From Desulfocapsa sulfexigens (GTDB taxonomy: Bacteria; Desulfobacterota; Desulfobulbia; Desulfobulbales; Desulfocapsaceae): DNA of 43,733 bases. The position numbers and the translations under genes were made by a program. This document shows, piece by piece, positions 1 to 43,733 of the stretch (position 1 is its first letter; each line of letters starts with the position of its first letter). The stretch is taken from assembly GCA_015662865.1 (NCBI GenBank), contig DQTH01000173.1, positions 1 to 43,733 of the forward strand, written 5' to 3'. A model generated the notes under the pieces. That model was given only the letters and a program-made list of their open reading frames with translations. It ran no database searches and was not told the origin of the DNA.

Positions 1-234
1 CTATCTCACCGAACTCCGTGCAGGTAATAACCTGTCGGGTAGGCTGGGACACAGGAAATCTCCGTTTTCCTATTGACTTTACTTATCATAGATGTTAAGT
101 TTTAAGGATTCGAGATTATCGATGAATTGATTCTGGTAGTGAAAAATGTTTCATGGAAATGGCGTAATTTTTGCATTGATTTAGGCGTTGATGATTTGAT
201 TTAGTTTAGTTCTTATTTTTGAAGGAAAGGAAAA
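1..234. other. Upstream region of the PEP-CTERM gene; no gene seen
   Basis: No convincing coding sequence is present. Bases 1-45 can fold: CAGGT/ACCTG closes a small hairpin near 22-34, enclosed by CCGA/TCGG and CTA/TAG pairings. A second small hairpin (AGGAAA/TTTCCT) lies near 53-70. This may be the 3' end of a structured leader RNA whose 5' part lies outside the window, but I could not assign it to a known family. Bases 75-230 are AT-rich with no clear promoter. Confidence 0.35.
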
Positions 235-867
235 ATGAAAAATGTTTTAACAGCATTTATGTTAAGTTCAATGCTGGTGTGGTCTGGTAGTGCCATGGCG
301 ATACCGGTAACATTTGATTTCACCGATGGAGACGGAAGCTGGTATACTGATAGTTATAATTTCACCGGGGATGACCATTTTTCGATTGTTACAGCCACTG
401 CTTTTCCTGAAATTGACAGTCGTAACCTCTACCTGGGGCCCCGTGGCCTGGGGGTTTTTGGCGGTAATGACTATTCACAGGGAGAAAATTTTCAAGTGGA
501 CGGATGGGGCATTGACGAGTCGATTATTTTCTCTTTTGCCCAGGAAGTTACTTTCCTGTCAATAAACTTTGAGGATATTTCTCCCAATGACAATTTTGTA
601 TTTACCTGTAATGGCAATTCAATTTTCGACATTGATATTCCCCTGGCGCATTCGACCGGTCACACCCACTATTTCACAGGAGAGACCTGGGTGTCGGATA
701 CATTTGAAGTCGGTGCAATTAATTATGATGATGATTTCTACATTTCGTCTATAACCGTTGATGTTGCGAATGCTCCGGTTCCCGAGCCAACCACCATGTT
801 GCTTTTTGGCACCGGTTTTCTGGGGCTGATCGCTTATAACAGAAGGCGTTTCACGAAAGAAGGCTGA
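235..867 (+). CDS. PEP-CTERM sorting domain protein, exported
   Basis: This is a 210-residue exported protein of unknown specific function. Residues 1-22 form a signal peptide ending SAMA. The middle is rich in Asp, Asn, Gly and aromatic residues, typical of a secreted beta-rich domain. The C-terminus has the full PEP-CTERM signal: VPEPTT at about 182-187, a hydrophobic stretch (MLLFGTGFLGLIAY) and a basic tail (NRRRF). In known systems, exosortase (EpsH/XrtA) recognises this signal and delivers the protein to the surface or the exopolysaccharide matrix. No exosortase is in this window, so it must be encoded elsewhere if the signal is used. A good Shine-Dalgarno sequence (AGGAAAGG) precedes the ATG. 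The gene stands alone and ends at a strong terminator. The family call is firm; the function is not known. Confidence 0.9.
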   Translation: MKNVLTAFMLSSMLVWSGSAMAIPVTFDFTDGDGSWYTDSYNFTGDDHFSIVTATAFPEIDSRNLYLGPRGLGVFGGNDYSQGENFQVDGWGIDESIIFSFAQEVTFLSINFEDISPNDNFVFTCNGNSIFDIDIPLAHSTGHTHYFTGETWVSDTFEVGAINYDDDFYISSITVDVANAPVPEPTTMLLFGTGFLGLIAYNRRRFTKEG

Positions 868-905
868 TGGGAAATTAATAACTAAAAGATATCCACTTAA
901 AATTG

Positions 906-943
906 AAAAAAAGCCTTCGGAATAAACCGAAGGCTTTTTTTTT
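906..943. terminator. Bidirectional rho-independent terminator
   Basis: A perfect 10-bp stem (AAGCCTTCGG/CCGAAGGCTT, 911-920 and 927-936) with a 6-base AATAAA loop is followed by nine T on the plus strand and preceded by seven A, which read as T on the minus strand. It can stop the PEP-CTERM gene from the left and the convergent lytic transglycosylase gene from the right. Confidence 0.93.
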
Positions 944-988
944 CACAGATTTGGCCACTTTTGCAGTGGACGCAAGTCATCCCGCAAA

Positions 989-1870
989 TCATTGCGCCGT
1001 ATAAAGAGTCATTATTTTCTTAACATAGTTTTTTGTCTCTTTAAATGGCGGCACATGATACCCGTGTTTCCTGACATTACCATATCCGGCATTGTAGGAA
1101 GCAAGAGCCAGGGCAACATTGCCCCTTATTCCCGGTTTGTCCAGCTGCTGTCTGATATAGCGGGTTCCGCCATCCAGATTTTGCCTGGGAATCCTGGGGT
1201 TCACCCCAAGGTCTCCAGCGGTTGCAGGCATCAGCTGCATCAGACCGATGGCACCCACATGGGAGCGGGCTTTCGGGTTGTAGGAAGATTCTGTGTTCAC
1301 CATGGCATGAACAAGGACGGGGTGGATATGATTCTTTTTTGAGGCATTATCGATCATCTTTTTCAGCGGCAGCCTGTGTTTCTGTTCGGCCCTAGTAACA
1401 TTTTTCGATAAAACGGAAGGTAGATGGTAATTGGCGACATAATCAGCCGGAGGGGCATTTTTATTGAGCCCAAGCAATTCAAAATAGCGCGATTTGATGC
1501 GCCGGTGCATGGCAGGGTCACGCTTTGCATCCCAGTTGACGGTTTCCCAGCTGTTTTTATATCTTCTGCAGCTTCTTCCGAAAACTTTCGGACGGTTTTT
1601 TCCGTTTTCAGTCAGCACAGTATAATAATACCGGCATAATTTCTGTTCCTCGCTGACTGTGAGAAATACTGCCAGATTCCTCTCAATGCCCGGTTCTTCA
1701 GGTACGCCCCAGGCAGCAATTTCACCATCATGTAATTGCTCTTCAAGAAGGTAATCTGTGTCATTCTGCAATCGGCCTGTGCTGGTATTCAACTGGACAC
1801 AGCCGGTAACGAGTACGATGCAGAAAAAACACAGGAAACATTGAGTGCATATTTGTTGTATTATTCTCAC
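989..1870 (-). CDS. Lipoprotein lytic transglycosylase (SLT domain)
   Basis: A 293-residue peptidoglycan lytic transglycosylase, predicted to cleave the MurNAc-GlcNAc bond from a membrane-anchored position. A lipoprotein signal with lipobox LVTGC puts the lipidated Cys at residue 24. An uncharacterised segment of about 140 residues follows, then a C-terminal SLT (GH23) domain at about 175-290. The SLT motifs are all present: ES with catalytic Glu194 (in NTESSYNP), GLMQLMPATA at 209-218 and ALASYNAGYGNV at 255-266. The start is a GTG with AGGA upstream. The glycine-zipper lipoprotein gene ends 8 bp upstream on the same strand, so the two are probably cotranscribed. The domain order resembles MltC/EmtA-type enzymes, but I do not assign a symbol. 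Confidence 0.93.
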   Translation of the reverse strand: MRIIQQICTQCFLCFFCIVLVTGCVQLNTSTGRLQNDTDYLLEEQLHDGEIAAWGVPEEPGIERNLAVFLTVSEEQKLCRYYYTVLTENGKNRPKVFGRSCRRYKNSWETVNWDAKRDPAMHRRIKSRYFELLGLNKNAPPADYVANYHLPSVLSKNVTRAEQKHRLPLKKMIDNASKKNHIHPVLVHAMVNTESSYNPKARSHVGAIGLMQLMPATAGDLGVNPRIPRQNLDGGTRYIRQQLDKPGIRGNVALALASYNAGYGNVRKHGYHVPPFKETKNYVKKIMTLYTAQ

Positions 1871-1878
1871 AGGTGGTC

Positions 1879-2307
1879 CTACAGGTACATTTTCTTGGTG
1901 GTGGCATCTAGTTTAGAGCTGTTTTTCTTTCGTCCGTATAAGGTTGCCTTTCGAAATTTTTTGCCACTGCTGTCAGTTTTGATATTGCTTATGGGCTTGA
2001 TGGTGAAACGATGGCCTGTCTTCGGGTTTGTCCAGCTGCGGCTTTTGTTGGTCGGAACTTCTTTTAATGCCTTCTGCACCCGTCTCTGGTCAGACTTATC
2101 CATGTAATTGCCGATTATCCCGCCAATAATTCCTCCTGCCACAGCTCCGGCAAGCACAGCAGCTATCTGTGTTTTGCTGTTAGAATCTTTTGTGAGCAGG
2201 AATCCGGTGATACCGCCGGCCGCACCCCCGATGGCTGCTCCCTGCTGCTGATGTATGCAGCCATACAGGAAGAAAAAAGAAAGAAGAAAAAGAGATATTG
2301 TTTTCAT
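1879..2307 (-). CDS. Glycine-zipper lipoprotein
   Basis: A 142-residue lipoprotein of unknown exact role. The signal peptide ends in lipobox FLYGC (Cys17). Residues about 23-67 are two Gly/Ala-rich glycine-zipper stretches (GAAIGGAAGGITG and AGAVAGGIIGGIIGNYMD), as in the 17-kDa surface antigen/SlyB-type 2TM glycine-zipper families. The C-terminal part is basic and polar. Such proteins sit in the outer membrane or the envelope. It is the first gene of a probable two-gene operon with the SLT transglycosylase and is divergent from recC across a 206-bp spacer. Envelope maintenance is an inference from the pairing. Confidence 0.85.
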   Translation of the reverse strand: MKTISLFLLSFFFLYGCIHQQQGAAIGGAAGGITGFLLTKDSNSKTQIAAVLAGAVAGGIIGGIIGNYMDKSDQRRVQKALKEVPTNKSRSWTNPKTGHRFTIKPISNIKTDSSGKKFRKATLYGRKKNSSKLDATTKKMYL

Positions 2308-2513
2308 GGTTTATACTGTTTAAAGGGGTTGTGGCTTTTTCTAAGTATTAAGTTACTTTGCAGATTTTCATTTGTCCACCTGGAACAATCTGAACTGTTT
2401 GTTTTGATAGAAGAATTGTTATTCAGGTGGTTTTCAGGTAAATTGTTAGGCAATGAGTTACTGAGCTCAAGCAGAAGATGTGAAGATTCGCAAACCCATT
2501 CCGCTATTAATTC

Positions 2514-5500
2514 ATGTTCTATCTCCACCTGTCCAACAGAACTGAAAATCTGATTCGTCAGCTCTCTGAAGTATTGAGTCTTGCTGAAGATCGTGATCCT
2601 TTCAGCCCAGAGTACTTTCTGATCCAGAGCCAGGGCATGGAACGCATGCTCTCCCAGCAGTTGTCAGAACGTTTTGTCTCCTGGTGCAACTACGAATATA
2701 TGCTGCCCACCCGTTTTTTTGCCCTAATGGCGGAGCGACTTGGAATGGAGCCTGGATCTGATGATTATGCACGTGAAAAGGTCTGCTGGCATCTGGAGAA
2801 CATCCTGCGAAGAGTTGATGGTAAACGGTTTGCCATGATTCGCCGTTATATTGACTCAGACAGCAATGGCATGAAGCGGTATCAGCTCGCTGGGCAACTT
2901 GCAGCTGTTTTTGACCAGTACCAGATCATGCGGCCTCAGATGATTGACGGTTGGGAGCAGGGAAGAACCGGCACGAATAACTCTGCAGAATACTACCAGA
3001 TGGAGCTGTGGAATCTGTTGAGGGATTCAATCGGTCACTCGCGCCATCGCGGAGTTTTTCTTCGTGATCTCATTAAACTATTAACTGATAACAGGGAGTT
3101 TTTACCTGTTTTACCAGAAAGACTTTCCGTGTTTGGCCTGCACAGCCTTCCTCCTCTTCTTTTGAGTTGTCTGCAGGCTCTTTCCAACCACTGTGATGTT
3201 CACTTTTACCTTTTGTCACCCTGTGAAACCTATTGGTCTGAACAGGTGACACCGCGGGCTCAGCTGAGAAAAAATATTGTATCGCACGGTCATGGAAAGG
3301 ACGTAGCTGAGACGACCTATGAGGGGCATCCCCTGCTGGCATCTCTTGGTCAGCAGGGCAGGGAGTTTCAGGCCATGCTGCAGGACGCCCGGTTTTCAGG
3401 AGAGTTTCAAAGTTTTGTTGATCCCTTTGATGATGCCAGCCCCTACCTGCTCCACAAACTGCAGTCTGATCTGTTGAAAGGTGAATTAAGCAGTGGCGAG
3501 GGATCCCTCTCTGCAGATGAGTCGCTGACAGTGGTGTCAACACATTCGGCCCATCGTGAGGTGATGATTCTAAAAGATCGTATTCTGTCCTGGCTGGATA
3601 ATGATCCTGATCTGGCGCTGAAGGACATTGTGGTCATGGCTCCTGATATCCAGGATTACAGCGGACTTATTCCTGCTGTTTTTCATGATATTCCCCACTC
3701 CATTGCCGACAGGAATCCAGCACTTAGTAATAGATTTATTGGTGTCTTTTTACAGTTTCTGGATCTCTGCACCAGCCGTTTCGGCTGGAGCGAGGTGCTT
3801 GATCTTCTGGAAAGGGAAGAGGTGTATCCACGCTTTGACATCCGCGAAAAAGATCTTGAATTGATCCGCCACTGGGTGGTTTCCTCTGGGATCAGGTGGG
3901 GATTGTCAGGTGAACAGAAACAGGATATGGGCTTGCCCGGCAAAGAAGAATGCACCTGGCGAAGTGGGCTGGACAGCTTGATGATGGGCTATGCAGTCGG
4001 TTGCGATTGTGAAATTGACGGAATTTTACCATACCGGGATATTGAAGGAAGTATGGCCGAACCCCTTGGCGGGCTGTCTCTTTTTTGTGAAATTCTGGAA
4101 CAGGCCCATGAAGCAGTTGCCACGCCCCATACTCTTGCTGAATGGGATGAAATGCTGGCCGAGTTTGCGGAAAAACTGTTTGTGGCAGACGGGGATAACA
4201 GTCTGCTTGAGTTGTATGGGATGCTCACGGATCTCGGACAGGAATATGGAACTGTTCACCATGAAAAAATTCATTTTGATGTGGTCTGTTCCTGGGTGGA
4301 AGGGATGGCAACAGAGCAGAAATCCAGCTCCGGATTTTTGCGCGGCCAACTGACCTTCTGCTCCATGTTGCCCATGCGCTCCATTCCTTTTCAGAAAGTC
4401 TGTCTCCTTGGCCTGAATGATACTGTTTTTCCAAAAAATGATTACCATCCGCCATTTGATCTTTTGACTGACAGGTTTCTTCCGGGTGACCGGTCAAGGC
4501 GCAGTGATGACAGGTACCAGTTTCTGGAAGCGATTCTTTCAGCCAGAAAGGCTCTGTATCTTAGCTATGTTGGTCAGTCTATCCGCAGCAATGATAAAAT
4601 GCCACCTTCTGTGGTTATCTCTGAAATGCTTGAGGTGCTTGAATTCTATGGAATCAGTGAATTGAGGGAATATCATCCTCTTCAAGGTTTTTCAGGGAAA
4701 TATTTTACAATTGAGTCAAGTTTGTTTAGTTATAACAATAAATTGTTTGATGTCTATCGCTCACTGCAAAGGGATGCTTGCTCTTCTGATCCCTGGTGGC
4801 AAGGAAACCTTGATAAAGAAAATCAGGAAAATGTAGATGTTGCTGATCTCTTTCGCTTCTTTCAAAACCCGCAGAGGTTTTTTGTTCAAAATGTACTGGG
4901 TATCCGTCTGAACAACAGTGTGTCTTCTTTGGAAGAGCAGGAACTTTTTATTCTGGATCCACTCCAGAAGTACCTGGTGGAGCAGGATTTTGTTTCCGGA
5001 AGGTTGAGCGGCAGAGAGTGGAATGAACTGTATCAGCGGGTGCGGTCGGAAGGGCAATGGATGCTGGGCACGCCAGGAGAAATATATATTGAGAAAAAAC
5101 AGGAAGAGCTGCAGTCATTTATTGACCAGGTCATGATCCGCGAGAAAACAGAACATTTTGAAGACAGGTTTGTTGATCTGCAGATTGGCTCCATAAGACT
5201 AACTGGAAAATTGGGTTCTATGTATCTGGGCGGTTCGTTTCTTTTTCGTTATGCAAAAATGAAGGCCAGGGATATTGTCACAGCATGGGTGCAACACTGT
5301 CTGACTGCCGTCTGCTGTGACACGGAAAAAGACACAACGTTACTGACAAAGGATTGTGAACTCTTTTTTCCGGCAGGAACTGCAAAGAAAGGAGATCTTC
5401 AGGAGTTGCTGTCCCTGTTTCTTCAAGGACAGCAGGCGCCATCAATGCTGTTGCCTGAGCCGGTGCTGGCCTATGCCAGGGAAAGGGAGAAATTTGAAGA

Positions 5501-5693
5501 AACCGGAAAAGGTGATCCTCTGTTTAAAGCAAAACAATCTTTTTCAAGATCCCTTGAACAGGGGTATGAACCTGAGTGGGAACTGCTCTATCAGTATCAG
5601 ACCTATGACAATCTCTTTGGGCAGGAATTTTTGGAAACAGCAAACTGGTTTTACGACTCAATCTGGAGGAGGGCGGATGTCAGAAAACTTTAA
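2514..5693 (+). CDS. recC: RecBCD complex subunit RecC
   Basis: RecC, 1059 residues (E. coli RecC has 1122), is the inactive-helicase subunit of exonuclease V. It splits the duplex and scans the 3' strand for Chi. The N-terminus (MFYLHLSNRTENL, then PFSPEYFLIQSQGMERML) matches the start of RecC proteins. FPKNDYHPPFDLL and the following basic stretch (DRSRRSDDRYQFLEAILSARKALYLSYVG) are typical of the RecC family. Its 3' end overlaps recB by 17 bp, and recB overlaps recD by one base, giving a translationally coupled recC-recB-recD operon. The start codon lacks a strong Shine-Dalgarno sequence but agrees with the conserved N-terminus. The Chi sequence in this organism cannot be read from the protein by eye. 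Confidence 0.95.
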   Translation: MFYLHLSNRTENLIRQLSEVLSLAEDRDPFSPEYFLIQSQGMERMLSQQLSERFVSWCNYEYMLPTRFFALMAERLGMEPGSDDYAREKVCWHLENILRRVDGKRFAMIRRYIDSDSNGMKRYQLAGQLAAVFDQYQIMRPQMIDGWEQGRTGTNNSAEYYQMELWNLLRDSIGHSRHRGVFLRDLIKLLTDNREFLPVLPERLSVFGLHSLPPLLLSCLQALSNHCDVHFYLLSPCETYWSEQVTPRAQLRKNIVSHGHGKDVAETTYEGHPLLASLGQQGREFQAMLQDARFSGEFQSFVDPFDDASPYLLHKLQSDLLKGELSSGEGSLSADESLTVVSTHSAHREVMILKDRILSWLDNDPDLALKDIVVMAPDIQDYSGLIPAVFHDIPHSIADRNPALSNRFIGVFLQFLDLCTSRFGWSEVLDLLEREEVYPRFDIREKDLELIRHWVVSSGIRWGLSGEQKQDMGLPGKEECTWRSGLDSLMMGYAVGCDCEIDGILPYRDIEGSMAEPLGGLSLFCEILEQAHEAVATPHTLAEWDEMLAEFAEKLFVADGDNSLLELYGMLTDLGQEYGTVHHEKIHFDVVCSWVEGMATEQKSSSGFLRGQLTFCSMLPMRSIPFQKVCLLGLNDTVFPKNDYHPPFDLLTDRFLPGDRSRRSDDRYQFLEAILSARKALYLSYVGQSIRSNDKMPPSVVISEMLEVLEFYGISELREYHPLQGFSGKYFTIESSLFSYNNKLFDVYRSLQRDACSSDPWWQGNLDKENQENVDVADLFRFFQNPQRFFVQNVLGIRLNNSVSSLEEQELFILDPLQKYLVEQDFVSGRLSGREWNELYQRVRSEGQWMLGTPGEIYIEKKQEELQSFIDQVMIREKTEHFEDRFVDLQIGSIRLTGKLGSMYLGGSFLFRYAKMKARDIVTAWVQHCLTAVCCDTEKDTTLLTKDCELFFPAGTAKKGDLQELLSLFLQGQQAPSMLLPEPVLAYAREREKFEETGKGDPLFKAKQSFSRSLEQGYEPEWELLYQYQTYDNLFGQEFLETANWFYDSIWRRADVRKL

Positions 5694-8600
5694 ACCATTC
5701 CATGCTGCCACTGCCCCCCTGAGACGGGGGGTGAACGTGGTGGAAGCCAGTGCAGGAACAGGCAAGACCTATGCCATTGCCATGCTCGTTTTGCGTTTCG
5801 TGGCAGAGTTCGGGGTTCCGGTGGAAGAACTTCTGGTGGTCAGTTATACAAAGGCTGCCACCGAAGAACTTCGTTCAAGGATCAGAAGCAGATTGGTGGA
5901 GGCAAGGAATGTTTTAAGCGGAAGGGAGAAAAGTGATGACGAAAGTCTTCTGGCATGCCTGGATCTGCTGCCGGAGAGGGGACTGGCCCTGAAACACCTT
6001 GAACTTGCCCTGCTTGACATGGACAGAGCAGCTGTGTTTACAATCCACGGATTTTGCCAGAGAATGCTTCGGGAACAGGCTCTGGAATCCGGACAACTCT
6101 TTGATATGGAGTTGACTGCTGATGTCAGCCAGGTACGAAATGAGCTGGTCGCTGATTTCTGGCGTAGGAAGATGTACGACTTATCACTGTTTCACTGCTC
6201 TCTTTTTCTTGAGCATTTTTCAAGTCCTGCTGAACTCTATGAGAGTGTTAAGGGAGTGGGAGTAGAAGACATCATTGAACCCGATGATCGTATTCTACTG
6301 GATCAGGCTCTGCTGCAGGTGGATGAGACAAGGAAACTGCTTGGCAACTGGTGGCATACCAATGCTTCTGCGCTTGAACCCTGTTTTCTGGAAGCCATTG
6401 AACAGAAGATGTTTAAAAAGGACCTGATGGTAGGTTTTGATTCCTGGTGGCAGCAATGTGAGCTGTTCTTTACAGGTGATTCTTCTCTTTTACCATCACA
6501 CCTGAGCTGGCTAGGAGAGCAGGGGCTAAAAAAAGAGCTCAATGGAAATAAACTGCGGGGTGATGCAAAAAAAAGTGCATTTCTTAAAAATTTCCCCCTG
6601 GCCAATGAAAAAGTTGACCAGTTTCTTGCAACCTGCAATCGGGCAGTTCTTACCATGCGTATCGAGCTTGCCCTTGAGCTGCAGGGTGGACTGAGTAAGC
6701 GGCTCAGTGAAAGAGCCTGCCTCTCTTTTGATGATCTTGTTGTATCTCTTGCCCGGGCACTGGAGGGGCCGCAGCAAAAAGAGCTGCAAAAGATTCTGGC
6801 CGGCCGGTTTCAGGTGGCGTTGATTGATGAATTCCAGGATACGGATTCAGCCCAGTATCGAATTTTTTCCACACTGTTTGGCGTCAACAAAAAACATTTT
6901 CTTTTCCTCATCGGTGACCCGAAACAGGCAATCTATAAATTTCGAGGGGCAGATATCCATGCCTATTTTCAGGCGAGAAGACGTGCGGATTCTCTCTTTG
7001 GCCTGGAAAAGAATTATCGATCCAATCCCCTCCTGGTGCAGGCTGTCAATGATCTGTTTCTGCAAAGAGATGATGCCTTTGTGAACGATCAGCTGCCATA
7101 TTACAAAGTATCCGCTGCCAAACATCCAGAGTGCTGGCAATTATGGCAGAACGGGAAAGCCGAGGCAGCCATGGTCTACTGCAGCCTGCCTTCTCCCCAT
7201 GAAAATGGCGTGAAACCCTGGACATCAGGAGTGATTAGAGAAGATCTCGAGTCCCGGATAACTGGAGAAATTCTTGATCTGCTTGGAGGTGCTTCGCTGG
7301 TCACAGGTGAGGGGGTGAAAAGACGGGTGTCGGCAGGAGATATCGCAATTTTAGTCCGTACGAATAAGCAGGCCGAGGGGTTTCAGGAAACTCTGGCCCG
7401 CGCCTCGATCCCCTCAGTGCTGGCAAGCAGAAAAACAGTGTTTGAAACAGAGGAATGCAGAGAGTTGCTGCTGGTTGCAGAAGCTGTGGCATCCCCTGCG
7501 GATATGAGCTTATTGCGAACCGCCATGAGCTGTAAATGGTTTGGGCTGAACGGACGTGTTTTTTATAAACAGACGCAGGATGAACAAATCATGGACGGGT
7601 GGATGGAACGCTTCCATGATTATCATCGACTCTGGCAGGAAAAAGGATTTCTTACCATGATGAATAGTCTCTTTGCCAGAGAGTCCGTATTTGAAAACCT
7701 CTGCAATCTGCCCCTTGCTGAACGGAAGATTACCAACCTTATGCATCTTGCGGAATTGCTGCAGGAGACAGAGAACAGGGAAAATTTGAGTTTCACCCAC
7801 ACACTGCAGTATCTCTGTTCACAAATGGCATCCACGGAAAATCGTGAGCTCGCGGAACTTCGGCTGGAAAGTGACGAGCAGGCTGTGAAAGTTGTGACCA
7901 TGCATGCGGTCAAGGGGCTTGAGTATCCAATCGTGTTTTGCCCTTACCTCTGGTATCGTCCACCATTTTTGAAAAAGGAAAAAAACTGTATAACATACCA
8001 TGATCAAGAGAATAATCAGGTGGCTGATCTCGGTTCTGCTGATTTCCATACACGACATGAGGCAGCGCTGAAGGAAGAGCTGGCTGAAGAAACCAGGCTG
8101 CTCTACGTTGCTGTGACCAGAGCCAGTTGCCGCTGTTACGTTTTTTGGGCAGATGTCAGCGGTGTGGCGTCAAAGGATTCTGCCCTTGCCTGGCTTTTGT
8201 CCCTGAATGAATGCAAAAATATCCACGAGCAGACAGATCGAATTGCAGAACTCTGCAAAAATCCATCTGTGGAGTTGAGACTTGTGGAGCGGTTTGCAGC
8301 AGGCAGCCAAAGGCTTAGGGAAAAAGATGACGAGCAGCAGGTATTGCAGTGCAGGACATTCTCACGGTCATTGCTGCCTGGAGAATGGTTGATGACGTCC
8401 TATTCTGCCCTTGCCGGATCAGGCCATCTGCCTGCCCTATATGAAGGGGATGAGCAGAGTGAAGATGGTGACAACTCCAGGAAGATATATAATTTACCAC
8501 TGGGTGCATCTTTTGGAAATGTGGTGCATGAGCTGTTTGAAGACCTTCCGTTTGCAAAGTTTGCAGGCGACAATGATTATGAGGAAGACTGTGTTGTCCA

Positions 8601-9195
8601 GTGTCGTCGATTCGGCGTGAGTGTTGATACCCGGCAACTGATGTCACTCCTTGGTGATGTGGTCAGCTCTCCAATTAAGGCTGAAAGTGGAAAAGAGCTG
8701 TTTCACCTTGCTGATCTTGATGAGCAGGATGTGTTAAAAGAGATGCCGTTTTATTTCCATCTTCGGGAGGAATCCACTGAAAGGATTAATGAACTGCTTG
8801 CTTTTTCCCCTGTCGTGCAGCCAGTGCAGGAACGAAAACTCAAAGGCTACCTCACCGGTTTTGTGGATCTTGTGTGTCGTCACAAGGGAAAGTATTACAT
8901 CATGGATTATAAAACCAACTATCTTGGTGATCATTTCTGTGATTATGAAAAGGATTTGCTGGTGACTGCCATGCATGACCATAATTACGGCCTGCAATAC
9001 TGGATTTACACCCTGGTTCTCCATCGATTTCTTATGAATACTGTGCCCGGCTATGAGTATGGGGAAAATTTTGGTGGGGTCTTTTATCTCTTTGTCAGAG
9101 GGATGAGTCCGGAACTGCCGGGAAACGGTCTGTTTTTTGACCGGCCTGATATTTCAGTGCTTGATGCACTGCACAAGCATCTGGGGGCGGACTGA
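5677..9195 (+). CDS. recB: RecBCD complex subunit RecB, helicase-nuclease
   Basis: RecB, 1172 residues (E. coli 1180), is the 3'-5' SF1A helicase and the only nuclease of RecBCD. Walker A is EASAGTGKT (Lys30), Walker B is DEFQDTD, followed by GDPKQAIYKFRGAD and the late helicase motif VVTMHAVKGLEYPIV. The C-terminal RecB nuclease domain keeps its active site: GNVVHELFE, GFVDLV and YIMDYKTNYLG, which carry the His, Asp and Asp-x-Lys metal-site residues. I chose the ATG at 5677 because GGAGGAGGG lies just upstream and the protein then begins like known RecB. The open frame extends further upstream, but only inside recC. All catalytic residues appear intact, so this should be an active end-resection and foreign-DNA-degrading enzyme. 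Confidence 0.96.
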   Translation: MSENFKPFHAATAPLRRGVNVVEASAGTGKTYAIAMLVLRFVAEFGVPVEELLVVSYTKAATEELRSRIRSRLVEARNVLSGREKSDDESLLACLDLLPERGLALKHLELALLDMDRAAVFTIHGFCQRMLREQALESGQLFDMELTADVSQVRNELVADFWRRKMYDLSLFHCSLFLEHFSSPAELYESVKGVGVEDIIEPDDRILLDQALLQVDETRKLLGNWWHTNASALEPCFLEAIEQKMFKKDLMVGFDSWWQQCELFFTGDSSLLPSHLSWLGEQGLKKELNGNKLRGDAKKSAFLKNFPLANEKVDQFLATCNRAVLTMRIELALELQGGLSKRLSERACLSFDDLVVSLARALEGPQQKELQKILAGRFQVALIDEFQDTDSAQYRIFSTLFGVNKKHFLFLIGDPKQAIYKFRGADIHAYFQARRRADSLFGLEKNYRSNPLLVQAVNDLFLQRDDAFVNDQLPYYKVSAAKHPECWQLWQNGKAEAAMVYCSLPSPHENGVKPWTSGVIREDLESRITGEILDLLGGASLVTGEGVKRRVSAGDIAILVRTNKQAEGFQETLARASIPSVLASRKTVFETEECRELLLVAEAVASPADMSLLRTAMSCKWFGLNGRVFYKQTQDEQIMDGWMERFHDYHRLWQEKGFLTMMNSLFARESVFENLCNLPLAERKITNLMHLAELLQETENRENLSFTHTLQYLCSQMASTENRELAELRLESDEQAVKVVTMHAVKGLEYPIVFCPYLWYRPPFLKKEKNCITYHDQENNQVADLGSADFHTRHEAALKEELAEETRLLYVAVTRASCRCYVFWADVSGVASKDSALAWLLSLNECKNIHEQTDRIAELCKNPSVELRLVERFAAGSQRLREKDDEQQVLQCRTFSRSLLPGEWLMTSYSALAGSGHLPALYEGDEQSEDGDNSRKIYNLPLGASFGNVVHELFEDLPFAKFAGDNDYEEDCVVQCRRFGVSVDTRQLMSLLGDVVSSPIKAESGKELFHLADLDEQDVLKEMPFYFHLREESTERINELLAFSPVVQPVQERKLKGYLTGFVDLVCRHKGKYYIMDYKTNYLGDHFCDYEKDLLVTAMHDHNYGLQYWIYTLVLHRFLMNTVPGYEYGENFGGVFYLFVRGMSPELPGNGLFFDRPDISVLDALHKHLGAD

Positions 9196-10853
9196 TGGAA
9201 GAGAAGAGAATACGGCTGCTTGACATTCAGTTCGCACGATTTCTGGCAAGACGTTCTGCTTTGTCAGATAAGGAAAAAGAGCAGTTTCATGATATTGTGT
9301 GCCGTCTGTCAATGGGACTCGGCGCGGGGGACAGTTGTCTTCCACTGACAGAACAGGAAGAGGTGCTTGTGGAGAGATCAGGATTGTCGGGTTTAAATGA
9401 TCATCCTCTTTGTGTCGTGAATGATTGTCTCTATCTGCAGCGATATTTTGAGCATGAGAAAAGGCTGGCTGAGAAAATAAGGAGTTTTGCCGCATTTCCT
9501 GCAAAGCTTGATGGTGATGAAACTCTTCTGGATCTTCTGTTTGGCAGGAAAAATACGGATGAAACAGACTGGCAGCGGTTTGCAGCCAGCCAGGCACTTG
9601 AGCAGAGTTTTCTTATCATTTCAGGAGGCCCGGGGACCGGAAAGACTACGACTGTTGTGAAAATCCTTGCCCTGCTGCAAAGTGTCGCAGGCAATGGTTT
9701 GCGAATTGCCCTTGCCGCACCCACCGGGAAAGCTGCCATGCGGCTGCAGGAGTCTATCGGGACAAGTGTTCATTCTCTTCCCCTTGATGAATCAATCCTT
9801 AAAAGTATTCCGCTTCAGGCTTCCACTCTGCATCGCCTGCTGGGAGTCAAGCGTCATTCTCCATTTTTTCACCATAATGGAGATAATCCACTTTCTTATG
9901 ATGTGGTGGTGGTGGATGAGGCTTCCATGGTGGATCTGGCACTGATGAATAAACTTGTGGACGCCCTGCACCCGGGAACCCGCCTGATTCTGCTCGGCGA
10001 TAAAAATCAGCTGGCTTCGGTGGAGTCTGGGACAGTGCTTGCTGATTTGATCTCTGCCATGCCTGAAAATACTGTGGAGCTGCAGAGAAGTTATCGCTTT
10101 GACAGGGGGATTCAAAGGTTTGCGGAAGCAATTAATGGGGGCAACAGTCTGCCTGCCTGGAATCTGCTGGTACGGGATGATCCGCAAAATATCTCACTGC
10201 TGGAGGAAGATGCGGCAGAGTATGGCGGAAGAATGTACTGCAGCTACATGTCTGCAGTTCGTCAGGCAGAGACTCTTGATGATTATAAGAGCTTATTTTT
10301 ATCTCTTCAGTCTTTTAAAATTCTCTGTGCCCTCCGTCACGGGCCAGCAGGTGTGTCGGGCATCAATGAGCGTGTTGAACACTATTTGACTACCCAGGGC
10401 TATGATTGCTTTTCCACTGCCTGGTACGGAGGCAGACCTGTCATGATTACCAGAAACGATTATGGTTTGGATCTTTATAATGGGGACATGGGTATCTGCC
10501 TGCCTGACCCTGAAAATCATGAAATAATGAAGGTCTGGTTTGAACGATCCGATGGCAGTCTGCAGGGCTTACTTCCAGGACGGATCTCCAGTTGTCAGAC
10601 TGTTTATGCTCTGACCATTCATAAAAGCCAGGGAACTGAAATCGGTGAGGTTCTGGTGGTACTGCCTGCAAAGGATTCAGAGCTGTTGACCCGTGAGCTT
10701 CTCTATACTGCGATTACACGGGCAAGGCAGAGTGTGAAGATAAAGAGCAGTCGATCTGTTTTTGATCGTACCGTTAATGAGAAAATTAAACGCCACAGTG
10801 GCTTGGCGGTTCGTCTATCCGGGCGGGAAGTTTCGGCAAGAAATGTTGCTTAG
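9195..10853 (+). CDS. recD: RecBCD complex subunit RecD, 5'-3' helicase
   Basis: RecD, 552 residues (E. coli 608), is the 5'-3' SF1B helicase of RecBCD. A short N-terminal region (1-110) that contacts RecC is followed by Walker A SGGPGTGKTTT (Lys150), Walker B VVVDEASMVDLALM, a Q-like GDKNQLASVESG motif, and C-terminal motifs TIHKSQGTE and LLYTAITRARQSV. Its ATG shares one base with the recB stop (TGATG), which indicates coupled translation. The gene is followed by about 77 bp and then the convergent amtB gene. There is no frameshift or missing helicase motif. Confidence 0.95.
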   Translation: MEEKRIRLLDIQFARFLARRSALSDKEKEQFHDIVCRLSMGLGAGDSCLPLTEQEEVLVERSGLSGLNDHPLCVVNDCLYLQRYFEHEKRLAEKIRSFAAFPAKLDGDETLLDLLFGRKNTDETDWQRFAASQALEQSFLIISGGPGTGKTTTVVKILALLQSVAGNGLRIALAAPTGKAAMRLQESIGTSVHSLPLDESILKSIPLQASTLHRLLGVKRHSPFFHHNGDNPLSYDVVVVDEASMVDLALMNKLVDALHPGTRLILLGDKNQLASVESGTVLADLISAMPENTVELQRSYRFDRGIQRFAEAINGGNSLPAWNLLVRDDPQNISLLEEDAAEYGGRMYCSYMSAVRQAETLDDYKSLFLSLQSFKILCALRHGPAGVSGINERVEHYLTTQGYDCFSTAWYGGRPVMITRNDYGLDLYNGDMGICLPDPENHEIMKVWFERSDGSLQGLLPGRISSCQTVYALTIHKSQGTEIGEVLVVLPAKDSELLTRELLYTAITRARQSVKIKSSRSVFDRTVNEKIKRHSGLAVRLSGREVSARNVA

Positions 10854-10871
10854 CCTATGAAAGAGAAAAGA

Positions 10872-10917
10872 ACGACCGCCCCTGCAAGGAGGAGATGGGA
10901 GACGCAGGAGCAGTCGT
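10872..10917 (-). terminator. Terminator of the glnK-amtB operon
   Basis: Arms at 10872-10885 and 10904-10917 form a 14-bp stem with two mismatches. Read on the minus strand the stem is followed by TCTTTTCTCTTT, which suits termination after amtB. On the plus strand no T-run follows, so it is probably not a recD terminator. Confidence 0.7.
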
Positions 10918-10930
10918 AGAGGAGTTATTC

Positions 10931-12259
10931 TTAATTGAGAGTCTGGAAGTCGTTGTAAGCGTGGGCGCCGTGTTCCACAATATCCACACCCATTATTTCA
11001 TCTTCTCTGCTGACTCGAAGACCAATGGTCATGTCAATCACCTTGAAGAGGATGAATGCAACGCCAAATGACCAGACAAAAGCTGCGCCGATTCCAACAA
11101 GCTGGGTGGTGATGATCTTTGCACTTGTTCCGCCCATGTTGAAGAGTCCGGCTGCCAGGGTTCCCCAGGCACCACAGACACCATGCACTGAGATAGCGCC
11201 AACTGGATCATCAATATGGATTTTATCAATTATAACTACGGAGAAGACAACAAGTACTCCTGAGATAGCACCAATAATGACAGCACTGGTGGGTGAAACA
11301 TTTGCGCATCCTGCAGTGATTCCAACAAGGCCTGCCAGCGCACCATTCAAGCTCATACCGATATCCGGTTTTTTGAACATGATCCAGGAGGTAAACATGG
11401 CAAAGATGGATCCAAGTGCAGCCGAGAGATTGGTGGTTACAAAAATCATGGCAATGGAGCTGTCTCCGGTTGTGGTGGAGCCGGGATTAAAGCCGAACCA
11501 GCCCAGCCAGAGAATAAATACACCAATTGCAGCCATGGGGATGTTGTGACCGGGAATTGCCCGCACTTCCCCTTTTTTTCCATATTTGCCAAGACGGGGG
11601 CCGAGAACTATGGCTCCTGCCAGTGCTGCCCAGCCGCCGATTGAATGAACCACGGTGGAACCTGCAAAATCGATGAATCCCATGCCTTCAAGCCAGCCAC
11701 CACCGTTGAGCAGTGACCCCCATGCCCATGAACCAAAAACCGGATAAATAAAGGCACATACAAAAAAGGAGTAGATCAGATAGCCGGTGAATTTTGTCCG
11801 TTCAGCCACAGCACCTGAAACAATTGTTGCTGCAGTTGCGGCGAAGACACACTGGAACATCCAGAAGGCGAGTACCCACTGGTCACCCTCAGGGCCGCTC
11901 CATCCGGAAAGAAAAAATCCATCGGTTCCAAACCAGCCTGTTTTGGTGCTGCCGAACATGATACCAAAACCTATGGCCCAGAAGGCCACTGATCCAATGG
12001 AAAAATCCATGAGATTTTTCATCATGATATTCACGGCACTTTTGGCACGGGTGAAACCTGACTCAACCATGGCAAATCCGGCCTGCATGAAAAAAACAAG
12101 GCAGGCAGCAATCAGTGTCCAGACGTAATTTAAATTCACCTGGAGAAGATCTATTGCTTCTTTGTTTGTGGTGATGGTGATTTCAGCGGCTTTTTCCCCG
12201 GCCATTGCAATGACCGGGATGGTTAGAAAAAAGGCGAGTGGCCAAAGTATTTTTTTCAT
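10931..12259 (-). CDS. amtB: Ammonium transporter AmtB
   Basis: Ammonium/ammonia channel of the Amt/MEP/Rh family, 442 residues with about 11 membrane segments after an N-terminal signal-like segment (1-20). The pore twin histidines are visible: His205 in STVVHSIGGW and His359 in AISVHGVCGAW. AGFAMVESGFTRAKS and WGSLLNGGGWLEGMGFIDFAGS are family signatures. The C-terminal tail (GLRVSREDEIMGVDIVEHGAHAY), where PII docks in E. coli, is also present. It lies 113 bp downstream of glnK on the same strand, the standard glnK-amtB arrangement. GGAGAACG precedes the ATG. It imports ammonium under nitrogen limitation and is closed by deuridylylated GlnK in characterised systems. Confidence 0.96.
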   Translation of the reverse strand: MKKILWPLAFFLTIPVIAMAGEKAAEITITTNKEAIDLLQVNLNYVWTLIAACLVFFMQAGFAMVESGFTRAKSAVNIMMKNLMDFSIGSVAFWAIGFGIMFGSTKTGWFGTDGFFLSGWSGPEGDQWVLAFWMFQCVFAATAATIVSGAVAERTKFTGYLIYSFFVCAFIYPVFGSWAWGSLLNGGGWLEGMGFIDFAGSTVVHSIGGWAALAGAIVLGPRLGKYGKKGEVRAIPGHNIPMAAIGVFILWLGWFGFNPGSTTTGDSSIAMIFVTTNLSAALGSIFAMFTSWIMFKKPDIGMSLNGALAGLVGITAGCANVSPTSAVIIGAISGVLVVFSVVIIDKIHIDDPVGAISVHGVCGAWGTLAAGLFNMGGTSAKIITTQLVGIGAAFVWSFGVAFILFKVIDMTIGLRVSREDEIMGVDIVEHGAHAYNDFQTLN

Positions 12260-12372
12260 GAGATCGTTCTCCTTCTATTGCTTTTATAGATTTTTGTTTT
12301 GTGAAATTTGTTGCCGGAGTGGCCAGCTTTCATGTATACCTGCCACGGGCGCGACTACTCCAGCTATGGTGG

Positions 12373-12783
<411 letters not shown>

Positions 12784-12849
12784 TTAACTGAAAGATGTAT
12801 TTTGTTGATATGATAACGTTTCTTTGTGTACATCTGTAGTGCGGGAGGA

Positions 12850-12903
12850 TTTGTCAGACAAAAATGTAATATTTGCAAGTGTAAAAATAGCAAAAATGTA
12901 ATA
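12850..12903 (-). promoter_or_regulatory. Candidate activator sites upstream of the glnK promoter
   Basis: A perfect 6-1-6 palindrome TTTGTC-A-GACAAA (12850-12862) and a direct repeat CAAAAATGTAATA (12859-12871 and 12891-12903, 32 bp apart, about three helical turns) lie 70-125 bp upstream of the sigma-54 promoter. That is the usual distance for an enhancer-binding protein. They do not match the enteric NtrC consensus, so the protein that binds is unknown. Confidence 0.35.
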
Positions 12904-13077
12904 AATTTATTGGACGGATGCCTATGCTGTCTGTTGTTTAATACAGGACGTGGGACTTTGTTTTTTATTCATGAATCTGAAAAGGTTCGTGAAAAAAAAA
13001 TCCTTGAGATACACTAAATAAGGAAAAGAGAAATGATCGTATTTACTGCTGGTTGGACAGATTTTCAGTGGCAGTGA

Positions 13078-13250
13078 TGATAAACTCGTAAAGAGTTAAA
13101 ATCAAAGATGGATTTGTAAAAAACTTCATATTCGAGGCGCGTTTATGCCCTTGGCTACAAAAATCAAATCATTTCAACGTGCCAAGGTACGTTGAAATGA
13201 TTTGATTTTTGTAGCAACGAAGAAGATGGAGAGTTTTTACGAATCCATCT
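13078..13250 (+). repeat. Family-1 palindromic repeat, copy 1 (complete)
   Basis: A 173-bp non-coding element beginning TGATAAACTCGTAAA and ending GAATCCATCT. The outer arms (ATGGATTTGTAAAAAACTTC near 13109 and AAGATGGAGAGTTTTTACG near 13221) are roughly complementary. The core is a perfect 26-bp inverted repeat, 13155-13180 against 13189-13214, with an 8-base loop GCCAAGGT. Conserved blocks ATATTCGAGGCGCG and CAACGAAGAAGATGGAGAG recur in copies 2 and 3. It ends 33 bp before a start codon. No coding capacity; probably MITE- or REP-like. Confidence 0.9.
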
Positions 13251-13283
13251 TTTATGAATAGATTAGAAAAAGGTGAGTTACTG

Positions 13284-13616
13284 ATGGCTGATTTTTTTGC
13301 AAAAATCTGGGCATGGATTGAGTCGACCCATGTTCGCGAGCAGGTGGCAGATGTGGATTATGTGGGGCTTTTCAGTAATCCCTGGTTCATGGTTCCTTTT
13401 GTCGCACTTGTATTTTATCTTCTTTATAAGCAGGCATTTCGAGATTTGATCATTATTTCTTCATTTGTCGGTGTCTGGTGGGTGAGCGGAACTGAATATA
13501 TGCATACTCTGGTCATCGGAGATGAATTGCAGATCAGTAAGATTCTTCCGGTACTGTTTGGTGGGGCGGCTTTGCTCGGATTTCTTATTTATATGCTCTT
13601 TGGCCGTTCTGACTAA
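13284..13616 (+). CDS. Small membrane protein of unknown function
   Basis: I do not recognise this 110-residue protein. A polar, amphipathic N-terminus (MADFFAKIWAWIESTHVREQVADVDYVGLF) is followed by three probable membrane helices: about 37-51 (MVPFVALVFYLLY), 57-73 (LIIISSFVGVWWVSG) and 87-106 (ILPVLFGGAALLGFLIYMLF). I chose the ATG at 13284, preceded by AAAGGTGAG; an in-frame ATG lies 30 bp earlier but has no ribosome site. It lies 54 bp upstream of a Cys4-cNMP-DUF4388 regulator on the same strand and is probably cotranscribed with it. A family-1 repeat ends 33 bp upstream, so its promoter must lie in or before that repeat. Confidence 0.75.
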   Translation: MADFFAKIWAWIESTHVREQVADVDYVGLFSNPWFMVPFVALVFYLLYKQAFRDLIIISSFVGVWWVSGTEYMHTLVIGDELQISKILPVLFGGAALLGFLIYMLFGRSD

Positions 13617-13670
13617 TGAATTCAGTGATCATTTTACATTTCAGTTCGCCAGGTTCAGAGGATATGGCCT

Positions 13671-14741
13671 ATGCAGTTTCGTAGCGGTGTATTCATTATC
13701 ACTGAAGAGAGGCATTGCCCGCTTTATAATGTTGGCGAAGAATTACATGTGGATGAGGGGGTTCTTAAGCTGCCGGCAGCCAAGCCGACCTGTCTCACTC
13801 TCACCAGAGATCTTATTGAATTGGCCTCGGAAGATGTTGCTTATGAGCGGTATCTTCAGGGCAGTAGGAAAAAGACTAAATTTGAGTGTGGTGGCTGTAC
13901 TGGCATTATACGCTTCGAATTTAAAAAAGAAAAAGAGTTCGCCACTATTCAAATGAAGCTTCTGGCTGCTTCTGAGAGACGTGAGAAACTGAAGGCAATC
14001 TCGCATTTTTCCGGACTTTTGCGGAGAATTGAGATCTTTCAGCCTCTTTCCGACGATGATCTTCTTGATCTTACAACCCTTTTAAAGCTACATGATTATA
14101 ACTGGGGTTTTCCCATTCTTCAGAAAGGTGACCCTGCTTCCAATCTTTTTATTATCATAAATGGAAGAGTGGAGGTTATGGATGAGGACGGGGTAACACT
14201 CGCTGAAATGGGACGCGGGGAAGTTTTTGGCGAAATGAGTCTTTTGTCTGGAGACAGGGTTACCACAACCATCATGGCCATGGAACCCTGTCAGATTGCA
14301 AGCCTCAGTCAGAAAAATTTTCGTCACGTTTTAAACCGCTTTCCTGCCTTACAGGTATTTTTCTATAAACTACTGGTGAGCAGAATCACAACTATCAACT
14401 ACCAGCGAGCCGAGGAGCTTGCTTCCGGGATGGTTGGACAGCTTGCAGATATCCCACCTGTTGAATTGTGTCAGATGATTAACTCCAATCAGAAAACAGG
14501 TCGCCTGAAGGTGGAAGTGGGAGAAAAGAAGGCAAATCTTCTTTTTAATGAAGGGGAACTTGTTTACGCAACCTACAATTCCAAAGAAGGTCGCGAAGCT
14601 TTTTACGATGTTCTGGCCTTGAACGAAGGTCGGTTTAAATTCGTTCATGGCCTGAGTTTGCGTGAGATGGAAATGGATATTCTTGGCGGCTTTATGGGTA
14701 TGCTCATGGAAGGCATGAAGCGTATTGATGATGTTTTTTGA
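13671..14741 (+). CDS. Cys4 domain - cNMP-binding-like - DUF4388 (PATAN) regulator, paralogue 1
   Basis: A 356-residue cytoplasmic regulator with three parts. Residues 1-100 carry four cysteines, Cys16 (HCPLYN), Cys41 (KPTC) and Cys73/Cys76 (CGGC), and recall the small TIGR04076-type proteins. Residues about 118-240 are a cNMP-binding fold (FGEMSLLSGDRVTTT). Residues about 252-350 are a DUF4388/PATAN domain (CQMINSNQKTGRLKVE, LLFNEGELVYA). There is no DNA-binding HTH, so it is not a CRP-type transcription factor. The arginine that binds the cyclic phosphate in CAP is Val here, so canonical cAMP binding is doubtful. A paralogue with all four cysteines lies at 42563-43654. It follows a small membrane protein gene. 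Protein-protein signalling is inferred. Confidence 0.85.
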   Translation: MQFRSGVFIITEERHCPLYNVGEELHVDEGVLKLPAAKPTCLTLTRDLIELASEDVAYERYLQGSRKKTKFECGGCTGIIRFEFKKEKEFATIQMKLLAASERREKLKAISHFSGLLRRIEIFQPLSDDDLLDLTTLLKLHDYNWGFPILQKGDPASNLFIIINGRVEVMDEDGVTLAEMGRGEVFGEMSLLSGDRVTTTIMAMEPCQIASLSQKNFRHVLNRFPALQVFFYKLLVSRITTINYQRAEELASGMVGQLADIPPVELCQMINSNQKTGRLKVEVGEKKANLLFNEGELVYATYNSKEGREAFYDVLALNEGRFKFVHGLSLREMEMDILGGFMGMLMEGMKRIDDVF

Positions 14742-14959
14742 AAAATTATTGGTTAAGTTAGAGTCCTGAGTATTCGTGTATCGTAGGAATTTTGCTTTTT
14801 TCTCAAAGTGTTTATTAGACAGGCAAAAGATGGTTTATAAAAAAAATGGCCTATCTGGCTATCTTCTCCCTTTCTTCCCATGGACTCTCCCAGTAGTATG
14901 ATTGCTGTCTTTGATGAAATTATTATGAACAATGAAACATAGAGTAAAGGACTTTAGTG

Positions 14960-15463
14960 ATGAAAAAGAAAATGGAAAAGGCTCTGAATAAACAAGTTAA
15001 TGCAGAAATGTATTCCAGTTATCTCTATCTGGCGATGGAATCCTATTTCCAGTCAATCAGCCTTCCCGGCTGTGCCAAATGGATGCGCGCTCAGGTACAG
15101 GAAGAGATGTTTCATGCCATGAAAATTTATGATTATGTCCATGAAAGGGGTGGTAAAATGCAGTTTGAAGCCATTGCCAAGCCTGAAACAGAATGGGATT
15201 CTCCGTTGGTTGCTTTTGAACATATCCTGGAGCATGAGGAAAAAGTGACGAAGCTTATCAATGATCTCATCGATGTCGCCCTTGATGTTCGTGATCATGC
15301 TGCAAAGGCCTTCCTTGACTGGTTTATCACTGAGCAGGTTGAGGAAGAGGCCACTGTGGGAGGGATTGTGGATCGTCTTCGGTTGATTGGTGATGGTTCC
15401 AGTGGATTGTTTATGCTTGATTCAGAACTGGCAAAAAGAGTATTCACCCTGCCTGTAAAATAA
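14960..15463 (+). CDS. ftnA: Non-haem ferritin (FtnA type)
   Basis: A 167-residue bacterial ferritin that oxidises and stores iron in a 24-subunit shell. Ferroxidase-site residues are visible at the usual spacing: Glu16 (NAEMYSSYLY), Glu49 and His52 (EEMFHAMKIYDYV), plus the later EQVEEEA. The haem-binding Met of bacterioferritin is not evident, so this is ferritin rather than Bfr. The ATG at 14960 follows AAAGGA by 8 nt; a GTG one codon earlier is less likely. It appears monocistronic with a terminator behind it. In anaerobes such proteins also protect against oxygen and peroxide. Confidence 0.93.
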   Translation: MKKKMEKALNKQVNAEMYSSYLYLAMESYFQSISLPGCAKWMRAQVQEEMFHAMKIYDYVHERGGKMQFEAIAKPETEWDSPLVAFEHILEHEEKVTKLINDLIDVALDVRDHAAKAFLDWFITEQVEEEATVGGIVDRLRLIGDGSSGLFMLDSELAKRVFTLPVK

Positions 15464-15470
15464 TTAATTC

Positions 15471-15511
15471 ATAACCTTGTTTTCTTACAAATGAGGGTTA
15501 TTTTCTTTTTT
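15471..15511 (+). terminator. Probable terminator after ferritin
   Basis: ATAACC (from 15471) pairs with GGTTAT (to about 15501) across a loop of about 18 bases, followed by TTTTCTTTTTT. The stem is short, so this is probable rather than certain. Confidence 0.5.
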
Positions 15512-15542
15512 GATATAAATTCTCATTATGAAGAGGTTATGA

Positions 15543-16247
15543 ATGAACAGGAAGATAAAAAAAGAAGTCTTAGCACTTTTGGCCGCCGGGAATTTGGAAA
15601 ACAGCCGTCGTGAACTGGAAAAATATGAAGAACAGGGGCTGGTAAATCCCTTGTTTTCAGCATTATACCGGCCTGAAGAAATACTTCGCTGGCATACGGT
15701 GACAATCTTTGGTGAAGTACTGGCCCGCCTTGCAGATAAAAATATGGAAGCGGCACGAATTGTAATGCGTCGTTATCTCTGGAGTCTGAATGATGAATCC
15801 GGTGGCATTGGCTGGGGAGCACCTGAGGCCATGGCTGAGGCCATGTACCATAATGACCGGCTCTGTGACGAATATCTCCATATGCTGATTTCCTATATGC
15901 GGCCTGACGGGCCCCTCGAACATCAGGATGGGAATTTTCTTGAACTTCCCGAGCTGCAGCGTGGTCTTCTCTGGGGAATCGGACGCCTTGCAGAAAAACG
16001 TGCGGCCCTGTTACAGGAAAAGGAAGTCATCCCGGATTTGGTTGCATATCTGTCCTCAAAGGATGCAGCTGTACGGGGACTGTCAGCAAGAGCCTTGGGG
16101 CTTCTGGGTGCTGGTGATACAGTGGATGCCTTACTGGATGATCACCGTTCCCTGCGATTTTATCATGATGGTGAAACTTCGGTTGTTACGGTATCAGAAC
16201 TGGCTAATGCGTCTCTTGGTCAAACAGAAACTCTTTATGCGGCATAG
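15543..16247 (+). CDS. DVU0298-family HEAT-repeat protein
   Basis: A 234-residue soluble helical-repeat protein resembling the DVU0298 family found in sulfate reducers and relatives. The hallmark block is present: RIVMRRYLWSLNDESGGIGW followed by GAPEAMAEAMYHN, then DGNFLELPELQRGLLWGIGRLA. A HEAT repeat closes the protein (SSKDAAVRGLSARALGLLGA). Its biochemical role is unknown; HEAT repeats normally form binding surfaces. AGAGG stands 6 nt before the ATG. It precedes the nitrilase-RfaE2 gene by 9 bp, so the two are very probably cotranscribed. The family assignment comes from remembered signatures, not a search. Confidence 0.8.
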   Translation: MNRKIKKEVLALLAAGNLENSRRELEKYEEQGLVNPLFSALYRPEEILRWHTVTIFGEVLARLADKNMEAARIVMRRYLWSLNDESGGIGWGAPEAMAEAMYHNDRLCDEYLHMLISYMRPDGPLEHQDGNFLELPELQRGLLWGIGRLAEKRAALLQEKEVIPDLVAYLSSKDAAVRGLSARALGLLGAGDTVDALLDDHRSLRFYHDGETSVVTVSELANASLGQTETLYAA

Positions 16248-16256
16248 ATAATAAAA

Positions 16257-17534
16257 ATGGGTTCCAGTGTGTTAGAAGAATCAATTTCCCGGCTGGGTTT
16301 TCTCCAGTTTGAGATTTCAGCAGGTGATATCAGAGGAAACATGGAGCAGGTCAAAAAAGGCCTTGACCTTCTGGCACCGGATCCAGGAAGCCTGATAGCA
16401 CTGCCTGAGATGTGGGCCACCGGCTTTGTTTATAAAGAGCTCGGTGATTTCAGTGATGAAATCCCCGCTCTTCTCACAGAACTGGATGAGCTGGCAATGT
16501 CATATAACATTGTACTGGCTGGCTCACTTCCCTATAAAAAGGAAGGCTCTCTTTATAATAGTCTTTTCTTCTCCGGGGTGGGGTTTCCGCTCTCCAGGGG
16601 CATGGCCAAGCAGCATATGTTTTCCTTCTGGAAGGAAGATTTATGGTTCCAGCCCGGTAAAAGACCTGCACCTGTTGTTTTACCCGGTGGCGATTGTATT
16701 GGTGGCTTTGTCTGTTATGACCTGCGTTTTCCGGAATCGGTTACGGCTCAATGTCAGCAGGGAGCTGAGATTCTTCTCATGTCTGCCCAATGGCCTCTGG
16801 CGCGCATCAAGCAGTGGAAAGTTCTTCTTCAGGCAAGGGCAATTGAAAACCAGGCCTTTGTTGTGGCAGCAAACAGTTGCGGGAAATGGGAAGGTTTGCA
16901 GATGGGCGGACATTCCCTGGTCATTGCTCCTGATGGTGAGATCCTGGCTGAAGCAGGAGAAGAACAGGAGTCAGTTGCTGTCCCTCTGAACAGAGAAGTG
17001 CAAAAAGAATTGCGGGAGCGTTTTAACAGTGTTGCTCCTTCACCCTGGTCTGTTGAAGATAGCGAAAAAATTCTGCTTTTACATACGCTTGCTGAAATCG
17101 TTGCCAGGCGCAAAAGAACAGGACAAAAAGTTGTTTTCACAAACGGTTGTTTTGATATCATCCATGCCGGACACGTGGACTATCTGCAGAAAGCCAGACG
17201 GCAGGGCGACTTTCTGGTGCTTGGATTAAATGATGATCAGTCGATTCGTTCCATAAAGGGACCAAACCGTCCGGTTAACAATGAGATGCAGAGGGCCAGG
17301 GTTCTTGCCGCACTCGGCTGTGTTGATGCAATTGTTCTTTTTGGTGAAGACACTCCAATAAATCTTATCACCACGCTTTGCCCCGATGTGCTTGTGAAAG
17401 GGGCGGATTGGGCAGAGGATGAAATCGTAGGTGCTGCTGAAGTGAAAGCTGCTGGCGGTCGGGTTGAGCGAATTCCGTTTACCAGTCAAACATCCACTTC
17501 AGCGCTGATTGATCAGATCAAATCAGATTCCTGA
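16257..17534 (+). CDS. rfaE2: Nitrilase-family hydrolase fused to RfaE2 heptose-1-P nucleotidyltransferase
   Basis: A single 425-residue reading frame joins two enzymes normally encoded apart. Residues about 12-265 are a carbon-nitrogen hydrolase with the Glu51 (LPEMWATG), Lys118 (AKQHMF) and Cys153 (FVCYDLRFPE) triad intact. It most resembles omega-amidase/YafV-like branches. Residues about 285-425 are the RfaE/HldE C-terminal domain, which transfers a nucleotide to D-beta-heptose 1-phosphate in LPS core synthesis: FTNGCFDIIHAGH with the HxGH site at 303-306, LGLNDD and SIKGPNRPVN. No linker damage or frameshift is visible. The kinase half of HldE is absent and would have to be elsewhere. 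It follows the DVU0298 gene by 9 bp and converges on recA with 12 bp between stop codons. The start lacks a clear Shine-Dalgarno sequence. Confidence 0.9.
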   Translation: MGSSVLEESISRLGFLQFEISAGDIRGNMEQVKKGLDLLAPDPGSLIALPEMWATGFVYKELGDFSDEIPALLTELDELAMSYNIVLAGSLPYKKEGSLYNSLFFSGVGFPLSRGMAKQHMFSFWKEDLWFQPGKRPAPVVLPGGDCIGGFVCYDLRFPESVTAQCQQGAEILLMSAQWPLARIKQWKVLLQARAIENQAFVVAANSCGKWEGLQMGGHSLVIAPDGEILAEAGEEQESVAVPLNREVQKELRERFNSVAPSPWSVEDSEKILLLHTLAEIVARRKRTGQKVVFTNGCFDIIHAGHVDYLQKARRQGDFLVLGLNDDQSIRSIKGPNRPVNNEMQRARVLAALGCVDAIVLFGEDTPINLITTLCPDVLVKGADWAEDEIVGAAEVKAAGGRVERIPFTSQTSTSALIDQIKSDS

Positions 17535-17546
17535 GGGAAAAAGCTG

Positions 17547-18584
17547 CTACTCCGGCAGGTCGGACGGTTCCCCTTCCGGGGTATCAACTGGTTCTGCCAA
17601 TCCAAAGCCCATACGGACTTTATTGTCAATATCTTCAAACATCTCCGGATGATCCTTGAGGAAACGTTTGGCATTTTCACGACCCTGTCCAATGCGTTCA
17701 TCCATGTAGGAATACCAGGAACCGCTTTTATCCACAATATCCTGTTCCACAGCAAGATCAAGCAGATCGCCTGCTTTTGAAATGCCCTCTCCATAAACAA
17801 TGTCAAATTCTGCAATTTGAAAGGGTGGCGCGACTTTGTTTTTCACTACCTTCACCTTTGTCCGGTTCCCGATAATTTCCTGTCCATCTTTCAGGGCACC
17901 GATTCTACGGATATCAAGCCGCAGTGAAGAATAGAATTTCAAAGCATTGCCGCCAGTGGTGGTCTCCGGATTACCGAACATGACACCGATCTTCATTCTG
18001 ATCTGGTTGATGAAGATCAGAACTGTGTTGCTCCGGTTTAAGACTCCTGTAAATTTACGCATGGCCTGTGACATGAGACGGGCCTGCAGTCCCATGTGGG
18101 AGTCACCCACATTTCCATCGATTTCCGCCTTGGGAGTAAGAGCCGCAACAGAGTCAATGACAATGACATCAATACCGCCAGAACGAATGAGAATTTCTGC
18201 AATCTCAAGTGCCTGTTCACCATAATCGGGTTGTGAAATCAGAAGGTTGTCGGTGTCCACACCCAGCCGTTTGGCGTAGATAGGGTCGAGTGCATGCTCG
18301 GCATCTATAAAAGCTGCCGTGCCTCCATTTTTCTGGGATTCTGCCACAACATGCAGGGCCAGCGTAGTTTTTCCCGAAGATTCAGGGCCGTATATTTCAG
18401 TAATTCTTCCCTTGGGAAAACCGCCCACACCGAGTGCTATGTCAAGACTTAATGAACCTGTGGAAATAACAGGAATTTTTTCTAGCTCAGCAGCGCCCAG
18501 GCGCATGATGGAGCCTTTGCCGAATTGCCGCTGGATCTGGCTGATCGCATTGTCGACACTGCCTTCCTTATCTTTTGCTGCCAT
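17547..18584 (-). CDS. recA: Recombinase RecA
   Basis: RecA, 345 residues, forms the ATP-dependent strand-exchange filament and stimulates LexA cleavage. Walker A is [13 protein letters not shown], Walker [11 protein letters not shown], loop L1 [20 protein letters not shown] and loop L2 [26 protein letters not shown]. The C-terminal tail is acidic and proline-rich. I start it at the ATG at 18584, preceded by GGGGAG; an in-frame TTG six codons earlier is less likely. It is the last gene of mnmA-mtaB-cinA-recA, 73 bp after cinA. I saw no obvious LexA operator in that short gap, though this lineage may use a different box. It may also have its own promoter there. Confidence 0.97.
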
Positions 18585-18657
18585 ATTTCTCCCCTTTTTC
18601 AAAATATTTTTTATCCCAAGGTTTTATTATTGTTGTTGATTTCGAAAAAAATATAAA

Positions 18658-19905
18658 TCAGTTGTGATTGATTTCTAACAGATTCCGCCTGACAATATCA
18701 AGGGCTGTCTGTGCCGTCAGCCGCTGGATTTCATATCTGTTGCCGGAAAAAATGAAGTGGTGCACAACAGTTTTATCCTCATTGGCAAGACCGATGAAAA
18801 CTGTTCCCACAGGCTTGTCGTCACTTCCGCCGCCGGGGCCAGCTATGCCGGTTACGGAAATGGAAATATCCGCGCCACTTCTTTCCCGCATTCCCTGTGC
18901 CATGGCCGTTGCAACTTTTTCACTCACTGCCCCATATCGTTCGAGCAGATTATCATTCACGCCCAGATAGGAAGTTTTCATTGAGTTTGCATAGGAGATT
19001 ACGCCGCCAAGGAAATAGGCCGAACTACCTGCAATTGATGTCAGTAAATGGTTGATTAAACCACCAGTACAGGATTCTGCCACCGAAAGAAATTTGTTTT
19101 CCTTCAGTAACAGGCCTCCCACCACTGATTCCATGGTTTCGCGATCCTGTCCATAGATCGCTGTTCCCAGTTTATCTCTGATAAGGTGGCCGTTTTTCCT
19201 AGCAAGCAGGTCTGTGGTATTTTCGTTATCACCCCGTATGGTCATGCTGAGATGAACATCAGGAAAGACAGGATAATAACCGATTTCCACATCATCGCTG
19301 AGTGCAAGTTCTTTCACTTTGTTGTTGATTTCACTTTCAGGTTTGCCAAATATTTTATAAACCCGTTGGGCGCTGGTCAGTTGGCGTCCTTTGTACCATG
19401 TTGACAGGCGAGGCAGTACCTGTTCAATGAGCAGTGTTCTCATCTGGTGGGGAATGCCTGGCAGAAAAAAAATCGGTTTACCACCATGGATTAGTTGATA
19501 CCCAGCCATCTTTGTTTTTGGACTCAGTGTTTCGGCACCTTCTGGCAACCAGGCCAGCTTTTCAAGGGATCCGGGCGGATGGTCACCGTTGGAATCCAGA
19601 TGTTTGCGGATGAGGGAGAGTATTTCAAGGTTGGGCATGGTTGGCCGGTTCAGGGCCTCGGACACCGCTTCTGTGGTGAGGTCATCATCTGTGGGACCAA
19701 GCCCGCCGGTAACCAGCACAAAATCCACCCGACCAAGGGCCCGGTTCAGTGCTTCACCAATGAGTGCCGGCGTATCTCCAATTGTGTGCATGGCATAAAT
19801 ATCAAAGCCCGCTTCAAAGAGATGGTGAGCCGCAAAACCACTTGTTGTATTGGTGATTCTTCCAGAGGTGAGCTCATTTCCTATGGCAATAATTTCTCCA
19901 AGCAT
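18658..19905 (-). CDS. cinA: CinA: NMN amidohydrolase / ADP-ribose pyrophosphatase family protein
   Basis: CinA, 415 residues, has a MoaB/COG1058 domain at the N-terminus (GNELTSGRITNTTSG, VLVTGGLGPTDDDLT) and a PncC nicotinamide-nucleotide deamidase domain at the C-terminus (SVAESCTGGLINHLLTSIAG, SVTGIAGPGGGSDDKPVGTV). Characterised members recycle NMN to NaMN for NAD synthesis. The cinA-recA pairing is old and widespread. It begins 2 bp after the mtaB stop, so translation is probably coupled. NAD salvage links it by function to nadE at 38846, though the two are not adjacent. Confidence 0.94.
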   Translation of the reverse strand: MLGEIIAIGNELTSGRITNTTSGFAAHHLFEAGFDIYAMHTIGDTPALIGEALNRALGRVDFVLVTGGLGPTDDDLTTEAVSEALNRPTMPNLEILSLIRKHLDSNGDHPPGSLEKLAWLPEGAETLSPKTKMAGYQLIHGGKPIFFLPGIPHQMRTLLIEQVLPRLSTWYKGRQLTSAQRVYKIFGKPESEINNKVKELALSDDVEIGYYPVFPDVHLSMTIRGDNENTTDLLARKNGHLIRDKLGTAIYGQDRETMESVVGGLLLKENKFLSVAESCTGGLINHLLTSIAGSSAYFLGGVISYANSMKTSYLGVNDNLLERYGAVSEKVATAMAQGMRERSGADISISVTGIAGPGGGSDDKPVGTVFIGLANEDKTVVHHFIFSGNRYEIQRLTAQTALDIVRRNLLEINHN

Positions 19906-19907
19906 AA

Positions 19908-21218
19908 TTATTTCTCTGTCTGTTTGCCCTGAACAATATTGTTGTCTATCTGCTCCAGCCGGACAGGGATGATTTTCCCCATCAGGCTGTCATCACCTGA
20001 AAAGACAACAGGGATATAATTATCGGTAAAACCGGTGAGTAAATTGTCACGTGTGCGCTTGTGTTCCACCAGCACAGGTCGTTCTGTGGCAAGGAAGCGG
20101 GAATAAAAAGCAGTTTTTTTCTGTTCAGCCAGATCTCTCAGTTCAGCCACCCGTTTTTGGCTCACCGCCTTTGGAACCTGGTCTTTATAATTTGCAGCAG
20201 GAGTGCCCGGACGTTTGGAGTAGGGGAACACATGGAAGTATGTGGCGTCAATCTCTTGAAGAAGGTTTTTGCTGTTTGCAAACTCTTTTTCTCCTTCTCC
20301 GGGAAATCCGGCCAGGATGTCGATGCCGATGGCAGCATCAGGAAAAGTGTTCATACATTTTTCGATCACTTGGCGGAATGTTTCACGATCGTAGCCACGG
20401 TGCATACGACTGAGAATTGTGTCATCACCACTCTGCAGCGGGATATGATAATGGGGCATGAAATTGGAGCAGGATTCCATTGCCTGCAGCAGTTTGTCTG
20501 TGATTTCCTGGGGTTCAATGGAACTCAATCTGAAACGGATTTTCGGATGTTCAGTACATAGGGCCAGCATCAGATCTGCAATATCAAGTTTTGTATCAAA
20601 ATCTTTCCCATACATTCCCACATGAATGCCGGTGACTACAATTTCTTTATGGCCTGCTTCTTCAAAACGTGCTGTCTGGGCCAGAACCTCATCAAGGGGA
20701 AGGCTCCGGCTGGGCCCACGTGTATAGGGAACAATACAGTAGGTGCAGAAGTTCGTGCAGCCATCCTGAACACGGATATACGCACGGGTTCGATCACCAA
20801 ATCGCCGCATGGGGAGAATGGAGATTTCCTTTTTGCTCAAAATTCGACCCATGAGCATGGTGAGGTCGCAGGGTTCTTCCTTCAGGGCATTTTCAACAAG
20901 TAAATGCTTATTTCCATTGCCAATGATGCAGACAGGTGTCTCAACTATTTCCGCAATTTCAGACGCTGCCATTTGTGCGTAGCAGCCGGTGACAATAACT
21001 TTTGCCTTGGGGTGACGACGAATGAGTCTGCGGATTGTCTGGCGGGACTGGGCTCCTGCCTTTGCTGTGACGGCACAGGTATTGATCACGACAATGTCGG
21101 CATCTTCTCCGGGTTTGGCCGGTTGGCAGCCGGACTCTTCAAAGGAGAAGAGAAAAGATGCGGATTCGTACTGGTTGACTTTGCAGCCCAGGGTATTGAT
21201 GATAATTTTTTTCTTCAC
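19908..21218 (-). CDS. mtaB: tRNA t6A37 methylthiotransferase MtaB
   Basis: Radical-SAM methylthiotransferase, 436 residues, converting t6A37 to ms2t6A37 in tRNAs reading ANN codons. The N-terminal UPF0004 domain has its three cluster cysteines, Cys12 (TLGCKVNQYES), Cys48 (NTCAVT) and Cys79 (GCYAQ). The radical-SAM motif is CTNFCTYC (Cys154/158/161), and a C-terminal TRAM-like region follows. TLGCKVNQYES and IPLQSGDD favour MtaB over MiaB or RimO. Its ATG overlaps the mnmA stop by 4 bp. Two adjacent tRNA thiolation genes suggest a decoding-quality operon. Confidence 0.93.
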   Translation of the reverse strand: MKKKIIINTLGCKVNQYESASFLFSFEESGCQPAKPGEDADIVVINTCAVTAKAGAQSRQTIRRLIRRHPKAKVIVTGCYAQMAASEIAEIVETPVCIIGNGNKHLLVENALKEEPCDLTMLMGRILSKKEISILPMRRFGDRTRAYIRVQDGCTNFCTYCIVPYTRGPSRSLPLDEVLAQTARFEEAGHKEIVVTGIHVGMYGKDFDTKLDIADLMLALCTEHPKIRFRLSSIEPQEITDKLLQAMESCSNFMPHYHIPLQSGDDTILSRMHRGYDRETFRQVIEKCMNTFPDAAIGIDILAGFPGEGEKEFANSKNLLQEIDATYFHVFPYSKRPGTPAANYKDQVPKAVSQKRVAELRDLAEQKKTAFYSRFLATERPVLVEHKRTRDNLLTGFTDNYIPVVFSGDDSLMGKIIPVRLEQIDNNIVQGKQTEK

Positions 21219-22234
21219 TGAATTTCACCACTGCCAAGAACCAGCCCCTGGTCATATATCACTGAGAACTGGCCGGGAGTGACAGCCCGCTGTTTCTCTT
21301 TAAAAGTAATACGAAAACGTGTGTCTGTTACTGGCGTTATCCTGGCTTCCTGCCCCTTGTGTCCATAACGAATGCGAACCCTGTACGTATGGTCCGGATC
21401 CGGGTGTCTGTCGCAGTTCCATAAAACATCCTCTATTTCAACACTATCTCGAAACAGGTCTTCATTTTTTCCTGCAATGATACGATTATTTTCAGCATCA
21501 ATACGGATTACATAGAGAGGTGTTGCGGCAGCGATTCCCAGGCCGCGGCGTTGACCTATGGTATAGTTGTAAATACCCTTATGTCTTCCGAGAATCTGTC
21601 CGTCTGTACTCACAATTTCACCGCTTTGTGCTGGCGCAGATATCCGTGTTTCCAGAAAACGCCCGATGGAATCAGTCCCCAGGAAACATACATCCTGACT
21701 TTCCTGTCCTCTGAAATCCGTGAATCCATGTTCTTCCACAAAATTGTAGACTTGTTCTTTTGTCATCTCACCTAAGGGGAATTCCACCTGTGCAAGTTGT
21801 TTCTGGCTCAGCCTGGCAAGAAAGTATGACTGATCTTTTGTTTCCTCATTTCCCTGCTGCAGCAGAAAACAGTCGTCATCATCTATAATTTTTGCATAGT
21901 GGCCGGTTGCAACACGGCTCATGCCACTTGCCAGAATGGCATCCATAAACAGACCGAATTTTATTTCACGGTTGCAGATCATGCAGGGATTCGGGGTGCG
22001 TCCATTCCGGTATGCTGTGGAAAAATAACGGAGAACTATTTTCTCAAAGGCTGCCTGCAGATCGATTATTTGAAGGGGAATGCCACATTGGCCTGTAATT
22101 TTTTTTACACGTTTTATCTGCAGCTCAATGTCGGGCTGGGAGAGTTTCATGAAAAAAGCATGAACATCATATTTTTCCCGTAAAAGCAATGCACAGGCCG
22201 TGGAGTCGACCCCTCCGCTCATTGCGATTCCCAT
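21215..22234 (-). CDS. mnmA: tRNA-specific 2-thiouridylase MnmA
   Basis: MnmA, 339 residues, makes s2U34 in tRNAs for Lys, Glu and Gln. The PP-loop is MSGGVDST at 5-12. The catalytic cysteines are Cys87 (MICNREIKFG) and Cys183 (DVCFLG). GHYAKI, DQSYFLARL and YNYTIGQRRGLG are family signatures. I place the start at the ATG at 22234; the frame stays open 69 codons further upstream, but that stretch reads through a family-1 repeat and bears no MnmA features. A GTG at 22255 preceded by AGAGGA is an alternative. It heads the mnmA-mtaB-cinA-recA operon and is divergent from the U32 gene. Confidence 0.93.
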   Translation of the reverse strand: MGIAMSGGVDSTACALLLREKYDVHAFFMKLSQPDIELQIKRVKKITGQCGIPLQIIDLQAAFEKIVLRYFSTAYRNGRTPNPCMICNREIKFGLFMDAILASGMSRVATGHYAKIIDDDDCFLLQQGNEETKDQSYFLARLSQKQLAQVEFPLGEMTKEQVYNFVEEHGFTDFRGQESQDVCFLGTDSIGRFLETRISAPAQSGEIVSTDGQILGRHKGIYNYTIGQRRGLGIAAATPLYVIRIDAENNRIIAGKNEDLFRDSVEIEDVLWNCDRHPDPDHTYRVRIRYGHKGQEARITPVTDTRFRITFKEKQRAVTPGQFSVIYDQGLVLGSGEIQ

Positions 22235-22321
22235 TTTTATTCTTTCTTTAAGCACCTGTCCTCTTGATTTACCTTTCAGCCTGCTGTATGGATTTCCTAT
22301 CCGAAAATTGTTTTTAAATCG

Positions 22322-22478
22322 TGATAAACTCGTAAAAAGATAAGGTCCAAAATGGATTTGTAAAAAGCTCCATATTCGAGGCGCGTAAAAAACAAATCTT
22401 TTCGGCGTACCAGGGTACGTTGAAATAATTTGTTTTTTCAAGCAACGAAGAAGATGGAGAGTTTTTGCGAATCCATCT
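22322..22478 (+). repeat. Family-1 palindromic repeat, copy 2
   Basis: A 157-bp element with the same ends as copy 1 (TGATAAACTCGTAAA and GAATCCATCT) and the same conserved blocks (CATATTCGAGGCGCGT, AGCAACGAAGAAGATGGAGAG). Its core is an inverted repeat of about 25 bp with four mismatches, around 22386-22437 (AAAAAACAAAT at one end, ATTTGTTTTTT at the other). The core differs in sequence from copy 1, yet each remains self-complementary. It lies between divergent mnmA and the U32 gene and ends 32 bp before the U32 start. Confidence 0.9.
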
Positions 22479-22510
22479 ACCGTAGATCAAACAGATAATT
22501 GTAGTTCAGA

Positions 22511-23785
22511 ATGAATAAAAAAGAAAGCAACAAAGCATCTGTTCGGGCCATGCCTGAACTCCTGGCTCCTGCCGGGAATTTTGAGAAAATGGTAACCGCG
22601 ATTCATTATGGTGCAGACGCTGTTTACATGGGCGGCAAGCAATTCAGCCTGCGTGCAAAGGCAGGGAATTTCAGTGATGAGAAAATGGCAGAAGCCGTGA
22701 AGTATGCCCACGATCATGGTGTTAAGGTTTATATAACCATTAATATTCTTGCTCATAATCGTGACTTTGCAGGCCTTGATAACTATCTGCGTAAGCTTCA
22801 AAAGGCGGCCGTGGATGGTTTGATTATCTCTGACCCTGGAATTCTGAGGCGGGCACGAAAATGCGTGCCGGAAATCCCTGTTCATTTGTCCACGCAGGCC
22901 AATGTTACCAACGCGGAAGCCGCCGAATTCTGGTTTGAGCAGGGAGTCAGCCGCCTGAACCTTGCCCGGGAACTATCCCTTGAGGAGATTCAGGAAGTCA
23001 GGGCAAAAGTGAATGGAGAACTGGAAATATTTGTGCACGGCGCCCTTTGCATCTCCTATTCCGGCCGCTGCATGCTTTCCAATTATATGACAGGAAGGGA
23101 TGCCAACCAGGGGGCCTGTGCCCATCCCTGCCGGTACAGTTACAAGCTGATAGAAGAGAAACGTCCGGGAGAATATTTTCCTGTGGAGGAAGATGAGCGT
23201 GGTACATATATTTTTAATTCAAAAGATCTCTGTCTGCTTGAAGGCTTGCCGGAACTTATCGCAAGTGGCGCTGATTCCCTGAAGATCGAAGGACGGATGA
23301 AATCTATTTTTTACGTAGGCGGAGTAACACGAATTTATCGGGCAGCCCTTGATTATTTGCGTGATTTACCGGAAGATGCCTGGAAAAATCCTGCTGATAT
23401 TTTTTTGCCGGCTACTTTCTCCGAGGAAATTGCCAAGACCGGTACCCGTGGCACAAGCGAGAATTTTTTTAGAAAAGCACCCGGCAGCTCGGAAATGCTT
23501 TACACAAGTTCCAGGGTGGACATGGACGTGGAGCCGGTGGCAGTGATCAGACAGGAAGGCGATGTGCCCCTGGTGGAGACTCGAAATGTGCTGGAAACAG
23601 GGAATCAGGTTGAATATATGCTCTCGGGCATTGACTGTGTTCCATGCACGGTTATACGCATGGAAACAGAAAAGGGTGAAGAGATAAGTCGTGCCAACCC
23701 TGGAAACCGGGTATTTTTACATACTGAGCCGGTTTTATATCAGGGCAGGCTGAACGGTATAATAAGACGAAAAAAAGGCACTTGA
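22511..23785 (+). CDS. trhP: U32-family tRNA hydroxylation protein (TrhP/YegQ type)
   Basis: A 424-residue U32 peptidase-family protein. Characterised members act on RNA: TrhP makes 5-hydroxyuridine at tRNA position 34 with prephenate, and RlhA hydroxylates 23S rRNA. The U32 signature EIFVHGALCISYSGRC (172-187) is complete, with Cys180, Cys187, Cys203 and Cys207 as the likely cluster ligands. The length fits the shorter TrhP branch rather than the long RlhA branch, and a C-terminal beta domain ends the protein. The ATG at 22511 has a weak ribosome site; Met14 (MPELLAPAG) is an alternative. The gene is bracketed by family-1 repeats in opposite orientation and divergent from the tRNA modification operon. 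Confidence 0.88.
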   Translation: MNKKESNKASVRAMPELLAPAGNFEKMVTAIHYGADAVYMGGKQFSLRAKAGNFSDEKMAEAVKYAHDHGVKVYITINILAHNRDFAGLDNYLRKLQKAAVDGLIISDPGILRRARKCVPEIPVHLSTQANVTNAEAAEFWFEQGVSRLNLARELSLEEIQEVRAKVNGELEIFVHGALCISYSGRCMLSNYMTGRDANQGACAHPCRYSYKLIEEKRPGEYFPVEEDERGTYIFNSKDLCLLEGLPELIASGADSLKIEGRMKSIFYVGGVTRIYRAALDYLRDLPEDAWKNPADIFLPATFSEEIAKTGTRGTSENFFRKAPGSSEMLYTSSRVDMDVEPVAVIRQEGDVPLVETRNVLETGNQVEYMLSGIDCVPCTVIRMETEKGEEISRANPGNRVFLHTEPVLYQGRLNGIIRRKKGT

Positions 23786-23791
23786 AAATTT

Positions 23792-23912
23792 GATGGATCC
23801 GTAAAAACTTTTCATCTTCTTCGTTGTGCACCCAAGGGCATAAACGCGCCTCGAATATGAAGTTTTTCGAAGTCTACGCTTATCTACAAATCCATCTTAG
23901 ATTTTGACTTTT
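23792..23912 (-). repeat. Family-1 palindromic repeat, copy 3 (core deleted)
   Basis: Read on the minus strand, this 121-bp copy has the left arm (AAAATCTAAGATGGATTTGTA), the block CATATTCGAGGCGCGTTTATG, and the right arm (CAACGAAGAAGATG, AAAGTTTTTACG, GATCCATC). It lacks the whole central hairpin: CCCTTGG is followed almost at once by the right arm. It begins 7 bp after the U32 stop codon and lies between convergent genes. Confidence 0.85.
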
Positions 23913-23931
23913 GTCAGGATTTTGTCTGTTG

Positions 23932-24417
23932 TTAGATGTTTGATGGTTTGTTGTTTTTTTTATCCAACCTTTTTTGTACCTGGCGTTCCTCCCATGCTGA
24001 CCCAAAAGCAGTGGTGAAAACATAAGTCTGCAGTCCTTTCCAGGCCATAACCATAATCCAGCCCAGTGCCGGCCACACTACCCAGAGATAGTCCGGGGAA
24101 AATATCAGGTTTATTACGAGTAAAAGGCCAATCAGGAATCCGAATCGAACGATTTTTTTGTAAAACCGCTTGAGTTTTTTCACTTCATCACGGGTTTCCT
24201 GTTCCAGTCGTGTTGGTTTGTTGATACTTTGTTGCTCACTTTCTTTTTCAAATTCGCCAGCGTCAATGTCAAATGCTGCACCAATTGCTTTCCGTGATTC
24301 CAGACTCATCCGACCGCCTTTTTCAAGGCGCTGGATTGTTCGTACACTGAGCCCGCTGCATTCAGCCAGTTGTTCCTGACTCCACGCACGTTGTAATCGT
24401 AATTTTCTGATATCCAT
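23932..24417 (-). CDS. Membrane-anchored XRE-type HTH protein (2TM domain)
   Basis: A 161-residue protein with an N-terminal XRE helix-turn-helix (residues 1-52: LRLQRAWSQEQLAECSGLSV, RTIQRLEKGG), a charged linker, and a C-terminal pair of membrane helices at about 93-106 and 111-126. The end is very basic (KRLDKKNNKPSN). The membrane part resembles the 2TM domain fused to HTH domains in other bacteria. It is probably a membrane-tethered transcriptional regulator or DNA anchor; its target is unknown. AGGAGA lies directly before the ATG. It stands alone, between family-1 copy 3 and a family-2 repeat. Confidence 0.85.
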   Translation of the reverse strand: MDIRKLRLQRAWSQEQLAECSGLSVRTIQRLEKGGRMSLESRKAIGAAFDIDAGEFEKESEQQSINKPTRLEQETRDEVKKLKRFYKKIVRFGFLIGLLLVINLIFSPDYLWVVWPALGWIMVMAWKGLQTYVFTTAFGSAWEERQVQKRLDKKNNKPSNI

Positions 24418-24461
24418 ATTATCTCCTGAAATCGCTTGTCTGTATTTTAGGTTGATATAGT

Positions 24462-24679
24462 CCTGAATCCGTGACGGCTGGATGATTATTCGAGGATAAT
24501 TTGCTGATTTAACATAACAAATAAAATATTATGTCATATTTGGAAAAATCACCCGCCGCCCTGCGGGGCGTACGACAGCAATGCATCCCGGTGACTTTAA
24601 ACACCTTGATATAGCTCACTATTATCAAAGTGTTTAAAGTCACCGGGCTACATCACCGGCGCACGCTCACGGATTCAGG
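24462..24679 (+). repeat. Family-2 MITE-like repeat, copy 1, with internal hairpin
   Basis: A 218-bp element with perfect 13-bp terminal inverted repeats, CCTGAATCCGTGA (24462-24474) and TCACGGATTCAGG (24667-24679). Inside, arms of about 25 bp at 24587-24647 (CCCGGTGACTTTAAACAC repeated in inverse, one mismatch before the loop) form a strong hairpin. Copy 3 at 38713 lacks that hairpin and joins ATGCAT to the terminal region directly, so it looks like a nested insertion. No coding capacity. Confidence 0.88.
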
Positions 24680-24780
24680 ATAGTGAAATGCAGGGATCCT
24701 GGCAACGACACTGACACGACACGCTCATGACATGATGGTGCCAGGCGCTTCAGAAGGTGCTTTAAATTGAGCAAAAGTAT

Positions 24781-24830
24781 GTTGTTGACAGGTTGAAAAA
24801 AATGTTTTTAAAATGTGACCTGTCAACAAC
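24781..24830 (-). promoter_or_regulatory. 13-bp dyad downstream of fumarase
   Basis: GTTGTTGACAGGT (24781-24793) and its exact complement ACCTGTCAACAAC (24818-24830) flank a 24-base A/T-rich loop. It lies 20 bp past the fumarase stop on the minus strand. It may be a terminator or mRNA 3' stabiliser. The arms also each contain TTGACA, so an operator or promoter is possible, though no plus-strand gene follows. Confidence 0.45.
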
Positions 24831-24850
24831 GATTAAAGGAGTATCAACTG

Positions 24851-26374
24851 TCACGTACGCTTTTTTGTGTCGCGTATCTTCTGGCTCCAGAGAGCTGGAC
24901 CTGTTTTGTGGATAGCCTCTCCCTTGCTGTCAACTGCGACTGTAACAGGCATGTCTTCCACTTCAAATTCATAGATTGCTTCCATGCCCAGGTCTTCAAA
25001 GGCCACCACTTTTGCCTTTTTTATGGCTTTTGATACAAGGTAGGCAGCTCCACCCACTGCCATAAGATACACGGCACCATGCTGGCGAATGAGTTCAATT
25101 GTTGCATCGCCTCTTTCGGATTTTCCGATCATGCCAATGAGGCCGGTTTTATCGAGCATCATTTCAGTGTATTTGTCCATTCGTGTTGAGGTGGTGGGGC
25201 CGGCAGGACCAACGGCTTCATCCCGGACCGGATCCACCGGTCCCACGTAATAGATGAACCTGCCTTTGAAGTCAACACCATCCGGCAGAGCCTTGCCTTC
25301 TTCCAGTAGGGTCTGAATTCTGCGATGTGCGGCGTCACGGCCGGTGAGGATGGTGCCATTTAAAAGAAGCGTTTCTCCCAGTTTCCATGATGCAATTTCT
25401 TCCAGCCCGATTCCGTCCAGTTGTACACGTTTGACGGAATCGCCCACTTCCCATTTGATTTCAGGCCAATCCTCTATACGCGGTGGGGTAAAGCTGACAG
25501 GTCCTGTGCCGTCAAGGGTGAAATGAATATGACGGGTGGCAGCACAGTTGGGAATCATGGCAACCGGAAGAGATGCTGCGTGGGTTGGGTAATCAAGTAT
25601 TTTAACATCAAGGACAGTGCTGAGGCCACCAAGACCTTGGGCACCGATCCCCAGATCATTTACTTTTTCATAGATTTCAAGTCGTAACTCTTCCAGCCGG
25701 TTATCAGGCCCTTTCTTTTGCAGTTCCTGAATATCGATGGCTTCCATTAATGATTCTTTGGCAAGTACCATGGCTTTATCAACAGTACCGCCAATGCCGA
25801 TGCCAAGAATCCCTGGCGGACACCAGCCGGCTCCCATGGTGGGCACAGTGCGTACTACCCAGTCAACAATGGAATCATTGGGGTTTAACGTGGTAAAATG
25901 GCTTTTGTTCTCTGATCCGCCACCTTTGGCAGCTATGCGGATGTCGATGGTGGAACCTGGAACAAGCTCGGTGTAAATAACAGCCGGAGTATTGTCTCTG
26001 GTGTTTAGCCTCTCTCCGGCAGGATCGGCAACCACTGAGGCCCGCAAGGGGTTGTCTATGTTACTGTACGCAAGGCGTACTCCTTCATCCACCATCTCCT
26101 GAATACCGGAATCTGTGTCAAAACGACAATCTGTGCCAATTTTTAGAAAGACGGTGACAATGCCTGTATCCTGACAGATTGGGCGCTTACCCATGGCAGC
26201 CATTCTTGAATTGATAAGAATCTGAGCAATGGCATCTTTTGCAGCCTGGTTTTTTTCAAGCTCATAGGCCCTTGTCATGGCTTGAACAAAATCACGGGGA
26301 TGGGTGTAGGAGATGTGTTGCAGGCTGTCAGCTATGGAACTGATAAAATCCTTAGTGCGGATTGTGGTACTCAT
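24851..26374 (-). CDS. fumA: Class I fumarate hydratase (4Fe-4S)
   Basis: A 507-residue class I fumarase with alpha and beta domains in one chain, catalysing fumarate to malate in the TCA or reductive branch. Three cysteines spaced like the cluster ligands of known class I enzymes are visible: Cys67 (PICQDTG), Cys185 (GWCPPGILGIGIGGT) and Cys277 (PNCAATRH). The C-terminal beta domain has GPTTSTRMD and the GKSERGDATIELIRQHGA block. It stands alone, followed by a 13-bp dyad and preceded by a family-2 repeat about 110 bp upstream. The cluster would make the enzyme oxygen-sensitive, in line with an anaerobe. The paralogue name (fumA or fumB) is a convention only. Confidence 0.94.
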   Translation of the reverse strand: MSTTIRTKDFISSIADSLQHISYTHPRDFVQAMTRAYELEKNQAAKDAIAQILINSRMAAMGKRPICQDTGIVTVFLKIGTDCRFDTDSGIQEMVDEGVRLAYSNIDNPLRASVVADPAGERLNTRDNTPAVIYTELVPGSTIDIRIAAKGGGSENKSHFTTLNPNDSIVDWVVRTVPTMGAGWCPPGILGIGIGGTVDKAMVLAKESLMEAIDIQELQKKGPDNRLEELRLEIYEKVNDLGIGAQGLGGLSTVLDVKILDYPTHAASLPVAMIPNCAATRHIHFTLDGTGPVSFTPPRIEDWPEIKWEVGDSVKRVQLDGIGLEEIASWKLGETLLLNGTILTGRDAAHRRIQTLLEEGKALPDGVDFKGRFIYYVGPVDPVRDEAVGPAGPTTSTRMDKYTEMMLDKTGLIGMIGKSERGDATIELIRQHGAVYLMAVGGAAYLVSKAIKKAKVVAFEDLGMEAIYEFEVEDMPVTVAVDSKGEAIHKTGPALWSQKIRDTKKRT

Positions 26375-26485
26375 AAAAAAATCCTCGAATGTTGATTGAA
26401 ACTGTCACAGATAATCCATCGGTGCAACTTTGATTATCTTTTACAACAAACAGAGTTCTTCTGAAAAGTAAACTTTTATCTCTTT

Positions 26486-26597
26486 CCTGAATTCGTGACG
26501 GCTGTGTTGTTTTTCAGATGCTAATTGATCAATTTACCGTAATTAGTAACGTTTTAAGTCGTATTTAGAAAAATTACATAGCCATCAGGGCTTCAGG
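26486..26597 (+). repeat. Family-2 MITE-like repeat, copy 2 (degenerate right end)
   Basis: Starts CCTGAATTCGTGACGGCTGTG, close to copies 1 and 3, and keeps the internal AGAAAAATTACAT block, but the right terminus is reduced to CTTCAGG. It sits between the fumarase promoter region and the end of the MinD-like gene, whose stop codon is 6 bp away. Its right part can form AGCC/GGCT followed by TAATTTTT on the minus strand and might act as a weak terminator. Confidence 0.7.
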
Positions 26598-26603
26598 TCT
26601 TTT

Positions 26604-27512
26604 TCAGCGGGAAAGAGAACCATCGAGTGAGACACGATCATCAAGCTGATTAATTTTTTTCTGCAGTGTTTCCCACACGGCCCGGATGGAATAAGCAGCA
26701 AGGCTGGTATCGCTGCTTGTTACGGGCTGGCCCTGAATCTGGCATTCTATAACTGCCGGGTCGAAGGGGATTTTTCCAAGGAGCTCAATTTTTCTTTTTT
26801 TGCACGCTGTTTCGATTATCGTGCTCATTTCCGGATGGATATCCCATTTGTTGATACAGACCAGGGCAGGGATTTTAAAATGATCCGTGAGATCCAGAAT
26901 TCTCTCTAGATCATGTTTGCCGGATAAAGTGGGTTCAGTGATGACAACGGCAAGATCTACATTGGACAGTGATGCGATAACCGGACAGCCTACACCGGGA
27001 GAGCCATCAATGAGGATCAGGTCAGTGTTGTTTGACTGCGCAAGTTGCTTTGCCTGATTTTTAATATGGGAGACCAGTTTCCCGGAGTTTTCTTCTCCTG
27101 CAAAGAGCTCTGCATGAACCAGGGGGCCATAGTCGGTGTCCGAGATATACCAGGAACCACAGTGGTTTTTGTCCAGGACAATGGCCTGTTCCGGGCAGAA
27201 ATGGGCACAGACTCCACAGCCTTCACAGGCAAGCTCAGAAATGGTGGCAGTATCTCCCATGGTGACTGAATCAAACTGGCAGACTTCAGCACACATTCCA
27301 CAGGTTGAGCATCTGTCGGTTTCCACCCGGGCTTTAACTCCTGAAACAAAATCATGTTCTTCAACAGGCCGGGGTGAGAGTAGAAGGTGGAGGTCTGATG
27401 CATCTACATCGCAATCAACCAGAATTTTGTTGTCAGCTAAATGGGCAAATGATCCAATCAGGCTTGTTTTGCCGGTTCCACCTTTTCCACTCAGTATTAT
27501 CACTTCTTTCAT
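26604..27512 (-). CDS. MinD/ParA-like ATPase with ferredoxin insert (second of pair)
   Basis: A 302-residue P-loop ATPase of the MinD/NubA (Mrp-like) group. Walker A is the deviant SGKGGTGKTSL motif. Two 4Fe-4S binding motifs, CSTCGMCAEVC and CEGCGVCAHFC, are inserted at about residues 65-105. GSPGVGCPV and TEPTLSGKHDLERIL follow. Paired ATPases of this type occur beside NifX-like proteins in sulfate reducers, for example in the orange-protein (orp) loci of Desulfovibrio, where cluster handling and a link to cell division have been proposed. I chose the ATG at 27512, preceded by GGGTGA; an ATG at 27527 overlapping the upstream stop is possible. Its role here is inferred. Confidence 0.88.
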   Translation of the reverse strand: MKEVIILSGKGGTGKTSLIGSFAHLADNKILVDCDVDASDLHLLLSPRPVEEHDFVSGVKARVETDRCSTCGMCAEVCQFDSVTMGDTATISELACEGCGVCAHFCPEQAIVLDKNHCGSWYISDTDYGPLVHAELFAGEENSGKLVSHIKNQAKQLAQSNNTDLILIDGSPGVGCPVIASLSNVDLAVVITEPTLSGKHDLERILDLTDHFKIPALVCINKWDIHPEMSTIIETACKKRKIELLGKIPFDPAVIECQIQGQPVTSSDTSLAAYSIRAVWETLQKKINQLDDRVSLDGSLSR

Positions 27513-27523
27513 CTTGTCACCCA

Positions 27524-28366
27524 TCATTCTTTTGCTGTTTGCAATGCAATATCTGCCAGCAGATCACTGAAGCTGTCATGCAACTCGGGTACAGTGTCCA
27601 CAAGATTCTTTCCCCGTGCGTAACCTTCTGCTATCCTTCGTTGGAATGGTATTTCCATCAAAATCGGAATCTGTTCGTCTTCGCAATAGCATTGCACCCG
27701 ATCGTCGCCAAGGTCTGATCGGTTAATTATTATTCCAAACGGGATGTTGAAATTTTTAAGGACTGTTACAGCAAGCTTCAGGTCGTGAAGACCAAAGGGT
27801 GTCGGTTCCGTAACAAGGATAACAAAATCAGCATCACTGATACTTTCGACAAAGGGACATGAGGTACCGGGCGGGGCATCGATGATCACCAGTTTTTCAG
27901 GATCAGCCATCTTTTTAACTGCTTTTAGGAGAGGAACCCCCATTGCTTCACCGATTCTGACTCTGCCGTGTACAAATTCGATGTTTCCTGCCATTCCGGA
28001 TTCAAGTACTCCGATCGTTCTTCTGTCTTCAAGAATCGCCTTTTCTTCACACACTCTGAAACAGCCAAGGCAGGAGTGACACATCTCAGGGAACATCATG
28101 ACGTTTTCACCAAACTGGGCAATTGCATTAAAGTTGCAGATATCCCTGCATTTTCCGCAGGCGGTGCATCTCGAATCATCCAGATTTGGAATTGTAACCC
28201 AACAGGTTTCGCTGTGAGCCAGTTTCGGTTTTAGAAAAATATGGCCATTGGGTTCTTCCACATCACAGTCAAGGTACTGAACATCTGTGCCTGCACAGAG
28301 AGCGAGACTTGTGGAAATTGTTGTTTTGCCTGTTCCACCTTTGCCGCTGGCAACTGCAATTTGCAT
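27524..28366 (-). CDS. MinD/ParA-like ATPase with ferredoxin insert (first of pair)
   Basis: A 280-residue partner of the downstream ATPase. It begins MQIAVASGKGGTGKTT (Walker A), then YLDCDVEEPNGHIFL, two 4Fe-4S motifs (CTACGKCRDIC and CHSCLGCFRVC) and DAPPGTSCPFVESI. TEPTPFGLHDLKLAV is typical of the ferredoxin-MinD group. The ATG at 28366 has GGAG at a good distance. The frame is open 61 codons further upstream, but that part runs over the 3' end of the NifX-like gene and shows no conserved features. The gene lies 28 bp after the NifX-like gene and 11 bp before the second ATPase gene. The two ATPases probably act together on a metal cluster or cofactor. Confidence 0.9.
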   Translation of the reverse strand: MQIAVASGKGGTGKTTISTSLALCAGTDVQYLDCDVEEPNGHIFLKPKLAHSETCWVTIPNLDDSRCTACGKCRDICNFNAIAQFGENVMMFPEMCHSCLGCFRVCEEKAILEDRRTIGVLESGMAGNIEFVHGRVRIGEAMGVPLLKAVKKMADPEKLVIIDAPPGTSCPFVESISDADFVILVTEPTPFGLHDLKLAVTVLKNFNIPFGIIINRSDLGDDRVQCYCEDEQIPILMEIPFQRRIAEGYARGKNLVDTVPELHDSFSDLLADIALQTAKE

Positions 28367-28394
28367 ACTGATTTTCTCCGGAGAAGATTTTTGC

Positions 28395-28871
28395 TTACCT
28401 GCGGCACCTGCCGCGCCCCTGGCCTCTGCCTTGTCCTTGCCCCATACCTCTTCCTTGGCCTTTGCCACACTCTGCTCCCTGACCAACCATTTGTCCGGGA
28501 GCTGATCCTGGAGATTGATTATTCTCTTTTGGGGAGGCCACTGTGTCATTTACTTTGCCTGAGTAGTCAGCCAGAGCGTCAAGGACAGTTCCACTGACAC
28601 CATTTACTGGTGTAACAGCAGCTTTTTCCAGTATTGGCAATGCTTTTGGTCCGACTCTTCCGGTGAGCAGTGCTTTAACCCCTTTGTCAGCAACCTGTGC
28701 AGCAGCACTGATTCCGGCTCCGTGGGCAGCTTCTTTCCCTTTAGTGTTGTCAATGGCTTCGAGCAGTGTATTGCTGTCTGTTTCCACAATGAGAAACCAG
28801 GCTGCTCTTCCAAAACGAGGATCTACCATGGAATCCAAGGTGTTACCTGTTGCTGTGATTGCAATTTTCAT
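28395..28871 (-). CDS. NifX/NafY-like (dinitrogenase Fe-Mo cofactor family) protein
   Basis: A 158-residue protein whose first 105 residues form a PF02579-type cofactor-binding fold (MKIAITATGNTLDSMVDPRFGR, then EAAHGAGISAAAQVADKGV and LTGRVGPKALPIL). The family includes NifX, NafY, the NifB C-terminus and the Desulfovibrio orange protein (ORP). With no nif genes visible and two ferredoxin-MinD ATPases downstream, an ORP-like role is more likely than nitrogenase maturation. Residues about 118-158 are a low-complexity Gly/Gln/Arg tail with single Cys residues. A strong GAGGAGG precedes the ATG. It heads the three-gene operon. Confidence 0.88.
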   Translation of the reverse strand: MKIAITATGNTLDSMVDPRFGRAAWFLIVETDSNTLLEAIDNTKGKEAAHGAGISAAAQVADKGVKALLTGRVGPKALPILEKAAVTPVNGVSGTVLDALADYSGKVNDTVASPKENNQSPGSAPGQMVGQGAECGKGQGRGMGQGQGRGQGRGRCRR

Positions 28872-28929
28872 CGAGACCTCCTCAATATTTTAAACTGTAT
28901 GAGAGCTTGTTTGTGTGTTATTGCACGAA

Positions 28930-28957
28930 ACTATAATGGCATTATGCACAAAATCAA
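28930..28957 (-). promoter_or_regulatory. Candidate promoter with overlapping palindrome upstream of the NifX-like operon
   Basis: On the minus strand TTGATT (-35, 28952-28957), a 16-bp spacer and TATAGT (-10, 28930-28935) lie about 58 bp upstream of the NifX-like start. A perfect 6-1-6 palindrome ATAATG-G-CATTAT (28933-28945) overlaps the -10 region and could be an operator. This is by-eye matching only. Confidence 0.45.
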
Positions 28958-29014
28958 GGGGGATTCTACTAAAAGATGAAAAAAGGAAATGAGGTGTTTG
29001 GGGTTTGCTGACGT

Positions 29015-29175
29015 AAGGGGTTGTAAGAAAATAAGCGTGACAATATCGCGCCGAAATTTTGTTCATTTACAAGGCGTGCAAAGAGAAGCATAGCAGCGCT
29101 ATGTGCCTTTTTGCGCAACGCAGGAAATGGACAAAATGGCAAGCAGGCTGTTACACTTATTTTTGCACAGCCCCT
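29015..29175. repeat. Family-3 palindromic repeat
   Basis: A 161-bp element with imperfect terminal inverted repeats of about 27 bp: left AGGGGTTGTAAGAAAATAAG..., right the complement of AGGGGCTGTGCAAAAATAAG.... Subterminal CCGAAATTTTGTTCATTT and GAAATGGACAAAATGG are also complementary. The centre, GCATAGCAGCGCTATGTGC, is palindromic. It lies 10 bp after the stop codon of the beta-helix protein and in front of the NifX-like operon. It is unrelated in sequence to families 1 and 2. Confidence 0.8.
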
Positions 29176-29185
29176 AACTATTGGG

Positions 29186-29986
29186 TCAGCGAAGAATTTT
29201 CCTGGGCTTGTGGTACCCGGAAGCTGCGGTTGTATTAGGCATAAGAATTCCGTCTTTACCGATAATCGTACCGGGATTGGTCACAGAGTTGCACCCGGTC
29301 TGTGCTCTGTCACCAAGGATGGCGCCAAATTTTCTTCGTCCGGTATCAACCATCCCGTTTTCTGTGCGAATGGAAACATTGTCACCTAAAAATTTCAGAT
29401 TGGCAAATTTTGTTCCTGCACCAAGGTTTGCGTCCTGGCCAAGGATAGAATCGCCAAGATAGGCAAAATGACCGGCTTTTGCATCATTTAGAAAAATGGA
29501 GTGTTTCACTTCAGTGGTGTGTCCCACAACACATCTCTTTCCCGTGAGACAGTATCCGCGGATGTATGCTCCCTGTCTTATTTCCGTAGCGTCTCCGATG
29601 ATGGTCGGTGATTTTATCAATGCACCTCCTTCCACTAGAGCTCCTTTGCCGATATTAATTTTATTGCCGATGAGAATTGCCCCAGCCATTATAATTGAAG
29701 CCCCTGGCAGTTCTTTGCTACCCTGGCTGATTTTAAGTTTGCCTTTGGTGGTGTCTCCAAATTCAATTGTATGCTCGACAGTGGAGAAAATTTGTCCCTG
29801 GTATATAATGACAGAGTAAGGCAGTGGAACACCCTCGGGGATCAGGTCGGGATCGAAACTCGGATAATCCTGATCATCCATATACTTTTTCAGGTTATTA
29901 AGGGCTTCCCACACTGGTTTGTCATCATTAAAAAGTGTGGCATGCGGGAAATCGGACAGGTCAAAAAATGATTTTGTGGTCAGCAT
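29186..29986 (-). CDS. Left-handed beta-helix (GlmU-type) acyl/nucleotidyltransferase-like protein
   Basis: A 266-residue protein with many hexapeptide repeats from about residue 95 to 260 (INIGKGALVEGGALIKSPTI, GDATEIRQGAYIRGYCLTG, VVGHTTEVKHSIFLNDAKAG). They match the left-handed beta-helix of GlmU and related sugar-nucleotide enzymes. TEVKHSIFLNDAKAGHFAYLGDSILG is very GlmU-like (NFVEIKNSxxxxGSKxxHLxYxGD). The N-terminal 90 residues are not a nucleotidyltransferase domain, so the uridylyltransferase half is missing. It may acetylate a sugar or act as a structural homologue; the substrate is not known. It is divergent from lon across a 212-bp spacer. The ribosome site is weak. Confidence 0.85.
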   Translation of the reverse strand: MLTTKSFFDLSDFPHATLFNDDKPVWEALNNLKKYMDDQDYPSFDPDLIPEGVPLPYSVIIYQGQIFSTVEHTIEFGDTTKGKLKISQGSKELPGASIIMAGAILIGNKINIGKGALVEGGALIKSPTIIGDATEIRQGAYIRGYCLTGKRCVVGHTTEVKHSIFLNDAKAGHFAYLGDSILGQDANLGAGTKFANLKFLGDNVSIRTENGMVDTGRRKFGAILGDRAQTGCNSVTNPGTIIGKDGILMPNTTAASGYHKPRKILR

Positions 29987-30198
29987 AATAACGTCACAGT
30001 GCGAAATGGAGATTTGTCTGAAAAGTATCGATAACTGCCTGTTCAGTATGGAGGAAAATAGGAAAATTTACAAGAAAAATTGGAGGAACAGGGAGAGGGT
30101 GTGATTGCCTGCTTGACTTCAATATGGGCAATGTTTACGTTTCTGGGACAATTCATGATTATTTGAAAAAGTTCTCTTCTTGATTTCAGGAGGTTTTT

Positions 30199-32598
30199 GT
30201 GGAATTTAATGATTCGTTATCCATCGGTATGGATGATTTTACTGACCATGAAGATATGGTTATTCCAAATGAATTGCCAATGATGGCAGTTCGGGATGTG
30301 GTGGTTTTTAATTATATGATCATCCCTTTATTTGTCGGGCGTCCCAGCTCTGTTGAAGCAGTAAATGCTGCCCTGGAAGGGGATAAGCTGCTCATGCTTC
30401 TTACCCAGAAGGATGCAACTATAGATAATCCGGGACCCGAGGATTTGTATAAAGTCGGTATGGTATGCATGGTCATGAGAACTTTGAAACTGCCAGATGG
30501 CAGGTTGAAGGTTCTTGTTCAGGCTGTTTCCAAGGCAAAGGTGAAGAAATATGTGCAGACTGAACCTTACAGCCTGGTAAAGATTAAAACTCTCACTGAA
30601 GATGATGTGAAGGAAACTTCTGTTGCAACAGAAGCCCTGATGAGGACAGTGCGTGAGCAGACTGAGAAAATCATGTCTTTGCGCGGTATTCTTTCTGCTG
30701 ATCTGATGATGATCATTAACAATATCGAAGATCCCGGTCGTCTGGCAGATCTTGTCGGCTCAAACCTGCGATTGAAGATCACTGAATCACAGTCTATTCT
30801 TGAGGAGCTCAATCCCATCAAGCGCCTCAAGCTTGTAAATGTACTGCTCACCAAAGAACTTGAAGTCTCCACTGTACAGGCCAAGATCCAGTCTGATGCC
30901 AAGGAAGAGATGAGTAAGTCTCAGCGTGAATATTATTTGCGTGAACAGCTGCATGCTCTGCAGAAAGAGCTTGGGGATAGTGATGAGCGCGGGCAGGAAA
31001 TAGATGATCTGCTCCGTAAGCTTAAAAAGGCTAAAATGCCGAAATCTGTGCGCAAGGAGGCCAAAAAACAGGTTGAGCGCATGGAAATGATGCATCCAGA
31101 TTCTTCTGAAGCCACGATCATTCGTACCTATGTAGATTGGATTCTTGATCTGCCCTGGAAAAAGGGAACGAACGATCAGCTTGATCTGATGGCAGCAAAA
31201 AAGGTTCTTGATGATGATCATTTCGGGCTTGATAAAATAAAAGAACGAATTTTGGAATATCTGGCAGTTCGTAAGCTTAATCCTGATACAAAAGGACCAA
31301 TTCTTTGTTTTGTAGGGCCTCCGGGTGTTGGTAAAACTTCTCTGGGCCAATCCATTGCAAGAGCCATGGGACGAAAATTTTATCGTCTGTCACTGGGAGG
31401 AATGCGTGATGAGGCAGAAATCCGCGGTCATCGTCGGACTTATATCGGGGCCATGCCCGGCCGTATTCTCCAGGGTCTGAAGAATGTTAAATCCAATAAT
31501 CCTATCTTTATGATGGATGAGATAGATAAAATCGGCTCAGATTATCGGGGCGATCCATCTTCTGCTCTGCTTGAGGTGCTTGATCCGGAACAGAATTTTG
31601 AGTTTTCCGATCATTATATGAATATGCCTTTTGATCTTTCCAAGGTTATGTTTATTACCACTGCCAATAGAAGTGACACCATCCCGGGACCTCTTCTTGA
31701 CAGGATGGAACTGATAAACCTCTCCGGTTACACTCTTGAAGAAAAAGTTGTTATTGCCCGTAAATATCTGCTTCCCCGACAGATTAAAGAAAATGGAATT
31801 AAACCAAGACATCTGCGTCTGGTAGATGATACGCTTCAATATATTATCAGCCATTATACCCATGAAGCGGGTTTAAGAAATCTTGAGCGGGAGATCGGTA
31901 AAATATGCCGGAAGGTAGCCAGGAAGATTGCCGAAGGTGGAAAGGGTCCATATTCCATTTCCCGTAACACCCTTTCTCGTTATCTCGGGCCACCAAAGTC
32001 CATCCCTGAATCAGAACTTGAAATGCTTCATCAACCTGGATTGGTAACTGGGCTTGCCTGGACTGAAGTGGGTGGTGAAATTCTGCAGATTGAAGTGAAT
32101 ATTATGCCCGGCAAAGGTAAACTGACCCTTACCGGCCAACTCGGTGATGTCATGAAAGAGTCGGTGCAGGCAGCACTGACTTATTGCCGCAGTCGCTGCA
32201 ATGATCTTGGCGTTAAGGAAGACTACTTTGATAAGCATGATATTCATGTCCATGTACCGGCAGGTGCTATTCCTAAAGATGGACCCTCAGCCGGTATAAC
32301 CATGGCTACTGCCATCTATTCTGCCATCAGTGGAAAGACGGTTGCTAAAAAACTGGCCATGACAGGAGAAATTACTCTGCGCGGACGTGTCCTTCCAATT
32401 GGCGGTCTGAAAGAAAAAGCTCTGGCTGCTGTTCGAGCTGATCTTACCAGGGTGATTATCCCGATCCAGAACGACAAGGATCTGATAGAAATTCCGCCTG
32501 AAATTCGTAAGAAAATGGAATTTTATCCGGTTAAAGATATGGATGAAGTCGTTGCTATAGCGTTTGATGAAGGCGAAAAGAAGAAGGCAAAGAAGTAA
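30199..32598 (+). CDS. lon: ATP-dependent protease Lon
   Basis: Lon, 799 residues, degrades damaged and regulatory proteins. The N-terminal LON substrate domain (about 25-220) is followed by a coiled-coil stretch, an AAA+ module with Walker [10 protein letters not shown] (about 373-381) and Walker B MMDEID, and the C-terminal Ser-Lys protease domain with Ser697 (KDGPSAG) and Lys740 (GGLKEK). All catalytic residues are present. The start is GTG, supported by CAGGAGGT 5 bp upstream. It is followed 42 bp later by mltG. I could not identify a convincing heat-shock promoter in the 212-bp upstream spacer. Confidence 0.97.
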
Positions 32599-32640
32599 AG
32601 GCTACCTTGAACAATTGTCATACTGAATGAACAGACAGCA

Positions 32641-33690
32641 GTGAACGAAGAACTATCCTCCAGCAGGTTTCTTACGGGAAAGAGAATCATGATGATGATG
32701 ATTCTCTTTTCACTTGCTATCGTTTTAGGCCTTGCAGGTTGGGTTGTCCGCTTTGCAGTGGAGACGGCAGAGGGCGACAGGACTGAAACTGTTACTGTGG
32801 TAATCCCCAAAGGTTCTACAGTAAAAGAAATAAACAGAATTCTTGCTCGTGGCGGACTCGTTCATGATGATATCCGGTTTCTCGTGCTTGCCCGCTATCT
32901 GGGGCTTGCAGCGAAACTGCAGGCTGGTGAATTTGCTCTGCATCGCGGGCAGACGCCATCAAAGTTACTGACAGAACTGGCTACAGCCAAACCAATCCAG
33001 CATGCTGTTACCATTAGGGAAGGTTTGACGATTTCTGATATTGCAAAAACCTTTGCTGCTGGCGGCTGGTGTGATTCTGAAGAATTCACCCGATTGACAG
33101 GAGACCCTGATTTTTTGAAAAGTCTGGGCCTTGCTTCTCGTAATAACCTTGAAGGATACCTCTATCCTGATACCTACTATCTTACCCGAAAGGGCCAGAC
33201 GGCGGCTGATCTTATTCGTATGCAGGTGCGTCATTTTTTTTCTGTCTGGGACGATATCCAGACGGAAATTCCGCTTAACCTCTCTCCTTATGAAGCCCTT
33301 ACACTTGCCTCCATGGTAGAAAAAGAAACAGGTAATGCAGAAGAACGTCCACTTATAGCAGGTGTATTTTATAATCGTTTGAAAAAGGGCATGCGGCTGC
33401 AGTCGGATCCCACCGTGATTTATGGTGTTGAAAATTATTCAGGCAAACTGACCCGTAAAGATCTCCGCACCCCTTCCCCTTATAATACCTATACTCTCAG
33501 GCGATTGCCGGCAGGGCCCATCTCAAATCCTGGAAAAGAAGCCCTGCAGGCTGTTTTTCACCCCGCAGAAAGTAAGTTTTTCTATTTTGTTTCAAAAAAT
33601 AATGGCAGACATAAGTTCTCTGAAAATCTCAGGGAACACAACAGGGCTGTTAACAGGTATCAGCGTGCGAAGGAAAAGAAGCAGGACTGA
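32641..33690 (+). CDS. mltG: Endolytic murein transglycosylase MltG
   Basis: MltG (YceG), 349 residues, is an inner-membrane enzyme that cleaves nascent glycan strands and may set their length. One membrane helix lies at about 18-40 (MMMMILFSLAIVLGLAGW). A LysM-like region (VVIPKGSTVKEINRILARGG) is followed by the catalytic domain with ASMVEKETG (Glu227) and GVFYNRLKKGMRLQSDPTV. FYFVSKNNGRHKFSENLREHN ends the domain. The start is GTG with a weak ribosome site; an in-frame ATG at 32689 has a better one but would remove the basic N-terminus. It abuts the convergent HD-GYP gene with no intervening bases. Confidence 0.94.
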   Translation: MNEELSSSRFLTGKRIMMMMILFSLAIVLGLAGWVVRFAVETAEGDRTETVTVVIPKGSTVKEINRILARGGLVHDDIRFLVLARYLGLAAKLQAGEFALHRGQTPSKLLTELATAKPIQHAVTIREGLTISDIAKTFAAGGWCDSEEFTRLTGDPDFLKSLGLASRNNLEGYLYPDTYYLTRKGQTAADLIRMQVRHFFSVWDDIQTEIPLNLSPYEALTLASMVEKETGNAEERPLIAGVFYNRLKKGMRLQSDPTVIYGVENYSGKLTRKDLRTPSPYNTYTLRRLPAGPISNPGKEALQAVFHPAESKFFYFVSKNNGRHKFSENLREHNRAVNRYQRAKEKKQD

Positions 33691-34905
33691 TTAAGTCTGA
33701 TTTTTCTGGTTTCTTGAAAGGATGGAGAGGAAATTGTCCACAAGTAACGGGTTGAAGTTTTTCCCTTTTTCTTTGGTCAGCATGTCACAGATGATTTTTC
33801 TTGAACTCGCACGACTATAGGGGCGGGAACATCTCATGGCATCAAATGTATCAGCGATTGCTATCATTTGACTGGCAATGTTGGTTTGCCAGGTGGCGCC
33901 GATATCCGGGTAACCAGTGCCGTCAAAATGGATATGATGTTCAAGAGCCGCCAGAGCTGCAAGCTTAGGGGCTTCTTCGAGACCGAGTAAATATCCGGCC
34001 CCTTTCATTGCATGGTTTCGGATTATTATCTGTTCTTTTGCATCCAGTTTTCCGGGCTTGTTCAGGAGCTCTTCAGGAATAAATGTCTTGCCAATATCAT
34101 AAAGTGTAGCAGTAATCCCTATTTCATAGAGGTGCTGGTCTCGGAATCCCAGTGATTCAGCCTGAGCCAGTGTTAGAATACAGACGTTGATGACATGGGT
34201 AAATGTATATTCATCGCTTGATTTTAGATTCGTCAGGATTGAAAGGGGATTGAGATTTTGTGAGAAATGGTTGACAAAAGAGGACATGTTCTCCTGCACT
34301 CCCCGGAGGTCAAAGCCCTGTTCTTTTCTGATGGAGAAATAAAGCTCCTGGGCCATGAGCAGTTGTCTGGTGGACAGCGATCTCAGTTTTACAGCGAGTG
34401 CTTGCTGTTTTTCACTGGGTTTTCCCTGACTTTTGATTGAATGGAGTTGATTGGCTTGCAGTAAGCTGTCGTTGTGGGGATTTTCCTTAAATTTAAGTTG
34501 GCCACTGGAAATACCTGAACCGCTGTATACCTTTTTCACACTTGGGTCGGCGAGATCAGAAAGAAATCGAGAGAGTTCTCTTGGCGTGATTCCTTTTTTA
34601 AACGAGATATGACTAATGTTTTTTTGTTTAAGAACCGTGATAAAAAGAGAAAAGTAGTCTGCTTCTTCGGTGCGAATAGCCTTGTTGTTAATGATGAGAT
34701 CATTGTCAATAATGAGAATGGACAGCTCCCTGGTAACTCTCAGGGTGTTGTTGAGACTGGTGAATGCCTTACTGATCATTTCCTGAGTTTTGGGATGTTC
34801 GATGGAATACAGACGAGTATTGCTGATAATTATTCTTAGGAGGTAGAGGGTCTTGAGTATCTGCTGGTGAATACTTTCTTTTCGTTTTGAGCCAGGTGAA
34901 TTCAT
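33691..34905 (-). CDS. HD-GYP-type protein with degenerate active site
   Basis: A 404-residue protein ending in an HD-GYP-like domain (about 205-400), a fold that normally hydrolyses cyclic di-GMP. The central HD is replaced: the usual HDIGK reads YDIGK (269-273). HHExxDGxGYP reads HHIHFDGTGYP (323-333). Other landmarks remain (KPGKL, NHAMKG, IAIADTFDAMRCSRPY). Loss of metal ligands suggests reduced catalysis or a receptor role. Residues about 10-120 form a domain shared with the upstream HEAT protein (LLRIIISNTRLYSIEH...). I start it at the ATG at 34905, which overlaps the upstream stop by one base (TAATG) and has AAAGGGA before it. It converges directly on mltG. Confidence 0.88.
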   Translation of the reverse strand: MNSPGSKRKESIHQQILKTLYLLRIIISNTRLYSIEHPKTQEMISKAFTSLNNTLRVTRELSILIIDNDLIINNKAIRTEEADYFSLFITVLKQKNISHISFKKGITPRELSRFLSDLADPSVKKVYSGSGISSGQLKFKENPHNDSLLQANQLHSIKSQGKPSEKQQALAVKLRSLSTRQLLMAQELYFSIRKEQGFDLRGVQENMSSFVNHFSQNLNPLSILTNLKSSDEYTFTHVINVCILTLAQAESLGFRDQHLYEIGITATLYDIGKTFIPEELLNKPGKLDAKEQIIIRNHAMKGAGYLLGLEEAPKLAALAALEHHIHFDGTGYPDIGATWQTNIASQMIAIADTFDAMRCSRPYSRASSRKIICDMLTKEKGKNFNPLLVDNFLSILSRNQKNQT

Positions 34906-37100
34906 TATCTTTTGTCCCTTTCTTGGGCAGGGAGAAGCGCTCTGCATATTTCATGAATTTCATCATCTTTTATTTTAATCCCTTGTCGTACCAGATTAAT
35001 TCGATGTTCAGGATGATATCCTTTCAGGGAATAGAAAAGGATCCGTTTCATCTGGATGATCTTTTGCCGCTGGAAAGGCCATTTTGTGAATGCAATTTTC
35101 TTAAGACTCGGCAGTGCTTTTTTATCGCCAATATGGCCGAGTACCAGAAAAAGTTTCTGGTTCCTTTCAAAGGCCGTGTTTTTGAAGAACTGGTACTCGA
35201 GAAGTTTAAGCAGGTGAGGCACACATGCTGGTGGATGGTGAGTGTTGCAGAGTTCAATTGCTGCGTCAACTATCTGTTCATTTTTTGATTCCAGCATGGA
35301 AATCAGAGTTGCCAGTGCCTCTTCGTCGTGGGCAGGAAGAAGCAGGTCAAGAATCTGCAGACGAACATCACTGTTTTTATGATCCAGGAAGGGCTGGAGA
35401 AGACGAACAGTCCCCTGTATACCAAGATATTGAACAACAACCAGCAATCTTTTAACGTTTACAGTTGTTGTCTTGGGGAGAATTGTAAAGATCTTGGTAA
35501 GAGTTTCCATTCTGAACGTCCTGAATATTCCCACCAGCGGGTCATCCTCAGGAATGTTCGGTTTCATGCAGAATATTTTGAGAAGTTTCCCAAGGATGTC
35601 AGGACAAAGAAGTTCAAGGAATGCAATGGCCTCTTGTTGCTCTGTGGCTGAGGCTTCGGGGAACATTGAATATATATAATCCAGGAAATCAGGAGCAGTT
35701 AATTCCTGTATACATTGAGCGGCGATTTTTCTGATCTCAGTGGATTTTTTTTCTGAAGTCTGTTTTTTCAGGACTTTGAAAACTGTCTGCAGGAGGTCAT
35801 ATGATCCTGAATCTGGAAGTAACAGACTGATTTCCATGAGTTTGTGTGATAGCTCTGTATACTCTGCTTCCTGGTCAGACTTATCCATAATAATCAGCGT
35901 GGCATGGATAATCTTTCTGTTTAAGTGATCCTCCTCCAAGGTCTTAAGGTATTCTTCAAGGGGAAATGCGGGATTTACAGGGTGGCTCGATGCAGGGGAA
36001 CGGGCAAGCTTACTAAGGGAGTTGTGGTACTCCTGCTCAACCTGTTGACTGTATTTGTCAGGATCCAGTAAATTGTCCAGTTTTCCACGTCTTGCAATGG
36101 ACGTTGATGTCGCCGGATCCGCTTTGAATCGCATCCTGGAGAGCTTTTCGACGAGATTAAGCAAGGCTGGAGAGATGTGAACATTTTTTTTATTTACCTG
36201 CTCCACCATATTCAGAACAACAGAATCGGAGAATTTTCCCAGTATTTTTTCCGGATCGCTGTGCTTCATGTTTCGATCACAACTTTCAAGAGTCGTTGCG
36301 AGGAACTGATCTCGCAGTTCCGGATTGAGTGAAGTCAGTATTCGGCTTAATTCTTTTCCTCCAAAAGATGATACCGACTGACTTTTTTCTGAAGATTGTC
36401 GCAGCATCTGATCAAGGAGAGTGGAGAATTGCTGGATGATCTCCGGTTGTTTGTCAACATGACTGTTGATGGCTGCAGCCAATGTCTCTGGTGCCGTCGC
36501 ATCGAAATCGCTGCCATCAACTGCGCTGTGGATGCCGGAATGTCCAAGTATACCACTGGTCAGCTTCTGGGTGAAAGTCAGCCAGGTCAAGGGGGAAGTG
36601 CTTTCATCGTCAGGTTCTGAGTCTGCGCTGGCTTTTCGGTCGAAATAATCATAATTGATTAATTCGATACTGATATGAGGAATATCCAGAGATGATATGT
36701 CCTGTTGTCGTTCTACTCCAGGCCTTTTTTGTTCAGGCAGAATGCCCACAGCTTTTAGAAATAAAAATAGAGAGTGGTGGCTGACACCGTATGAAAATTT
36801 CAGGGAAGCGATCTCGTGGCGGCTGAGAATAGTGGCTAAAGCGGAGCAGGCTGGTAGCTCTTCCCCCAGAGGATTCTCTTCAAATGTGATAATGTTTCTT
36901 GCAATACCAAACAGAAGAGTCTGTCTGGAAATCAGAATTTTGTGTAGTAACTGGTGGGCAACAGCCAGTCTGGTTTTTACAAGATTATGCCCCGGTGGAT
37001 AGAGCTGGATATTTTTTAATGCCAGATGGAGGAGTGAAAGAAGTTCAGTGAGTTGTTCTGTCTCTCGGGTTTGTTTTTTAGGGGCCTTCTGATCACTCAC
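34905..37100 (-). CDS. HEAT-repeat protein with an N-terminal domain shared with the HD-GYP neighbour
   Basis: A 731-residue cytoplasmic protein. Residues about 17-115 (LLSLLHLALKNIQLYPPGHN..., LKFSYGVSHHSLFLFL) align with the N-terminus of the following HD-GYP protein: conserved LL, N, LY, H, N-x-I, L, I-x-x-(L/I)-x-F, G and FL. The middle is helical and charged. Residues about 535-725 are HEAT repeats (LLQPFLDHKNSDVRLQILDL, LISMLESKNEQIVDAAIELC, LGHIGDKKALPSLKKIA). It is translationally coupled to the HD-GYP gene (TAATG) and lies 161 bp after the GGDEF-PilZ gene. It probably scaffolds or senses for the c-di-GMP module; this is inference. No enzymatic motif was seen. Confidence 0.85.
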   Translation of the reverse strand: MSDQKAPKKQTRETEQLTELLSLLHLALKNIQLYPPGHNLVKTRLAVAHQLLHKILISRQTLLFGIARNIITFEENPLGEELPACSALATILSRHEIASLKFSYGVSHHSLFLFLKAVGILPEQKRPGVERQQDISSLDIPHISIELINYDYFDRKASADSEPDDESTSPLTWLTFTQKLTSGILGHSGIHSAVDGSDFDATAPETLAAAINSHVDKQPEIIQQFSTLLDQMLRQSSEKSQSVSSFGGKELSRILTSLNPELRDQFLATTLESCDRNMKHSDPEKILGKFSDSVVLNMVEQVNKKNVHISPALLNLVEKLSRMRFKADPATSTSIARRGKLDNLLDPDKYSQQVEQEYHNSLSKLARSPASSHPVNPAFPLEEYLKTLEEDHLNRKIIHATLIIMDKSDQEAEYTELSHKLMEISLLLPDSGSYDLLQTVFKVLKKQTSEKKSTEIRKIAAQCIQELTAPDFLDYIYSMFPEASATEQQEAIAFLELLCPDILGKLLKIFCMKPNIPEDDPLVGIFRTFRMETLTKIFTILPKTTTVNVKRLLVVVQYLGIQGTVRLLQPFLDHKNSDVRLQILDLLLPAHDEEALATLISMLESKNEQIVDAAIELCNTHHPPACVPHLLKLLEYQFFKNTAFERNQKLFLVLGHIGDKKALPSLKKIAFTKWPFQRQKIIQMKRILFYSLKGYHPEHRINLVRQGIKIKDDEIHEICRALLPAQERDKR

Positions 37101-37261
37101 TAAGAAATCCTGGGTTCAATGGAGAAGATATTTACATGCTGAAACTGACTCTTTGTCCACATACAATATTCAGGCTACCTTTAATTGTTGTTCGGTGGCG
37201 GGAGGCAACTCTTTTCCGGCAAACTCTCCTTTTTAGCTTGATTAATTTATATCAGCATCAG

Positions 37262-38470
37262 TCAGCCTGCAAGTTGCTGAAGGATATAATCGGCAATAAT
37301 TTCCGTGGAAGTGGAAATTGAAGTGGAGCTGGAATCAAGCTTGAGAAAGCTGAGGCCGATATCATAAGATCCAGTATCGATCTGTTCGACTCGAACTACG
37401 GAACCTGTTAAAGATAAGTCTGATCCCCCTTCCAGAGAAATGAGCAGTTTCAATCGTGTACCGATATCATACCTTTTATCACAGGAAATAAGAACACCTC
37501 CCTCACTGATATTCTTTGATCGGCTATCTTCGTCGTGGTGATTGGTTACCAGGGAATGTATGTCAATTGGTCGATCAAATGCTATTCTGGAAAAAGTTCT
37601 TTTTTCTTCGGAAAACAGGATGAGTTTATGTTTGCCGCTGCTTTTTGCCTGATAAAGTGCCCGATCAGCACATTCGATCAGACCCTGGCCGTAATCACTA
37701 TCCAGCGGGAAAGTTGCAAGACCTCCACTACAGTTGATTGGGATGTCTTCTTCCTTGTGCCTGACAACGAGATTATTGATTTTGTCATGGAGTTTTTTGC
37801 CGGCAAGCAGACCCATATATTTGTTTGTTTCCGGTAAGAGAAGAACAAATTCATCACCTCCAAAACGGCAGGCAAAATCCTCCTTCCGTTTTGAGCCAAG
37901 AAGAGTTTTACCAACCAGTTTAAGTGCATTATCTCCAGCAAGATGACCGTATTTATCGTTGATTGCCTTGAACTGGTCGAGGTCAAGGAATATCAGAGTG
38001 GTGTCGTGTTTATGTCGTTGTGCTCTTGAGATTTCCTGTTCAAAGAAATCCTGAAATGCTCCCCGGGTCAGCAAACCAGTGAGAAAATCATGGTGGGCTG
38101 ATTTAATTGTTTCTTCAAGGCGTGCAAATTCTATGAGTTTAGGGTTGTTCATTCGTGGCCTGACAGCACTGAAATAATCGCAGGCAGCAGTTGTCAGGCC
38201 GATTTGACGTTCAAGGCTGGTTTGCAGTTTTTCCGCATGATTGACGATAGCTTCCCAATGCTCGCATGCATTGTTTTCTGAGAAGTTCAACTGTACAAGA
38301 GTGTGCAGGATAATTTTACAGGCTTCAACCTTGTTTTCATCTAAATAGGGTCGCAGCTGCTGGCGTTGTATGGTGGAGTTTCCTGGATCACTACTCAGCG
38401 AAGTAATGATGTTTTGCTGCAGAATTTGCAGTTTTGAAGGGGAGTGGTTGTGACTACTGTCCTGATCCAT
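37262..38470 (-). CDS. Diguanylate cyclase with C-terminal PilZ domain
   Basis: A 402-residue protein. Residues about 1-125 are helical and unrecognised. A GGDEF domain at about 130-290 follows (DFLTGLLTRGAFQDFF, FLDLDQFKAINDKYGH) with intact GGDEF at 204-208 and an RxxD inhibitory site five residues before it (RKED, 195-198). The C-terminus (about 300-395) is a PilZ c-di-GMP receptor domain with RTFSR and NISEGG, matching RxxxR and (D/N)xSxxG. It can therefore make c-di-GMP from GTP and also bind it twice. No membrane helix is predicted. I start it at the ATG at 38470, preceded by AAGGTG; an upstream extension of 35 codons is possible but less likely. Confidence 0.92.
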   Translation of the reverse strand: MDQDSSHNHSPSKLQILQQNIITSLSSDPGNSTIQRQQLRPYLDENKVEACKIILHTLVQLNFSENNACEHWEAIVNHAEKLQTSLERQIGLTTAACDYFSAVRPRMNNPKLIEFARLEETIKSAHHDFLTGLLTRGAFQDFFEQEISRAQRHKHDTTLIFLDLDQFKAINDKYGHLAGDNALKLVGKTLLGSKRKEDFACRFGGDEFVLLLPETNKYMGLLAGKKLHDKINNLVVRHKEEDIPINCSGGLATFPLDSDYGQGLIECADRALYQAKSSGKHKLILFSEEKRTFSRIAFDRPIDIHSLVTNHHDEDSRSKNISEGGVLISCDKRYDIGTRLKLLISLEGGSDLSLTGSVVRVEQIDTGSYDIGLSFLKLDSSSTSISTSTEIIADYILQQLAG

Positions 38471-38845
38471 GACGACGAGCACCTTAATTATGAGAATTAA
38501 CGGGATTAATTCATTCCTGAGAAACGTTTTGCGATGCATTTTATCAATATTTACAGAAGAATGAAAGGAAAACATCTCTAATTCATTGATATCATGTTGT
38601 AAGTGTTGGTGGGTCCTTTTTCCATGCCTTTCTCAGGACTTGGACTACAATACATGATATGGTAAAAAGACTACGTAGCAGTAATTATTTTAATAACTCT
38701 TTTTAAAGAAAACCTGAATCCGTGGTGGCTGTGTGATTGCTTCTGATTCAAATTGTCGAGTTAATTTGATAAAATTTAATACAATCAGGTCCAGAAAAAT
38801 CAGAATGCATTGCCAGCGAGTGCTTACGGATTCAGGGAAAAGTAT
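38471..38845. other. 375-bp intergenic region between the GGDEF-PilZ gene and nadE
   Basis: It holds a family-2 repeat (38713-38836) that runs up to the nadE ribosome site. An inverted pair ATATCATGT (38589-38597) / ACATGATAT (38652-38660) may be an operator or leader structure for the GGDEF-PilZ gene. Nothing else is recognisable. Confidence 0.6.
38713..38836 (+). repeat. Family-2 MITE-like repeat, copy 3 (short form)
   Basis: A 124-bp element, CCTGAATCCGTGG at the left and CTTACGGATTCAGG at the right, with the same internal blocks as copies 1 and 2 (GGCTGTGTGAT, AGAAAAATCAGAATGCAT). It lacks the internal hairpin of copy 1. Its last bases, AGG, merge into AGGGAAA, the Shine-Dalgarno region of nadE, 10 bp before the start codon. 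Confidence 0.85.
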
Positions 38846-40492
38846 ATGAAGATTGCTCTTATTCAAATCAATCCCGTGATTGGGGATTTTGTCGGCAACA
38901 GCCGGAAAATTCTTAATGTTTGTCGCGAAGCTGTGAAACAGGATTGTGGCCTTGTTATCTTTCCGGAACTCGCTTTGTCAGGCTATCCCCCTCATGACCT
39001 GCTTGAGCGACCTGCTTTTCTTAACACTCACGATCAAACACTGTCCGAGCTCTGTCATAATCTGCCCGAAATTGATCTGATAATTGGTTGCATTGAGCAG
39101 CGGGGTGCTGATACTGATGGGAAAAAGTTATACAACAGTGCATTTTTTATACGTAATGGCTCGATTATGCAGCGGATTCGGAAACAGCTGCTGCCTACCT
39201 ATGATGTTTTTGATGAGAAGCGCTGGTTTGAACCTGGTAATACTCCCGGGGTGATTGAGTGCAAAGGATTGCGATTCGGCGTCACAGTATGTGAAGATAT
39301 CTGGCATTCAGAGATTGGTGAATATGAATGTGATCCCGTGCAGACGCTTTTTTCTGAAACAGATGATATTGATTGCCTGATTAATATTTCAGCATCTCCC
39401 TTTCAACGGGGAAAAGAATCTGTTCGTCATCGTCTGTTCAGAACAATCTGCCAGCGCCATAATGTACCTCTAGTGTATGTCAATCAGGTGGGTGGACAGG
39501 ATTCTCTTCTTTTTGACGGACGAAGTGTGCTCATGGATCAGAACGGGGAAATCAGAGCAAAGTTGCTTGGCTTTGCAGAAGATATGCTTATAATTGACAG
39601 TGATGACTGGTCCGGGCCTCTCCATGAATCTGTGCAGGAAGACAATCTTGCATCACTACATGATGCCCTTGTCATGGGTATTCATGATTATGTGACGAAA
39701 TGCGGTTTTCGTTCTGTTGTGCTCGGCCTTTCCGGTGGTATTGACTCTGCCCTTACTGCAGCTCTTGCAGTAAAAGCATTGGGAGCAGAAAATGTTTTTG
39801 GTGTGGCTTTGCCGTCCCCCTATAGCTCTGACGATTCCATGGAAGATGCGAAAGCTTTGGCTGGAAATCTTGGCTGCAGGTTTGATGTGATTCCCATATC
39901 TGATCTTTTCAGTTCTTTTAAAGAAACCCTGCGTCCTCTGTTTGCGGCTTCGCCTTCCACTCCTTCGGATCTTACCGAACAAAACCTTCAGGCGCGTATC
40001 CGTGGGAATTTGCTGATGGCATTGTCAAATAAGTTTGGCCATCTCCTCCTTTCCACCGGTAATAAAAGTGAAATGGCAGTTGGATATTGCACATTATATG
40101 GTGATATGAATGGTGGGCTGGCTGTTATTTCAGATGTTCCCAAGCAACTGGTTTATGAGTTGTCCCGTTTTATCAATCGTGAAAAGGAAATCATACCGCT
40201 TCGTAGCATCAGCAAAGCACCCACGGCCGAATTAAAACCGGATCAGTGTGATCAGGATGATTTACCGGATTATGATATTTTAGATCAGATTCTTGAACTT
40301 CATTTGGAGGAGTACCTTGGAGTAAATGAAATTGTGGAGCGCGGTTTTGACAGGGAAATTGTGAAAGATGTCCTTCGCCGGGTGCAAATAAATGAGTACA
40401 AACGAAAGCAGGCACCCATGGGCCTGAGGGTAACCAGTAAGGCTTTTGGCTATGGGCGAAGGATTCCCAATGCGCAGAAATTCCAAGGCTGA
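38846..40492 (+). CDS. nadE: Glutamine-dependent NAD+ synthetase
   Basis: NadE, 548 residues, converts NaAD to NAD+ with ammonia drawn from glutamine. The N-terminal nitrilase-type amidase has the Glu41 (FPELALSG), Lys113 (RKQLLPTYD) and Cys149 (VCEDIWH) triad. The C-terminal synthetase carries the ATP-binding SGGIDS at 296-301 plus LSTGNKSEMAVGYCTLYGDMNG. Both domains are complete. I place the start at the ATG at 38846, since MKIALIQIN is the usual N-terminus; a TTG 12 codons earlier lies inside the family-2 repeat. The cytochrome gene begins 4 bp after its stop, so the two are coupled. Confidence 0.96.
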   Translation: MKIALIQINPVIGDFVGNSRKILNVCREAVKQDCGLVIFPELALSGYPPHDLLERPAFLNTHDQTLSELCHNLPEIDLIIGCIEQRGADTDGKKLYNSAFFIRNGSIMQRIRKQLLPTYDVFDEKRWFEPGNTPGVIECKGLRFGVTVCEDIWHSEIGEYECDPVQTLFSETDDIDCLINISASPFQRGKESVRHRLFRTICQRHNVPLVYVNQVGGQDSLLFDGRSVLMDQNGEIRAKLLGFAEDMLIIDSDDWSGPLHESVQEDNLASLHDALVMGIHDYVTKCGFRSVVLGLSGGIDSALTAALAVKALGAENVFGVALPSPYSSDDSMEDAKALAGNLGCRFDVIPISDLFSSFKETLRPLFAASPSTPSDLTEQNLQARIRGNLLMALSNKFGHLLLSTGNKSEMAVGYCTLYGDMNGGLAVISDVPKQLVYELSRFINREKEIIPLRSISKAPTAELKPDQCDQDDLPDYDILDQILELHLEEYLGVNEIVERGFDREIVKDVLRRVQINEYKRKQAPMGLRVTSKAFGYGRRIPNAQKFQG

Positions 40493-40495
40493 TAA

Positions 40496-42289
40496 ATGAT
40501 CGGAAAGAAAGAAAAAGGCAAAGGTAGCTGGACAATCAGGAAACAGCTGTTCCTGCTTCTGCTCCTTGTTGTTGTTGCTGTGCTTACATATCGTGAGATG
40601 CTCACTGATCGTCCTGATCAGGTGTATATCACCACCAGTGGCCGCATTGATATGTGCCTTTCCTGCCATAAGGAGGAAAAACTTGATCCAGCCCATGATG
40701 CCCGGGTTATCGGTTGCGCCAGCTGTCACCTTGGCGATGCCCTGGCCATAGATAAAGTGCAGGCCCATGAGGGAATGGTCCTTAACCCCGGTGATCTGCG
40801 GGTTGTGGAAAAAACCTGCGGCATTGAAGGCTGTCACCCCACGGATGTTAAAAAAGTGATGAACTCACTTATGGCCACAAATCGTGGTATAATCGGAACA
40901 CTGCTTTTTTACTGGGGTGAAGCCGATTCCCAGAATACGGATCTTACGATAAAAAAACTTATTGACAGTGGTGAGACCTCTCTGGCCCTTGATTATTTCC
41001 GTAAGCTTTGCGCCACTTGCCACCTCTGGAAGCAGAAGAATGATCTCCCGGGAGCACCCGATTTTTTTAATGAAAAGGGTGGTGGCTGTTCTGCGTGTCA
41101 TTACCTGTTGCCAAAGGGTCAGGAACGACAGAGAGTTGCCGGTTTTGGTGATGACCAAAAGCTTAGAAAACAGAAAACCCATCCCCTGATAATTAAAAAG
41201 GTAGAAGAGGAGAACTGCATCCGCTGTCATAACCGTTCCGGCCGCATTGGTATTTCCTATACTGGTATTTTTGAAGCTGAAGGTTACGGTACTCCCTATG
41301 AACAAGGTGGAATGAGCTCAAAACAGTTACCCGGGCAACGTTTTTATCTGGAAATAGCAGAAGATGTTCATCATGAGAAAGGCATGGCCTGTATCGATTG
41401 TCATACCCGGAACGAGATCATGGGGGATGGTACAAGCTACGCCCATTACGAGGAACAACTGGAGATTTCCTGTGAAATGTGCCATTCGGAAAATCCGGGC
41501 ATTACCAGAAAAGGTGATTCTGTAAGCAATATTTCCCGGAAAAACGGAAAATATCAAATGACCGGACGGGTGAATGATAAGATTTATCCTCTGGCTGTTC
41601 CCAAAAAAGGAGTCTGCGATTTCAAAGCCCATAAACGGATTACCTGTGAAGCCTGCCATTCCACCTGGGTTCCGCAATGTTATGGCTGTCATGCAAAGAG
41701 AGATGAGACACAAAAGCATCTGGATAAGCTGGCTCTCAAGGAAACTGCCGGAATGTGGGAAGAGGGGAGGTCGTACATACGTTATGAGAAGCCCATGCTT
41801 GCAGTGTGGGGAGATGAAGTGGTCATTGTCACACCTGGTTGCCAGGATATAATAACTTTGATCGACAAAGATGGAAATGTGGAAGGCGGTTTTAACCGTT
41901 TTACTATGGCTGCTATTAATCCACATACTACTCAGGCAAAGGGAAGAAGCTGTGCCGCCTGCCATCAGTCCACCAAGACAGTGGGACTGGGTGAGGGAAC
42001 TGTTTCAGTGGATGAAAATGGAAAATGGTCGTTCACATCACTTGATCAGGGAGTGGATACCCTTGATGGACAGACAGTACCATTTGATGCTTTTGTCAAT
42101 GTCGATGGTGAGGCTCTGCAGCACGGATCCCGACCGGATTTGCGCCCCTTTAACAAAGAGGAACTCAAAAGTATTCTTCGGGTGGGGCTCTGTGTTGGCT
42201 GCCATGACCGATATGAAGATCCGATGTGGAAGAATTATAATAAAGAAACAACATGTTCGCGGATGGATATTAAGAAAAGTGGTGAGTAA
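40496..42289 (+). CDS. Membrane-anchored multihaem cytochrome c, 12 haem motifs
   Basis: A 597-residue c-type cytochrome. An N-terminal membrane helix at about 17-32 (uncleaved anchor or signal) should place the rest in the periplasm. I count 11 CXXCH motifs (CLSCH 54-58, CASCH 74-78, then CATCH, CSACH, CIRCH, CIDCH, CEMCH, CEACH, CYGCH, CAACH and CVGCH 566-570) and one CX4CH (CGIEGCH 108-114), the spacing also seen in tetrahaem cytochrome c3. Many extra His residues could be distal ligands. About 150 residues (about 405-480) without haem motifs suggest a folded insert. I do not recognise its named family; electron transfer or a periplasmic reductase role is likely. The first codons follow nadE by 3 bp. 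Confidence 0.92.
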   Translation: MIGKKEKGKGSWTIRKQLFLLLLLVVVAVLTYREMLTDRPDQVYITTSGRIDMCLSCHKEEKLDPAHDARVIGCASCHLGDALAIDKVQAHEGMVLNPGDLRVVEKTCGIEGCHPTDVKKVMNSLMATNRGIIGTLLFYWGEADSQNTDLTIKKLIDSGETSLALDYFRKLCATCHLWKQKNDLPGAPDFFNEKGGGCSACHYLLPKGQERQRVAGFGDDQKLRKQKTHPLIIKKVEEENCIRCHNRSGRIGISYTGIFEAEGYGTPYEQGGMSSKQLPGQRFYLEIAEDVHHEKGMACIDCHTRNEIMGDGTSYAHYEEQLEISCEMCHSENPGITRKGDSVSNISRKNGKYQMTGRVNDKIYPLAVPKKGVCDFKAHKRITCEACHSTWVPQCYGCHAKRDETQKHLDKLALKETAGMWEEGRSYIRYEKPMLAVWGDEVVIVTPGCQDIITLIDKDGNVEGGFNRFTMAAINPHTTQAKGRSCAACHQSTKTVGLGEGTVSVDENGKWSFTSLDQGVDTLDGQTVPFDAFVNVDGEALQHGSRPDLRPFNKEELKSILRVGLCVGCHDRYEDPMWKNYNKETTCSRMDIKKSGE

Positions 42290-42429
42290 TGAAACTCAGC
42301 TGGCAACATTCGGGACTCCTGCCGCCACGGGAGGGACGCCGGATCGGCTATATGTCATTCCTGCAGAGGCGGGAATCCAGTTTCCACAAGGCTGTCAGTA
42401 ACAAAAAGACATTTTTACTGAGTTTCATA
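42288..42429. repeat. Possible repeat element with 11-bp terminal inverted repeats and a REP-like core
   Basis: ATGAAACTCAG (42288-42298) and CTGAGTTTCAT (42419-42429) are exact complements 120 bp apart. The first overlaps the cytochrome stop codon. Between them is a REP-like palindrome (GTCATTCCTGC-AGAG-GCGGGAAT-CCAG, 42354-42380), close to a dispersed element common in many proteobacteria. Only one copy is visible, so calling it a mobile repeat is tentative. Confidence 0.5.
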
Positions 42430-42491
42430 TAGAACCATATAGAAAAATGTGTCCTGTGGTATGTCACCTAGCACCCCCACATGGGGAGATA

Positions 42492-42545
42492 AGTACCTTC
42501 AACAAATTCTTTTCAAAAAAACGCGAAATGAATTTATAAGGTACT
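42492..42545 (+). promoter_or_regulatory. Inverted repeat in the leader of the second DUF4388 regulator
   Basis: AGTACCTT (42492-42499) pairs with AAGGTACT (42538-42545); inside, AAATTC pairs with GAATTT. The structure lies 17 bp before the start codon and could be an operator or an mRNA hairpin near the ribosome site. No known family recognised. Confidence 0.4.
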
Positions 42546-42562
42546 AAACAATTGGAGGGACT

Positions 42563-43654
42563 GTGCGGCAGAAGAAAAAATTTCGTGATGCCATTTTCGT
42601 TGTAACTGAAGAACGATTTTGTCCAATTTATAATATTGGAGAAGAGTTAAAGGTTGATGACCTCTGTGCGGTGCTTCCTGAAGCCAAGCCGGTTTGTATG
42701 GTTTTAATGGAAAAGCTCATTGAGCTGACAGCAAAAAAACAGAACTTTGGTCAGGTTATTCAAATCGGAGCCCCGAAAACGAAGTTTGACTGTGGAGGCT
42801 GTAAGGGGCTGATTCGCTTCGAATATAAAAAGGAAAAAGGTTTTTCAACACTGCAGATGAAACTTCTTTCCGAAGCGGAGGAGCGCAGAAGAAAACAGCA
42901 TCTGGATAAATTTTACAGCAAGCTTCGAAAATTCCAGCTCTTTGAATCTCTTGATAATGACGCTCTGCTTGATCTCACCGGGCTTCTGGATTTTAAGAAA
43001 TATCCCAAAGACAAGGTTGTCTTAAAACAGGGCGATCCGGGAACACATCTGTTTGTGCTTCTATCAGGAAAAGTCGGAGTCATTGGCGATGACGGGCAGC
43101 GGCTTGCGGAAATGGGGAGAGGAGACATTTTTGGTGAAATGAGTCTTCTCTCGGGTGATCCTGTTTCTTTCTCCATTTATTCACTCCATGAAACAGAAGC
43201 AGCCCTTTTGAGTATTAAAAATTTCAAGCATGTCCTGAAAAAATATCCTGTTCTGCAGATTTTCCTCCTGAAGATGCTGGTGGATCGGGCTCAGGCCATG
43301 GCTCTGCGTTCCGGTAATATCACATCCGGTATGTCTGGCGAACTTGAGGAAATCGGTATAGTTGAGCTTTTTCAACTGATTAACTCCAGCCAGAAAACAG
43401 GTACCATTGAACTGATCCTTGATGACGCCAAAGCAACAGTCCTTTTTCATGAGGGGGAGTTTGTGAAAGTGCGATATAAAGAGCAGGTAGATAAGGCCGC
43501 TCTTTTTGCTTTACTTGGTAAAAAGAGTGGTCATTTCACCTACACCAAGGGGATACCATCGGGAATGAAGAGTATCGATCCTTTCGGCGGATTCATGAGT
43601 CTGATCATGGAAGGTGTGCAATATGTGGATGAGCAGGAATATAGTCTTTCCTAG
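42563..43654 (+). CDS. Cys4 domain - cNMP-binding-like - DUF4388 (PATAN) regulator, paralogue 2
   Basis: A 363-residue paralogue of the protein at 13671-14741, with the same three domains. The N-terminal domain keeps all four cysteines: Cys20 (FCPIYN), Cys45 (KPVC), Cys77 and Cys80 (CGGC), and IRFEYKKEKGFSTLQMKLL. The cNMP-like domain has FGEMSLLSGDPVSFS, again without the phosphate-binding arginine of CAP. The DUF4388 domain follows at about 258-355 (FQLINSSQKTGTIELIL, LFHEGEFVKVRYK). No DNA-binding domain is present. The start is GTG with TTGGAGGG 5 bp upstream. It is probably transcribed alone, preceded by repeats and an inverted-repeat leader. Its signal and partner are unknown. Confidence 0.85.
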   Translation: MRQKKKFRDAIFVVTEERFCPIYNIGEELKVDDLCAVLPEAKPVCMVLMEKLIELTAKKQNFGQVIQIGAPKTKFDCGGCKGLIRFEYKKEKGFSTLQMKLLSEAEERRRKQHLDKFYSKLRKFQLFESLDNDALLDLTGLLDFKKYPKDKVVLKQGDPGTHLFVLLSGKVGVIGDDGQRLAEMGRGDIFGEMSLLSGDPVSFSIYSLHETEAALLSIKNFKHVLKKYPVLQIFLLKMLVDRAQAMALRSGNITSGMSGELEEIGIVELFQLINSSQKTGTIELILDDAKATVLFHEGEFVKVRYKEQVDKAALFALLGKKSGHFTYTKGIPSGMKSIDPFGGFMSLIMEGVQYVDEQEYSLS

Positions 43655-43674
43655 TACAATGTAAAACATAATAC

Positions 43675-43703
43675 TTCGCATTAATGGCGGGACGTGTTAT
43701 AAT
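43675..43703 (+). promoter_or_regulatory. Sigma-70-like promoter at the right edge
   Basis: TTCGCA (43675-43680), a 17-bp spacer and a consensus TATAAT (43698-43703). In-frame ATG codons follow at 43716 and 43728, but the window ends before a gene can be confirmed. If transcription starts near 43710 the leader would be very short. Confidence 0.5.
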
Positions 43704-43733
43704 TGTTCCAAAACCATGGGAATAATTATGGCA

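Follow-up and report, generated by a model that had tools for sequence, protein, structure and literature searches.

A common N-terminal domain of adjacent HEAT-repeat and HD-GYP proteins that occurs mostly in gene pairs

Introduction

Why do a HEAT-repeat protein and an HD-GYP protein that are encoded side by side begin with similar N-termini? This question is raised by a locus of Desulfocapsa sulfexigens (contig DQTH01000173.1), which we analysed within a stretch of 43,733 nucleotides, here called the window. Proteins acting with c-di-GMP are classed by their regulatory domains. Our preferred answer, to which we assign a probability of roughly 65%, is that the shared domain is a pairing module by which the HEAT scaffold and the HD-GYP protein dock as a heterodimer.

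The HEAT/HD-GYP locus

Both genes lie on the minus strand. The HEAT-repeat protein P0001 (34905..37100) starts with GTG and has 731 amino acids; the HD-GYP protein P0002 (33691..34905) starts with ATG and has 404. The junction from which a first-pass annotation of this DNA deduced translational coupling is present: the ATG of the HD-GYP gene overlaps the stop codon of the HEAT gene in the sequence TAATG (34903..34907, minus strand). Among 16 related loci such a junction overlap (TAATG or ATGA) occurs in seven, and the other nine have a gap or an unclear start.

Like other HEAT scaffold proteins (PF13646), P0001 carries HEAT_2 repeats above the curated cut-off (35.2 against 27.7 bits; residues 568-635, 35196..35399, minus strand), but it differs from them in opening with the shared domain and in being coupled to an HD-GYP gene. 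P0002 contains an HD_5 domain (PF13487, E 2e-19, 70.4 bits against a cut-off of 27.2; residues 245-385, 33751..34173, minus strand) and is distinguished from HD-GYP phosphodiesterases of this family by the added N-terminal domain. No credible family was found by Pfam and NCBIfam scans in the N-termini of these two window proteins, whose nearest named relatives bear the titles Desulfobulbaceae or Desulfocapsa. Upstream on the same strand lies a GGDEF-PilZ gene (37262..38575) for a putative diguanylate cyclase, according to its Pfam matches; such a gene precedes the HEAT gene in 10 of 16 related loci, for each of which no more than 1.5 kb of flank was read.

Elsewhere in the window, the proteins encoded at 13671-14741 and 42563-43654 have N-termini that resemble each other (TEERxCPxYNxGEEL); judged by eye, they look like paralogous cyclic-nucleotide-binding regulators.

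Homology of the two N-termini

Since BLASTP revealed no link between P0001 and P0002, a profile comparison was needed. Homologues were collected from 36 relative genomes and by a contig search, and yielded a profile of 16 HD-GYP N-termini (A1, the four most divergent of 20 rows being left out) and another of 17 HEAT N-termini (A2). Their comparison with hhalign gave a probability of 98.4% (E 5.4e-15) over 107 columns with 22% identity, residues 14-120 of the HD-GYP protein being aligned with residues 15-121 of the HEAT protein. Reversal of either profile lowered the probability to 0.2-0.4%, and the top score in 100 column shuffles was 18.3, against 85.5 for the real pair. The window sequences alone, without their relatives, reached 14% (E 0.0019). 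Additionally, a search with P0001 matched the HD-GYP gene directly in four of the 36 genomes, over residues 7-119 (E 4.9e-7, 1.8e-4, 2.6e-4 and 5.0e-4).

These results confirm that the N-termini of the HEAT and HD-GYP proteins are a homologous domain. The common domain that had been proposed in the first-pass annotation from an alignment by eye is thereby substantiated by the very profile comparison that it suggested, and its limits (HEAT residues 17-115, HD-GYP residues 10-120) were right within a few residues. Including the C-terminal strand added by the structural models, the domain extends over approximately residues 12-147 of the HEAT protein (36660..37067) and residues 8-135 of the HD-GYP protein (34501..34884), both on the minus strand.

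Predicted fold and conserved residues

AlphaFold2 models were computed from two independent alignments of nine rows each (the window and loci L031-L038). For the HD-GYP N-terminus the order of elements is H-H-E-E-H-E-H-E, and the HEAT N-terminus shows the same order with one short strand more and a final helix, so that single-chain prediction, another check put forward at first pass, also speaks for a common domain. Mean pLDDT is 81 (HD-GYP) and 83 (HEAT), with 70 of 159 and 97 of 159 residues, respectively, at 90 or above; the C-terminal tails are low, and the C-terminal strand runs to about residue 135 (HD-GYP) or 147 (HEAT). Thus, the shared domain is predicted to be an alpha/beta domain of about 115 residues with two long helices, a beta hairpin and then helix-strand-helix-strand.

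Its signature is YxxxH, mostly YPxxH, and lies in the loop that joins the first two helices. In the window it reads YPPGH in the HEAT copy (Y34 to H38, 36987..37001, minus strand) and YSIEH in the HD-GYP copy (Y33 to H37, 34795..34809, minus strand). The tyrosine is present in 153 of 155 copies. Four residues later, 127 of 136 non-tandem copies have the histidine; all 19 copies of the tandem class described below lack it, 16 of them having serine instead.

Comparison with known families and folds

When 67 diverse members were scanned singly against Pfam and NCBIfam, no family recurred over the domain at E<=0.01; the only matches, each in one member, were to two Pfam families (E 0.0034 and 0.0048) and one NCBIfam family (E 0.0053). 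Two weak candidates from a set of 16 members, Thioredoxin_13 (six members, best E 0.0017) and PIRT (two members, E 0.002), were rejected as they were absent from the 67-member scan. Foldseek found no match with E<=0.001 in the PDB for either model. Profile searches of PDB sequences gave nothing convincing, only short matches on engineered proteins: those to an engineered cytochrome trimer (9l08, E 1.5e-5) and to Octarellin V.1 (E 3.8e-5), which we take to be an artificial protein, extend over some 40 columns each and were attributed to composition. With VIA-align the best Z was 3.8 for the HEAT model (3.1 A over 54 residues) and 7.2 for the HD-GYP model (2.6 A over 50 residues, all among the first 54 modelled), both in a range that the VIA notes call common. 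The fold is possibly unseen, but weak fold matches do not establish a new one. The literature searched, which included few subscription papers, showed no description of a domain common to HEAT and HD-GYP proteins, and together with the searches above this supports the first-pass view that the domain is undescribed.

Among known domains, a comparison can be drawn with GAF-type domains (PelD, phytochromes, PDE2/PDE6), which are likewise small alpha/beta domains of second-messenger proteins. This likeness invites the reading that the domain senses a ligand or another cue, similar in role to GAF or PAS and used singly, with gene adjacency reflecting co-regulation only. Such an input domain would agree with the small size, the alpha/beta fold and the N-terminal position of the domain in signalling proteins, and with the loop joining the first two helices, where Tyr and His hardly vary. 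GAF-type chains also recur in the Foldseek rows of both models, all of them non-significant and with TM-scores of about 0.15-0.22; the GAF label of several of these chains is our own assumption. However, no GAF or PAS match was found by Pfam in the 67 members at E<=0.01, and no sequence or fold match to GAF-type domains is significant (among the VIA rows listed, from which absence carries no weight, the HEAT model reached a Z of only 2.3 with PDE6, at 6.5 A over 72 residues). In-chain tandem copies and separate doublings, presented below, fit pairing better. We therefore regard sensing by single domains as unlikely, albeit the strongest competitor of the pairing module; a GAF fold as such is a candidate.

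Distribution and gene pairing

The module is patchy among relatives. P0001 matched 17 of 36 relative genomes, and its gene was found in two of 17 genera among the close relatives of the window. Full-length HEAT genes occur in 16 of the 36 genomes, and in all 16 an HD-GYP gene is adjacent. The genome of the window itself has exactly two copies of the domain, namely those of the pair. In the phylum of the window, profile A3 matches 110 of 297 genomes. It missed the genome of L038, in which a wider profile finds both copies, and genome counts are therefore lower bounds. This scattered occurrence counts against the pairing module.

From the A3 matches listed, 60 regions of this phylum (L094-L153) were picked by score. 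They comprise 38 clean HEAT-to-HD gene pairs, eight regions with nine proteins that have two tandem copies, four where split or overlapping frames carry the two kinds of copy (L103, L116, L125, L135), two with an upstream HEAT partner truncated at the contig end (L102, L109) and eight with single copies. In 12 of the 60 regions the HD gene is closely followed by a convergent frame for a small protein of 187-223 amino acids (e.g., L113:5869-6432); the one that was scanned, from L106, consists entirely of HEAT repeats according to Pfam. In nine regions a divergent gene, presumably RadA-like, is located upstream.

As score had guided the choice of the 60 regions, the copies were counted again with a wider profile, A6 (67 rows: two from the window and 65 of 118 non-redundant ones), and with every match listed. 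In 108 genomes of the phylum it gave 131 matches in 50 genomes. Ninety-four of these copies form 47 adjacent pairs on the same strand, with starts 1.5-2.3 kb apart and the upstream frame being the longer one in 46 pairs; four more lie in two tandem-copy proteins. Random placement in genomes of 3.5 Mb yielded 0.12 pairs on average and never more than two in 1000 trials, against the 47 observed. The remaining 33 copies looked unpaired, among them those of the contig-cut L102 and L109. When 20 other unpaired places were fetched, pairs came to light at two and single copies at 18 (one of these 18 being truncated by a contig end), so the domain also occurs alone.

Pairs recur in two further phyla. 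In one of them, to which the Armatimonadetes-titled genome G329 (that of L037) belongs, matches occur in 17 of 43 genomes, 40 of the 49 matches forming 20 pairs by hand count. A more sensitive profile showed 16 pairs in 13 of 16 fetched regions and made pairs of six of nine apparent singles; in the remaining three regions an HD-type copy lies less than 2 kb from the contig end. Some pairs of this phylum constitute a second class with a diverged HD domain (L171:9828-10949, L178:10293-11417, L186:89-1207), near which lies a gene that we assume to be valine-tRNA ligase-like. In the phylum of G330 (L038) seven of 44 genomes match and three have pairs; the four regions fetched contain two pairs and two single copies. 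The idea that the domain generally accompanies HD-GYP was rejected, since another phylum, that of G416 (L039, with a Clostridiaceae title), gave no match in any of 149 genomes, in a search run without a positive control.

Thus, the domain comes in twos, mostly as adjacent gene pairs or else as tandem copies, and this paired occurrence is a new result of the present analysis. The 33 unpaired copies out of 131, and the 18 of 20 fetched places that stayed single, count against the pairing module and are what would be expected if the domain formed homodimers only and a gene pair merely encoded two homodimers in one operon.

Phylogeny of the domain

A quick maximum-likelihood tree was reconstructed from 139 copies and 115 columns, leaving out ten near-duplicate genus rows of A3 (five HD and five HEAT). 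It is unrooted, has modest support and some long-branched rows, and its haste and small number of columns weigh against whatever the pairing module draws from it. The HD types are separated from a cluster (SH-aLRT 95) that unites 55 of the 60 HEAT-type copies; this suggests an old duplication whose products were kept together. The tandem copies (nine T1 and nine T2) unite with one HEAT-type row in a further group (98) that splits into T1 (88) and T2 (92) and does not include the lone copy of L151. This topology indicates that the tandem doubling was an event separate from the origin of the HEAT/HD pair. A fusion of HEAT-type with HD-type copies as the source of the tandem protein was dropped, for the tree joins T1 with T2.

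An old duplication kept side by side, together with a second doubling within one chain, is the trace expected of a domain working in twos. The separation of T1 from T2 and the lasting distinctness of HEAT-type and HD-type copies fit complementary partners better than homodimers, which makes the latter explanation improbable, more so than single-domain sensing. Least probable is plain ancestry, i.e. a duplicated gene that gained HEAT or HD-GYP outputs and retained the N-terminal domain as a fold remnant in an inert operon: the two types do stand apart as after one old duplication, but inertia hardly explains adjacency in three phyla, a second doubling in tandem and a tyrosine conserved almost throughout. 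The complementary pairing of the HEAT and HD-GYP copies remains the reading that we prefer, even if gene adjacency can persist for regulatory reasons and to that extent counts against it.

Companion domains

Of 28 domain-bearing proteins scanned only L194 lacked a Pfam match, and the companions of the domain are HEAT repeats, HD-GYP, GGDEF-AAA and PilZ. Proteins of about 1430 amino acids in L111, L133, L138, L146, L148, L149, L150 and L153 contain two tandem copies (e.g., L111:1881-6170). That of L111, the sole one of them among the proteins scanned, has GGDEF, AAA_16 and HEAT matches besides, and this architecture is a possible one-chain switch. Proteins of about 1180-1200 amino acids have one copy in GGDEF-AAA-type company. 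In L197:5514-10556 (1680 amino acids) and L198:3920-6676 (918 amino acids) one copy is followed by HEAT, cNMP-binding and PilZ domains, and L196 has a C-terminal GGDEF domain (27.7 bits against a cut-off of 23.8). Within the scanned sample the domain hence travels with HEAT repeats and cyclic-nucleotide domains, and the search among other c-di-GMP proteins that had been recommended at first pass has found it with GGDEF and PilZ. A universal GGDEF neighbour was rejected as a further element, as a similar GGDEF frame was found in one of the 60 regions L094-L153 only (L117).

The HD-GYP domain and its missing metal ligand

The window protein resembles HD-GYP phosphodiesterases in its HD_5 domain, the HH...GYP arrangement and the residues D222, K225, H250, H276, H277 and D305 (numbering of PmGH, PMC4159591). 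Its GYP motif lies in EHHIHFDGTGYP, and GYP is present in all 65 aligned domain-bearing HD proteins. At position 185 it has tyrosine, like 63 of these 65 and like the Y/F subfamily described in that paper. HH is followed by I, M, L, T, V or F in all 65, whereas six of the seven other HD proteins used have Glu. All ten PmGH positions checked are kept in 56 of the 65.

The set of metal ligands of the window protein is incomplete: Tyr269 (codon 34099..34101, minus strand) replaces the histidine of the HD signature (H221 of PmGH), which is kept in 59 of the 65 proteins, and tyrosine at this position is shared by the window and five relatives. According to PMC4159591, activity was essentially abolished in the H221A mutant of PmGH. 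With tyrosine in place of H221, a role as hydrolase is doubtful for the window protein, which counts against this part of the model; judged from its residues, it may be a binding pseudo-enzyme. Among 19 HD partners from the other two phyla (17 from that of G329, two from that of G330), six have a diverged HD domain, with neither the HD nor the GYP pattern found in it; all six come from the phylum of G329.

Proposed mechanism and significance

From the established homology, the common predicted element order, the gene pairing in several phyla and the company of c-di-GMP domains we infer a physical heterodimerisation and the steps that would follow from it. The coupled genes would yield a HEAT scaffold and an HD-GYP protein in amounts balanced by coupled translation, and their N-terminal domains would dock on each other. 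Docking would place the HD-GYP domain on a HEAT surface able to bind a client. The docked HD-GYP protein may act as a cyclic-dinucleotide phosphodiesterase or, if it has lost a metal ligand like the window protein, as a binding pseudo-enzyme, and ligand binding or hydrolysis could thereby be linked to client binding. The upstream GGDEF-PilZ product could supply c-di-GMP locally, although its gene lies outside the module elsewhere. The suggestion of the first-pass annotation that the two proteins pair with each other thus stands in so far as most copies lie in adjacent gene pairs and some in tandem; the contact between the proteins themselves is the conjectural part.

In a wider sense, we see about even chances that this is an unrecognised signalling domain working in complementary pairs in at least three bacterial phyla, both in heterodimeric HEAT/HD-GYP complexes and in two-copy single-chain GGDEF-AAA-HEAT switches, and that it serves cyclic-dinucleotide signalling as a general assembly module whose fold may be unseen. 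The domain, missed by the profile libraries used, is found in 50 of 108 sampled genomes of one phylum and in two more phyla, and its recognition would annotate many unnamed proteins at once. Moreover, pairing of the domains would predict the HD-GYP partner of a given HEAT protein and the region through which the two act together.
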